The notes beneath the pieces are model-generated. The model ran no database searches, was not told where the DNA came from, and saw nothing but the letters and a program-made list of their open reading frames with translations. 64,000 nt of DNA from the NCBI GenBank assembly GCA_019308745.1, contig JAFDHO010000004.1:48319-112318 (forward strand), written 5' to 3'. A program made the translations under genes and the position numbers. The stretch comes from Deltaproteobacteria bacterium. GTDB taxonomy: Bacteria; Desulfobacterota; DSM-4660; Desulfatiglandales; HGW-15. Each line of letters begins with the position of its first letter. Position 1 is the stretch's first letter. Below, piece by piece: positions 1 through 64,000 of the stretch.

Positions 1-67
1 GGGGAACAGAGCCGCCTTACTTCATAAACCGGCAACGCGGGTGCCTCGGCCCACAGGTTGGAGGAGA

Positions 68-95
68 ATCGCAACTACAAGTTGCTCCTACAGGG
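68..95. repeat. Short REP-like palindrome (gaatcGCAACTacAAGTTGCtcctacag)
   Basis: GCAACT/AGTTGC-type inverted repeat in the intergenic region upstream of trmJ; resembles dispersed bacterial 'TGTAGGAGCAACTT' repeats. Confidence 0.45.
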
Positions 96-155
96 GGGAC
101 AACGAGGCGGGCCATTCGCCCTCGCAAGAGATATCTCCCGGGAAATGATCGACCT

Positions 156-923
156 GTGATGGATAAGGACATACCAGTAAATTTGGCCAACATCTCCATT
201 GTCCTTGCAGAGACCCAGATCCCCGAGAACGTGGGTTCTGTGGCCAGGGCCATGAACAACATGGGGCTCCGCCACCTGATACTGGTCAGTCCCGAAAACT
301 GCGAACTGTCGAGGGTGCTCAAGACAGCAACGGGCAGCTCCATAGACATCATAGAAGAGATGGAGGTCTATGATGACCTCCCGGAGGCACTCGGCCCCTT
401 CAATTACGTGGTGGGAACGACTGCCCGATTGGGAACCCAGCGGCCCGCTCTGACTAATCCTCGCCGCCTGGCACAGGACCTCGTCTCCATATCACAGGAT
501 AACAGGATCGCAATCCTCTTCGGTCCGGAGGACAGGGGGCTTTCCAATGAACAGCTCCGCTACTGCCACACCATAGCTACCGTCCCCACCGCAGGCTTTT
601 CCTCCCTGAACCTTGCCCAGGCCGTTATGATCTTCTGTTACGAGATCTCCCTGGCAGCGGCCCCAACGATACCTGAGCCCCTTCCCCGCCTCGCCAACAG
701 GTTCGAGCTGGAAGGGATGTATGATCACCTCAAGGAGGTCTTCTTGAAGATCGGCTTTATCAATCCTGAAAACCCGGAACACTGGATGCTCAACATAAGG
801 CGATTCCTCTCCCGGGTCCCCTTGAGGGCGAGGGACGTCAGGATAATTCGGGGCATCTGCCGGCAGCTTGATTGGTACACCGACCAGGTCTCAAAGGGGG
901 GCGGTAAGAGGAAACAGGGCTGA
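156..923 (+). CDS. trmJ: tRNA (cytidine/uridine-2'-O-)-methyltransferase TrmJ-like (SpoU/TrmH family)
   Basis: ILVSPENCELSR / ILFGPEDRGLSNEQL / FSSLNLAQAVMI SPOUT motifs. Confidence 0.88.
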   Translation: MMDKDIPVNLANISIVLAETQIPENVGSVARAMNNMGLRHLILVSPENCELSRVLKTATGSSIDIIEEMEVYDDLPEALGPFNYVVGTTARLGTQRPALTNPRRLAQDLVSISQDNRIAILFGPEDRGLSNEQLRYCHTIATVPTAGFSSLNLAQAVMIFCYEISLAAAPTIPEPLPRLANRFELEGMYDHLKEVFLKIGFINPENPEHWMLNIRRFLSRVPLRARDVRIIRGICRQLDWYTDQVSKGGGKRKQG

Positions 924-936
924 ATCTACCTGTGAC

Positions 937-1854
937 TTAACTTTCTTCTTTTCGGTCCGACAGCAACGCGTTCTCAATGGCGATCGCTGCAGGCCCGCTC
1001 AGGGCGGTAATCAGGGAGAGGTCCTCTTTCCGGAAACCGTGGGGTCTCTGGATGGAATCGAAGTAAAGCACCCCCCTGAGCCGGGACCTGCTCATGAGGG
1101 GCACGCACATAACCGATCGGATATTCATCAGCTGCATGCTTTCTGAGACATCGTGTTCATCCTCGCTCAAGGTATCCAGCATGATGACCGGCTTTTTTTC
1201 CTTGATGACCCTGCCTACTATGCTTCGGCTGAACCTCCCAACCTTGTGTTCTCTTTGTTTACTGAAGATTGAGATTATATTTGATATCTTGCCCGTTTGC
1301 TTGTCCACAAGGATGAAGAAGCCCCTGTCGATTCTGATGAGAAGGTCCAGGATTGATTGAAGTATGGACTCGAGGGTCTGATTGAGGTTCAGTGACTGTT
1401 CCAAGATGGCCGCAACCTTTGAAATGAGCTCCATGTTCTTCTTGTGGGTCATCGGCCTATCCTGGACCAGAACCTTGCCCTCCTGCTCCATTTCCTCGGG
1501 GAGGCTGACTGCATCCAGGACCTCCAATTCCTCCTCACCAAGGTCCTCCTGTTCGTAGGAATCCACGAGACTTACGATCACCTTCTTGCTGATTCCAATG
1601 GAGGCCCCGATATCTATTTCCACGTCCTTATTGGGCTCTATCCTTTCTCCGTTTACAAATGTCCCGTTCTTGCTGTTCAAGTCACGAATGAAATACTTCT
1701 TTCCTTTCCTCGTTATTCTCACGTGGCTTCGGGACACTGCGCTATCATCGATGACAATGTTATTGTCGGGAGATCTGCCTATGAAAGTGACGTCACCTTC
1801 GAGACTATGGTGCTCCCCCCTCTTCGGACCTGTCATGACCTGGATTACCGCCAT
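937..1854 (-). CDS. FHA domain + GAF domain signalling protein
   Basis: N-terminal FHA motif GRSPDNNIVIDDSAVSRSHVRI...LNSKNGTFVNG; C-terminal GAF-like region VCVPLMSRSRLRGVLYFDS. Confidence 0.85.
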   Translation of the reverse strand: MAVIQVMTGPKRGEHHSLEGDVTFIGRSPDNNIVIDDSAVSRSHVRITRKGKKYFIRDLNSKNGTFVNGERIEPNKDVEIDIGASIGISKKVIVSLVDSYEQEDLGEEELEVLDAVSLPEEMEQEGKVLVQDRPMTHKKNMELISKVAAILEQSLNLNQTLESILQSILDLLIRIDRGFFILVDKQTGKISNIISIFSKQREHKVGRFSRSIVGRVIKEKKPVIMLDTLSEDEHDVSESMQLMNIRSVMCVPLMSRSRLRGVLYFDSIQRPHGFRKEDLSLITALSGPAAIAIENALLSDRKEES

Positions 1855-2054
1855 GATTCACCATCCCTTATCTACAAGTTTAAGATTATTCCGTCTTACT
1901 ATTGTACAGTTCTCACATATTAACACAATTATCATAATTCGTCAACGTTCATGTTATCTTAGGCTTAATTTGCCTATTGTTGTTTTTTCTCTGACTCGGT
2001 GCTTCGATTGGTGGTGTTACAGGGAAAGCCCTCTCCGGGGGGGCTTCCTGGTTT

Positions 2055-6095
<4,041 letters not shown>

Positions 6096-6239
6096 AGTAT
6101 AGGGAAAGAATACTCGAGCGTCAACAGGCCCCCGACCAAATTGTCTGCACTGGCTCCAGGAAAACCCTCTTACCTTCCGTTGCCTGTCAGCCGATCCCGG
6201 GCGTCATGCCCTCACACGCTATGGCCCCTAACTGGATTC

Positions 6240-7829
6240 TCATCTCCTTCCCCTGTACCGAACCACGCCCCACAGGGACCGCAACTCCCCGGAACCCATT
6301 GCTGCGCTGACCAGGAAATAGATCAACACGCCGCCAAATACAAGGCCTGCCAGGACCAGGGCCAGACTAATGATGCCTGTCTGGGACCCGATCGGGGCAA
6401 TCTCCTCTCTTAGGAGAAAAATAACGAGCCCTGTAATGGCTGATGCTACGAGGCATTTGCAGGCAGAGACCATAACCGGCCTCAATTCCAACAGGGCCAT
6501 CTTCCTCTTCAGCAGGAGGGCCAACAAACAGAACTGGATAGTGGAGGAAAGGGACAAGGCAAGGGCCAACCCCCCGTGTTTTAAGGGTCCCATGAGGAGC
6601 AGACTGAATAGGAGGTTGGCCCCAAGGGAGACAGCAGCCACCTTGACGGGTGTCTTGGTATCTTGAAGTGCATAGTACGCGGACACCATGACCCTTATCC
6701 CAGAAAAGGCCCAAAGGCCCAGGGTGTAGTAGAACAGGGCCCTGTTGGTCATCACCCTTGAAAAGGAGTCAAAAACTCCTCTCTCAAAGAGCACGCTGAC
6801 GATCAGGTCTCCCAGGAGAATGAGCCCCATCATGGATGGTATCGTAATGAAAAAGACCAGCCTCAAGGCATGGTTCAGGGTGTCGCAGAAGTCACCAAGG
6901 TCTTCCTCTGCTGCCTGTTTTGACAGGGATGGCAAGGCGGCGGTGCTGATCGCTATGGCAAAGACCCCCAGAGGGAACTGGACCAGCCTGTCCGCGTAGT
7001 AGAGCCAGGACACGCTCCCTTCCGGCAAGAAAGAGGCAAGGAGAGTCCCCATGAACTGGTTGAACTGGTATATGGCGGAACCGAAAACAGCCGGAGCCAT
7101 GAGGGCTCCTACTCTCCTTACGGCCGGATGCCCGGGCATCCAGCAGGGAGCGAGGCTGATCCCCTTCTTTACGACCCAGGGGACCTGCAAGGCCACCTGA
7201 AGAATCCCCCCCAGAACGACCCCTATGGCTGCCCCCAGGATGGGCTGGGGCAGGTGGGGCGAGATCCAGAGCACGGACAGGATCATTCCCACGTTCAAGA
7301 GGATGGGCGCAGCAGCAGGGGCAGCGAAATGCCTGAGGGAATTCAGGATACCCATGTAAAGGGCGACGAGACTTATGAAAAAGATGTAGGGGAAGGTAAC
7401 GCGGGTCAAGAGGACGGTAAGCTCATATTTGGGCCCCTGGCCCCCGAATCCAAAGGCCTGAATCCTCACGATGAGGGGAGAAAAAAGGATGCCCGCAACA
7501 GTGATCAGGCCAAGGATGAGCAAGAGCAGCGTCATGACTGCCCTGGCCATTTGAAAGGCTTCTGACTTTGTCCTCTGACTCAGGTATTCTGTGAACACGG
7601 GGATAAAAGCGATGGTGAGGGAGCCTTCTGCAAACAGGCGCCTCAAGAGATTCGGTATGCGAAAGGCCACGAAGAAGGCATCAGCAGCCATGCCTGTCCC
7701 AAAGAACCTTGCGATGACCATGTCCCGCACCAGCCCAAGGATCCTGCTCAGAAAAGTAAAAAAGCCCACAGTCCCTGCTGCTCGACTGACGCTCTGTCTT
7801 TCATAGAGGAGATTATCCGAGTTTCCCAT
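6240..7829 (-). CDS. murJ: Lipid II flippase MurJ (MviN)
   Basis: Multi-TM, GFFTFLSRILGLVRDMVIARFFG N-terminus, typical MurJ length. Confidence 0.93.
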   Translation of the reverse strand: MGNSDNLLYERQSVSRAAGTVGFFTFLSRILGLVRDMVIARFFGTGMAADAFFVAFRIPNLLRRLFAEGSLTIAFIPVFTEYLSQRTKSEAFQMARAVMTLLLLILGLITVAGILFSPLIVRIQAFGFGGQGPKYELTVLLTRVTFPYIFFISLVALYMGILNSLRHFAAPAAAPILLNVGMILSVLWISPHLPQPILGAAIGVVLGGILQVALQVPWVVKKGISLAPCWMPGHPAVRRVGALMAPAVFGSAIYQFNQFMGTLLASFLPEGSVSWLYYADRLVQFPLGVFAIAISTAALPSLSKQAAEEDLGDFCDTLNHALRLVFFITIPSMMGLILLGDLIVSVLFERGVFDSFSRVMTNRALFYYTLGLWAFSGIRVMVSAYYALQDTKTPVKVAAVSLGANLLFSLLLMGPLKHGGLALALSLSSTIQFCLLALLLKRKMALLELRPVMVSACKCLVASAITGLVIFLLREEIAPIGSQTGIISLALVLAGLVFGGVLIYFLVSAAMGSGELRSLWGVVRYRGRR

Positions 7830-7888
7830 AGCTGATCTGTGCTACCAATCGGAGGACCGTCAGGTCTCGCACCTCGCTCACTGACGCC

Positions 7889-8107
7889 CCGTCAGGATTC
7901 TGCAAATGAAGACCTCCGGATGAAGCTTGGACCTGGGCCAATCCAAAACGGGCCGTTGCCCAAAGCCTTTTCGTTGGCCTTGTCCCGCCATAGGGTATTT
8001 CAAAACATTGTGTATAGGCACCACTATTGTCGAGCTCTGGGCAACAGCCCGCAAAGGCTTGATCAAGGGCTCAGGGATCTGTTTTGTAAAACCTCGGCCG
8101 GAAACAG
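7889..8107. repeat. Possible diverged inverted-repeat element
   Basis: Left end gtcaggattctgcaaatg resembles ttaggattttgcaaacg at 27290; shared core caaaggcttgatcaa; right end gttttgtaaaacctcggccgga. Confidence 0.3.
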
Positions 8108-8206
8108 GTTCACCGATCTTATCATTCATAATTTTGCCTTGACAAGCGCTAAAAACTGAATTAAAAAATAAAGTTTAAGATCCGGGAAAGAGGAGGATAT
8201 CAAGGC

Positions 8207-8485
8207 TTGGCTACACACAAATCGGCCCTCAAGAGGGCCCGCCAAAACGAGGTCAGAAGGCTCAGGAACATGGCCTACAAGACCAGGATGAAGACCGCAA
8301 TCAAGAACGTCAGGACCGCCATTGAGGAAGGATCTGTTGAGAAGGCCAGGGAAGACCTGACCAAGGCCGTGGCATTGATACAGAAGACCGCCTCAAAGGG
8401 TGTCATCCACAGGAATAAGGCCGCCCGCCAAGTGTCTCGCCTATCCCGCAGGGTAAACCAACTTAGCGCTTCCCAAACCACCTAA
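8207..8485 (+). CDS. rpsT: 30S ribosomal protein S20
   Basis: MATHKSALKRARQNEVRRLRN...GVIHRNKAARQVSRLSRRV. Confidence 0.96.
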   Translation: MATHKSALKRARQNEVRRLRNMAYKTRMKTAIKNVRTAIEEGSVEKAREDLTKAVALIQKTASKGVIHRNKAARQVSRLSRRVNQLSASQTT

Positions 8486-8650
8486 CCCTTCGTTTTACGG
8501 CTCCTATGGCGACCTCGTTGAGAATCCTGCCGAACTCGATCCGGGCCCTCGGAAATCGGGGCGCTCCAAGGGTCCAGTTTGAGGCGCCTTAGGCGGGTGG
8601 GGACTCTCCGCCTCTCCGGAAGGGGTAACCCTGTTTGTCGACCGAAGCGG

Positions 8651-9655
8651 TCAGCCGCAAAGGGATATGATAAGGCTTTCCAGGACAGGCTTCGGCCTTG
8701 AGCCCGACTTGATGAGCCCGTCCGCCTGGTGGAGCAACCTGATGCCCCGTTCCAATTCTTCCCCCGACCACAGCTTAGACTGCCTGGCGAACTTCCCGGC
8801 CGAAAAGGGCATGAGCCCCAGCTTCTTGGCAATTTCCTTGGACCTTCCGCCCTTTGCGGTTATCTCTCTGGCTCTCCAAAGCAGCCTCAGTTGCCTGTTC
8901 AGCATGCCCAATACCTGAAGGGGGGCCCTCCGCCCGTCTTCTTCCTCCAGGAACCGGTTCAAGGTCCTCAGGGACTCTGAAGCATTCTTCAGGGAGATCA
9001 TGTTCATCAACTCAAAGATGTTGTAGGCACGACTGTGGATCACCAGGCTCTTCACCTCATCCTGGCCGACGGGATCATTGCCGTACCTGGTTTTGAGCTT
9101 TTCCAGTTCAGCAGCCATGTCCTGGAGATCGTTTCCCACAAGCTGATGGAGGTAGGCGCAGGCCTGCCCGTCGATTCGCAGATCCATCTCCCGTGCCAGT
9201 CTCTTCATCCATGATAGTGCCTGGCCTTCTCTGACTGCCTCGAAGTGCACGGCCCGGCCCAAGGTCCTCATTTTGCCATAGAAGGTCTTTTTGAAGTCTG
9301 TTTTGGCCGACAGAAACAGGAGGCACGTGGATTCGGACGGGTTCTCCAGGTAAGGGAGAAAGAGACCCAGATCCCTTGCGGTATAATTCTCTGTTCTCCG
9401 GAGTATGATGAGTCGTTTTTGGGCCAGGAAAGGAAGAGAACGGGCACGATCGATCACTTCAGAGGGACTCACTTCATCCCCGTAAAGGGTTTCAAGGTTG
9501 AGGGCCCTCGCGGACTCTGGGATGAGCTTATCCTTGATCCGATCAACGACCTTTTCGAGCCGGAATCCGTCCGGACCATAGAAGAGATAGAAGGGCGCCA
9601 CCTTGCCCTGTTCCAAGGATTTCAGAACTTCCTCCGGGGACAGATCTTTGGCCAT
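8651..9655 (-). CDS. holA: DNA polymerase III subunit delta
   Basis: PFYLFYGPDGFRLEKVVDRI N-terminus and HolA-like C-terminal collar region; follows lptE. Confidence 0.9.
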   Translation of the reverse strand: MAKDLSPEEVLKSLEQGKVAPFYLFYGPDGFRLEKVVDRIKDKLIPESARALNLETLYGDEVSPSEVIDRARSLPFLAQKRLIILRRTENYTARDLGLFLPYLENPSESTCLLFLSAKTDFKKTFYGKMRTLGRAVHFEAVREGQALSWMKRLAREMDLRIDGQACAYLHQLVGNDLQDMAAELEKLKTRYGNDPVGQDEVKSLVIHSRAYNIFELMNMISLKNASESLRTLNRFLEEEDGRRAPLQVLGMLNRQLRLLWRAREITAKGGRSKEIAKKLGLMPFSAGKFARQSKLWSGEELERGIRLLHQADGLIKSGSRPKPVLESLIISLCG

Positions 9656-10224
9656 CAGAACCTTTCCAGGGTCTTCAGGAAGACCCTCTTGGACAGTAGA
9701 CTCGCAATTTCCTCCAGGGCCTGCTTCTTATTGTGGCGGGTCTCCAAGGGATCGGTCCCCACATCATAGTTGGCCCTTTCAGCCATGGCACTTTCACTCC
9801 AGAGGACTCGGCCGCTGGCCCTTTCCACCAGCTTGATATCGAGCTTAAGGGTAAGCCTCCTTGTCTTGGTAACACTGAAGGAGGTCGTGTGGCCGGACAG
9901 GGTTAACTCCTGTTGATCGTAGGCAATGGGTTCGGTCTTTATCTCATGTATCCGGCCGAACAGGATGAAGTCCGCTTCCCCTTCCCCCAAAAGGGGAACC
10001 CTTGCATTGTTAATGAACTCTTCCCTGAGTATCCTGGTGAAGTCTGACTCAAGGCCAATGTCGGAGGACGAAGATGTGACCATGGGGATGGCAAGGCTTT
10101 CCATCTTGATCCCGAGGGGCTCGCCCGAAGACCTGAAGTGGTAGCCACAGGCCGCAGATGACAAGAAAGCCAGGAAAACAACCGCCCTATAAACCCAACG
10201 GCACATCGCCACTCCCTCATTCAT
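9655..10224 (-). CDS. lptE: LPS-assembly lipoprotein LptE-like
   Basis: Lipobox SSAACGYHF; conserved position between leuS and holA. Confidence 0.85.
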   Translation of the reverse strand: MNEGVAMCRWVYRAVVFLAFLSSAACGYHFRSSGEPLGIKMESLAIPMVTSSSSDIGLESDFTRILREEFINNARVPLLGEGEADFILFGRIHEIKTEPIAYDQQELTLSGHTTSFSVTKTRRLTLKLDIKLVERASGRVLWSESAMAERANYDVGTDPLETRHNKKQALEEIASLLSKRVFLKTLERF

Positions 10225-10275
10225 AGCATGCGCGCTCGTCCTTCAATATGACCGCCCCCTGGTCACCGCATGGTT

Positions 10276-12852
10276 TCACACGACCACGTTCACCAGTTTC
10301 TTCTGCACCACAATGACCTTCTTGATGGCTTTCCCCTGAACATACCGCTGGATCCTGTCGTCTTTCAGCGCTTCTTCCTCTATCTCCCGGTCGTTCAAGG
10401 TTGCCGGCACCTCCATTCTGCTCCTTACCTTGCCATTTACCTGCAAGACCACCAGTCTCCTGTCCACTTCAAGGGCCTCCGGGTCGTAGGCAGGCCAGGG
10501 TACGGTCAGGAGGCTCTCCTCGTGATCCAGCATCCTCCATAATTCTTCCGTTATGTGGGGGACTACAGGCGCAAGCAGCACCACGGTTGTCTCCACGGCC
10601 GCTCTTATGACGCTGCCCTCTTCTTCGCTCCAGCTCTTCTTCCCATTGATAGTCCTGTTTATATCGTTGACCAGTTCCATGACCGCACTGATCGCCGTAT
10701 TGAAGTGGAAGCGGTCCTCTATATCATTGGTAACCTTTTTGATCGTCTCATGGATCTTTCTGTAAAGGTCCCTCAGGGGCGGAGCAAGGGGTCTGTTACC
10801 GCCGTGGGGCGCAAACCGCTTCAACTCCTCGATGTTCTCCGCAACCAGTCTCCACACGCGATTCAGGAAACGGAAAGATCCCTCCACACCCTTGTCACTC
10901 CATTCGAGGTCCCTCTCCGGCGGAGAGGCAAAAAGGCAGAACATTCGAACCGTATCAGCCCCGTACTGGTTGATCAGGTCTTCCGGATCAACAACGTTCT
11001 TCTTGGACTTGGACATCTTCACGGTATTGCCGATGGTCACTTCCCCTTGGCAATGAACGCACTTGTTGTCCCTGACCTCATCCGGCAAGAGATAGCCATG
11101 GTTCGGGCACTCCTGGGTCTCTTTACATACCATCCCCTGTGTCAAGAGATTCGTGAATGGCTCCCGCACCTTTAGGTAACCAAGATCTTGGAGGACCCGG
11201 GTATAGAACCTGGAGTAAAGGAGATGGAGGATCGCATGCTCAATGCCACCGATATACTGATCAACAGGCATCCAGTAGTCTACCCTGGAGGGATCTAAGG
11301 GACCCCCATCATAATCGGGGCAGGTATACCTGTCAAAATACCAGGAAGACTCCACAAAGGTATCCATTGTGTCCGTCTCTCGCCTGGCCTCGCCCTTGCA
11401 CCTCGGACAGGTGGTCTTGTAAAAGGACGGTTCATGGGGCAAAGGCGAACCGCCATTTTCCCTCATTTCCAGGTCAAGGGGGAGGATGACCGGCAGGTCC
11501 CCCTCCGGTACGGGCACAGTCCCACATTCCTCACAATAGATTACGGGGATGGGCGCCCCCCAGTATCGCTGCCTGGAGATGTTCCAGTCCCTTATCTTGA
11601 AGTTTTCAGTCTTGTAACCCATGCCCTTTGATTCCAGGTATTCGGCTATGCTGTCAAGTGCCTTCAAATTGGCCTGCCCATTGAAGGGCGGAGAATTGAC
11701 CAGCACCCCTTCCCCTTCGTAGGCCTCTGTCATGGTTTCTTCACTGAGCTCCCTGTCCGGCGGCTGGATTACCACCCTGAGAGGCAGATTGTATTTCTTG
11801 GCAAACTCGAAATCCCTCTGGTCATGGGTTGGGACCGCCATTATGGCCCCTGTCCCGTAATCGAAGAGAACGAAGTTGGCCACGTAGATGGGTATCTTCT
11901 CTCCTGTCGCAGGATTGATGCAGTACCTGCCCGCAAAGACGCCTTCTTTTATGGTAAAATCAGCGGTCCGTATATAGCTATCCACCTTCAGGGTGCGTTC
12001 AATGAAATCCAGGACCTCCTTTTCCTCGGGCCGACCTTTGATGATCTCTCGCAGCATGGGATGCTCGGGAGCAAAACAAAGGAAGGTCGCGCCGAAAACC
12101 GTGTCTTGCCTGGTCGTATAGACTTCGATAACCTCATCAGACCCCTCCATAGGAAACCGTATGATGGCGCCATAGCTCTTGCCAATCCAGTTCTTCTGCA
12201 TAGTCAAGACCCTATCAGGCCATCCCGGAAGCTTGTCGCAGTAATCCAGTATCTCGTCAGCATATTCCGTGATCTTGAAAAACCAGCTGTCCATTTCCTT
12301 CAGGGCGACCTCTTGGTCCGTATGCCTCCAGCATCGCCCGTTTTCCACCTGCTCTTTTGCCAACACGGTCTGGCAACTGTCACACCAGTTCACATAGGTC
12401 CTCTTCTTGTAGGCAAGGCCCCTTTCATACATCTTGAGGAAAATGAGCTGCTCCCAGCGGTAGTATTCCGGGTCGCAGGTTGCAAATTCCCGATCCCAGT
12501 CATAACTGAAGCCCATTCTCTTCAACTGGGTCCTCATATTCTCTATATTCTCGTAGGTCCACTCGGCCGGGTGGGTCTTGTTTTCGATGGCTGCGTTTTC
12601 GGCAGGGAGTCCAAAGGCATCCCAGCCCATGGGGTGCAGCACGTTCTTCCCTTTCATCCTCTTGTACCTGGCAACCACGTCTCCAATGGTATAGTTGCGC
12701 ACATGTCCCATATGGATCCTACCGGATGGATAGGGGAACATTTCCAGGAGATAGTATTTTTCCTTCTCGGGGCCTTCCTTCACCTTGAAGAGTCCTTCAT
12801 TCTCCCAGTAAGCCTGCCACCTTTTTTCCAACTCTTGGGGGTTGTATTTCAT
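10276..12852 (-). CDS. leuS: Leucyl-tRNA synthetase
   Basis: [28 protein letters not shown] (HIGH), [12 protein letters not shown] (KMSKS). Confidence 0.98.
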
Positions 12853-13304
12853 GTTTCTATATCACCCTTCCCAGTTCGTTTCTCCTCAAGGCATCCATCC
12901 TGCTTCAACCGATTGTAGATATTGTCCAGGATGCCGTTTATGAATGCCCCCGACTCTTCGGTTCCATACTTCTTGCCCATTTCGACGGCCTCGTTAATGG
13001 TCACCTTTGGGGGGATATCCTTCATGTACAGCAATTCGTAAGCCCCGATACGTAAGACATTCCTGTCCACATGTGACATTCTCTCCAGGCGCCAGTTCCT
13101 GGATGATTCTCTGATCAGTTTGTCCAATTCCTGCTGTTTCTCACACACTCCCAGGACCAATTGCCGCGAAAAAGGCCTTACGTACTTCGACGGCCCAAAA
13201 CACTCGCCTATGAGCTGAAAGGCCTCTTCCGGCTCCCCAGGATTGAATTCCAAATGAAAAAGAACTTGAACAGCCAGTTCCCTAGCTTTCCGTCTCGTTC
13301 CCAT
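12849..13304 (-). CDS. nusB: Transcription antitermination factor NusB
   Basis: [16 protein letters not shown]..., [27 protein letters not shown]. Confidence 0.95.
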
Positions 13305-13681
13305 CTTTTTCCGCAGGACTTATTGGACGTCTCGGAAAATGACAACCCACTCAATTGGGGCGATGCCCCCAAAAAGCCCTCGCCAGGCCACCTCGAAAGG
13401 GATTTCTCCCTGCCGGCCAGGTCCGGACCCTGCAAGCAGGAACCTTGTCAAGAAAGGGATGATTCCCATCCACGATTGGGGATGAAACTGGAGGATCGCT
13501 GCTCAATCATTCCCCCCACTCAATACCTCGAGAGGATAGAAGGACCTCCACCGGGTCGAGGGGACCTCAACACAATTCCCCCAAAGCTGAACTGTCCTCA
13601 CTTCAAAGGGCCGGGACAGCGTTCACCCCCGTAGCGGGGTTCAGGGTCTATTGGTTGAGAGGGATGATTTCCTTGCGAGCT

Positions 13682-14149
13682 TCATCCCAGTTCCCTGTAA
13701 AGATTGGCCATTTCCATGGCCGCGATAGCGGCATCCCAGCCCTTGTTCCCGGATTTCGTACCGGCCCTTTCGATGGCCTGTTCCAGGTTGTCGGTGGTCA
13801 GGACCCCGAATGTAACAGGGATACCGCTTTCAAGGGCCACCATTGCAATGCCCTTGGATACCTCAGCGGCGACATATTCGAAATGCGGGGTCGAACCCCT
13901 GATGACAGCGCCAAGGCAGATGATGGCATTAAACCCTCCACTCTTTGCGATCCTTTTCGCAGTGGCAGGTATCTCAAAGGAGCCGGGCACCTTTACTATG
14001 GATATGTGTTCTTCCTCGGCCCCATGCCTATTCAGGGCGTCCAGGGCACCATCGACCAGTTTGGAAGATATAAAATCGTTGAACCGGCTCACGATAATTG
14101 CGAACCTCAAGCCTTCCGCGGATATCTTCCCCTCAATTAACCTGGGCAT
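13682..14149 (-). CDS. ribH: 6,7-dimethyl-8-ribityllumazine synthase
   Basis: [39 protein letters not shown]; start MPRLIEGKI chosen over the longer ORF. Confidence 0.95.
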
Positions 14150-14322
14150 TACGATCCCCTCCTTGTCGTTTTTGTTGTCGTCGCCGAAAAGCGGACTATT
14201 CCAGCCTTTGACGACCCGATCCCCTCTCTGCCCTGGGGCAACTTTGAAGGGTATTCCCTTCAACCGGCCGGCCACTCCAGATGATTACCCCGGAGAGGTT
14301 CTTCTTGGCCCCTGGCGCAGGC

Positions 14323-15528
14323 CTACTGTTCAAGATTCAAGATGTGGCCCAGTTTCTGGCACTTCGTAATGAGGTATTTCATGTTTTCCGGCCTGGGCTT
14401 GGTTTCAATGGGGACTCGACCCGTGACTTCCAGACCATAACCTTCGAGGCCAATGATTTTCTTGGGGTTGTTTGTCATTAGCTTCATCTTCCTGACACCG
14501 AGGGCATACAGTATCTGAGCTCCAACCCCGTAATCCCTCAGGTCGGCCTTGAATCCGAGTTCCTCATTTGCCTCAACCGTATCACGCCCCTGATCTTGCA
14601 AGGCATAGGCCTTGAGCTTGTTGGCAAGGCCGATCCCCCTCCCCTCCTGTTGCATGTACAGGATAACCCCCAGACCCTCCGCCTGAACCATTTCCATGGC
14701 CCTTTCCAGTTGTGACCCACAATCACACCGGTAGGACCCGAACACGTCCCCTGTCAGGCACTGGGAGTGAACCCTCACGAGGATTTCCTCCTCAGGCTCA
14801 ATTTCCCCCTTCACCAGAGCAAGGTGTTCGTAGTCATCTATGTCATTGACAAAGGCGACGGCCCTGAATTCCCCGTAGGGGGTCGGCAATATGGTTTCCG
14901 CAGCCCTATGGACGAAGGACTCATTCCTCATCCTGTAGGCGATGATGTCCGCCACGGTGGCGATCTTCAGTCCGTGATTCCCCGCAAACTTCTCCAGATC
15001 GGGCAAGCGGGCCATGGTGCCGTCATCATTCATTATTTCACATATGACTGCTGCAGGCTTCAGTCGGGCAAGCCTTGCCAGGTCCACCGAACCCTCTGTT
15101 TGACCGGTCCTGAAAAGGACTCCTCCGCGCCTCGCCCTAAGGGGAAAAACATGGCCCGGCTGAACAAGGTCTTCAGGTCGTGCGTCGTCGGAAATTGCCA
15201 TAAGGATGGTGTGGGCCCTGTCTGCCGCAGAAATCCCCGTAGTCACACCGTGGCGGGCTTCTATGGAGACCGTAAAGGCTGTCTTGTAAGTCGAACGGTT
15301 GTCATGGACCATGAGGGGGAGCTGTAGCCTGTCCACTATCTCAGGGGCAAGGGCAAGACAGATGAGCCCCCGGCCGTACTTCGCCATGAAGTTTATGGCA
15401 TCCGGAGTCACCTTTTCTGCCGCGATGGTAAGGTCACCCTCGTTCTCCCTGTCCTCATCATCCACGAGGATGATCATCCTTCCCTCTTTCAGGTCCTCTA
15501 TGACCTCTTCTATACTTGAAATGGGCAT
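14323..15528 (-). CDS. ribBA: Bifunctional DHBP synthase / GTP cyclohydrolase II
   Basis: [16 protein letters not shown] (RibB) and [19 protein letters not shown] (RibA). Confidence 0.97.
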
Positions 15529-15533
15529 CGTGT

Positions 15534-16202
15534 CTATTCACCCGCTCCTTTGAAACCATGTTTCAACAAAAAGTCCCGATCGATCCCCGATTCCTTCTGT
15601 TCTCGGGATCCCCTCGACAAGTTCAGGAACTTCTCCACGTACTTACCCACCATATCTGTTTCAATGTTCACCGGGTCTCCCGGGTTCTTCTCGAGGAGGG
15701 TGGTTTCCTTTGCTGTTTGCGGAATAATATTAACCTCGAACGAGTTCCTTTCGCAACGGTTAATTGTCAGACTGATACCATCCACCGCGACGGACCCCTT
15801 CTCAACCATGTATCGTGACATCTTTTCGTCTACCTCGATTTCCAGGAGATAAGACCTCTCGGAGGGCACTTTTTTCAAAATCTTTCCTGTGCCGTCAATA
15901 TGGCCCGATACCAGGTGTCCACCCAGGCGATCGCTTACCCGGAGTGCCCTCTCCAGGTTCACTTTGTCCCCCTGGGATAACAGTCCCACTGTGCTCCTTG
16001 ATATGGTCTCGGAAGAGACATCCACCTCAAACTCGTTCCCCTTGATTTTGGTTATGGTCAGGCATACCCCATCCACGGAGACACTGTCCCCGATACGGAT
16101 ATCCGATGCCTCGAAGAGGGGCAGAATGGTCAGCTTCAGGCCGCTGCCGATCCTGTCGATCCCCTTTATTGTGCCCGTGCCTTCCACTATGCCCGTAAAC
16201 AT
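15534..16202 (-). CDS. ribE: Riboflavin synthase alpha subunit
   Basis: [21 protein letters not shown] / AVDGISLTI duplicated motifs. Confidence 0.96.
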
Positions 16203-16215
16203 CCCACATCCCCTC

Positions 16216-17322
16216 TCAGTATTCCGGGTAGCCGGTAATCAGGACATCATCGCCGAATCGCCTCACCCCGATCTCTCTTAGCTTTAGGCACTGATCTATT
16301 CTCTTCGCCCCGGTCCCCCGGGCCATTGGGGTCCCATCTCCACCCCCGAGAAGGATGGGTGCCTTGAATATGTAGAATTTATCAACCAACTCCTCGCGAA
16401 TCAAGGCCCCCATTAAGGTCGCTCCCCCCTCAACCATAATACTGGTGATCCCCTGCTTTCCCAATATCTCCATCAGGCCATTCAAGTCAATGTGCCCCCC
16501 CTTGGTCGGGCAACAAATCGTGGCAACGTTTTTCCTCTCGAAAGACCTGCGCCGTTCGGCAGAAACCTGTTCGCCAACGGCAATAACTGTCTTGGCAGGC
16601 GAGGAGACATGGAGCACCCTGGCGTTTCTTGGGGTCCTCAGATCCGTATCCACGACGACCCTGAGAGGATCACGGCCCCTCTGATTCTTTAGCCGGGTGG
16701 TCAAGCGGGGATCATCCTTGAGCACGGTCCCGGCTCCCACCATGACGCAATCCGTCCCATCCCTCATTCGATGAACGAACTGCCTGGACCTTTCGTTTGT
16801 TATCCAGCGAGAGTGGCCCGTCGAAGTCGCTGTGAATCCATCCAGGGTCAAGGCGGACTTTGCTATCACGAAAGGGCGACCCGTGGTGGCATGCTTGATG
16901 TATGATTCGTTCAACTTCCTGCAATCCGATTCCAGCACGCCGGTTCTTACATTGATTCCCTTCCGGGCCAAGAACTCGCACCCGCCGCCGGTGACCGATT
17001 TGTTCGGGTCTCTCATCCCGACTACCACGTTCCTGAATCCCGCCCTAATGATGGCCTCGGTGCAGGGCGGGGTCCTCCCGTAATGGTGACACGGCTCCAG
17101 GGTTACATAGAGGATGTCATCGGGCTGGAGGCCCCCCTTCACTTTGTCGATGGCATCTACTTCTGCATGCTTGTCCCCGGCCCTCCTGTGGTAACCCTTG
17201 GCGATCACCCTGTCCCTTCGGACGATGACCGCTCCTACGGCCGGATTAGGAGAGGTTCGGCCCAGCCCTTTCCTGGCCAAGCGCAGTGCCTCCCTCATGA
17301 ATTTTTCATCCCCATCCTTCAA
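16216..17322 (-). CDS. ribD: Bifunctional riboflavin deaminase/reductase RibD
   Basis: HAEVDAI...EPCHHYGRTPPC deaminase motif plus reductase domain SALTLDGFTATSTG. Confidence 0.96.
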   Translation of the reverse strand: MKDGDEKFMREALRLARKGLGRTSPNPAVGAVIVRRDRVIAKGYHRRAGDKHAEVDAIDKVKGGLQPDDILYVTLEPCHHYGRTPPCTEAIIRAGFRNVVVGMRDPNKSVTGGGCEFLARKGINVRTGVLESDCRKLNESYIKHATTGRPFVIAKSALTLDGFTATSTGHSRWITNERSRQFVHRMRDGTDCVMVGAGTVLKDDPRLTTRLKNQRGRDPLRVVVDTDLRTPRNARVLHVSSPAKTVIAVGEQVSAERRRSFERKNVATICCPTKGGHIDLNGLMEILGKQGITSIMVEGGATLMGALIREELVDKFYIFKAPILLGGGDGTPMARGTGAKRIDQCLKLREIGVRRFGDDVLITGYPEY

Positions 17323-17429
17323 GGCCTGTTCCTCTTATGGCTCCATTCCCGCCCGTGGAGGACCGCCCACGCCATGGAAGACTACTGGCGGCCTTCTGCC
17401 CGAATCACGAAAGGAAAGTGGATAGCCCT

Positions 17430-17530
17430 TGTGAAAAGACCTCCCAAGGGGCGCCAGGGTGCACAGGTATGCCCTGTTTGAGGGTGAAGCAAACAAGAAA
17501 AGGATTTGGGCAACAGGCTGCTGACTCTCA
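17430..17530 (-). repeat. Dispersed repeat copy, homologous to 63537-63633
   Basis: Minus strand reads cagcctgttgcccaaatcc...ccctcaaacagggc...gccccttgggaggtcttttc, matching + strand 63537-63633 with substitutions; shared 20-mer gaaaagacctcccaaggggc. Confidence 0.7.
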
Positions 17531-17570
17531 AGCCCTTAGCGTCGCGCAATCGTCCCATCCAGCATGGGAC

Positions 17571-18041
17571 TCATGCTCCCCCTTCCTTTCTGGCCCTCAG
17601 CATCTCCTCCAGTTCCGCCATGAATTCGTTTATGTCCTTGAATTGCCTGTATACGGAAGCAAACCTGACATAGGCCACCTCATCCCACTCCTTGAGGCTA
17701 TTGATGACCTTTTCCCCTATCTCCACGCTGTCCACTTCCTTCTTTCCCAGCTCTTGAAAGAAGAGCTCCAGGGAGTCGACAAACTCTTCTATCTGCGTGA
17801 TACTGATAGGCCTCTTCTGGCACGCCTTTTTTATCCCTTCAATGATCTTTTCCCGGTTGAAGGGCTCGCGCCTTCCGTCCCTCTTGACGACCATGGGAAG
17901 GACCTCTTCCAGTTTTTCGTAGGTCGTGAACCGTCTTCCGCAGTCGATACACTCCCGTCTCCTCCTGATGGTCCTTCCGTCCTTGCTCAACCTGGAATCG
18001 ATAACCTTGTTGTCTTTCTTTGTACAATAGGGGCATCTCAT
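17571..18041 (-). CDS. nrdR: Transcriptional repressor NrdR
   Basis: [42 protein letters not shown] zinc-ribbon plus ATP-cone. Confidence 0.97.
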
Positions 18042-18499
18042 GGCTTCAACCTCTCAACTTCTAGTCCGGCCTCTTGCAACATCCGGTCCGACAGGGGATC
18101 GTCATAACCATCTTCATAGATGATCTTCCGTATCCCGGCATTAATGATCATCTTGGAACATATTACGCAGGGTTTGTTTGTGCAATAGAGGGTAGCACCT
18201 TTTATCGTAATCCCATGAAAAGCTGCCTGGATAATGGCATTTTGTTCTGCATGGAGACCCCGGCAGAGTTCGTGACGCACACCCGAAGGGATAGAGGAAT
18301 CTTCTCTCAGGCAACCTACTTCATGACAATGCTTCAATCCCGAAGGCGCACCATTGTAACCTGTTGCCAGGATCCTTTTGTCCTTCACCACGACTGCTCC
18401 GACCTGTCGTCTCAAGCAGGTGGATCGCTTGGCAACCATCCTGGTTATGTCCATGAAGTATTCCTGCCACGAAGGCCTCGTCAAGCCAAAACCCTCCAT
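18038..18499 (-). CDS. dCMP/cytidine deaminase family (ComEB-like)
   Basis: [12 protein letters not shown] and [17 protein letters not shown] zinc motifs. Confidence 0.92.
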
Positions 18500-18597
18500 T
18501 AACTATAGTGTTCCCTATGCCCTCGGCCCTGGATCCTTTGAGAGGGGACATTGTGAGCCAGCGAAGTCCGGAGAAGTGTCGAGTCGGTGGAAAGCCC

Positions 18598-19848
18598 TCA
18601 AAGGGATCGGGGTTCAAAGGCCTTCAGGATCAACGAAGCGTTCGTACCCCCAAAGCCAAAGGCATTCACCATGGCTGCCCTCACCTTCCCTTCCCTGGCC
18701 TGATTAGGGACGTAGTCCAGGTCACACTTAGGGTCAGGGGTTTCGTGGTTAATGGTGGGGGGCATGATGCCATGTCTTATGGTCAACGCCGTGTAAATGG
18801 CTGCCACACCACCTGCCCCTCCAAGGAGGTGCCCTGTCATGGATTTCGTGGAACTGACTGCCAACTTGTAGGCATGCTCGCCAAAGAGGCTCTTGATGGC
18901 CTTCGTTTCCGAGATGTCATTCAACTTTGTTGACGTCCCATGGGCGTTTATATAATCCACCTCTTCGGGTTTCATGTGCGCATCCTTCAGGGCCATGGAC
19001 ATACAGAGAATCGCTCCTTCCCCCCCGGGGTCAGGCGCCGACACATGGTAGGCATCTCCGGACACACCGTAGCCTGCCACCTCAGCATAGATGTCAGCAC
19101 CCCTTTCAAGGGCATGAGTCAATTCCTCCAACACCAGGATTCCAGCCCCTTCTCCCATCACGAAGCCGTCCCTGTCCAGGTCGAAGGGTCGGCTCGCCTT
19201 TTCGGGTTCCTGGTTCCTTGAGGTCAAGGCCCGCATGGAACAAAAGCCCCCAAGGGCCAGTGGTCGCACCACGGCTTCCGAGCCCCCTGTAATCATGGCA
19301 TCAGCTTGATCATCCCTGATAACTTTGAAGGACTCCCCTATGGCATGACAGCTTGCGGCACAGGCAGTTTCAATGGAAATATTCGGCCCCCTTGCCCCGA
19401 ATTCGATCGCTATCTGTCCGGGGGCCATGTTGGCAATCATTCCGGGTATGAAGAAGGGGCTGATCCTTCGAGGCCCTTTTTCCAACAGAATCTGGTGATA
19501 GTGTTCGAGCATTGAAAGGCCCCCCAATCCTGATCCCGTAATGCATCCAACCCTGTCACGGTTGTCGCTGTCGATCTTGAGGCCCGAGTCTTCCATGGCC
19601 ATCCGTGCAGAGGCCACGGCATAATGGACAAAGATATCAAACCTTCTCATCTGCTGCTTGTCCATCCACTCCTCGGATTTGAAGTCCGTGACCTCTCCGG
19701 CGATCTGACATGAGAAGGCAGAGGCGTCGAATTTCTCGATCGGCTTGATGCCGGACCTTCCCGCACACACCGCCTCCCAGTTTTTCTCCACGCCGGTACC
19801 GAGCGGAGTCACCATGCCAAGGCCCGTGACCACAACCCTTCTGCTCAT
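18598..19848 (-). CDS. fabF: Beta-ketoacyl-ACP synthase II
   Basis: VVVTGLGMVTPLG, ETACAASCHAIGE, NAHGTSTKLND, STKSMTGHLLGGAGG. Confidence 0.96.
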   Translation of the reverse strand: MSRRVVVTGLGMVTPLGTGVEKNWEAVCAGRSGIKPIEKFDASAFSCQIAGEVTDFKSEEWMDKQQMRRFDIFVHYAVASARMAMEDSGLKIDSDNRDRVGCITGSGLGGLSMLEHYHQILLEKGPRRISPFFIPGMIANMAPGQIAIEFGARGPNISIETACAASCHAIGESFKVIRDDQADAMITGGSEAVVRPLALGGFCSMRALTSRNQEPEKASRPFDLDRDGFVMGEGAGILVLEELTHALERGADIYAEVAGYGVSGDAYHVSAPDPGGEGAILCMSMALKDAHMKPEEVDYINAHGTSTKLNDISETKAIKSLFGEHAYKLAVSSTKSMTGHLLGGAGGVAAIYTALTIRHGIMPPTINHETPDPKCDLDYVPNQAREGKVRAAMVNAFGFGGTNASLILKAFEPRSL

Positions 19849-19906
19849 ATATCACTCCCTTTTCATCGCCGGACCACCTGTCGAATCCAGGAAGTTCGGC
19901 CAGAGT

Positions 19907-20146
19907 TTACTCCCCTATTGCCTTCTTTATGAAGTCTATGGCATCTTTCACCGTCGCGATTTTCTCGGCTTCCTCATCCGAGATAGACAGGTCGAACTCT
20001 TCTTCCATTGCCATGATAAGCTCTACCTGGTCAAGGGAATCGGCCCCCAAGTCATCCACGAAAGAGGCTTCAGGAACAACATCTTCTTCCGCCACGTCCA
20101 GTTGCTCACAGATGATCTTCTTGACCTTTTCTTCTACATCCGCCAT
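19907..20146 (-). CDS. acpP: Acyl carrier protein
   Basis: [21 protein letters not shown] phosphopantetheine site. Confidence 0.97.
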
Positions 20147-20254
20147 TAGTACAATCCTCCTTGTAATTATTCCTTTTTCCTTTCCTGCCCCGACCCACTG
20201 ATCCCAAAGGACCCCTCCGGGAAGAGATGGCGTCTGTTGTGCCGTCCAGATCCC

Positions 20255-21016
20255 TCACATGAGCAGGCCACCGTTTACGTGGATGACCTGCCCTGTTATG
20301 TACCGGGCGGCATCAGAGCACAGCCAGTAAACGGTTTCTGCGACGTCTTCGGGCTCTCCCATCATTCCCATCGGGATCTGCCCCAGAAAGGCCTTTCTTA
20401 CCTTCTCAGGGATGGGCTTCGTCATCTCCGTATTAATGAACCCGGGGGCTACTGCATTCACCGTGATCCCCCTTCCAGCAACTTCCCTGGCAATGGTCTT
20501 GGTGAATCCCATGATACCCGCCTTGGAAGCAGCATAGTTTGCCTGTCCGGGATTTCCCATCTGGCCAACCACTGATGAAATACTGACTATACGGCCCTCC
20601 CTCTTCTTAACCATGTCCCTGAGGACGGCATGGGTGCAGTTGAACACGCTCTTGAGGTTGACCCTGATGACGGTATCCCAGTCATCTTCCGTCATTCTCA
20701 TGAAGAGGGCATCCCTAATAATCCCGGCATTGTTCACCAAGACATGGATCTGCCCGTATTTTGACAATATGTTAGCGAACAACCGCTCCACATCCTGATA
20801 GATAGAAACGTCGACCCTGTGGCTCTCCGCTTCCACGCCCTTCCGGGACAGCATTTGGAGGGTGCTGGCAGAGGCGCTGTCATCGCGATCATAGTGGATG
20901 ATCTGAATCAGGGGCCTCTCTTCGGCGAACCTCATTGCTATAGCACGACCTATGCCCATGGAGCCGCCCGTAATCACAACTACTCTCTTCCTATCGTTCA
21001 TGGCAATCCTCTCCAC
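20255..21016 (-). CDS. fabG: 3-oxoacyl-ACP reductase FabG (SDR)
   Basis: GGSMGIGRAIA, NNAGI, YAASKAGI SDR motifs; position in fab cluster. Confidence 0.9.
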   Translation of the reverse strand: MERIAMNDRKRVVVITGGSMGIGRAIAMRFAEERPLIQIIHYDRDDSASASTLQMLSRKGVEAESHRVDVSIYQDVERLFANILSKYGQIHVLVNNAGIIRDALFMRMTEDDWDTVIRVNLKSVFNCTHAVLRDMVKKREGRIVSISSVVGQMGNPGQANYAASKAGIMGFTKTIAREVAGRGITVNAVAPGFINTEMTKPIPEKVRKAFLGQIPMGMMGEPEDVAETVYWLCSDAARYITGQVIHVNGGLLM

Positions 21017-21029
21017 TGCGACGTTGGTA

Positions 21030-22037
21030 TTATTCCGTCAATGGAACGTCGTACTCCTTGAGATGCAAAGATAAATGCTCTTGGATATTCAACCTGACGA
21101 AGGTCTCTGCCATCTTGATAGCATTCTTTATGGCCTTAACAGAGGACCCTCCGTGGCAGACCACGCCTACCCCCTTGACCCCCAGAATGGGGGCACCTCC
21201 TCCATATTCCGCATAATCCAACTTGTTCTTGAGCCTCTCATAGGCCCTTTGTAAGATCGACGTTACCGCATCTTCGGCCAAGGATCCGATCAACTCCTTC
21301 CGCACCATCTCGGACAGGGCATCCGCGATCCCTTCGCTCATTTTCAGAACTACATTCCCCACGAACCCATCACAAACTATAATCTGGGCCTGCCCCGAGA
21401 AGAGGTCTCGTCCTTCAATATTCCCGATGAAGTTGAACCTGCTCCGCCTGAACAGGTCGTGGGCGATTCGCACCTGTTCATTGCCTTTGCTTCCCTCTTC
21501 CCCTATGTTGAGCAGGCCGATCTTCGGATCCTCCATTCCCAGGCACGCGCAGGCAAAGGCATGGGCCATCACCCCAAACTGGAACAGATGGACTGGCCGG
21601 CAATCAACATTCGCTCCCACATCGATGAGCAGTATATTGCCGGTTTCTCCAGGAAAGATGCCTGGGAGGGCAGGTCTCTCAATCCCCTCGATTCGACCCA
21701 TCGTCAGGATAGCCGCCGCGAGTGTGGCACCGGAGTTTCCTGCACTGACCACGGCGTCCGCTTCGCCCCTCTTACAGAGTTCAAAGGCGACCCTGATTGA
21801 GGAGTCCTTCTTCTGCCGGACAGACCGAAAAGGCCGGTCTTCCATGGACACAGCCTCTTCGCAGTGATGAACCCTGATCGGCAAATCGGCCGGGGAGGGC
21901 CCCATCCTGTCTTCCAGCATCCCCCTGTTGCCTACGAGGGTGATCCCGATTCCCCAATCCTTGGCAGCTTGTACAGCGCCCTGAACAACCACTTCCGGAG
22001 CTCGGTCTCCACCCATGGCGTCCACGGCCACATTCAT
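21030..22037 (-). CDS. plsX: Phosphate acyltransferase PlsX
   Basis: MNVAVDAMGGDRAPEVVVQGA start; downstream of rpmF. Confidence 0.95.
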   Translation of the reverse strand: MNVAVDAMGGDRAPEVVVQGAVQAAKDWGIGITLVGNRGMLEDRMGPSPADLPIRVHHCEEAVSMEDRPFRSVRQKKDSSIRVAFELCKRGEADAVVSAGNSGATLAAAILTMGRIEGIERPALPGIFPGETGNILLIDVGANVDCRPVHLFQFGVMAHAFACACLGMEDPKIGLLNIGEEGSKGNEQVRIAHDLFRRSRFNFIGNIEGRDLFSGQAQIIVCDGFVGNVVLKMSEGIADALSEMVRKELIGSLAEDAVTSILQRAYERLKNKLDYAEYGGGAPILGVKGVGVVCHGGSSVKAIKNAIKMAETFVRLNIQEHLSLHLKEYDVPLTE

Positions 22038-22038
22038 G

Positions 22039-22221
22039 CTAACTCTCTTCTGACTTGATGAGGGTCTTTCCCCTGTAGGTCCCGCATTGCAGGCAAACAT
22101 GATGGGGTAAAACGGGTTCATGACACTGGGGACAAAGAGATAAATTGGGCATCTTAACATGATGATGAGATCGACGCATATCTCTTTTGGATCTCGACTT
22201 CTTCTTCTTGGGTACGGCCAT
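22039..22221 (-). CDS. rpmF: 50S ribosomal protein L32
   Basis: [20 protein letters not shown]...[24 protein letters not shown]. Confidence 0.97.
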
Positions 22222-22238
22222 TAGTCTTACTTATCTCC

Positions 22239-22778
22239 TTAGATCTTTAGTTCTCTCAACTTGCTAAATGCCGGGTGACCCGCGCATTCCTTGCAGCGAC
22301 ACTTCTCCACGTTCAAGTTCGCGCCGCAGCCAGGACACAGCCCGAGGCACCCTTCGCTACAAAGGCTCTTCATGGGAAGGGCCAGGTAGATCTGCTGCCG
22401 GATGATTTCGGCCACGTCCAGTTCCTCGCCCTTGATGAAATCAAGCTCCATGTCCTCTTCCGTGAGCTCGATCTCTTCACCGTCCTCCCCAGAGGGGGTG
22501 CTGGCAAGGAAGACCTTGAAGTTCGAGCTCAAGTCCAGGGGATACAACTCCAGGCACCTGTCACACCTGGCCAGGGCGCCCTCTGATAGACTCCCCTCTA
22601 CCACGATCTTCTCACCTGCCTTGTAGAGCCCCAGCCTGACACTCAGGGGCCGGCTGAATCCGCGGATCTGGTCGCCCGGCCCATCGGGGTGCCACCAATC
22701 CTTCTCCAATTGGAAATCGTAAGCCCGATAGTTCTCGGATATATCTCTCAGGTTAATAATCATGGGACCCAAACCCAA
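22239..22778 (-). CDS. YceD/DUF177 family protein
   Basis: CDRCLELYPLDLSSNFKVFL and C-terminal CxGLCPGCGANLN motif immediately upstream of rpmF. Confidence 0.88.
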   Translation of the reverse strand: MGLGPMIINLRDISENYRAYDFQLEKDWWHPDGPGDQIRGFSRPLSVRLGLYKAGEKIVVEGSLSEGALARCDRCLELYPLDLSSNFKVFLASTPSGEDGEEIELTEEDMELDFIKGEELDVAEIIRQQIYLALPMKSLCSEGCLGLCPGCGANLNVEKCRCKECAGHPAFSKLRELKI

Positions 22779-23276
22779 CGGGCCTCCAGGGCCGAATTTG
22801 ATACCCTATAAAATAAAGGAATTACTATATATTACCTGCATTTTTTGTCAAGCAAATAAATTTGGAATCACCCTTCCAAGAGGATTTTCCAGGGCCGAAA
22901 AACAACAAATAAGGTATCAAATATACACTTGGGTGTCCAAAACATATTTGACCGGGCCGCGGTCGCCCAAACCCTTCCCCTGCTTTCATCTCTCATGAGG
23001 GTGTGTGGAGTCCATCCGGTGCACCGTTGTCATGCCCGGGCGTAGAGGCCAAGGGGCGCATGACTCCACTGAAGGCCTCGCTTATTTCTGTTTTTTTCAC
23101 AGAAAAGAAGAGGGCTCTTAATTTTTTTCGTTGACAGCTTTCGCAATTTATTGATATATTTATAGAAAATGTGTGTTTTCCTGGAAACCCCTTTGTTCGA
23201 GGGGACGCGCTTTTCTTTTGTAGGTATCACCTCCCGTTTTTCCATAGATGACCCCCTTCATCGGGAATACTGAGTC

Positions 23277-24335
23277 GTGTGGATATACAGAGAGAGACTA
23301 AACTATTATGAGAAACTGAGACGGTCCCTTTATGAGATCTTGAGGGACGCCCTTGAGATGCGCCTGATGAAGATCTCTCTCATAGACTCCTTTTACAATT
23401 ACCTGAGAAATGGCGTGGAGTACAGCTTTCTCGAAAAGAGGGAACTCAGACCCACGTCAAAGAAGATGGAGAAGGAATCGGAGCTTTTCAATACCTTCAT
23501 TGTCATCTTCTGCGAGGGGATCATCAGCCCTGAATTAAAGAACTATATACGTTTCTTCCCCGAAAACAAGCTGGTCAAGAAGAATGTGGACTACCTTCCC
23601 AACCTGTCCCTCTACAAGAACTTCAATCAGAATCTGAGGTATTTTGACAAGCCTGCCTTCCTCGACCTTATTGAAGATCTCCTGGACATCGATTACGCCC
23701 TCTTGATCCAGCAGGACCCCACAATAAAGAAAAAGAACCGTTACGCCCTGACCCATTTTCACGTGAAGATCGACTGGCCGATCGCAGACGCAGCAGAAGA
23801 CCTGGCCGTCTGGCTCAGATACATACAGAACAACCTCTATGAAAAAGGGGACAAAGTGGCCAGGATCCTGCAGAACAAGCTCTTCGAGTACTATGGTTGC
23901 CACCACAGCGTCGGTGGGAGGCGTACCGCCGGACTCATTGCGGCCCAGCTCTTGAGGAAACTGGACTTTATTTCCACGGTATTTGTTTCGAGCTCAGAAT
24001 CACGATCCATGATAAAGTACTCGGAAAGGAGCGTATCGAAATTCTTCCTCATACAGCTCTATGACAGCCAGATTGGGGCCCTCTCCCAGAGAGAGGGAAT
24101 GGATTTTGAGACCTTCAAGAACGCCTATCTCTACCCTGCAAACGGCTACTATGTGGGGATCTCCGAGGCTGTTTACAGCCATACCCCCTATTCAAAGCCC
24201 CCCGAAGACGGAAAGCTCAGGAAACTCAGGCCTGCTTACAGCTGGCTACGCCTCAGAGACGAGTTTTTGCATCCCAAGAGCACGGCCCTCACCTTGCGGC
24301 CCATCAACTACAAGTGGGTCTATGCAGGGGAATAG
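23277..24335 (+). CDS. Uncharacterised 352-aa protein
   Basis: Long ORF, coding-like composition, GTG start; no family recognised. Confidence 0.75.
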   Translation: MWIYRERLNYYEKLRRSLYEILRDALEMRLMKISLIDSFYNYLRNGVEYSFLEKRELRPTSKKMEKESELFNTFIVIFCEGIISPELKNYIRFFPENKLVKKNVDYLPNLSLYKNFNQNLRYFDKPAFLDLIEDLLDIDYALLIQQDPTIKKKNRYALTHFHVKIDWPIADAAEDLAVWLRYIQNNLYEKGDKVARILQNKLFEYYGCHHSVGGRRTAGLIAAQLLRKLDFISTVFVSSSESRSMIKYSERSVSKFFLIQLYDSQIGALSQREGMDFETFKNAYLYPANGYYVGISEAVYSHTPYSKPPEDGKLRKLRPAYSWLRLRDEFLHPKSTALTLRPINYKWVYAGE

Positions 24336-24434
24336 GGCCCCCCTCCTCTGGGCCGAATCGCTCTCATTCTGAACAACAAGGTTTCGAGGCCCGTGTGCTC
24401 ACGTGGCTTCATGTGGGCGAGATTCCGGTTGGAG

Positions 24435-24701
24435 TCAATGGCGACCCTGCCTTTCCATGATCTTTACAAGGTGCCAGATGTCGAAGATCCGGTCCCAACG
24501 GAGAACATATATCTTTCCGTCGTCGCCAAGGATCTTGAAATAGTCGTGATCCTCACCATACCAGCGGTCTGCAATGGCTTCTACCACAATCTTGCTACCA
24601 TTCAGAATGAAATAAAGGGGTCTCTCGTTCGCCCTGTAGCCTGAGTAGGCCATGACAGCGACTTCCTTTGGAAAGGCCTCCTCTACGCTCAATACACCCA
24701 T
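24435..24701 (-). CDS. Small uncharacterised protein (88 aa)
   Basis: RPLYFILNGSKIVVEAIADRWYGEDHDYFKILGDDGKIYVLRWDR, a compact beta-rich pattern. Confidence 0.65.
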   Translation of the reverse strand: MGVLSVEEAFPKEVAVMAYSGYRANERPLYFILNGSKIVVEAIADRWYGEDHDYFKILGDDGKIYVLRWDRIFDIWHLVKIMERQGRH

Positions 24702-24795
24702 GGGATCGTCGAAATATTGAGAGAAATTCCCTGGATCGCCCCTTCTTGAGGCAAGGCCCTCAAAAGCGCTCCCCGGGGAGCAGGGGCACCGGCGG

Positions 24796-25176
24796 TCACG
24801 CTTTTCCGAGAAACTGCTGCAGGTTCTTGATGAAGTTTATTTTTTTCTCAATCGGGACATCGTTGTCAAACACGAATGCCATCAGGAAACTCATCTGGTA
24901 GTTGACCGCGGAGGTCTTGTATTCCTGGACGGGGGTAACCTTCACGTCCTTTGGGTTCGCAAATTCATCGCCCTGGAACAGATCAGCCTTTCTCAAGATC
25001 ATGTTGAAGGCCTCTTTGGCATCTTCCGCATTTTCCAGGACGATCTCTATACCATCCAGTTTCTTCACTGCCTTGATTATCTTTTCGCTTTCCACCTTGA
25101 TTTTCATGGCCTCACCCCCGTTCCCCTGGTTCATTTCCCTTGTCTTAATATCATACTCCGAAAAATTCACCATCAT
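24796..25176 (-). CDS. Uncharacterised 126-aa protein; start may be internal (MKIKVESEK, about 25108)
   Basis: Charged soluble protein, coding-like composition. Confidence 0.6.
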   Translation of the reverse strand: MMVNFSEYDIKTREMNQGNGGEAMKIKVESEKIIKAVKKLDGIEIVLENAEDAKEAFNMILRKADLFQGDEFANPKDVKVTPVQEYKTSAVNYQMSFLMAFVFDNDVPIEKKINFIKNLQQFLGKA

Positions 25177-25370
25177 TTCAAGTTATTTGTTATCGGGTTT
25201 TTTCTCAGATACCTTCGCCTGTCTCGTGATGAGCGTGGATCCTCATATCTTTCCCACAGGCCTCTGTAAGGAGATCTTCGGGTTTTGCGGGTTGTCTCAG
25301 GCTTTGGCCTATGCTAAACTCCTATGAATCGATTCTTGGAAATATTATCCCCTGGCGGATCTGTGATATT

Positions 25371-26780
25371 ATGGACAAAGAGAAAGTCGTAACGAGGTTT
25401 CCTCCAAGCCCAACGGGCTACCTGCATATCGGTGGAGCAAGGACCGCCCTGTTCAACTGGCTTTATGCACGTCAAAAAGGTGGCACCTTTATCCTCAGGA
25501 TTGAAGATACGGACAAACAGCGGTCCTCTGAAGAGGCCACAAGGGCCATCATCGAGTCCATGGAGTGGCTGGGGCTGGACTGGGACGAGGGCCCCTACTT
25601 TCAGTCTCAGAGGTACCGCATCTACGATGAGTACATCGAAAGGCTCCTGTCCAAAGGCAAGGCCTATTACTGCCATTGCACGCCCGAGGAACTGGATAGG
25701 AAACGGGAACTGGCCAAGTCCAAGGGATTGAAGCCCAAATACGACGGCACATGTCGCGAACTCAACCTCGGGCCAAGCCCCGGGGCGGTGGTCAGACTAA
25801 AGGCGCCCCTGTCGGGAAGGACATCCTTCCATGATGTGGTGAAAGGGGCCATCGCCTTTGACAATGAAGAACTGGATGATCTCGTCCTCAAGAAATCGGA
25901 CGGAACTCCCACCTACCATCTTGCGGTGGTCGTCGATGACGTAACCATGGGCGTCACCCACGTCATCAGGGGCGACGACCATGTGAACAACACACCTCGC
26001 CAGATACTCATCTACCAGGCCCTGGGAGAACCCCTCCCCTCATATGCCCATGTGCCCATGATCCTCGGCCCTGACAGGACCCGGTTGAGCAAGCGCCATG
26101 GGGCGACATCTGTACTGGCTTATAGGGAAATGGGCTATCTGCCCCAGGCCTTGATCAACGCACTGGCAAGGCTGGGATGGTCCTATGGGGATCAGGAGAG
26201 ATTCACCATTGAAGAACTCATCCAGAAATTCTCCCTGGAAAACGTCGGGAAATCTGCGGGGATCTTCAATGGGGAAAAGCTCCTGGATCTCAACGCCATA
26301 TACATCAGGGAGTCGGACACCAAATACCTGACTCAGGCTGTCATTCCTTTTCTGGAGAGGCTCGGGTTCAAAGACCTTGATATGGCGACCCTGCGCAAGG
26401 CGGTTGAAACCGTGAAACCTCGCAGCCGCACCCTCGCGGAGATGGCGGAAGCCATCCTCTTCTACTTCCAGGACGAAATAACTTACGAAGAAAAGGGAGA
26501 AAAGAAGTTCTTGAGGGCCGAAGTGGTTGAGCTCTTGGAGGACATCCTTTCTCGGCTCACAAGAACGGGGGATTTTGACCAGAAGGCCCTTGAGGTCCTC
26601 TTCCTTGCCTTTCTGGAGGAAAAGGGGGTCAAGCTGGGCAAGATAGCCCAGCCCCTCAGGGTCGCCTTAACGGGCAAAACGGCCAGCCCGGGACTGTTCG
26701 AGGTCATGGAAGTCCTCGGGAAGGCCAAGACCCTCCGGCGGATAGAGAAGGCCATTGCCCACATCAGATCAAAACAGTGA
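25371..26780 (+). CDS. gltX: Glutamyl-tRNA synthetase
   Basis: VVTRFPPSPTGYLHIGGARTALFNWLYAR (HIGH), TRLSKRHGATSV (KLSKR); start chosen at MDKEKVVTRF. Confidence 0.97.
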   Translation: MDKEKVVTRFPPSPTGYLHIGGARTALFNWLYARQKGGTFILRIEDTDKQRSSEEATRAIIESMEWLGLDWDEGPYFQSQRYRIYDEYIERLLSKGKAYYCHCTPEELDRKRELAKSKGLKPKYDGTCRELNLGPSPGAVVRLKAPLSGRTSFHDVVKGAIAFDNEELDDLVLKKSDGTPTYHLAVVVDDVTMGVTHVIRGDDHVNNTPRQILIYQALGEPLPSYAHVPMILGPDRTRLSKRHGATSVLAYREMGYLPQALINALARLGWSYGDQERFTIEELIQKFSLENVGKSAGIFNGEKLLDLNAIYIRESDTKYLTQAVIPFLERLGFKDLDMATLRKAVETVKPRSRTLAEMAEAILFYFQDEITYEEKGEKKFLRAEVVELLEDILSRLTRTGDFDQKALEVLFLAFLEEKGVKLGKIAQPLRVALTGKTASPGLFEVMEVLGKAKTLRRIEKAIAHIRSKQ

Positions 26781-26801
26781 CTTGGCAAGGCTTAGGGAGC
26801 A

Positions 26802-27269
26802 ATGATTGATATCTTAAGGAAGATCTTTGACCGCACTCCTGACAAAAGAGGAGCATCCCAGGACAAGACTTACGACATTGAGAAAGTCCGCCTCGCCACC
26901 TGTGCCCTGTTCCTGGAGATGGCACAGATCGACGGTGAATTCAGTGACTCTGAAAGGGACCACATCATCACCTCCCTGAAGAAGACCTGCGGGCTCTCTG
27001 AGGCGGCTGTCCAGGAGCTCATGGAGGCCGCCGAGGAGGAGTTAAAGGGCAGTATCGACCTGTGGCAGTTTACGAACTCCATCAACCAGAGCTTTCCCCT
27101 TGAAAGGAAACTAGAGGTCATTGAAATGATATGGCAGCTTGTGTATGCCGACGGATACCTGGAAAAGCATGAGGACTACCTCATGCACAAGCTGGCCAAT
27201 CTCCTTCGACTCAGCCACAAACAACTGATCGCTGCCAAACTGAAGGCAAAAGCCCAATGCAAACCTTAG
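26802..27269 (+). CDS. TerB-like (tellurite resistance TerB / DjlA N-terminal) domain protein
   Basis: MAQIDGEFSDSERDHI...YADGYLEKHEDYLMHKLANLL. Confidence 0.85.
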   Translation: MIDILRKIFDRTPDKRGASQDKTYDIEKVRLATCALFLEMAQIDGEFSDSERDHIITSLKKTCGLSEAAVQELMEAAEEELKGSIDLWQFTNSINQSFPLERKLEVIEMIWQLVYADGYLEKHEDYLMHKLANLLRLSHKQLIAAKLKAKAQCKP

Positions 27270-27281
27270 TATCTTACAGTA

Positions 27282-27396
27282 ATGTCCTGTTAGGATTTTG
27301 CAAACGCAGGCCATCGCCAAAGGCTTGATCAACACCATGAGGCCACAACCAACGGCCCTGGCTACTATTCGGCCCTGCAAAATCCTAACCGGACAT
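27282..27396. repeat. 115-bp MITE-like element with about 21-bp terminal inverted repeats
   Basis: Left atgtcctgttaggattttgca (27282-27302) versus right tgcaaaatcctaaccggacat (27376-27396): one mismatch when reverse-complemented; flanked by short cagt direct repeats. Confidence 0.75.
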
Positions 27397-27487
27397 CAGT
27401 GAGTATCTTAGGTTTTGCGTCCCCTTCATCGGAGTGTGGATTCGTGAGCTTTCTTGCCACCCCCTTTCCCTTAGATGGGCGGCGTTC

Positions 27488-28417
27488 TCATTCACGCTCA
27501 TCTTGCTTTATTCTTCCGTAGATGTTGTCCGAGGGGGGTGTTCCCCTTCTCTCCGTGGATACCTCGCAGTCCTTGTAATAAGGTTTGTCCTTTCGATTGA
27601 AAGCCACAAGCACCTGGATTACAGCCCAACCCAGTTCTCCCCGTTCTGCCATGGCCGTGATTTCTTCGAGGGCAGCCCGATTTTCATATGGTGTCGGCCT
27701 GTAGGGTCGTGGCGATATGAGCGCGTCATAAATGTCGCTTGCCGCCACTATCTCCACCATGAGATCATCCAAGTTGATCCCTCTCGGGTATCCTGATCCG
27801 TCCTTCCTTTCATGGTGGTCCCTCGCCACCCTGCCAGAAAGGGACTGCTTATCCCCAAGGTAGTAGCAGAGGAGGACGTAGCCCGCCAGGGAGTGGTGTT
27901 CAAGGAGGCTCCGTTCTCGCCTCGTGAGGGGTTCGGATTTCTTCAGCACCTCCAAAGGGACACAAATCTTGCCAAAATCGTGCATGGGTCCTGTAGCTGC
28001 CTCACGGATCAACTCCCCGTAGTCCCTTACCAATTCGTGGGCCAGGAGGGTCGACAGGGAAAAGACCATAAGTATATGTCGGTAGGTATAGAAATCCCTT
28101 TCCCTGAAATAATCCAGGGATTCCAGAACAGGGGTGATAATGTGAATGCTTTCCATGAACTTGAGCAGGTCAACGGTCTCCTTCCTGTGGCCGAAGATGA
28201 CGCTGTAGGGAGGCTCGGTCAACAGGTGGAGAAGGTCGTCCAACACCGTGCCGTGTTTGAGCATGGCGTAGGCCTCCAGCGGACCTCCTCCCAAATCCTG
28301 CATCACGGCTTCCATGGACTCCGAAAGGGACGCACCCGCAGGGAGAATCACTTTGTTGTCTAAAGTGAAGACAGGGTGATCTATCTTGAGGTCAAGCATC
28401 GTGGTCCCCCTTCCCAT
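27488..28417 (-). CDS. HD-GYP-type metal-dependent phosphohydrolase
   Basis: MHDFGKICVPLEVLKKSEPLT...HHSLAG...ARDHHERKDGSGYPRGI. Confidence 0.88.
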   Translation of the reverse strand: MGRGTTMLDLKIDHPVFTLDNKVILPAGASLSESMEAVMQDLGGGPLEAYAMLKHGTVLDDLLHLLTEPPYSVIFGHRKETVDLLKFMESIHIITPVLESLDYFRERDFYTYRHILMVFSLSTLLAHELVRDYGELIREAATGPMHDFGKICVPLEVLKKSEPLTRRERSLLEHHSLAGYVLLCYYLGDKQSLSGRVARDHHERKDGSGYPRGINLDDLMVEIVAASDIYDALISPRPYRPTPYENRAALEEITAMAERGELGWAVIQVLVAFNRKDKPYYKDCEVSTERRGTPPSDNIYGRIKQDERE

Positions 28418-28487
28418 CGATACTGGGCAAAGGAAGGTTCACCGCAGGATTCCAAAATTCATGTGAAGGCGCATCGGACGGGGCCTG

Positions 28488-29192
28488 TCACCGGACAACA
28501 CATTTCTGGACCCAGGGCTCTGCCAGGGATTTCAGTCGCAGCATGCCGCCTTCGTCATAGCCGTGCCCCTGGCCCCTGAAGAAATCCGGATACAGGACCT
28601 TGTCAGCGTGGAATCTCTGCAGTGCATACATCTGGGCGCCCTGGATGAGTCTCGCGATGGAAGAGATATCGTGCTCCCGCACGATGGGGCTCACGCAGGT
28701 GGTACGAAACTCATGGGCAATCCCGGACGTGATGATCAGCTCTACGCTCTTGAGTATGTCTCCTGCTTCCACACCGGACTCGGCAATCAACGAATACCTG
28801 GACGGGGCGGTCTTGATGTCCATTGCAATGTAGTCTACCATACCTCCGTTGATCAGGGCCTTCAGGGTGTGGGGCCTGCTTCCGTTGGTATCCAGCTTGA
28901 CCGGGAAGCCCATGCCCTTGACCCTATCGCAGAGATCGGGCAGTTCATCCTGTAAGGTGGGTTCGCCCCCTGATATGACCACACCGTCCAGGAATCCCCT
29001 GCGCTCCGACAGGAACTCATAGACATCACTCTCTGCCAATCGGGCTCCTTCTCCCGTTCCCTCCGTGCCCCTGACCAATTCCGGATTATGGCAATATGGG
29101 CAATGGAAATTACAACCCCTTAGAAAGAGCACACAACTGACCCTTCCCGGGAAGTCGATAAAAGAGTTTCTTTGGAGACCGCCAAGGACCAT
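28488..29192 (-). CDS. nrdG: Anaerobic ribonucleoside-triphosphate reductase activating protein (radical SAM)
   Basis: FLRGCNFHCPYCHNPEL CxxxCxxC motif; downstream of nrdD. Confidence 0.93.
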   Translation of the reverse strand: MVLGGLQRNSFIDFPGRVSCVLFLRGCNFHCPYCHNPELVRGTEGTGEGARLAESDVYEFLSERRGFLDGVVISGGEPTLQDELPDLCDRVKGMGFPVKLDTNGSRPHTLKALINGGMVDYIAMDIKTAPSRYSLIAESGVEAGDILKSVELIITSGIAHEFRTTCVSPIVREHDISSIARLIQGAQMYALQRFHADKVLYPDFFRGQGHGYDEGGMLRLKSLAEPWVQKCVVR

Positions 29193-29203
29193 AACCTTAT
29201 CCT

Positions 29204-31372
29204 TCAGGCACAGTGTGCCTCCAGGGTTTCTGGATCTCTGGGGGGGAGTTGTTCCGGGCTGCTCCGTTCATGCTCCCTGAAGGGCCTCAAATCAAATGTC
29301 TTCCTGATCTGGTACTCTGCCTGTTTGCCGTTGTTCCATTGTTTTATGGGTCTGAGGTACCCGACCACCCTGGAATATATTTCGGTCTCTCCCTGGCAAT
29401 GGGGACAGGTATCCTGTTCTCCGTTCAGATACCCGTGGGACGGGCACACGCTAAAGGTCGGTGTGAGCGTAAAATAGGGAAGCCTGAAATTGTTCACCAC
29501 TTTCCTGATGATCCCCTTGACAGTACGGATATCCTCCACCTGCTCTCCCAGGTAAATGTGAAGGACCGTCCCTCCGGTGTATTTTGTCTGGAGTTCGTCT
29601 TGCAGCTTCAGGGTCTCGAAAACGTCGTCCGTGTAATTCACCGGCAGCTGGGTGGAGTTCGTATAGAAGGGCGCCGCGCCCTTTTGGTAATCGTCTTCGT
29701 TCGCACAGATGATGCCCGGAAAACGTTCCTTGTCCAGCATGGCCAGGCGGTAAGAGGCCCCCTCGGCAGGGGTCGCCTCCAGGTTGAAGATTTCATCGGT
29801 GTTGTCTTGAATCTCGGACAGGAGATGCCTTATGAAATCCATGGCCTTCAGGGAGAACCGACGGCCCCTTACACTCCCAATGTCTTCACCGAAGAGATTG
29901 AGGCAGGCCTCATTCATGCCCACTATGCCGACCGTCGAGAAATGGTTCTTCCAGTACAACCCGGTGCCCTTCTTGATTTCCCTGAGGTAGAACTTCGAAT
30001 AGGGATAGAGGTTCTTGTCCGTGAACTTTTCCAGCACCTTTCTTTTTATGGAGAGGCTTTCCTTTGCCAGCATGACCATTTCCCTGAGGTCTTCAAAGAA
30101 TTCCTTTTCATTCTCGGCTCTGAAGCCAATGCGCGGCAGGTTGATGGTCACGACGCCAATGGACCCTGTCAGGGGATTGGCACCGAACAGCCCGCCGCCC
30201 CTCTTTAGAAGCTCCCGGTTGTCCAGTCGCAGGCGGCAACACATGGACCTGGCATCTTCGGGAGACATGTCCGAGTTGACAAAATTCGAAAAATAGGGAA
30301 TCCCGTATTTACCGGTCATCTTCCAGATCATGTCAAGGTTGGAGTTGTCCCAATCAAAATCCGGCGTGATATTGTAGGTCGGGATGGGAAAGGTGAAGAC
30401 CCTTCCCCTGACGTCCCCATCCATCATGACCTCTGCGAAGGCATGGTTGATCATATCCATTTCAGGCTGAAAATCCCTGTAGGTCTCATCCAGTTCCCGT
30501 CCCCCGACGATGACCGGGAGATCCTCCAGTATCTTTGGCACCTGAAGGTCCATGGTGATGTTGGTGAAGGGCGTCTGGAAGCCAACCCGTGTAGGGATGT
30601 TGATATTGAATACAAATTCCTGGAGGGCCTGTTTTACGTCCCTATAACTCAAAGAATCGTATCGAACGAAGGGGGCCAGGAGGCTATCAAAATTGGATAT
30701 GGCCTGGGCACCAGCGGCCTCGCCCTGTAACGTATAGAAAAAATTGACGATCTGACCAAGGGCCGATCGCAGGTGCTTGGGAGGGGCGCTCTCCACCTTG
30801 CCTTCGACACCCCGGAACCCCTGCATGAGCAAGTCCCTTAGATCCCAACCGACACAATATACGGACAAGAGGCTCAGATCGTGGAGGTGCAGATCACCAT
30901 CCTTATGGGCCCGCCTTATCTCGGGCGGATAGATGCGATTCAGCCAGTATTCGGACGTGATATCCGAGGAAATGTAGTTGTTCAGGCCCTGGAGGGAATA
31001 ACACATATTGCTGTTTTCTTGTATCTTCCAATCCAGCTTCTGGATATAACTCTCCACCAGGTCCACGCTGGCCTTAGAGACGATACTCCTTATTTGGGCA
31101 TGTTGCTCCCTGTAAAGGACATATGCCTTGGCTGTCTTGTAAAAGGGAGAATCCAGCAGGACCCTCTCAACGATGTCCTGTATTTCTTCCACCTCGGGTA
31201 CGGGGCCGAGCCTCATCTCATGGGCCAGGGTAAGGACCCGAAGGGTCAGTTTTCGTGCCTCCCTTCCTCCGAACTCGCCCGTCGCCTTCCCTGCCTTTGC
31301 GATAGCCGAGGTAATCTTTTGTGGGTCAAAGGTCACGCATCGTCCGTCCCGTTTCTTGATCTTCTCAAACAT
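29204..31372 (-). CDS. nrdD: Anaerobic ribonucleoside-triphosphate reductase (class III)
   Basis: N-terminal ATP-cone, SVCPSHGYLNGEQDTCPHCQGETEIYSRVVGYLRPI zinc/glycyl radical C-terminus. Confidence 0.96.
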   Translation of the reverse strand: MFEKIKKRDGRCVTFDPQKITSAIAKAGKATGEFGGREARKLTLRVLTLAHEMRLGPVPEVEEIQDIVERVLLDSPFYKTAKAYVLYREQHAQIRSIVSKASVDLVESYIQKLDWKIQENSNMCYSLQGLNNYISSDITSEYWLNRIYPPEIRRAHKDGDLHLHDLSLLSVYCVGWDLRDLLMQGFRGVEGKVESAPPKHLRSALGQIVNFFYTLQGEAAGAQAISNFDSLLAPFVRYDSLSYRDVKQALQEFVFNINIPTRVGFQTPFTNITMDLQVPKILEDLPVIVGGRELDETYRDFQPEMDMINHAFAEVMMDGDVRGRVFTFPIPTYNITPDFDWDNSNLDMIWKMTGKYGIPYFSNFVNSDMSPEDARSMCCRLRLDNRELLKRGGGLFGANPLTGSIGVVTINLPRIGFRAENEKEFFEDLREMVMLAKESLSIKRKVLEKFTDKNLYPYSKFYLREIKKGTGLYWKNHFSTVGIVGMNEACLNLFGEDIGSVRGRRFSLKAMDFIRHLLSEIQDNTDEIFNLEATPAEGASYRLAMLDKERFPGIICANEDDYQKGAAPFYTNSTQLPVNYTDDVFETLKLQDELQTKYTGGTVLHIYLGEQVEDIRTVKGIIRKVVNNFRLPYFTLTPTFSVCPSHGYLNGEQDTCPHCQGETEIYSRVVGYLRPIKQWNNGKQAEYQIRKTFDLRPFREHERSSPEQLPPRDPETLEAHCA

Positions 31373-31488
31373 CGATACCTCCCGGTAGGCGCTTGAATTG
31401 TGAAATGGAAATGCAGAACATCATTTTCCGATAAGCAAGGTGTCTTTCACGTGTGATTTCTGGGCTGGAGATGGGGGAATATTTATCA

Positions 31489-31529
31489 CAATATATTGAG
31501 GTTTGTCAAGGCGGAAAGTCAATATATTG
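31489..31529 (-). promoter_or_regulatory. Tandem NrdR-like boxes upstream of nrdD
   Basis: Two identical CAATATATTG palindromes at 31489-31498 and 31520-31529, exactly 31 bp apart, upstream of nrdD. Confidence 0.8.
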
Positions 31530-31686
31530 ATGTGAATTGGCCAAAAAATCTTCAAAGGGGCATGGTTCGCCACATCGCTCGCCTTCGCCGGGATGCCCTG
31601 TGTGGAAGCACGGGGAAGAAGGGCGAAAGGTGACCGTGTCCCTGCTCCCCTGTAAGGACGGCTCGGCTCAAGGGCTGTCTCCTCCC

Positions 31687-31932
31687 TTAGCCACCGCCGA
31701 TGGGGGGGATAAGGGATATCCTGTCATCGGATTCGAGGACGTGGTCCAACGGGGAAATCCTGTCGTTCACAGACACCAATACCCCCGATCGGTTCAATTG
31801 CAATTCAGGGTACCGTTCCCCCAGGTACTCGATGACATCCGTGACCCGCGCATTTCGAAAAATGGGGACGTGAATCTGATCCTTGCGGACCACCCTGCGC
31901 TGGACACCATGAAATCTTACAGAAACCACCAT
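31687..31932 (-). CDS. MoaD/ThiS-family sulfur carrier-like protein
   Basis: 81 aa; LNRSGVLVSVNDRISPLDHVLESDDRISLIPPIGGG with GG C-terminus. Confidence 0.85.
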   Translation of the reverse strand: MVVSVRFHGVQRRVVRKDQIHVPIFRNARVTDVIEYLGERYPELQLNRSGVLVSVNDRISPLDHVLESDDRISLIPPIGGG

Positions 31933-31979
31933 AGGTTGCTCCTCACTTTGTCCCGCGGGCCCGGCGGATGAGCCCTGCC

Positions 31980-34139
31980 CTATCCGCTCCTTTCCCTGAG
32001 CAGGGTTCGGGCCTGTTCGTCCAGGAGGCCGAACTTCTCAAGGGTCTCGGCCAAGGGCACCCCTTCGCGGTCATAGCCCTTCTCCCTGTAGACCTCGTCA
32101 CAGAGCCTTTGATAGGCCTTCTGCCTCAATTCAAGCAGCATTTCGTGCCTTTCCCCATCATCCCCGGGAACATCCCCGTCCCTGACCTGTTCTTCCAGCC
32201 ACTCCCCGTAGTAAACACCTCTCCCGTGGTATTCGTCCCGGTAGACAGGTGCCATTGCCCTCAGGGGAATCCGATCGTCCTTTCTCTCTCCCTTCCCTTG
32301 CCTCAAATTGATTAGCTTTTGAAGGAGCTGAAGTCTTTCAGAATCGTTCAGGATATCCTCGATGGTCTTGTTGGAACCCGTGGTGGCGTTCAGATATTGT
32401 GCATAGTAATGCAGGGTGGGCCGGTTCTGGGCCGGGTTGTCGGTCTTTGCCGCGTCGGGATGACGAACATCTATCCAGGGCAGCTTGCACAGACCCACGG
32501 CATTGAACCAGGTGCGTACCAAGGGAAACCACTTCAGGGCCTTTGCCTTCATCTCGAAGGTGGGGATTTCATTGTGTACCTGGTCTATGAAGATGAGCCA
32601 GGCCTCATCGTGTTGCGGCCCCTTCAATGCAAAACCATATCCCCCTTGCTGCGCCAAGGACTCCTGGGTGCGATACATAGAGAACTCCAGGCCCTTTACC
32701 TCCATGGCAAACTTATCGAGTTCCCGCAGAACCTCCTCCTTGGCCATACCCCTTTTGGCTGCAGCCTTCTCTGCAACCCAGGTCTTTGCCCTGAGCACGC
32801 CCTGGCCGCAGACCCTTCCAAACCCTTTCCCCAGAGCCGTCTCGTGGAGCAGCCTGTCAATCGCCTCCACATCCCCCCAGGACAGATCGTAACCAATATC
32901 CTCCCTTGTTAGAAATCCCCTCTGCACACATTCCATCAAGAAGGAGGCGGTGACGCCCATGGATATGGTGTCGATCCCATAGTGGTCGCAATACCAGTTG
33001 TATTCCATGATAAACTGAGGATCAAAGACCCCCATGCTGGTGGTTGCCGCGGCTGTCTCGTATTCCGGGCCATCCACACCGACCCTTTGGTCCTTTTGAG
33101 GCCCTCTTGTCAGGGTGACCTCTTCTGCTCCCTTGGCGCAGGCCAGGTTGCAGCCGTAGTAGCACCCGTCCGGATATTCCTTGCTGAAGTATCGGTCCAG
33201 AAATACCTCGGCAAACACCCTTTCCGCATCAGGGTGGGTCCCCTGCTGAAAGTTTTTCACGGGCAAGAGGTGGAATTTGTTCATGTACTCCAGCAAAACG
33301 GGTGTGCCCCAACTCGAGAGCCTGAGCTGCCTCGGGTCCATCTCGCCCAGGACCCTTTTGAGGGCCGCACCTGCCTCCCGCACACCCTTTTCATTTACAG
33401 GGTTATTGGCCTTGACCCGGGGCGCGTCCGCGTGTACGATAACGGCCCTCACCCCCTTGTGGCTCATGACCGTCCCTGTACCGCCCCTGCCCGCCTGTTT
33501 TGAGCGCAAGCGACCGCGCCTTTTGTCGTAAAAGAGACTGTTGATAATGCCGAACCTGGTGTTCTTTGCGCCTATCCCCGTCGTGACCGCGGCCACGTTG
33601 TCGTCAAGTTTCCCGCCGTTGTAAGACATGAGGAGCTTCTCACCGTAGGACAAGGCCCCCCTGTCGATCTCTTCCCCGAACTGGGGGGCCTTCCGGATCT
33701 CAATGGTTCCCTTGTCCCTGTCCGCGACCAGGACGACCTCTTGCCGTGAGATTCCGGAGAGGACCAGGGCGTCAAACCCGCACTGCTTGAGGACGGGGGC
33801 AAAATGCCCGCCGACGTTGGAATCAATAAAGGTATTGGTCAGGGGAGAAATCGTCCCGACAATGAACTTGCCGGTGCCGGGGAAGCGGACATCACCGCAC
33901 AACGGGCCGCTGGCCATGACGATAAGGTTTTCCGGGCTCTCATAGGTTGTCCTGGCCGTGGTTTCATCCCATATCATCTTCAAGGCGTACCCGCGGCCGC
34001 CGACGTATTTCTCCTTGAACCCGGGCGGCAGCTCCCTCGGTTCTATTTCATAGTTACTCAGGTCCACGAGAAGGACGCGGTCCGTATACCCTCCCGTCAC
34101 GGGAGCGGGCTCGTATGTGACAGATCTTAGCAAATCCAT
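31980..34139 (-). CDS. Aldehyde:ferredoxin oxidoreductase family protein (tungstopterin)
   Basis: YVGGRGYALKMIWDE, TGKFIVGTISPLTNTFIDSNVGGHFAPVLKQCGFDALVLSG, GVDGPEYETAAATTSMGV. Confidence 0.93.
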   Translation of the reverse strand: MDLLRSVTYEPAPVTGGYTDRVLLVDLSNYEIEPRELPPGFKEKYVGGRGYALKMIWDETTARTTYESPENLIVMASGPLCGDVRFPGTGKFIVGTISPLTNTFIDSNVGGHFAPVLKQCGFDALVLSGISRQEVVLVADRDKGTIEIRKAPQFGEEIDRGALSYGEKLLMSYNGGKLDDNVAAVTTGIGAKNTRFGIINSLFYDKRRGRLRSKQAGRGGTGTVMSHKGVRAVIVHADAPRVKANNPVNEKGVREAGAALKRVLGEMDPRQLRLSSWGTPVLLEYMNKFHLLPVKNFQQGTHPDAERVFAEVFLDRYFSKEYPDGCYYGCNLACAKGAEEVTLTRGPQKDQRVGVDGPEYETAAATTSMGVFDPQFIMEYNWYCDHYGIDTISMGVTASFLMECVQRGFLTREDIGYDLSWGDVEAIDRLLHETALGKGFGRVCGQGVLRAKTWVAEKAAAKRGMAKEEVLRELDKFAMEVKGLEFSMYRTQESLAQQGGYGFALKGPQHDEAWLIFIDQVHNEIPTFEMKAKALKWFPLVRTWFNAVGLCKLPWIDVRHPDAAKTDNPAQNRPTLHYYAQYLNATTGSNKTIEDILNDSERLQLLQKLINLRQGKGERKDDRIPLRAMAPVYRDEYHGRGVYYGEWLEEQVRDGDVPGDDGERHEMLLELRQKAYQRLCDEVYREKGYDREGVPLAETLEKFGLLDEQARTLLRERSG

Positions 34140-34144
34140 ATCTT

Positions 34145-34345
34145 CTCTCGCTTTGTTCGCCCTCGCCAGTGTACCCTGCAGCGTGCTGCGAGCACGACAC
34201 TCGGCGCAGCGGGAGTGCCTGCGCTACGCGACGGCGGCCGAACCGCGCCGTAGCTCGAAGGGCGAAGGCGAATTAGGCTACGGAGCAATTTCCCTTTGAT
34301 TCCCCGCAGCTTGCCGCGGGGAGCTTCATTGCTCCGGGAACAAGC
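34145..34345. repeat. Nested palindromic repeat cluster
   Basis: cggagcaat (34281-34289)/attgctccg (34328-34336) around ccccgcagcttgccgcgggg (34302-34321); ttcgccctcgcc/ggcgaaggcgaa further out. Confidence 0.65.
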
Positions 34346-34703
34346 AGTCCACAAAGGGGCTCAGGAAGGACAAAGCTTTCAAATATAAAGAAACTGGTCA
34401 CAATGTCAAGATGTTTCCGTCCTTTGCGTGGAAAAACCTGAGAAAGGGGATGTGATGCAGATCTCCATGGCAGGATGGGTTCCACAGATCAGTAGAGACT
34501 ACTGCAAAGATCATAACAAGGATCTCCTCAAGTGCTCTCACGTGGCCTTTTGAGAAACAAGACCGAAGAGATGCCTTGGCCAACAGCCTGAATGGACCGG
34601 CCGGCCGCCGGTGCAGGCAAGGGCCCGGACCCACCCCTGGCTGACGTTATCCGGACAACGGGTGCCAACCAACCTCCGCCTTGGCGGTCCAGGGATCAGG
34701 GTA

Positions 34704-34895
34704 TTAGTCCGGACGTTGGGACGATGTGTCCTTGAGGGAGGCCTTGATTTCGCGCCTGATCACGATGTAGACCCCTACGAGAATGACCAGTCCGATAACA
34801 AACACCAGGTCCTTGTCCCTGATCATTCCGTAGGCGACCATGAGGATGCCGATGGCTGCGGCAAGGGCGGTGAAGAACCTCCTGGACATGGCCAA
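34704..34895 (-). CDS. Small two-TM membrane protein
   Basis: 63 aa, FFTALAAAIGILMVAYGMI and LVFVIGLVILVGVYIVI hydrophobic segments. Confidence 0.55.
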   Translation of the reverse strand: MAMSRRFFTALAAAIGILMVAYGMIRDKDLVFVIGLVILVGVYIVIRREIKASLKDTSSQRPD

Positions 34896-35069
34896 TCCAT
34901 AATAGAGGATTGCCCTGGCAGGGTCAATAGGCTGCTCCAGGGGATCAGGGCTTCAGCACGAAATGGGACCCCATTATCATCGTTGACATCACGGGACGAT
35001 TTTCCTATGTTATCTGGATTATTTTTTACTGCTTCACCTGTCTCTCGGCCCTATGAAAGGAATGTCCCG

Positions 35070-36443
35070 ATGAGAGAAGAAATAAGAAAGGCCCTCCAGG
35101 AGATCGTGGGGGCAAAGAACTGTAGGGATCAGTTGATCGACCTTGTCTCCTATTCCTACGATGCCTCTGATCACGCCAAGAGACCCGAATGTGCGGTATT
35201 CCCCTCGAACACGAAGCAGGTATCCCGCATTATGGAGTTGGCCAACAAACACCGCATCCCCGTTATCCCCCGAGGTGCCGGGACGAGTTTGACAGGTTCT
35301 GTCGTTCCGGTCATGGGCGGCATTGTCCTGGACCTGTGCAAGATGAACAGGATTATTGATGTACGCATTGCCGATCGCTTGGCTGTCGTGGAACCCGGCG
35401 TTGTCTACGGGCAGATGGAAAAAGAACTGGCCCCCCATGGCTTTTTCTTTCCGCCGGACCCTGCCAGCAGCCAGGTCTGCACCCTGGGAGGTAACGTGGC
35501 CACTAACGCGGGCGGAATGAGGGGCGCAAAATACGGAGTGACCAGGGACTATGTCCTTGGTTTGGAAGTCGTCCTTGCAGATGGCCGCGTCATGCGGACC
35601 GGGACCCGTTGTATGAAGTCGGCCTCCGGCTATGACCTCACCAGGCTCTTCGTGGGGTCTGAAGGGACCCTGGGAGTCATCACCGAGATAACTTTGAAGA
35701 TCAGCCCCATGCCAAAGGCTGTCAAAACGGCTCTGGCCCATTTTGAGTCGCTGGAGGACGCTGGCAAATCGGTTACTGACATTATGCATTCGGGCATCAT
35801 CCCGAGTGTCCTGGAGATCCTGGACGAGAATACCATCGGGGTCCTCAGAGAGCGCGCCGCGATGAACATCCCCGATATAAGGGCCATGATACTTGTTGAG
35901 ACCGATGGATACACGGATGGAGAGGCTTCTTTCCAGATGGACAAGATCGTTGAAATCTTCAACCGACACGGAGCATCCTTCGCAAAGATTGCAAAGACCG
36001 CCGAGGAAACCGAAGAGCTATGGCAAGCCCGAAAATCGGCGGGAAGTGTGGCAGCGCAGCTCAGACCCAACAACGTCTCCGAGGACGTCACGGTCCCCAT
36101 GTCAAAGGTCCCCGAACTCCTGACCCGGATCTCCGATACGGTCCGCAGGTATGGTCTACCCTTCGTGATCTTCGGCCACGCAGGAGATGGAAACCTCCAC
36201 CCGAGGATCATGTATGACAAATCAGATCCCGAGCAGGTCGAGGCCCTGGAAAGGGCGGTAGAGGATATCTTCAAACTCGCCTGCGACCTGGGCGGCACCC
36301 TCACCGGCGAGCACGGGGTAGGCCTAGCCAAGGCCCCTTTTATGCACCTCGAGCACGATCCCGTTGCCATGCAAACGATGAAGGCCCTCAAGGAGACCTT
36401 CGACCCGAACAATATCTTGAATCCCGGAAAAATGGGCCTCTGA
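35070..36443 (+). CDS. FAD-linked oxidase, GlcD / D-lactate dehydrogenase family
   Basis: IPRGAGTSLTGSVVPVMGGIVLD FAD-binding region, FGHAGDGNLHPRI, TLTGEHGVGLAK; internal start MREEIRKAL. Confidence 0.92.
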   Translation: MREEIRKALQEIVGAKNCRDQLIDLVSYSYDASDHAKRPECAVFPSNTKQVSRIMELANKHRIPVIPRGAGTSLTGSVVPVMGGIVLDLCKMNRIIDVRIADRLAVVEPGVVYGQMEKELAPHGFFFPPDPASSQVCTLGGNVATNAGGMRGAKYGVTRDYVLGLEVVLADGRVMRTGTRCMKSASGYDLTRLFVGSEGTLGVITEITLKISPMPKAVKTALAHFESLEDAGKSVTDIMHSGIIPSVLEILDENTIGVLRERAAMNIPDIRAMILVETDGYTDGEASFQMDKIVEIFNRHGASFAKIAKTAEETEELWQARKSAGSVAAQLRPNNVSEDVTVPMSKVPELLTRISDTVRRYGLPFVIFGHAGDGNLHPRIMYDKSDPEQVEALERAVEDIFKLACDLGGTLTGEHGVGLAKAPFMHLEHDPVAMQTMKALKETFDPNNILNPGKMGL

Positions 36444-36505
36444 CTTCAATCCCTTGGGGCCTAACAGGGCCCGGAGGCCCGTTCGATTTTGCTGAGGAGA
36501 CTGTT

Positions 36506-37822
36506 ATGTATCGTGTCCCCTACGGAAGGACGGCCCTGGAATTCGAGCTTCCCGGGAAGATGCGGGCCAGGGTCGCCGAATCAAGGCCTGCCAAACCTTT
36601 GGCCTCGATCGAAGAGGCCATTAATGACGCGTTGAATCGCCCCGTCAACTCCCCTCCCCTCAAGGACCTGGCCCGAAGGGGAGACCGGGTCTGCATTGTG
36701 TTCACCGACATTACTCGCCAGAGCCCGGACCACCTCTTGGTTCCGGCCCTCCTGAGGGAACTGGCTTCCTCCGGAGTCAGGGCCGAAGACATTTTGTTGC
36801 TGTGCGGGATAGGGATGCACAGGCCCAGCACCCTAGATGAAAGAATCGCGAAACTCGGCCGGGACATAGTAGAGCGATACCGGATCATGGACAACGAACC
36901 TCAAAACCCCAACGTCCTTGTGGACCTGGGCACGGCCGGAGGGGGTATCCCTCTCTCCGTCAACAGGAAGGCCTATGAGGCGGATCTATTGATCGCTACC
37001 GGCATCGTGGAACCCCATCAGTACGCCGGGTACTCGGGTGGCCGCAAGACCCTTGCCATCGGAGCTGCCGGTGAGTCCATGATTGCCTACACCCATGGGC
37101 CCAGGATGGTGGACCACCCCGGGACACGACTCGGAAAGATCGAGGGAAATCCTTTTCACCAGGCAATCACCCTGGCGGCCCGAAGGGCAGGGCTTCGTTT
37201 TATTCTCAACGCGGTGCTGGATGGTGAGGGGCGCCCCGTATCAATCAGGGCAGGAGAACCTGAGGCGACCTTTGAGGCCCTCGTGCGAGACGCACGGCAG
37301 CTCTACGAAGTTCAAGTGCCTCAGCAGTATGATGTCGCCGTAGCAGGGGTTGGATTTCCGAAGGACGATAATCTCTACCAGGCCAGCCGTGCGGCTAGCT
37401 ATCTCTTTTTCGCCCCTACCCCGGTTGTCCGGGAGGGCGGGGTGATCATCATTCCCGCCCCCACTCCCGAGGGTGCCGGTGAGGGAGTCGGCGAGAGGCG
37501 CTTTCTCGAAAAGATGAAGCAGGCCCGGGATATCCCCTCTTTCCTCTCCAGGATGCGCCGGGAAGGTTACCCCCCCGGAGCCCAGCGGGCCTACGTCATG
37601 GCAAAGGTCCTCGAGAAGAACTCTGTGATCATCGCAGGATCCCAAACACCGGAGGTGGTACGCCAGACACAGATGATTCCTGCTCGAGACATGAAAGAGG
37701 CCTTTTCCATTGCCGTCCGGAAGCTGGGCAGGGAAGACCTTGAGGTCCTCATCGTCCCCCATGGCCTTTTGACATTACCCATCGTTGAACAGGGGGGCAG
37801 GATCAACTTTTCCGCCTATTGA
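36506..37822 (+). CDS. LarA-type nickel-dependent lactate racemase family protein
   Basis: GIGMHRPST; EPHQYAGYSGGRKTLAIGAAGESMIAYTH with H/K/H spacing as in LarA H174/K184/H200. Confidence 0.9.
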   Translation: MYRVPYGRTALEFELPGKMRARVAESRPAKPLASIEEAINDALNRPVNSPPLKDLARRGDRVCIVFTDITRQSPDHLLVPALLRELASSGVRAEDILLLCGIGMHRPSTLDERIAKLGRDIVERYRIMDNEPQNPNVLVDLGTAGGGIPLSVNRKAYEADLLIATGIVEPHQYAGYSGGRKTLAIGAAGESMIAYTHGPRMVDHPGTRLGKIEGNPFHQAITLAARRAGLRFILNAVLDGEGRPVSIRAGEPEATFEALVRDARQLYEVQVPQQYDVAVAGVGFPKDDNLYQASRAASYLFFAPTPVVREGGVIIIPAPTPEGAGEGVGERRFLEKMKQARDIPSFLSRMRREGYPPGAQRAYVMAKVLEKNSVIIAGSQTPEVVRQTQMIPARDMKEAFSIAVRKLGREDLEVLIVPHGLLTLPIVEQGGRINFSAY

Positions 37823-37910
37823 TCTTTCGGGAAAGGCTTCTTCATTGATGACCATGGAATTCCACCCTGATCCCCCTCCCCATGGACTCCACTTGGATCA
37901 AGAGGCATGT

Positions 37911-38657
37911 CTAACCCTCCCCCCTCTGACCAACGTAGAATCGGAAATCCCCGTGCTGGCAATGGCTGCAGCGATACTCGACGATGTCGCCGGCAAAGGA
38001 GGTCAATTTGACCTCAATGCGAAGTATCGGGCTCCCGGGTTCCACCTCCAAGGTCTTCGCCATTCTTTCACCTGCGGCGATGGCCGAGATATACTCCTCT
38101 CTCTTCTCTACCCTGATCCCGAAGTAGATGTCCTGCAATTTCCATAGGGTATTCTTGAAGAAATCCTCGGCACCGAACTGCTCCAGCCCCTTGTACAGCC
38201 TCTTCGGCAGGTATGAGCGGGTATGCAGAAGGTGGGTGCCCCCGATTCTGCCCAACCGTTCAAGGCAAAAGACCTTTGTCCCCTTTCTCAAACCAAGGTT
38301 TTTCGCAATCCGAGCGTCCGCAGGGAGGACTTCAATACTGCGGAAGACCAGATCGACATGGGCCAATTCTGAATTGAGGTCTTCAACAAAACGAAAATTG
38401 CGGAATCGTTTCAAGTTCTGCTTTGGAAATACGACAAAAGTCCCTTTCCCCTGCTTTCGATAAAGGATGCCCTTTTGTGTTAGATTGAGGATGGCCTTTC
38501 TGACTGTACCCTGGCTCACGCCGTATTCTCTTGCCAGAGCTATTTCCGAGGGTATCAGGTCCCCTTCTTTCAGGTGACCCCTGGCCATCTGAGTGCGGAG
38601 GAAATCTTCTACCTGGCGGTAAAGGGGTACATTTGAATCTTCAATCCTATGCATCAT
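37911..38657 (-). CDS. GntR-family transcriptional regulator (HutC/UTRA type)
   Basis: VPLYRQVEDFLRTQMARGHLKEGDLIPSEIALAREYGVSQGTVRKAILNL wHTH; internal start MMHRIED. Confidence 0.9.
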   Translation of the reverse strand: MMHRIEDSNVPLYRQVEDFLRTQMARGHLKEGDLIPSEIALAREYGVSQGTVRKAILNLTQKGILYRKQGKGTFVVFPKQNLKRFRNFRFVEDLNSELAHVDLVFRSIEVLPADARIAKNLGLRKGTKVFCLERLGRIGGTHLLHTRSYLPKRLYKGLEQFGAEDFFKNTLWKLQDIYFGIRVEKREEYISAIAAGERMAKTLEVEPGSPILRIEVKLTSFAGDIVEYRCSHCQHGDFRFYVGQRGEG

Positions 38658-38863
38658 CTCTGTTTCCCTGTTGTTTTCTCTTTGGTCCGGTTTCAAAACC
38701 ATTGCGACGGACGACCTCGTCTTCCCCTCACATCCCGAGACGCCTACGGTCTTTCCTTCTGTTTCCGTCACCAAGCTGTTATCTTCCCATCCTCTCCCCC
38801 GACAGGGCCCCACGGACTGAGCCAATCCACGAATCGGATTCCCTGCAGCCGGAGACTCTCGGA

Positions 38864-39412
38864 TCAAAAGAATCCATCAGAAAACAACCCTCTCTCCTTC
38901 CTTTGGCTCCCTTCAGCCATTGAATTCCGCGTGATCAGGATGGCAACAGGCGTCTGCCCGATTTCAGCCATCTGGTACGCCTGGGTAATTTGACCTCTGG
39001 CGTCAAAATCAGCCGACAGGTCATAGTAGGGGATCTTCATGGCATCCAGAAAGGGGCGGAAGGACCTGGCTTTCATGTACTGCCCGACAGTGACATCTCC
39101 CAGATGCCCGCGATCCGTGGCGATCATTACCAGTGGGATCCCGTAGGAGACTGCCAGTGTTGCCAGAGCCCCTCCCGTGTTGAGCAAACCAACGCTTTGA
39201 GCCAGCAACAGGGATCGCACTCCGGAAAGGGATGCCCCGCAACAAATACCCAGTGCGTCTTCCTCCCTTGCCGCAGGGGCGTAGGTTATTCGCTTTGAAG
39301 TCTTTATGGCCTCAATTAGGGGCCCAAGCCAATTGTCGGGTACTCCGGAGGCCAATCTCACCTCAGCATCTTCTATCGACCTTTTGAGTCTTTCTGCGAA
39401 GCTCTTGTCCAT
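38864..39412 (-). CDS. ThDP-dependent decarboxylase N-terminal (PYR) subunit, sulfopyruvate decarboxylase alpha-like
   Basis: REEDALGICCGASLSGVRSLLLAQSVGLLNTGGALATLAVSYGIPLVMIATDRG. Confidence 0.8.
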   Translation of the reverse strand: MDKSFAERLKRSIEDAEVRLASGVPDNWLGPLIEAIKTSKRITYAPAAREEDALGICCGASLSGVRSLLLAQSVGLLNTGGALATLAVSYGIPLVMIATDRGHLGDVTVGQYMKARSFRPFLDAMKIPYYDLSADFDARGQITQAYQMAEIGQTPVAILITRNSMAEGSQRKERGLFSDGFF

Positions 39413-39427
39413 CGGATCCTCTCTCCT

Positions 39428-39709
39428 CTACACCAATCCAAACAGTCCTGGCAGGAATAGGGTGACGCTCGGCACGGTGGCCACGAGTGTTATGCCCGCG
39501 AAGAGTAGGCTGGACAGGAGCAAATGGTGGAACGTTTCTTCTTCCTCAACGCAAATGTGGTCAGAGAGTTCTGGATGAAGGGCCTCGAGTCTCGCCAGGA
39601 AATCCTTGACCGTGATAGGCGCTTCAAGTGCGATCTCTTCCCATACTTTTCGATCACCGACCTTCCGGTTTCCAAAAGGAGGATGTAGGCGGAACCACAT
39701 CTCCGTCAT
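39428..39709 (-). CDS. MoaD/ThiS-like beta-grasp protein with degenerate C-terminus
   Basis: 93 aa, overlaps AOR gene by 4 bp; ends VTLFLPGLFGLV instead of ...GG. Confidence 0.7.
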   Translation of the reverse strand: MTEMWFRLHPPFGNRKVGDRKVWEEIALEAPITVKDFLARLEALHPELSDHICVEEEETFHHLLLSSLLFAGITLVATVPSVTLFLPGLFGLV

Positions 39710-41565
39710 ACCCGGCTGGGTATCTCAAGTCTTTCTAAGGTCTCTTTCAAGGGGATCCCGTCCTTTGACCAACCTCTTGTTTCATAGTACTCGTCAAGCA
39801 TTCTGTCCAGTGGAGGTAAGTTGGCTGTGTATCCAACGGCATTCTTTTCCAAAGTAAGCATGCGTTTGGGTAAGACATCGTCCTTTCTTGAAATCCCTCT
39901 TTCTACATTAATAACTCTCTTGAGGTTGAACGCTCTTTCCCCATGGAGAAGCATGTCTTCGATGCTATCTCTTCTCCCCGTCACACAACAAAAGCCTTGC
40001 GTCACGGGTCCTATTGTCCAGCCACCGTCTTGCGCGAACTTGCAGCTCTTCACGGAATCCAAGACGTTCATTATGTTTTGGGTCAAGGCAGCCAGGGCCC
40101 CTTTGCCCTCCACGACAAAGCGACCCATGGGCCTGTGATTGAGCTCGGGGACTTCGAGCCTGTGTTCGTACAGATGGGTTTGCCCTGATGTGTGATGTGC
40201 GCCCCTGTTGGAGGTGGCATACGAACAGGCAAGGCCGTTGTATGCCCTCGGATCATGGGCGGGTATGGCCAGCCCCTTGACGTGAATGGCGAACTCCTTT
40301 GCTTTGTCATCGATTTGAGAAACGGCATGCCTGAACCCCTTGTTCAGCACGGATCCGATGTTCCTGCTCTCCCCGATCATCCTCACGCCTTCCAGCATGG
40401 CATCCGGGTCACCAAACTTGAGAGGGACACCCCCGGTGTCGGCATCCGTTATGATTCCGGCCTCGTAGGCCTCCATGGCGAAGGCCAGGAGAGCCCCTGT
40501 CTCGATGGTATCGATCCCGTACCTGTAGCACAGTTCATTGGCCAAACAGACCGCCTCCAGGTCATCGACGAGGCAATTTCCTCCCAACATGTTGAGAGTC
40601 TCGTATTCAGGCCCGCCCCCTTCAACGGTTCGATATGGCCCTTCTTTGACATGAACGGTGTTCCCGCATCCAATAACACAACCTCGGCAAAAATAGGCCT
40701 TTACCATGATGCCCTTTTCATAAAACGCCGGCCCTGAAAGCCTTGCTGCGCCATCTTCCCAACGGAATGGGTACTTCCAGTTCTGTAATGGGGAAGAGCC
40801 TATATGCTCGGCAGCCTGAACCATTCTTGCCGTACCGTACTTCCGCATGTCCTTGAGACGCCCTGCAACGATCGGAGAATGTCTCTTGACCAACTCCCTC
40901 AGGCCGGGCTCGTCGGCCACCGCCGGCCTTCCCGTGCCCTTCACCACGACGGCCTTGATCCTCTTCTCCGCCATAACGCTCCCAATGCCACAGCGTCCGG
41001 CAGCTCGGGCATCGGCCCCATCGTGCATCACGCCGGCGATGAGCGCCCCCTTGATGGCCCCGGTCCCAATGCATGCGATTCTGGCCTTGGGCCCCCATTC
41101 CTCTTTGAAGACCTGTTCCACCTCATAGGGGTCCAACTCCCAGATCTTTTCGGCAGGGCTGAGGCTTGCTCTACCGTCTTCTATGCCTAGGTAAACGGGC
41201 TTCGATGCCTTTCCCTTCAAGATGATCCCGTCGAAGCCCGCCTTCTTCAACTCTTCCCCCCAAGCGCCACCCACGTCTGATTCTCCAAATATCCCGGTCA
41301 ATGGAGAAAGAGATACCAAATGATGTCTTCCGGAGGTGATAAACCGGGTTCCACAGACCGGGCCGGTCATGAAAATGACCGGGTTTTCTGGATCCGTGGG
41401 TGAGGTCGACGGAGAAATCTCATCATAAAGATACCGGCTTGCCAGACCGGCCCCACCCATATATCGCCGAGCCCAATCCCAATTCAGCGGCTCTATCTCA
41501 ATAGTTCTATTTGTCAAATCTACCTTTAGCAGCTTCCCCTTATAGCCATGCGTTTCCATCACCAT
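39706..41565 (-). CDS. Aldehyde:ferredoxin oxidoreductase family protein
   Basis: YMGGAGLASRYLYDEI, SGRHHLVSLSPLTGIFGESDVGGAWGEELKKAGFDGIILKG, GGGPEYETLNMLG. Confidence 0.93.
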   Translation of the reverse strand: MVMETHGYKGKLLKVDLTNRTIEIEPLNWDWARRYMGGAGLASRYLYDEISPSTSPTDPENPVIFMTGPVCGTRFITSGRHHLVSLSPLTGIFGESDVGGAWGEELKKAGFDGIILKGKASKPVYLGIEDGRASLSPAEKIWELDPYEVEQVFKEEWGPKARIACIGTGAIKGALIAGVMHDGADARAAGRCGIGSVMAEKRIKAVVVKGTGRPAVADEPGLRELVKRHSPIVAGRLKDMRKYGTARMVQAAEHIGSSPLQNWKYPFRWEDGAARLSGPAFYEKGIMVKAYFCRGCVIGCGNTVHVKEGPYRTVEGGGPEYETLNMLGGNCLVDDLEAVCLANELCYRYGIDTIETGALLAFAMEAYEAGIITDADTGGVPLKFGDPDAMLEGVRMIGESRNIGSVLNKGFRHAVSQIDDKAKEFAIHVKGLAIPAHDPRAYNGLACSYATSNRGAHHTSGQTHLYEHRLEVPELNHRPMGRFVVEGKGALAALTQNIMNVLDSVKSCKFAQDGGWTIGPVTQGFCCVTGRRDSIEDMLLHGERAFNLKRVINVERGISRKDDVLPKRMLTLEKNAVGYTANLPPLDRMLDEYYETRGWSKDGIPLKETLERLEIPSRV

Positions 41566-41601
41566 CTCCCCGGAATGGGTTTGCCCCTGACTTCAAGGCC
41601 T

Positions 41602-42085
41602 CTATTTCATCAAACCAAGTTCCCTATTCAGTTTTTCATATCGCTCGGGATAGAACTTCATCCCTGACAATTCAGGGCCGTTCCCATAATAGCGATGGGC
41701 CCTGAAAAGCATTGAACAGTAAACGTTCTTGAAAGGCAGGATAAAGGGACTGACCCACTCCCAGCATACCTCACACTCGCGGGTAACCTCGAAAACACGG
41801 CCACTCTGCCCCTCACATATCAAGGTATTCCCATCGGGCAAGCGCTCGCAGCCTCCCACATGTCCGCTAAAGAAACTAAAGACCAATTTTGGGACATACT
41901 GCCAAAGGATCCTCCCCGAATTGATATCCACTTCTATTACTCGCGAGTGGGGGGTTACCGGATCGTGTGTGCCATTGTCGAAGATAAGGACGTTACCCTC
42001 CGATGTTAATGTGGCATCATGCTGGTGGCTTATGAGATGGTCATTCCCCCATCTCCACAGTACATTACCTTGAGGCCAGTCTATC
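41602..42085 (-). pseudogene. 5'-truncated arylsulfotransferase-like (PQQ-like repeat) gene
   Basis: IDWPQGNVLWRWGNDHLISHQHDATLTSEGNVLIFDNGTHDPVTPHSRVIEVDINSGRILWQYVP is ASST-like; homology stops at about 42085 and the ORF continues only as antisense of the next gene. Confidence 0.7.
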
Positions 42086-42519
42086 ATCATCACGAGATGG
42101 GGTTGGCACCCTCTGTCGGGCTCGGTGTGGCGCTGGCGCACCCTGAAAGGAAAGTAGTGGTCATCGAAGGTGACGGAAGCATCGCCATGGGCTTGTCGAG
42201 CCTCGTCACCATTGCCCATAATCAGCCAGACAACCTCATGATCGTTTGCATGGATAACCAGATCTACGAAGCGGGGGGACAAAACCCCACACCGAACGCG
42301 GGACGCATGGATTTCGTGAAGACCATGGAAGGCCTTGGTATCACCCCGGCCAGATCCGTTGACAGCCCTGACGAGCTCAGGAGGACTGCCAGCGAATTCT
42401 TGAGTCACAGGGGCTGTTCATTCCTGCACGTTCCAATTGGGAAGAGAAAAGGTCCCCTGCATCAGCCCACACTAAAACCCTACGAAATGAAGCACAGATT
42501 CAGGTCACTGTTCACGTGA
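42080..42519 (+). pseudogene. 5'-truncated ThDP-binding (PP) subunit, sulfopyruvate decarboxylase beta-like
   Basis: HHHEMGLAPSVGLGVALAHPERKVVVIEGDGSIAMGLSSLVTIAHNQPDNLMIVCMDNQIYEAGGQ (GDGS...N ThDP motif); N-terminal ~40 residues missing. Confidence 0.75.
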
Positions 42520-42637
42520 AGCTCCCTCGGCAGGAGCACGGGGCATCCTGGCGAAGACGAGTGAAGAAGACATGCCCTCGGCACCCCGTATCCACAACGC
42601 ACAGCTTCAGGGGCGGGATCCGCTCCTTCAAGACCTC

Positions 42638-43630
42638 CTATGTGCTCAGACCCATCAGTCTGGATATGTTTCCGGAGTAGATGAGTTCCTTGTCTGCCTC
42701 GGGGATGTCAAGATCCTCGACGGACTTGATCGCCCTTTCAATATCTCCGATCACATGGGGGTAGTCTGAGCCGAGGATCATCCTTTCAGGGCCCGCAAAA
42801 CTATAGGCGCACATGAGGGCAGGTTCAAAGAAGCTCACCGTGTCATAGTAGAACTCCTTGAGATATTCCTTTGCAGGACGAGAGATATTTTGCTGGCATT
42901 CCGGATAGGCCTCGTAGCAGTTCTGAATCCTCTCTGCCAGGTAGGGGATCGCCCCTCCGAGATGGGATACGACAAACTTGAGATTGGGGAATCTGTCCAG
43001 GACACCGCCCATGATCAACCTCACGACCGCCACGCACAGATCCATCTCAAAACCAATCATGGGCCCCAGGCGATAATCCCTGTAGGTCTCCGTGTCTCTC
43101 GGGGTCCTCGGGTGGATATGGATGGGGAGGCCGTATTCGTTCATCCTCTCGTAAAAGGGATAAAGCCGGTGGTCATCAAGGTTCATCCCCTTGATATTTG
43201 AGCCCATACAGGCCCCCTTGAACCCCAGGTCCCTGATGCACCTGTCCAACTCCTTGACCGCGCGGTCCCTATCCAGGAAGGGCAGCGTCGCAAAGCCCAT
43301 GAAGTTCTCGGGATGATCGTTTACAATGCCCGCGATCTCGTCATTGACCACCCTCGCGAGATTCTCCCCGATCTCCACGGGAAAGATATCAACGCTGGGG
43401 ATGGATAGGGTAAGGATTTGGGTGTCGAATCCCGTCCTTTCCATGTCGTCTAATCGCTTGCCGACGTCGCTCATGGGCGGGGTAATGGTGACGACCCGGG
43501 TCCCGTTTTGGACCAGGATTGTCCTATCCCACTGGTCCTTTTCCACGCTTATGCCCACGCTTCCCCCGTCCTTCTCGAGCTGTCTCAAAAAGTTTCTTGG
43601 ATAAAAGTGGTTGTGAACGTCTATCTTCAT
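42638..43630 (-). CDS. Amidohydrolase_2 / ACMSD-family protein
   Basis: MKIDVHNHFYPRNF, KFVVSHLGGAIPYLAER, MILGSDYPHVIGD; start corrected to exclude repeat-derived extension. Confidence 0.9.
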   Translation of the reverse strand: MKIDVHNHFYPRNFLRQLEKDGGSVGISVEKDQWDRTILVQNGTRVVTITPPMSDVGKRLDDMERTGFDTQILTLSIPSVDIFPVEIGENLARVVNDEIAGIVNDHPENFMGFATLPFLDRDRAVKELDRCIRDLGFKGACMGSNIKGMNLDDHRLYPFYERMNEYGLPIHIHPRTPRDTETYRDYRLGPMIGFEMDLCVAVVRLIMGGVLDRFPNLKFVVSHLGGAIPYLAERIQNCYEAYPECQQNISRPAKEYLKEFYYDTVSFFEPALMCAYSFAGPERMILGSDYPHVIGDIERAIKSVEDLDIPEADKELIYSGNISRLMGLST

Positions 43631-43672
43631 ATGTATCTCCCTTCCCTCCTTCCAATTATTCCATGCATGAAG

Positions 43673-43811
43673 CTTGACGAGCTCGTAAAAAGTCAGAAAG
43701 GACTCATTTCTGTCATTCCTGCGAAAGCAGGAATCCAGTAATTTCAAAGGCTTCTGGATGCTGGATCAAGTCCAGCATGACGGTTTTGAGACTTTTTACG
43801 AGTTCATCAAC
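43673..43811. repeat. MITE-like element with 22-bp terminal inverted repeats
   Basis: cttgacgagctcgtaaaaagtc (43673-43694) versus gactttttacgagttcatcaac (43790-43811); core contains gtcattcctgcgaaagcaggaatccag. Confidence 0.85.
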
Positions 43812-45749
43812 TTATCGAGATACCGTCTTGCCGCCGGACCGAATGTAGCCACTCATTTTCTTTGCCCTGAGTATCTGAATGAGGAGGAAGACGCCCTCCC
43901 CAAGGAGCCCCACGATCCTTGTATTGAAATTTGGGATAAACAGGAGCAGGCTGCACGCTGTCAGCAGAAACCTCTCCCAGGCATAGATTCGTGCCATCAG
44001 GTATCCCTCGAAGACTACGCCCATGGTCATTGCTCCGAGTGTGACGAAGAAAAAAGTGGAGAGCACCTCCTCGAAGGACCCGATCATGAGAATGCCCGGA
44101 TTGAATATGAAGGCCCAGGGGACCAGGTAGGCTGCAAAGCCAAGGCGCATGGCCCTGAACCCTGTCTTGAAGGGCTCTCCCCCGGCAATCCCTGCCGCTA
44201 TGTAGGCGTCTACACACACGGGCGGGGTTATAAAAGACAGGCATCCAAAATAGAACAGAAACATGTGGGCTGCTATAGGTTCTACACCTGCCTTTATCAA
44301 AGCCGGTGCCAGGAGCACCACGGTCAAGAGATACACGGAGACTGCCGTCATCCCCATGCCCAATATAAAGGCAGCAAGTCCCGTCAACAGGAGCAGTATG
44401 CCCAGATTGCCTCCACTCATGTTCAGGAGTTCAGAGGTGAATTTTGTCCCGGCACCTGTGATCTCAATGGATCCCACGAGGACCCCGATCCCCGTACACA
44501 GGGGAATGATGGGTAACATGCCCTTGGCCGATTCCTCCAGTGCAGTGATCAGCTTTCTCAGAGTCAATCGGCTCTCTTTCCTAAAGGAGCTGACGATGAT
44601 GAGGGCTCCCAGGGTATACATGATGCTTGTCTGGGCCGAGTACCTCAGCCCCCCCAAGAGGAACAGGAGGAGGGCAAAGGGAAGCAGGTATTGCCAGCCC
44701 CTCAACAGGGTCTTACGCACTGAAGGCAAACTCTCCCGCGGCAGCCCCTTGAGTCCTATCTTTGCCGCCTCCAGGTCCACCTGGGCGAGGAGGGTGCCAT
44801 AATAGGCCATTGCCGGCAAAAAAGCCGCCACGCACACACTCCAGTACGTGACCTGAAGAAACTCTGCAATGAGAAAGGCCGTGGCCCCCATAACCGGAGG
44901 CATAAACATGCCTCCAAGGGAAGCAGTTGCTTCCACGGCCCCGGCATAGTTCCTCTCGTAGCCGGTCTTTTTCATTAGAGGAATGGTGATCTGTCCGGTC
45001 GTGGCGACATTGGCAGCAGTCGAGCCCGAGATGGTCCCGAAAAAAGTGCTGGCGATAACAGAGGCCTTTGCCGCTCCTCCCCTGAGGTGGCCGGCCGCTG
45101 CGAGGGCCAGGTCGTTGAAGAAGTCACTCGCACCGAGGGCACGGAGGAACCCGCCGAAAATGATGAAGCCTGCCACAATGGTGGACACTATTCCCAGAAT
45201 CATGCCCCACAATCCCTCCGCACTGAGGTACATCCACCCGAGGATGATGGGGTAGGAGAAACCCGTACTCCTCAAAAAGCCCGGGAAATGATTGCTGTAA
45301 ACCGCGTAGAAAAAACTGGAGACTATTATTACGGCCAAGATAGAACCGATAGTGCGCCTGATGGCCTCGACAACACTGGCAAAGAGTAGCGTTGCCAGAG
45401 CCATTTCGTAGGTGTTGGTTATCAACCGGCCTTCGGCCACCAGTTGGTTGGCGTTGACGGCTATGTACGCGCATCCGGCAATGACTACCAGTATGGGGAT
45501 GACGTCATACCACGGCAGTTTGCCCCTTGGGGTGCCTTTCTTGAAAGGAAACAGGAGAAAAACCAAGGAACAGATCAAGCCGCTGCTTATGGCCCTGTGT
45601 GTTATGGAGTAAATCACCACGCCCAAGTAGAAAAACACGTTGGTCAGGTATGCCAGCGTATACAGGGCCCAGAGGATCGCGACTACAAGGGCCAGCTTTG
45701 ACCTAATCCCCCTCTCTTTCCACCCCTCGCCGACTTTGGTCACAGCCAT
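43812..45749 (-). CDS. TRAP transporter fused permease (TAXI type)
   Basis: 645 aa polytopic; FGTISGSTAANVATTGQITIPLMKKTGYERNYAGAVEATASLGGMFMPPVMGA. Confidence 0.93.
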   Translation of the reverse strand: MAVTKVGEGWKERGIRSKLALVVAILWALYTLAYLTNVFFYLGVVIYSITHRAISSGLICSLVFLLFPFKKGTPRGKLPWYDVIPILVVIAGCAYIAVNANQLVAEGRLITNTYEMALATLLFASVVEAIRRTIGSILAVIIVSSFFYAVYSNHFPGFLRSTGFSYPIILGWMYLSAEGLWGMILGIVSTIVAGFIIFGGFLRALGASDFFNDLALAAAGHLRGGAAKASVIASTFFGTISGSTAANVATTGQITIPLMKKTGYERNYAGAVEATASLGGMFMPPVMGATAFLIAEFLQVTYWSVCVAAFLPAMAYYGTLLAQVDLEAAKIGLKGLPRESLPSVRKTLLRGWQYLLPFALLLFLLGGLRYSAQTSIMYTLGALIIVSSFRKESRLTLRKLITALEESAKGMLPIIPLCTGIGVLVGSIEITGAGTKFTSELLNMSGGNLGILLLLTGLAAFILGMGMTAVSVYLLTVVLLAPALIKAGVEPIAAHMFLFYFGCLSFITPPVCVDAYIAAGIAGGEPFKTGFRAMRLGFAAYLVPWAFIFNPGILMIGSFEEVLSTFFFVTLGAMTMGVVFEGYLMARIYAWERFLLTACSLLLFIPNFNTRIVGLLGEGVFLLIQILRAKKMSGYIRSGGKTVSR

Positions 45750-45868
45750 TTTTTCAACATCTCTCCGTCCACACCTAAAGGTCCTCCCTCCATATGCCCC
45801 CTTCCACCATCACGAGTTGTTCGAGCCTCGTTCCGTGCCGGGACTCCCCATGGCCCTCAAGAAAAGAT

Positions 45869-45901
45869 GTACTCGCCCTGCATCTACGCCAGGGCGAGTA
45901 C
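45869..45901 (-). terminator. Strong hairpin between TAXI receptor gene and TRAP permease gene
   Basis: gtactcgccctg-(9 nt)-cagggcgagtac perfect 12-bp stem; followed on minus strand by atcttttctt. Confidence 0.65.
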
Positions 45902-45930
45902 TCGGAGTTGACAGAAATGGAGCTCCAGGT

Positions 45931-46989
45931 CTACTTCTTCCTGAGCTCCTGCTGTTTCTTGAGCATCATATCCTGGTAGGCCTGGTTTTCCGCCTTCCAG
46001 AGGCCGATCTCCTTGAAATACCTGATTGCGCCTTCATGGTAGGGTACGGCCTTGTTCACAGGCCTGTATTTTGCCGACCAGTATTTTGCAGAAGGATGGA
46101 TATCTATGAACTCATCGTTGTGTTCAAGGATTGCCTTGACCACCCCGTAGATAATATCCGGGTGCACGGAAGCCCAGGTGAAGAAGCCGGTCTGGTAGCA
46201 GATCGCATTGGGCACAGGGCTCTTGTTGCGGAAACGGGGGTCGTTTGCTGCGATGTCCTGTACGTAGTAGCCGTCCATACGTGATACCACATACTCGGCC
46301 TGTTTCCGGGTGAGTGTAACGAACTTGGTCTCGCCCTTTGCTTCGTTGAGTTGCATGACAGCCCCGGGCACGACAGGATAGAGGATGGCATCCACCCTGC
46401 CCTCGATGAGACCCCTCAGGCCCTCCTTGATACTGGAGAACGCCAGGACGGCCTTGAGGTCCTTGACCGTCAATCCGGCTGAGGCGAGCTGGTGCTTGGT
46501 AATATCGTCGAACATGGGATTTGCCTTGAACTTGGCGTACACGACCTTTCCCCTCAGATCAGATATGTTCTTGATCCCCGTATCCGGGGTCGTCCAGAAC
46601 ATGAACATATAGTCGTGGCCTGCCATCACCGTGCGCACATCCTGGGGTCCCATCTTGGAATAAAGCCCTTTACCCAGAAACCCGTTCACCATGTCCGCCG
46701 AGTTTTGGCAGGCAAAGTGGGCCCTGCCCTGCTTCATCATCGGCATCCAGAGCTTCGGCCCACCCAAGGGCTGCACGATCCAGTTCTCTACCGGAGTATG
46801 GTTCTGTATGGGTTTTCCTATGCCCACGAGAATCATGTGGACGGTCGCCCCGGGCGCAGGGGAAATGGCAATGAGGTCCTTGGGCCACTGGGCCCCCCAC
46901 GCACCACTCCCTGCCCATAGGAAGACGGCCAGGGAAAAGATGGTGGTTACCATTGATACTTTCCCTCTTGGAAACTTCCTTGCCTTCAT
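45931..46989 (-). CDS. TAXI-family TRAP transporter solute-binding protein
   Basis: Signal peptide; NSADMVNGFLGKGLYSKMGPQDVRTVMAGHDYMF; adjacent to fused TRAP permease. Confidence 0.9.
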   Translation of the reverse strand: MKARKFPRGKVSMVTTIFSLAVFLWAGSGAWGAQWPKDLIAISPAPGATVHMILVGIGKPIQNHTPVENWIVQPLGGPKLWMPMMKQGRAHFACQNSADMVNGFLGKGLYSKMGPQDVRTVMAGHDYMFMFWTTPDTGIKNISDLRGKVVYAKFKANPMFDDITKHQLASAGLTVKDLKAVLAFSSIKEGLRGLIEGRVDAILYPVVPGAVMQLNEAKGETKFVTLTRKQAEYVVSRMDGYYVQDIAANDPRFRNKSPVPNAICYQTGFFTWASVHPDIIYGVVKAILEHNDEFIDIHPSAKYWSAKYRPVNKAVPYHEGAIRYFKEIGLWKAENQAYQDMMLKKQQELRKK

Positions 46990-47263
46990 TTGGATACCTC
47001 CTTTGATAAGAGTTGAAGATCAGAACGCCTATGCCGCCCCATAAAGACCCTGCGTCTTTGCCAAAGAAGCCTGACAGTCAACCAAAATATAATACCATTC
47101 GACCATTTTTGATAAGTTCGTAAGATAGGCAAAAGGCCGGCCATTGTCAACGTCAAACAGACCGCAGGAATGAAGCCCCCGCAGCAACCCGCAAAACACT
47201 TCGGTTAATGCAAGGAAGCATCCTGGCCAAGAGGACCAGGCTTTTCAGGACAAAACAAACTCA

Positions 47264-48472
47264 TCACTTACAAGGCCAATGCCTCAATCCGCGGACAAAG
47301 AATACCAAAGCAAGGGCACTTGAAAGGGCTGAAACAAGGACAGTTCCGTACAAACCGGATGCCAACCATACGTGCCCTCCTATGACCGCACCCAGGGCTC
47401 GCCCCAGGCCTGCCGCCGAAAAGAACGCGGCCATCATGGTCGCCCGGGCCTCCGGCAAGAGCTCCGTTGACAGAGAGAGGGTTGTCACGATAGTGAACTC
47501 GAACAGGAAGAAGATGATGAACAGGGCACCCAGAGCGGTCAAGACCCTATGGCCCCAGAGGGGTAATAAGAAATAGCAGAAGATGGTGAGGACAAGGCCT
47601 CCAATTGAGCAACGCTTGAGGCCCAATCGGCCTGCAATAAGTGCGGTCAGGAATTCACCTCCAAGCTCGGCGGCCCCTATCACACTGGTACCAAATCCTA
47701 GGGCTACGATGGAGAGATGGAACCTCTTCTCCATCCACGCACCATAGACGACAAAGAGGTTGTCATTGGCAAGACTGAACAAAAGGCAAAAGACCAGCAT
47801 TCCCTTGACACTTCCTTTTGACCCAAGAAGGTTCCATAGGTTTTTCACCTTGGCCACCCTTTGGCCTTGTTGAGTGCCTTCGAGGTCCTTCAGCACAGCA
47901 CGGTAAAGCAGCATACCTGCTAATAACCCCATGACACCCATGCACAAAAAGGGCGATCGCCAGCCCCAGGCCTGGATGGCGAGACCTATGGCCGGGATAC
48001 CAACCAATGCGCTCCCCGCCCAGCTTATCTCCATGAGCCCGATTGCGGTGGCCCTCTGCCGAAAAGGGACCGTCACTCCCACGTGGGCCTGGAGAGCCAG
48101 GTCAAAGATGCTCTTGCCCAAGCCCGCCAGGAACAAGGTGATCAGAATGACATGGTAATAGGGAAAGAGGCCCGCGGCAGCCATTCCAACTACGAGCATC
48201 CCCAGACCTGCCAGCATCGTCCGTTTGTAACCGAACCGATCGGCGATTGGCCCGAAAAGAATTCCCAAAATGGACGTTGCCTGATTTACTCCAATAAGGG
48301 AGGTGATTGCAGTAAGAGGGACCCCCAGTCCGGTGCTGAGGGAGGGCGCGAACGGGTAGACGAACCTCCGGGCCGTGTTAAGGACGAGCTTGCACACCAT
48401 GGCAACACCGATCAACAGGACCGGCGAACCCGCGGCATCGGGGTGTGTGCTTGCACTGTTTGTGGCTTCCAT
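47264..48472 (-). CDS. Major facilitator superfamily transporter
   Basis: 12-TM-like hydrophobic pattern, FGPIADRFGYKRTMLAGLGML. Confidence 0.9.
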   Translation of the reverse strand: MEATNSASTHPDAAGSPVLLIGVAMVCKLVLNTARRFVYPFAPSLSTGLGVPLTAITSLIGVNQATSILGILFGPIADRFGYKRTMLAGLGMLVVGMAAAGLFPYYHVILITLFLAGLGKSIFDLALQAHVGVTVPFRQRATAIGLMEISWAGSALVGIPAIGLAIQAWGWRSPFLCMGVMGLLAGMLLYRAVLKDLEGTQQGQRVAKVKNLWNLLGSKGSVKGMLVFCLLFSLANDNLFVVYGAWMEKRFHLSIVALGFGTSVIGAAELGGEFLTALIAGRLGLKRCSIGGLVLTIFCYFLLPLWGHRVLTALGALFIIFFLFEFTIVTTLSLSTELLPEARATMMAAFFSAAGLGRALGAVIGGHVWLASGLYGTVLVSALSSALALVFFVRGLRHWPCK

Positions 48473-48631
48473 TGTCCGGTCTATCCGAGCATCCTTTCAC
48501 GTCAAATCAATGCAGCGGGCCACTCGGTTGGAACCTGGTCCCGTCTCTCGGCACATCATTGAATGCTCTCGTCCAGGGGATGCAGTGATTTCATGAAAGG
48601 GGTCGCCAGCCTTGACAGGCCCATGGGGCGA

Positions 48632-50584
48632 TCAATCGAGCCCTTTGCCGGCAAATTTCCCCCTTTGCTTCCTGTAGTATTCGATTCCCTCCTGAGCGAG
48701 AGTTATGGCTTCATCAATCGCCTTCAGGGCCTCCTCCGGGAAGCCGTTTGCATAGTAAGCCTCGGCCAGGGTATCGAGAAACACAGGTGATCGGTTCATC
48801 CTGACGGCCTTCCGGGCCAGAACCAGTGCCTGCTTCTCATCTCTCAGATGCCTGTCAGGAGCAGTGACCAGCAACCATGCCAGGTTGTTCAGCACCACGG
48901 GTTGATTCTCGTCCAGGGTCAGGGCCTTTTCATAGGCCTTGATGGCCTCCCCATACTTTCCCATTTGGTGATAGACCATGGCAAGGTTCTGGTGGAGGGA
49001 CACGTTGTCGGGGTCTTCGGCCAGTTGTTGCTTCAGTCCTTTCAGCACCAGATGATAGGTAATGCTCTCCTTTGTCGGACTGAAGTTGAGAAAGTAACCC
49101 AGGCCTATCATGGCTGCCATGTACAGGGTGAAGGAGACCACCAGGAACCTATTGTGCCTCCTCACAAGGTGGGGGTCTTTCTGGAGTCGACGGAGGAAAT
49201 CAACCCTTTGTCCGATGCTGAAGTGATGCCAACTGGGCAGATCCCGGATCTTCCCGCTCAGGAGAGCGATCTTTTCTAGGGAACTTATAGTGTGCCCGGG
49301 GGCTCCCATCAGGACGGCGGAGTGGAGGTCCGCCTGCCGTTCAAAATGGCGCATGAAAAACCCCATCACATATCTGAAGTAAAGGAACATGGCAAACAGC
49401 AGGGGCAGGCTGACTGCTATATAGAAGAGATTGGTTGTTTCCGGCGTGCCCTTTGTGAAGAGGTCCTGGAAGAGGGGTTGGGTCGCAAAGAAGGCGTAAA
49501 AGATGTCAAAGAGGCCCGAAAACAGGACCATAAACCCCATGAAAAAGAAGACATAGAAGAGCATGTGCCGGTATTTCCCGTGTCCAACCTCATGGGCCAC
49601 AACGGCCTTCAATTCCTCCACGCTGAGCATCTCCATGAGGGTGTCGGTAACCAGGATGTAGCGATATCTGGGCACGATTCCCATAATCCCTGCCGTCATC
49701 ATCCGCCCTTCGAAGATGGGCCAGCGGAGGATGTCGCGGTACCTGAACCCGACTGAGGCCAGAAATCCCCTGAGTTCCCTGGCCTTCTCCGATGGTCCCA
49801 GGGACCTGCAGCCCCACCAGGATTGGACGAAGCGGGGCATGAAGATCACCAGAACGACCAGGAAAGTACCGAAAAAGACCACCTGGCCGTGGGGTTTGTT
49901 CAAGAGGCCCTCCGGCCTTGATAGGGGTGTCAGTCCGAGCAGGTCATAGATGAGGGTGAGGACTACCCAAGGAAAGAGGATCGGCAGATTGAGCTTTAGA
50001 TTGGAGAATATGAAGGATTTCCTGCTGACCACTGTTTGAAAGGCAAACCTGTACGCTGGATAGGCATAATACCAGATCGTGACCAGATAGCCTATGAAAA
50101 GGGATATGCCGAAGAGTCCCTGCATCACTGAAAAGTGTTTCAGTCCCGGGATGCTCCCTATCCAGAACTTCAGGTTGAACAGGTAGACAGCTAGGGCATA
50201 AAGGAGAATCGCAAAGACCGATAACCTCAGTACCTGGGACTGGTAGGCGCGGGAAAAGCTGAGGTCACCTGGATTTTCCTGCTGACCCTGCCTCAACAGG
50301 CGCCCGAAGGCCCATTTGCAATAGATGGCGAAGAGGGCCCATGAGGACAGCACCATGAAAACCGTGTAGACAAGGGGAGTATCGATTCTTGCAGGAGGAA
50401 CACTTATATTGTAGATCAGAAGAACGATGATGAAGTATATGATATTATTGAACATAACGTCCTTGAAGTCATCTCTCTCCAGGGACCCACCCCCTCCCCA
50501 CATCATTTTGCCGGAGAGGTGAGAGGTCCCTGTGGATTCAAACTGATAATGGGAACCACTGCTCTCCCCTCGGTCTTGCCTCAA
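48632..50584 (-). CDS. Membrane M48-family metallopeptidase with C-terminal TPR repeats (start may be 50455)
   Basis: VVAHEVGHGKYRHML HEXXH motif, multiple TM segments, TPR AMVYHQMGKYGEAIKAYEKALTLDE. Confidence 0.88.
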   Translation of the reverse strand: MRQDRGESSGSHYQFESTGTSHLSGKMMWGGGGSLERDDFKDVMFNNIIYFIIVLLIYNISVPPARIDTPLVYTVFMVLSSWALFAIYCKWAFGRLLRQGQQENPGDLSFSRAYQSQVLRLSVFAILLYALAVYLFNLKFWIGSIPGLKHFSVMQGLFGISLFIGYLVTIWYYAYPAYRFAFQTVVSRKSFIFSNLKLNLPILFPWVVLTLIYDLLGLTPLSRPEGLLNKPHGQVVFFGTFLVVLVIFMPRFVQSWWGCRSLGPSEKARELRGFLASVGFRYRDILRWPIFEGRMMTAGIMGIVPRYRYILVTDTLMEMLSVEELKAVVAHEVGHGKYRHMLFYVFFFMGFMVLFSGLFDIFYAFFATQPLFQDLFTKGTPETTNLFYIAVSLPLLFAMFLYFRYVMGFFMRHFERQADLHSAVLMGAPGHTISSLEKIALLSGKIRDLPSWHHFSIGQRVDFLRRLQKDPHLVRRHNRFLVVSFTLYMAAMIGLGYFLNFSPTKESITYHLVLKGLKQQLAEDPDNVSLHQNLAMVYHQMGKYGEAIKAYEKALTLDENQPVVLNNLAWLLVTAPDRHLRDEKQALVLARKAVRMNRSPVFLDTLAEAYYANGFPEEALKAIDEAITLAQEGIEYYRKQRGKFAGKGLD

Positions 50585-50792
50585 GAGACCGGGGGAAGAT
50601 GTACTCTAATCCCATTGGAGAGATTAGTCAATGGCACAGGGGGCCAGGGGCCTCCCTTGTCAAGGTGATCCTGTCTTTTGGATTTTCATTTGACAAACAT
50701 CATTGAGTCCAATATGGTAATTTGAATGTGGACAGATCTTGTTTCATTTTGAACTAAAAACTTTTTGCTTTACTCAGAAAGGAGCTCTCGTC

Positions 50793-51794
50793 ATGGAAAG
50801 GAAAAACGGACGTCTTTTCTTTATTTTTGTGGTAACAATCGCAATATTCAGCCTATTTGCCGGGTCTCCCCTCGCTGCATCAAAGAAAGTGGTCTTTGCT
50901 GATCTCAACTGGGACAGCGCCCAGGTACACAACCGTATCGCCGGACACATTATCCAGCATGGTTTTGGGTACAAGGTGGAATACATCCCCGGCGGGACCA
51001 TTCCGCTGTTTGCGGGGCTGAGCAGGGGAGATGTGGACATAAACATGGAGTGTTGGGTGGAAAACCAGCAAGAGGCCTATGACAAGGCCATCGCCGCCGG
51101 CAAGGTCATCGATCTAGGCAGTAATTATCCGGACAGTTGGCAGGGGTGGCTGGTTCCCACCTATGTCATCAAGGGAGATCCAAAAAGGGGAATCCAGCCC
51201 ATGGCACCCGACCTGAAATCCGTCTTTGACATGCCCAAGTACTGGAAGCTATTCCAGGACCCCGAATATCCTAGCAAGGGCCGTTTCTATTCCTGCATAC
51301 CCGGATGGGAGTGCGAGAAGATAAACGAAAAGAAGTTCAAGGCCTATGGCCTTGACAGGCACTACAATATCTTCCTGCCCGGCTCCGATGCGGCCCTGAA
51401 CGGGTCCATGGCGGCCGCTTACGAAAAGAGACAACCCTGGTTCGGGTATTATTGGGCACCCACATGGGTCCTCGGCAAATTGGACATGACCCCCTTGGAA
51501 GAGCCGAAATACGACGAAAAAGTATGGAAGGAAAACTATGCCTGCGCCTATCCTTCAGTCAGGGTGAACATCTTGGTTCATTCAGACCTCCCCAAGAAGG
51601 CGCCTGACGTTGTTGAGTTCCTCAAGAAGTATGAGACCACTCAGGGCCATGCCAATAAGTTTCTCGCATATATGAGGGATACCAAGGGGAGTTCCCAGGA
51701 CGCGGCCGTGTGGTTTCTCAAGAACTACCAATCCCTCTGGACCCAGTGGGTCTCACCACAAGTGGCGAGCAAGGTCAAGGCTGCCCTTCCCTAG
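50793..51794 (+). CDS. Glycine betaine/choline-type ABC transporter substrate-binding protein (OpuAC-like)
   Basis: Signal peptide; FADLNWDSAQVHNRIAGHIIQHGFGYKVEYIPGGTIPLFAGLSRGDVDINMECW. Confidence 0.85.
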   Translation: MERKNGRLFFIFVVTIAIFSLFAGSPLAASKKVVFADLNWDSAQVHNRIAGHIIQHGFGYKVEYIPGGTIPLFAGLSRGDVDINMECWVENQQEAYDKAIAAGKVIDLGSNYPDSWQGWLVPTYVIKGDPKRGIQPMAPDLKSVFDMPKYWKLFQDPEYPSKGRFYSCIPGWECEKINEKKFKAYGLDRHYNIFLPGSDAALNGSMAAAYEKRQPWFGYYWAPTWVLGKLDMTPLEEPKYDEKVWKENYACAYPSVRVNILVHSDLPKKAPDVVEFLKKYETTQGHANKFLAYMRDTKGSSQDAAVWFLKNYQSLWTQWVSPQVASKVKAALP

Positions 51795-51880
51795 ATTTGC
51801 CTTTCTTGGGAGAGAAAGGAAGCCTATTCGGGGAGCGAAGACACAAAGGCCGAAACCCCGGGCCGACGAGGTTCTCGGGG

Positions 51881-53398
51881 CTAATGAGGGGCCGCGGATT
51901 GGCCCCTCTCTCTTATGAACTCGATGTTTCCTCCGCTGGGAGGGAGGGTCGGATCACCGTCCAGGATGACGGTGACACCGTATCTCTGCTCGATTTCGGC
52001 GAGCTCCCGTCTCTTTCTGTTTTGCAGATAGGTCGCCACTTCCATGGGGAGGGTGCCGTGTACCTGGTTGACATCGCCCTTCCACACCCCCATCCAGATG
52101 CGGCGCAGGAAAGAGACGGCAGCCGACTCGACGGATCGCACCACACCCCTCCCCTGGCAAAAGGTGCACACCTGGTAGCTCCTCGACTCTATGGACGGCC
52201 TCAACCGCTGCCTCGTGAGTTCGAGGAGCCCGAACTTGGATATATGGGAGACATCGGTCTTGGCCCGGTCCTTTTTGAGCTCTTCTCGAATGACCTTCTC
52301 CACGGCCCTGATGTGGTTTCTGTCCTTCATATCAATGAAATCAATCACCACCAGACCCCCTATGTCCCTGAGACGCAATTGTCGTGCTATTTCGGAGGCG
52401 GCCTCCAGGTTGGTACGGTAGGCCGTGCTTTCCATGTCTTTTCCGATGGTTCCTCTGCCGGAATTGACATCCACGGAAATGAGCGCCTCGGTGGTATCAA
52501 TGACGATTGATCCCCCGGACTTCAACGGCACCTTGTTGCTGTAAATGGTCTCTATCTGCTTCTCTATCTCATACTGGTCAAAAATTGGTCGCTTGTCCTT
52601 GTAAAGCTTGACCTTCCTCTGGTTCCGCGGAGAGAGGATCTTCATGTAATCCTTGATCCTTATGAAGGTCTCTCGATCATCTACCAGGATCTCAGAGACA
52701 TCGTTCGTGAAATAGTCCCTCAATGTGCGAAATCCTATGTCCTGCTCCTTGTGGATGAGTGAAAGGGGCGGCGCTTCCTTCACGCGGCCCTTGATGTCTT
52801 TCCATACCCTCAGGAGTCGGTTCAGGTCCTTCGAAAGCTCACGCTTATTCTGACCCGCAGCCATGGTTCGGACGATATACCCGATGCCTTCGGGCAATTT
52901 CATTCTCCCCATCAAGGCCTTGAGCCTGTTTCTCTCTTCCTCATCCTCGATCTTTCGAGATACCCCGTTGGCGGTCCGGCCCGGTGTCAATACCAGGTAC
53001 CTGCCAGCGATCGATACGTAGGTGGTAAGATGGGCACCCTTGTGACCCGGCATTTCCTTGGTCACCTGGACCAATAGCTCTTGGCCCTTTTTCACCATCT
53101 TCTCTACCAAAGGGGCTCCTTTTTCATCTTTCGGAGCCTCCGGGCTCTCACAGTACTCCGGATGGATTTCCGTGGCAGGAAGAAAACCGTTCTTGTCAGC
53201 ACCATAGTTTACAAAGCAAGCCTGTAACCGCGGTTCGACCCTTTCAATAATACCCTTGTAAATGTTACCTGTTCTCAGTTCCGTTGTTGAGGTCTCGACA
53301 TAGAACTCGTCCAGCTTCCCATCCTTAATGAAAGCTACCCTGTACTCTTCGGGTTCGACCGCGTTTATCAACATCTTGGTCTTCATGGGTTGTACCAC
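51881..53398 (-). CDS. rng: Ribonuclease E/G family (RNase G-like)
   Basis: S1 region NIYKGIIERVEPRLQACFVNYG; DVNSGRGT; GLVVIDFIDMKD; CxxC Zn-link CTFCQGRG. Confidence 0.94.
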   Translation of the reverse strand: MVQPMKTKMLINAVEPEEYRVAFIKDGKLDEFYVETSTTELRTGNIYKGIIERVEPRLQACFVNYGADKNGFLPATEIHPEYCESPEAPKDEKGAPLVEKMVKKGQELLVQVTKEMPGHKGAHLTTYVSIAGRYLVLTPGRTANGVSRKIEDEEERNRLKALMGRMKLPEGIGYIVRTMAAGQNKRELSKDLNRLLRVWKDIKGRVKEAPPLSLIHKEQDIGFRTLRDYFTNDVSEILVDDRETFIRIKDYMKILSPRNQRKVKLYKDKRPIFDQYEIEKQIETIYSNKVPLKSGGSIVIDTTEALISVDVNSGRGTIGKDMESTAYRTNLEAASEIARQLRLRDIGGLVVIDFIDMKDRNHIRAVEKVIREELKKDRAKTDVSHISKFGLLELTRQRLRPSIESRSYQVCTFCQGRGVVRSVESAAVSFLRRIWMGVWKGDVNQVHGTLPMEVATYLQNRKRRELAEIEQRYGVTVILDGDPTLPPSGGNIEFIRERGQSAAPH

Positions 53399-53465
53399 CT
53401 TTAGGACATCAGTATCGTCGGATCTCTCTTGAATCTCCTTCCCAAAAGGAATGAGAGTCTTGGCC

Positions 53466-56400
53466 TCAATTCGAGGCCTTCAGCTCCCTTGAAAAGGCCA
53501 CCTTGAGGTTCTGCATGGTATTCCCCAGGACGTTCTTGTAGGCTTCGAGACGGGTCATGACCCCGGCCACTGCACTGTGTTCATCAAGTTCCAGGATGAG
53601 ATAGGGTTTGTTGCCCATGATATACTTATAGAAGTGCTCTATGAAGGAATCTGCACCGCAACTGAAATTGGTCAGATGCAGCCCAAAATAATTGTTCCTT
53701 GACTTGATGAATTTGGCCGTCCTCAAGATCTGAGCCCCAAGACCCCAGTACATCTTTGGGAAATCCGATAGGTCCACGGTACTGACATCGATGAAATCCA
53801 TGGGGATCCCCATGACGCCAATCTTGGCGAGATTCTGGCCGAGCCTCAGGTTGAGACGCTCATCGTAGAGGTTGTAAGGCCTTCCCGTCACTATGACAAG
53901 TGGCTCTTCTGGATCAAGAGATCTTATTATCTCTTGGCCCGTGCTTCGCATTTCCCTCAAGAAGGCATCCTGTCTCTCCAAAGCGTACTTGAGCGCCTTC
54001 TTGATCTCAGAAGGCCTTCGCTTGAGTCGCTTCGAAAGCTGTTCACTCAGCTCTATCCCTATCACGTCCGGCTCATATTTCAGGTGAATGGTGGGATTTA
54101 CAATGTTTTCCCTTTCAAGGTCCAGGGCCATCCGGACCATGTATTGGTTCGATTGGACCAGAGGACAATAATACCCGGTTTCTGTCTCAGCCGGCGTAAC
54201 CATATTGATTATAGAAGGCAAGAACAGATACCTGGTCTTTCCGGCCAACTCCTTCACGTGGCCGTGGGAGACCTTGACAGGATAACAGGTCTCGGCGGTC
54301 ATGGCCTCTATCCCGAGACTCGAGATGTGGCTGTTGGTTGGGGGAGTCAACAGGAGCCTGAATCCCAACCGGTCAAAGAAGTGGGCCCAGAGGACACTTG
54401 TCTGGAGGGTATAGAGGGCTCGCTGCATTCCCACCGTTGGTCTGCCCTCAACTTCCATTATCGGCTCGTTGCCCAGCTCGAGGTAAAGGCCTCCCATATG
54501 GGATTCCCATATCTCGTCCCTCAGTCTGAAATAGTTCTCGACCGTGCCGCCTTTTCCCCTTACGACCTCGTATCTCCCACACTCCCCTCCCCATATGCTC
54601 TTGCGCCCGTCGAAATCGTATATCTTGAGCTTACACTGGTTGTGGCAGCTCGGGTCGGCATGACATACCTTCTCTTTGAAGTCCATGCAATCAGCTATGG
54701 CGCTTTCCAGGCCCCTGAAGTTGCCTCCCTCAATAAACCCGGCCAGCATCTTTTCCTGCAGGCTGATCGCCGCACCGTAGGCCCCCAAGACTTCCCGGTG
54801 CTTGGGGACCAGGATGCGTCGCCCCAGAACGTTCTCAAAGGCGGCCACCACACCTTTGTTGAGCGATGGTCCGCCGAGAAACATCACCCTTTCACCGATC
54901 TTTCTCTTTCCAACGACCCTGTTGAGGTAATTGTGCACTATGGCATAGCACAGCCCCGCTATGAGGTCATCCCTCGGCACGCCCTTTTGATGGTAGGCTA
55001 CCAGGTCCGACTCCATGAAGACGGTACATCTTTCGGCCAGCTTTACTGGCTTGTCGGTGGACAGGGCGATAGCCTGGAACTCCTCCACGATATTGATTCC
55101 GTATTTGTTGGCCAATTCGTGAAGGAAACTGCCCGTACCTGCAGCGCAGACCTTGTTCATGTCGAAATCAAGGGGATAGGTATTGGATATGGAGATATAC
55201 TTGGAGTCCTGTCCCCCGATCTCAAATATCGTATCTATCTTCGGGTCTATCTCAACGGCTCCCCTGGCATGGGCCGTGATTTCGTCAATGATCAGGTCTG
55301 CGTTCAAGAAATCTCCCACCACATTCCTTCCCGAACCGGTGGTGGCCACGCCCCTTATCTCGACTCTTTCACCCAGGTCTTCAGACAGAGTCCGAAGGAG
55401 CCTCTGGGTCACCTCAATGGGCTTTCCCTGTGTATGAACGTAACTCTTGTGGATGATTTCCCTTTCTTCCGTTATAAGGGCGTATTTTGTCGTGGTGGAA
55501 CCTATGTCGATGCCGAGATAGACCGGAATCCTCCCAGTGGAGAGGATCGTCCTGACATCATTTTCCTTGGGGAACTCGGTTCTCTTCAGTTCCAGCTTAG
55601 GGGCACTTGGGATGGAGGCAAGGGTTTCCCCCTTTACGGGAGACGATTCCTTTAGTTTCACCGTGTTTTCCATACCCGACTCGAGTGCGTGCAGAGCAAC
55701 CCCCAGGGCACCCACCGAGGTGCTGTACTCCGGCACGATGAGTCCGGGGAAATACCCCTTGAAGGCCCGCACCTGCAGTTCGTTCAAGGACAGTCCTCCG
55801 ATGAAAAGGATAGGTTCTTGGAGCACCCTGTTCGAGACAATCGTGCTCATGTAGTTTCTTGCATTACCAATGTGCAACCCGTAGATGATGTCCTCGAGCC
55901 TCTCCCCCTTGTTCTGCAAGTGAATCATGTCCGACTTCGTAAAGACCGTGCACCTGCAGGCAACATTGGCGGGTTTATCGCTGCGGAGCCCCAGCTCGAT
56001 GAAATCCTTGAGGATCCTGTCTATCTGATCCTGGGAAATATCCACTTCTCGGTCATAGATGGATGTCGCAAGTCGCTGGGCCTGCTGATCTATGAAGGAC
56101 CCCGTCCCAGAGGCACAGGGGCCGTTTGTATTGAAATACTCCAGTTCCCAGCCCCGCTGGTCGTGCCGTATCTGGAAGAGAGCCGTATCCTGCCCGCCCA
56201 TGCTGATGATTGTTCTGACGTCCGGTCTTATAAACAGCGCCCCCTTTACCTGGCTTATGGTCTCGAATTCATAGCCGCACCCGAGTGCGTCGCTGATCTT
56301 TTGCCCGTGGTTCCCCGTGAAGGCCAATGCCTTCATGTTGTCCGGGCCAAACCTCTCCTTGAGGTCTTGGATGAGCCTGTTGACCTCCTCATCGACCCTG

Positions 56401-56519
56401 CCGAAGTGCCTCTTGTAAGGGGACTCAAAAAGGATCTCCCTCTCCCTGTTCATCACTATACAGTTCAGGCTCACGGAACCAGCGTCGATACCGACATATA
56501 GTTCATCCTGTTTTTCCAT
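53466..56519 (-). CDS. Acyl-CoA dehydratase activase-related protein, tandem BadF/BcrA-type ASKHA domains + DUF2229-like C-terminus
   Basis: YVGIDAGSVSLNCIV and YLGIDIGSTTTKYALI plus two GGQD and two CAxGTGSF motifs. Confidence 0.9.
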   Translation of the reverse strand: MEKQDELYVGIDAGSVSLNCIVMNREREILFESPYKRHFGRVDEEVNRLIQDLKERFGPDNMKALAFTGNHGQKISDALGCGYEFETISQVKGALFIRPDVRTIISMGGQDTALFQIRHDQRGWELEYFNTNGPCASGTGSFIDQQAQRLATSIYDREVDISQDQIDRILKDFIELGLRSDKPANVACRCTVFTKSDMIHLQNKGERLEDIIYGLHIGNARNYMSTIVSNRVLQEPILFIGGLSLNELQVRAFKGYFPGLIVPEYSTSVGALGVALHALESGMENTVKLKESSPVKGETLASIPSAPKLELKRTEFPKENDVRTILSTGRIPVYLGIDIGSTTTKYALITEEREIIHKSYVHTQGKPIEVTQRLLRTLSEDLGERVEIRGVATTGSGRNVVGDFLNADLIIDEITAHARGAVEIDPKIDTIFEIGGQDSKYISISNTYPLDFDMNKVCAAGTGSFLHELANKYGINIVEEFQAIALSTDKPVKLAERCTVFMESDLVAYHQKGVPRDDLIAGLCYAIVHNYLNRVVGKRKIGERVMFLGGPSLNKGVVAAFENVLGRRILVPKHREVLGAYGAAISLQEKMLAGFIEGGNFRGLESAIADCMDFKEKVCHADPSCHNQCKLKIYDFDGRKSIWGGECGRYEVVRGKGGTVENYFRLRDEIWESHMGGLYLELGNEPIMEVEGRPTVGMQRALYTLQTSVLWAHFFDRLGFRLLLTPPTNSHISSLGIEAMTAETCYPVKVSHGHVKELAGKTRYLFLPSIINMVTPAETETGYYCPLVQSNQYMVRMALDLERENIVNPTIHLKYEPDVIGIELSEQLSKRLKRRPSEIKKALKYALERQDAFLREMRSTGQEIIRSLDPEEPLVIVTGRPYNLYDERLNLRLGQNLAKIGVMGIPMDFIDVSTVDLSDFPKMYWGLGAQILRTAKFIKSRNNYFGLHLTNFSCGADSFIEHFYKYIMGNKPYLILELDEHSAVAGVMTRLEAYKNVLGNTMQNLKVAFSRELKASN

Positions 56520-56771
56520 ACACGACCTTCCCCGTCACACGCCTTGATATCGTAGGAACTCCTGCGCCCGAATAATAGGAACTGGATTCATCCGCAGGAT
56601 CCCTCGGTTCGCGGATCTAACGGCGGGCTGTCTTGGTCTTCGGCCCAGGCCTGTCAGGGCCCAGAGGGCCGGTGGCTGCTCTCGGTCACAAACTTGGGCC
56701 AGCCGGAGGAGGCGAAAACCATTATTCTCCCGCCCGGAAGGATATGGGACTCTCCCTGTTCGCTCCAGCAC

Positions 56772-57695
56772 TTAGCTGCCCTTTGCCACATAATAGACCG
56801 AGTGGCCATGTCTCCTTTCCGTAAGGTCTCCCTTTCTTGTGAGACCGCGCAACAGAATCTCCACCTCCCCCAAGGGGGCTTTTAAGACACGGGCTACATC
56901 AGAAGCCGTCAAAGGTCTCCTCTTCACCACTTCCAGGACCGAATCCCTGAGGGAGACCTGACCGGAGCCCTGCCTTTCACGCCTATTATGTGAAATAATT
57001 CTCGCTTTTGCACCAAAAAACTTCTCTATCTCCTCCAACCTTGCCCCTTCAAGGGGCAAGGCAGAGGCATCAGCGGGAGGACGAACCACGGTGTTCAGCT
57101 GCACCTGATCGGGCTCCAGTTCATCCACGACTTGTTTAAGTTCCCTTAGCTCAGCATCCCTGTCATTGAGCCCTGATATGAGCATGACCTCCAGGCCGAT
57201 AAAACCGCGGAACTCCTTTTTCAAGGACCTAAGCCCTTCGATGACCTTGGGTAGTCCAAGTTCCGGGTGGGGTCTGTGGATCCTGTTGAAGGTAGCTTCC
57301 ACTGCCGTGGACAGGGTGGGCATGATAATGTCCGCCTCCAATAGCCTTTGCCTCACTTCCTCCTTCCACAGAAGTGACCCGTTGGTGAGTATGGCTATCT
57401 TGCGGTCTGACACCTCCTTGATTCGCTCGATGATGAGACCAATTTCACGGTTCAGGGTGGGTTCTCCAGAGCCGGAAAGGGTTATCACGTCAGGATTACA
57501 CAGGCTAAGCCTCTGTCTCAGTTCTTCCATCACATCCGCTAGCGGCACGTAGTCCTTAATCTGGATAGTCCTCTTCGTGGTCGCGCCTACCTGGCAGTAT
57601 ATGCAGTCATAGGAGCAGTATTTGGGAGGCACCAGGTCGACCCCCAAGGAGAGGCCTAACCTCCTAGATGGTACCGGACCGAAAACAAAGCCCAT
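56772..57695 (-). CDS. Radical SAM protein with C-terminal winged-helix domain
   Basis: FGPVPSRRLGLSLGVDLVPPKYCSYDCIYCQVGATT; C-terminal SDVARVLKAPLGEVEILLRGLTRKGDLTERRHGHSVYYV. Confidence 0.88.
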   Translation of the reverse strand: MGFVFGPVPSRRLGLSLGVDLVPPKYCSYDCIYCQVGATTKRTIQIKDYVPLADVMEELRQRLSLCNPDVITLSGSGEPTLNREIGLIIERIKEVSDRKIAILTNGSLLWKEEVRQRLLEADIIMPTLSTAVEATFNRIHRPHPELGLPKVIEGLRSLKKEFRGFIGLEVMLISGLNDRDAELRELKQVVDELEPDQVQLNTVVRPPADASALPLEGARLEEIEKFFGAKARIISHNRRERQGSGQVSLRDSVLEVVKRRPLTASDVARVLKAPLGEVEILLRGLTRKGDLTERRHGHSVYYVAKGS

Positions 57696-57729
57696 TCTGT
57701 GGTCTTCCTTTTGGTATGGGATGGGCCCC

Positions 57730-60435
57730 TCAATGGGCCTCATCCCAGTTTTTACCGGTCTTTATATCCACCTTGAGAGGGACATCGAGGGAGGTGACCC
57801 CTTCCATCTCCTCTCTCACCATGGAAACAACCGCCTCAATTTCCGCATCAGGCACCTCGAAGAGAAGCTCATCGTGCACCTGAAGCAACATCTTTGTCTT
57901 GAAGTTTTCTTCGAGCAACCTGTGATGTATGCCCACCATGGCCTTCTTGATCAGGTCTGCGGCCGTCCCCTGTATCGGGGTGTTGATAGCCATACGCTCC
58001 GCTTCAGATCGAATTCTATGTTGCCCATGGTTGATGTGGGGGAGGTATCTCTTCCTCTTAAACAGGGTGGACACGTACCCTTTCTCCTTCGCCTCTTTCA
58101 TGACTGCTTCACGATATTCACTGACCCCCCGGTGTCTTTCATAATACCTATCGATGTAGTCCCGGGCACTCCGATAATCTATACCCAGCTCATCTGCCAA
58201 TCTCCTCGCTCCCATTCCGTATATGATACCAAAATTGATGGCCTTCGCAACACCCCTCATTTCGGGTGTCACGTCCTTCTCTCCCACTCCCGTGATTTCG
58301 GAGGCTGTCCTGGTATGGATGTCCTGGCCCGTCCTGAATGCCTCCACAAAGGCCGGGTCCTTGGAATAGTGGGCAAAGATCCTGAGCTCTATCTGACTGT
58401 AGTCCGCGCACAGGAGCCGGTGCCCTGATTCGCACACAAAACCCCTCCTTATCCTTCTCCCCTCCTCCCCCCGAACGGGAATGTTCTGAAGATTGGGGTT
58501 GCTGCTGCTTAAACGGCCTGTGGCCGTCACCGCCTGGTTAAAGGACGTGTGTATCCTCCCGGTCCTTGGATGGACCAGTTCCACCAAGGAATCCAGATAG
58601 GTGGACTTTAATTTAGACAATGTCCTGTACCTCAAGAGGAGCTTCGGGGTCTTGTAGGGTGAGGTCGATAGCCCCTTTAAGACGTTCACGTCCGTTGAAT
58701 AGGCCTTCCTCTTCACCGTCTTCTTCTTGACGGGCAGCCCGAGTTTCTCAAAGAGGACAAATGCCAGTTGCTGGGACGAGTTTATGTTGAATTCCATCCC
58801 GACTTCCTCGTAGATCTCCCTCTCAATACTTTTCAGCTCCTGTGAAAAGCGGCGAGACATTTCCTGAAAATACTCCCTGTCGATCTTGATGCCGTTCCAT
58901 TCCATTTCCAAGAGGACAGGAAGGAGTTTCATTTCCAATTCATAAAAGAGCTCGTCGTTTCCTTCTGAACGGAGTTCTCCATCCATAATGTCTGCGAGCT
59001 GAAAAGTAATGGCTGCCCTGTCACAGGCCATCCCCATGGTTGTCTCCAGCGGAGCATCTCTCGGGTCGACCTTCCTGTTTCCTTTGGGGCTTCCCCCTTG
59101 ATAGTCAACCAGCCTCTGGTTCAAGAACTGTTGGGCCAAATTCTCCAGGTCATGTTGACCCCGGCTGGGATTGATGACGTAAGACCCGATCATGGTATCG
59201 AAATGGAAGCCTTTGACCCGGACCCCGTGGCATCTGAGTAATAGTGCGTGGGATTTAAGGTCATGGCCTATCTTTGCCACCCCTTCATCTTCCAGCCCGT
59301 CCCTCAACAATCCCAGTGCGGTTTCGGTCTCCAATTGTTCGGGAGTCTCGATCCGCGCGTGCTGGAAGGGCACATAATAGGCCTTCTCCTTCTCCAAGCA
59401 GAGTGACAGACCGACCAAATCAGCCCGGAGGGGGCCCTTGCCGACCGCCACGGTATTGACAGAAACGGCCCTGGCATCTTTGATCCTATCTTTGAGGCCT
59501 AGGATGTGCCCTTCTGTTAGACAGAGCACGTATTCTGTGCCCTTCTCATCCTTCAATGGGGCGAACTGGTACCACAGGCCCTTGAATTCCAGTTCTCGAA
59601 AGATCCTTGCGAGCTCATCCCCCCGGGGCTCACCCAGCCTCAATTGCTCTACGTCGCCTTCTATTGGGACATGCCGGTCTATGGTTGCGAGTTTCTTGCT
59701 CAGGACGGCATTATCCTTGAATCTGATGAGGTTCTCCCGCAGCTTTGCCCGACCGATCTCATCCAGGTGTGAATAGACACCTTCCACCGTGCCGTATTTC
59801 CTGATGAGCGAGAGGGCGGTCTTCTCCCCAATGCCGGGCACTCCCGGTATATTGTCTGAACTGTCTCCTGCCAGTCCCATAATATCAATGAATTGAGAGG
59901 GGCTTACACCGTATTTCTCAACAAAGGTATCATAGTCGGTGAAGACGTCCCTCATGGTGTCCCATAGGGAAGTGCGGGCGGTGATGACCTGCTTCATGTC
60001 CTTATCACCCGTCACAATCACGACACGGAAGCCCTTCTCCTCGCACATCCTGGCAAGGGTGCCCATAATGTCATCTGCCTCGTAGCTTTCTCTCTCAAGC
60101 CCTTTGACCTCCAAGGCCTCGACGATTGCCCGGATATAGGGCAACTGGACGGAGAGGTCTTCGGGCATAGGTGGTCTTGTCGCCTTATATTCCTCGTACA
60201 GATCGTGCCTGAATGTGGGGCCCTTGGAATCGTAGGCAATGGCGAGATAGACGGGCCTCCTGTCCTCCAAGAGCCTCAGGAGCATCTTGCAAAAACCGAA
60301 AACGGCATTGGTGGGAAAACCCTTTGAAGTGGAGAGGTTTCTTATGGCATGGTACGCGCGGTGGATATAGTTACTGCCGTCTACCAGGTATACCGTGTCT
60401 TCGGTCTTCTCTCTGGGGGCTCGCTCTTTTCCCAT
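57730..60435 (-). CDS. polA: DNA polymerase I
   Basis: 5' nuclease YLVDGSNYIHRAYHAI; polymerase motifs LLCADYSQIELRIFAH, RGVAKAINFGIIYGMG, LLQVHDELLFEVP. Confidence 0.97.
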   Translation of the reverse strand: MGKERAPREKTEDTVYLVDGSNYIHRAYHAIRNLSTSKGFPTNAVFGFCKMLLRLLEDRRPVYLAIAYDSKGPTFRHDLYEEYKATRPPMPEDLSVQLPYIRAIVEALEVKGLERESYEADDIMGTLARMCEEKGFRVVIVTGDKDMKQVITARTSLWDTMRDVFTDYDTFVEKYGVSPSQFIDIMGLAGDSSDNIPGVPGIGEKTALSLIRKYGTVEGVYSHLDEIGRAKLRENLIRFKDNAVLSKKLATIDRHVPIEGDVEQLRLGEPRGDELARIFRELEFKGLWYQFAPLKDEKGTEYVLCLTEGHILGLKDRIKDARAVSVNTVAVGKGPLRADLVGLSLCLEKEKAYYVPFQHARIETPEQLETETALGLLRDGLEDEGVAKIGHDLKSHALLLRCHGVRVKGFHFDTMIGSYVINPSRGQHDLENLAQQFLNQRLVDYQGGSPKGNRKVDPRDAPLETTMGMACDRAAITFQLADIMDGELRSEGNDELFYELEMKLLPVLLEMEWNGIKIDREYFQEMSRRFSQELKSIEREIYEEVGMEFNINSSQQLAFVLFEKLGLPVKKKTVKRKAYSTDVNVLKGLSTSPYKTPKLLLRYRTLSKLKSTYLDSLVELVHPRTGRIHTSFNQAVTATGRLSSSNPNLQNIPVRGEEGRRIRRGFVCESGHRLLCADYSQIELRIFAHYSKDPAFVEAFRTGQDIHTRTASEITGVGEKDVTPEMRGVAKAINFGIIYGMGARRLADELGIDYRSARDYIDRYYERHRGVSEYREAVMKEAKEKGYVSTLFKRKRYLPHINHGQHRIRSEAERMAINTPIQGTAADLIKKAMVGIHHRLLEENFKTKMLLQVHDELLFEVPDAEIEAVVSMVREEMEGVTSLDVPLKVDIKTGKNWDEAH

Positions 60436-60714
60436 ATCAGCCTGTTATCGGAGTCTGGTCCGATGGGATGTGGATATTTCTGCTCCGGTCAAGGTGACCT
60501 TCTCTCTATGGGAGGGAGCCATTTCCCGGTCTGCCTTACACGCGGCGCCATAGCAAGACCCGGCCCGCAACAGGCGCTGGCCTCTAGCATTTCCTTCGAT
60601 CGGCCTCGGAACAGAGCCTCTGGGGCCCCATTGGTTTGTGAACTCTTCATCGTGGTTCAGCGTTTGAGCAGCGCGGTGTGTCAATAAACAAACTACCCCA
60701 CCCGGGCAAAGATC

Positions 60715-62277
60715 CTACCGGGCATACTCCACGGCACGGGTCTCCCTGATGACCGTGACCTTTATCTGTCCGGGATAGGCCAGCTCCCTTTCAATCTTCT
60801 TGGCTATGTCTTTACACAACAAGTAGGCCTGGTCATCGTCGACCTGTTTCCCTTCCACCATGATCCTTATCTCTCTGCCGGCCTGAATTGCATAGGATTT
60901 TGTAACTCCCTTAAAAGACATAGCAATTGTTTCCAGTTCTTCCAGCCTCTTCACATAGGACTCAAGCATTTCCTTCCGGGCACCAGGTCGTGCCCCGGAC
61001 AGGGTATCAGCCGCCTGCACCATCACCGCCAGAATCGACTCCGGCGGGATCTCTTCGTGATGGGCGGCTATTGCATGGACCACGGCCCCTTTTTCCCCAT
61101 ATTTCTTTGCCAAATCCGCCCCGATGAGTGCGTGGGGGCCCTCTACCTCATGATCAACGGCCTTGCCTATGTCGTGGAGCAGGCCCGCCCTTTTGGCCTG
61201 CTTTGGGTTCACACCTAGCTCAGCGGCCATAACACCGCAAATAAAGGCCACTTCCTTGGAATGCTGGAGCACGTTCTGGGCATAGCTCGAGCGATATTTC
61301 AGACGACCGATCAATCTGATCAATTCACCGTTGATCCCATGCACACCCACATCAAAGGTCGCCTGTTCTCCGGCCTCCCTTATGCTGGCTTCGATCTCCT
61401 TGTTGACCTTTTCCACCATCTCTTCGATTCTCGCCGGATGAATTCTCCCGTCATCGATGAGCCTCTCCAGGGAGATCTTTGCCACCTCTCTTCGAATGGG
61501 GTTGAACCCTGACAGTATCACCGCCTCTGGCGTGTCGTCGATGATCACGTCAATCCCCGTCGCGGCTTCAATAGCACGTATGTTTCGGCCCTCCCTCCCG
61601 ATGATTCGACCTTTCATCTCTTCGTTGGGGAGATTGACGACAGAGACCGTCTTCTCCGCCACGTAGTCTCCTGCATACCGCTTCACTGCCAGGGCAAGGA
61701 TCTCCTGGGCCTTTCTGTCGGCCACTTCTCGGGCCTCGGTCTCAATCTTTCGAATGAGCTTGGCTGCATCGTGCCGCGCCTCGGTCTCCATTGCCTTTAG
61801 GAGCATCTCCTTCGCCTCGTCGCTTGAAATGCCGGCTATTCTCTCCAGTTCTCTTCGCTGTTGTCCAAGGAGTTCCTTGTATTGTGCTTGATCTTGCCTC
61901 AACTCCTCCTCAATCTGCCTTATCTCAGCCTCCTTCTTGGCAATGTGCCTTTCCTTTTGTTCGTAAAGCTCGATCTTCTTGTCCAGGTTCTCCTCCTTAT
62001 GGAAGAGCCTGCTCTCTTGGGCTTGGAGTTGATTTCTCTTTTCCTTGGTCTCCTTCTCAAATTCAAGTTTCAACTTGTAGAGATGATCCTTGGCCTTGAG
62101 CATAGCCTCCTTCTTGATGTTTTTCGCATCTCGATGGGCCTCATTTATGATCTTCTCAGAATAGTTCTTGATGGAGGTAAACTGGCTTTCTACAACCCGC
62201 TTCCGGGTCCAGAAACCAATGAGGACCCCCAGGAGGATCCCCCCGATTGCAATTCCTACTATTTGAATGATTGCCAT
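60715..62277 (-). CDS. rny: Ribonuclease Y
   Basis: N-terminal TM, long coiled coil, KH domain [23 protein letters not shown] domain [13 protein letters not shown]. Confidence 0.97.
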
Positions 62278-62344
62278 GATATCAATCCCTTAACTTGGTA
62301 TTTTGAGAATAGTCCTGATTCATCCGAGTTCCGGTTCGGATTTT

Positions 62345-62520
62345 CCAAAACAACTCATGGAGCAGGTGCCCCAGGGACCAGCCGTCCTTGTTGTTGATCC
62401 AGCCTTTGTGCAGCAGCCTGTTAAACCCCGGCACGTGACCTGGCTTCCCCAAAAGGCAAACCCATTCACAGGGCCATGCAGCGGGCTATTGAGCATTTCC
62501 CTTGAAGCAGATGGATAGAT
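62345..62520. ncRNA. Weak candidate structured RNA (6S/ssrS-like by genomic position)
   Basis: GC-rich, non-coding rny-zapA interval with internal complementarity (CAGGT..GTGCC/GGCACCTG); position typical of ssrS; no sequence homology demonstrated. Confidence 0.25.
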
Positions 62521-62835
62521 TAAGGCAAGAAAATACTAGGAAGAACAGGGCCTTACAGGCATGAAGATGGAGTATTGAAGCCCAATATGACAAAAATATG
62601 GCCAGCAGCATCTATGTTGTGGCGACATATATATATTCTTTTAGCATTCCTAAATTAGCCTATTCGATGTCAATTAAGCCATATTGATATATAGATACTT
62701 TGATTGAAAAAAGACTCATCTTCAACTCGCCTTATATCTATGCATCCCTTCAAACGGAAAGTGTGGGGAAATCCCTCTTACTCACAATTCGCGCCCGTGC
62801 AGAAACGCCCCCTTCCTCCCTAGGGCTCAGCCCTT

Positions 62836-63120
62836 CTACCCGGCCGTCATAACAGAATCAATGCGCTCGATAAGATCACTCGCTCGCTCTTTGACCCTGT
62901 CCCGAACCTGGTCGCGCTCCTTGATTGCCTTGAAATAGTCGCTGGCAATGTGAAGGGCGACCAAAATGGCCATCTTCTTTTCAGACAACCCTTCGGTGCT
63001 CTCCTTTATCTCCTCCAATTTCTCGTTGACGTATTGGGCGATCTTCTGGACATATTCCTCACTTTCGTCGCTCTTGAGCTTGTACTCATAATCAAAGATT
63101 TTGACCTTGATGGAATTCAT
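62836..63120 (-). CDS. zapA: Cell division protein ZapA
   Basis: MNSIKVKIFDYEYKLKSDESEEYVQKIAQYVNEKLEEI. Confidence 0.9.
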   Translation of the reverse strand: MNSIKVKIFDYEYKLKSDESEEYVQKIAQYVNEKLEEIKESTEGLSEKKMAILVALHIASDYFKAIKERDQVRDRVKERASDLIERIDSVMTAG

Positions 63121-63239
63121 GGGCAAAGGACATCTTCCCCTTGGTTCTTCGATTCCCAATCACACCCGATAAGGGGTTACGGGTTCGAACTGATCACCTT
63201 CCCGCGACCCAACCTGCCCCTCCCAGGTATCGATTCACC

Positions 63240-63470
63240 TTATGGGATCCCGAGCCGATCTATCTTGTCCAGGAGATGGACTATCTTTTGCCTGGCGCGC
63301 TCCCGTGATGCCTTGAGTGCCTCGATCTCCTTGGTCAGATCTGCAATTCTTTCTTCCTGACGACCCACCTTCTCAGCCAATGACTCCTTTTCCCTTTTGA
63401 GGGCGCTGACATGGGAAACAAGAGAATCTATCTTGGTCTCAAGCAATTCAAACTGATCTATCTCATCCAT
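63240..63470 (-). CDS. ZapB-like coiled-coil protein
   Basis: FELLETKIDSLVSHVSALKREKESLAEKVGRQEERIADLTKEIEALKASRERARQKIVHLLDKID next to zapA. Confidence 0.75.
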   Translation of the reverse strand: MDEIDQFELLETKIDSLVSHVSALKREKESLAEKVGRQEERIADLTKEIEALKASRERARQKIVHLLDKIDRLGIP

Positions 63471-63536
63471 CTCTTTTGCGGGTCCCCTGCCTTCATCGGC
63501 CTCAAAATGGACCTCTCCATCGGGGCTACAGTTCAA

Positions 63537-63633
63537 CGGGCTGTTGCCCAAATCCCCTTATTTGCTTTGCCCTCGAACAGGGACTATCAATGAACTATTG
63601 TGCCCCTTGGGAGGTCTTTTCAAAAGGCTCAAT
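63537..63633 (+). repeat. Dispersed repeat copy (second copy at 17430-17530, minus)
   Basis: cgggctgttgcccaaatcc...ccctcgaacagggac...gccccttgggaggtcttttcaaaaggctcaat. Confidence 0.7.
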
Positions 63634-63977
63634 ATTGATGAACTCGTAAAAAGTCAAAATTGAGATGGCAAAGTAAAAAGCTCCAAGTTCAAGGCGCGCG
63701 AATCTCGTGTGATGAGGCGTACTTAGCGTACGCCGCAATCACAACGAGATGAAGCGCAACGCAGAAATTGGCCTTTTTACGAAGCCATCAATATTCGTCC
63801 TGATCCTTCTGTGCGCCCCCATAATCCTCATAGTCGTCTCCTAACAGGCACAGAAGAAGGAGACTCCGGTGGAGATGATCTTTTGGGGCTATTGAGGCCT
63901 TCTATTAAATGTTTGGTGCCGTTGCCCGTGTCTGGGAGGAATTTGATTGAGCCTTTTGAAAAGACCTCCCAAGGGGC
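63602..63977. repeat. Outer 376-bp element with 32-bp perfect inverted repeats
   Basis: gccccttgggaggtcttttcaaaaggctcaat (63602-63633) is the exact reverse complement of attgagccttttgaaaagacctcccaaggggc (63946-63977). Confidence 0.85.
63631..63795. repeat. Inner ~165-bp MITE-like element nested in 63602-63977
   Basis: aatattgatgaactcgtaaaaagtc (63631-63655) versus gcctttttacgaagccatcaatatt (63771-63795); termini related to 43673-43811. Confidence 0.85.
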
Positions 63978-64000
63978 TAGCCACCATCATTGTTGTGTTT

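Follow-up and report, generated by a model that had tools for sequence, protein, structure and literature searches.

In ComDE-type sulfopyruvate and phosphonopyruvate decarboxylases (PDB 9iz3 chain B), the PYR (alpha) and PP (beta) subunits are encoded by separate genes. The two ThDP genes described here are divided in the same way and have their best family matches in this group, but both score far short of the equivalog thresholds and the beta gene is broken.

Deletion-derived pseudogene pairs, in which a single deletion truncates two adjacent genes and leaves open remnants behind, occur in bacterial genomes. The present locus differs from such pairs in nothing fundamental, except that the gene of the partner subunit survives elsewhere. 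No papers were retrieved by literature searches for these gene combinations, for assembly chimeras or for deletion pseudogenes.

The window analysed here is the whole stretch of 64,000 nucleotides from contig JAFDHO010000004.1 of an uncultured member of Desulfatiglandales. At about 42.1 kb the remains of an arylsulfotransferase-like (AST) gene meet those of a ThDP beta-subunit gene (Table 1). This arrangement was probably left by a deletion of about 2 kb as a case of ordinary gene decay.

Table 1. Features around the junction. Coordinates are those of the window.
Feature	Position	Strand	Description
Alpha (PYR) subunit, intact	38864..39412	-	same ThDP enzyme type as beta; PF02776; apart from beta, on the opposite strand
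93-aa ORF	39428..39709	-	overlaps the AFOR stop; ends 15 bp before alpha
AFOR (aldehyde ferredoxin oxidoreductase), full length	39706..41565	-	PF02730 and PF01314
AST fragment, C-terminal	41602..42096	-	164 codons plus stop; arylsulfotransferase-like (ASST family); about 239 N-terminal residues missing
Junction	42096..42097	.	AST match runs to base 42096, beta match from base 42097; no common bases at the two edges compared with G012
Beta (PP) fragment, C-terminal	42097..42519	+	140 codons plus stop; small ThDP-dependent decarboxylase-type; 46 N-terminal residues missing
Mechanical ORF, 268 aa	41602..42408	-	AST fragment plus 104 codons antisense to beta
Mechanical ORF, 166 aa	42019..42519	+	beta fragment plus 26 codons antisense to AST

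Results

Intact relative and the missing block

Among the 61 genomes searched, the nearest relatives of AST (a 403-aa frame, 77% aa identity over 160 aa) and of beta (60%) were both located on contig C577 (JAQYVK010000577.1, 5.3 kb) of the Desulfatiglandales MAG SG_15_bin78, hereafter G012, which belongs to the same family but to another genus. The comparison with intact loci that the sequence-only reading had proposed was thus provided by a single contig, in which the AFOR and AST genes on the minus strand face the alpha and beta genes on the plus strand, both truncated genes being complete. The determined order was the AFOR N-terminus (-), AST of 403 codons (-), about 650 bp of intergenic DNA, alpha (+), beta (+) and an aldo/keto reductase-like gene (-), the last one named from reading its sequence.

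Positions 41600-42096 of the window matched 300-796 of the contig, and positions 42097-42362 matched 2799-3064. The two loci were otherwise colinear, with a single block of 2002 bp (contig 797-2798) missing from the window, as judged on one relative of about 70% nucleotide identity which is itself a MAG contig. The block comprises alpha and the intergenic DNA together with codons 1-239 of AST and codons 1-46 of beta. None of the lost AST, intergenic or beta sequence was detected anywhere in the window. The start of AFOR, AST and beta have the same order and orientation in both loci, with nucleotide identities of 74% (AST) and 66% (beta). In contrast to the window, AST and beta of G012 are complete and separated by the intergenic DNA and alpha, and the right flank is occupied by the aldo/keto reductase-like gene instead of an amidohydrolase. 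The deletion between formerly divergent genes, preferred in the sequence-only reading, gains support from this comparison, as the window equals the G012 locus minus 2002 bp.

The same contig bears on the main alternative of that reading, a chimera of unrelated loci. The two sides of the junction are true neighbours in the same orientation in the relative; by this comparison it is very unlikely that unrelated loci were joined here. A narrower artefact, in which the contig wrongly joins both sides and skips 2 kb that are present in the organism, would suit an assembly of 418 contigs with an estimated contamination of 5.85%. However, no k-mer common to the edges, judged on G012, was available for an assembler to collapse, the GC content was similar to the left and right of the junction, the missing part of AST was found on no other contig of the genome, alpha was single-copy and beta had no other close copy. 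Such an artefact is regarded as improbable.

In a scan of about 85,000 genomes with strict peptide patterns, no match to the beta fragment was obtained, and the corresponding scan with the alpha alignment matched only the G012 contig. In a phylum sample of 395 genomes, only distant alpha copies were detected at the cut-off used, all in one genome, and no AST or AFOR match was present near the distant alpha-beta loci of that genome. A dispersed palindromic repeat with more than 20 matches in the G012 genome, different from the one at the beta stop codon of the window, was observed about 25 bp upstream of alpha in G012 (L049:2077-2137).

Position and sharpness of the junction

When the two ungapped diagonals to G012 were compared, the switch from one to the other was best placed at 42096/42097. 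To the left of the junction the identity was 75% along the AST diagonal and 26% along the beta diagonal; to the right it was 29% and 66%, respectively. As each diagonal drops to about chance identity beyond the junction, the edges have no repeat in common. No direct repeat was detected next to 42096/42097 either, judged on the G012 edges in place of the true ancestral sequence.

The two similarities abut without gap or overlap, and the head-to-head meeting of two 5'-truncated genes described from the sequence is therefore confirmed by comparison with the intact relative. Its start points, about 42085 for AST and 42082 for beta, were off by some 11-15 bases. The misplacement arose because AST 'LVMMI', read as antisense in the beta frame, gives 'HHHE': the residues HHHE (42085-42096) are antisense of AST codons and not part of beta, and the AST similarity starts at LVMMIDW, not at IDW.

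The two remnants

The absence of both N-termini was borne out by the Pfam searches, in which only C-terminal parts were matched, and by the existence of longer intact relatives of AST and beta. In the AST of the window, PF14269/PF05935 were matched only in their C-terminal part, and a full-length PF05935 or PF14269 domain was not found in the window; the intact relative scored 86 bits. In G012 and in a second genome, G052, AST relatives of about 400 aa were found that have the N-terminal half. With these full-length relatives at hand, the truncation of AST is, on sequence grounds, not an effect of weak homology. Matches to the AST N-terminus elsewhere in the genome were paralogues with only 29-42% identity. 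The AST remnant, with about 60% of its length lost, is probably non-functional. As a separate observation, 56 arylsulfotransferase-like matches were counted in the 3.6-Mb genome G003, of the same family as the genome of the window, and 0-11 in the other relatives searched; a lineage-specific expansion of these genes in G003 is possible.

In the plus-strand ORF, PF02775 (TPP_enzyme_C) was matched from profile position 17 with 79.7 bits (gathering score 21.9). The GDG motif was kept (EGDGS) and the N-terminal part was missing. The in-frame ATG at 42097 corresponds to Met47 of intact beta. In the intact beta proteins examined, some 43-50 residues precede the MGLAP-like motif, so that weak homology does not account for the truncation of beta either. 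The first part of the PP domain being lost, the beta remnant is probably non-functional as well. Another PP-domain match in the genome, on C56, was rejected as a small beta subunit from reading its translation.

Folding of the DNA after beta was no better than that of shuffled sequences, and no Rfam match was obtained in the search for a terminator or structured RNA there. A REP-like imperfect palindrome at 42516-42570 on the plus strand, with the core CTCCC..GGCAGGAGC..GGGGCATCCTGGCGAAG..GAGTGAA, overlaps the beta stop codon and has 21 other matches across the genome. The last residues of beta differ from those of G012 at this repeat.

Cross-junction reading frames

The two ORFs reported by gene callers across the junction exist as the sequence-only reading had described, each running through the antisense of the other gene. 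In both extensions the antisense frame is in codon register with the other gene. A stop in this frame requires a sense TTA, CTA or TCA codon, and none of these codons was present in the 104 and 26 codons under the extensions. The extensions are thus mechanical, resulting from the absence of antisense stops. No full-length homologue spanning the junction, which would have contradicted a junction of truncated genes, was found. Neither ORF should be catalogued as an intact gene.

The frames could also be seen as new working genes, with the fusion ORF 42019-42519 (or its part from the ATG at 42097) and/or 41602-42408 expressed and constrained, and the beta remnant still pairing with alpha. Open frames without stops, an in-frame ATG exactly at the junction, the GDG motif kept in beta and the retention of an intact alpha are in accordance with it. 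Against it, both N-terminal extensions merely read the opposite gene in antisense, as expected where antisense stops are rare, beta is without 46 residues that are present in the intact homologues examined, and the promoter signal was not above the shuffled background. The formation of new genes is consequently considered most improbable.

The surviving alpha gene

The alpha gene of the window was 60% identical at the amino acid level to G012 alpha, and the beta fragment 59-60% identical to G012 beta. Only one alpha copy was detected in the genome. It lies 2.7-3 kb from the beta remnant in the opposite orientation and with tight operon spacing. With TIGR03845 (sulfopyruvate decarboxylase alpha) it scored 98 bits, below the cut-off of 148, and the ORF of the beta fragment scored 107 bits with TIGR03846 (sulfopyruvate decarboxylase beta), below the curated cut-off of 221.5. 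By their sequences alpha and beta resemble the subunits of sulfopyruvate and phosphonopyruvate decarboxylases; due to scores below the equivalog cut-offs no substrate is assigned to them.

The 93-aa ORF had no significant Pfam match and ends with GLV, not with the Gly-Gly expected of the ThiS/MoaD family; by position and size it is possibly ThiS/MoaD-like. AFOR starts 36 bp downstream of the AST fragment, an arrangement found also in G012, whose contig ends inside AFOR. A search of the G012 bin for the remainder of that AFOR was negative, the best AFOR matches there being 38% identical. About 20 AFOR-like matches per genome were counted in G000, G012 and G052.

A plain deletion accounts for the missing colinear block and leaves alpha unexplained, as the gene should have gone with the block. 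The AST 5' part is absent from the genome, yet one alpha gene persists. An inversion with losses would start from an ancestral one-strand operon, AST-AFOR-small ORF-alpha-beta, with breakpoints inside AST and beta and with the leftover 5' parts later lost near 38864. In one step it gives an alpha opposite to beta and the tight same-strand series of AFOR, small ORF and alpha. However, it predicts beta codons 1-46 facing the N-terminal part of AST near 38864, and neither was found by blastn, tblastx or reading of the frames. As the leftover 5' parts are absent there, the inversion needs extra losses, and it also requires an independent inversion for the divergent arrangement in G012. Neither inverted nor direct repeats that would convincingly link 38.8 kb with 42.1 kb were detected. 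The inversion is rated as rather unlikely.

With the deletion retained, the alpha gene at 38864-39412 would most plausibly be a second copy, or one relocated earlier, outside the deleted block. Three histories would fit: a duplication or transfer of alpha to its place behind AFOR preceded the deletion, both changes occurred in one complex event, or the segment AST_C-AFOR-alpha was inverted.

Polarity and age

Alpha and beta were neighbours in the other examined loci that had both genes. Since AST is full length in G012 and G052 and alpha and beta are adjacent elsewhere, the window would represent the derived state, with the loss in this lineage.

The substitutions relative to G012 at the first, second and third codon positions were 34:13:87 in AST, 42:31:86 in beta and 47:38:107 in the intact alpha. 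The patterns of beta and alpha did not differ (Fisher P = 0.83). Third-position changes dominate as in intact alpha, and most of the divergence from G012 therefore accumulated under protein constraint. No stops or frameshifts were present in either fragment, giving 304 codons without a stop. In simulated neutral decay, the probability of no stop in 304 codons was about 0.06 at 10% divergence when stops alone were counted, and about 0.09 at 2% divergence when indels were included at an assumed 0.1 per substitution. A neutral divergence since the break of more than about 10% (stops alone) or more than 2-3% (indels at the assumed 0.1 per substitution) is accordingly unlikely. Because the frames are open and the codon pattern shows no more decay than in alpha, the event looks recent on that divergence scale, or else an artefact.

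Discussion

In the favoured course of events, a deletion of about 2 kb would have taken the AST 5' part, the divergent intergenic region, the adjacent alpha gene and the beta 5' part. The 5'-truncated remnants would have stayed head to head, and the divergent promoter region, as judged from G012, would be gone. Since the edges have no detectable common sequence, the deletion is likely to have arisen by end-joining or by illegitimate recombination that needs little or no microhomology.

Upstream of AFOR, the small ORF and alpha, minus-strand genes encode an amidohydrolase (PF04909) and TRAP proteins (PF06808 and NMT1_3), and read-through from them may now be needed for expression of the three. 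A functional rearrangement, in which removal of the divergent promoters placed these three genes behind the TRAP-transporter/amidohydrolase genes and alpha works without beta or with its shortened form, is very doubtful.

The locus records how an uncultured Desulfatiglandales lineage, probably in recent times, lost a ThDP enzyme of two subunits and was left with an orphan alpha.
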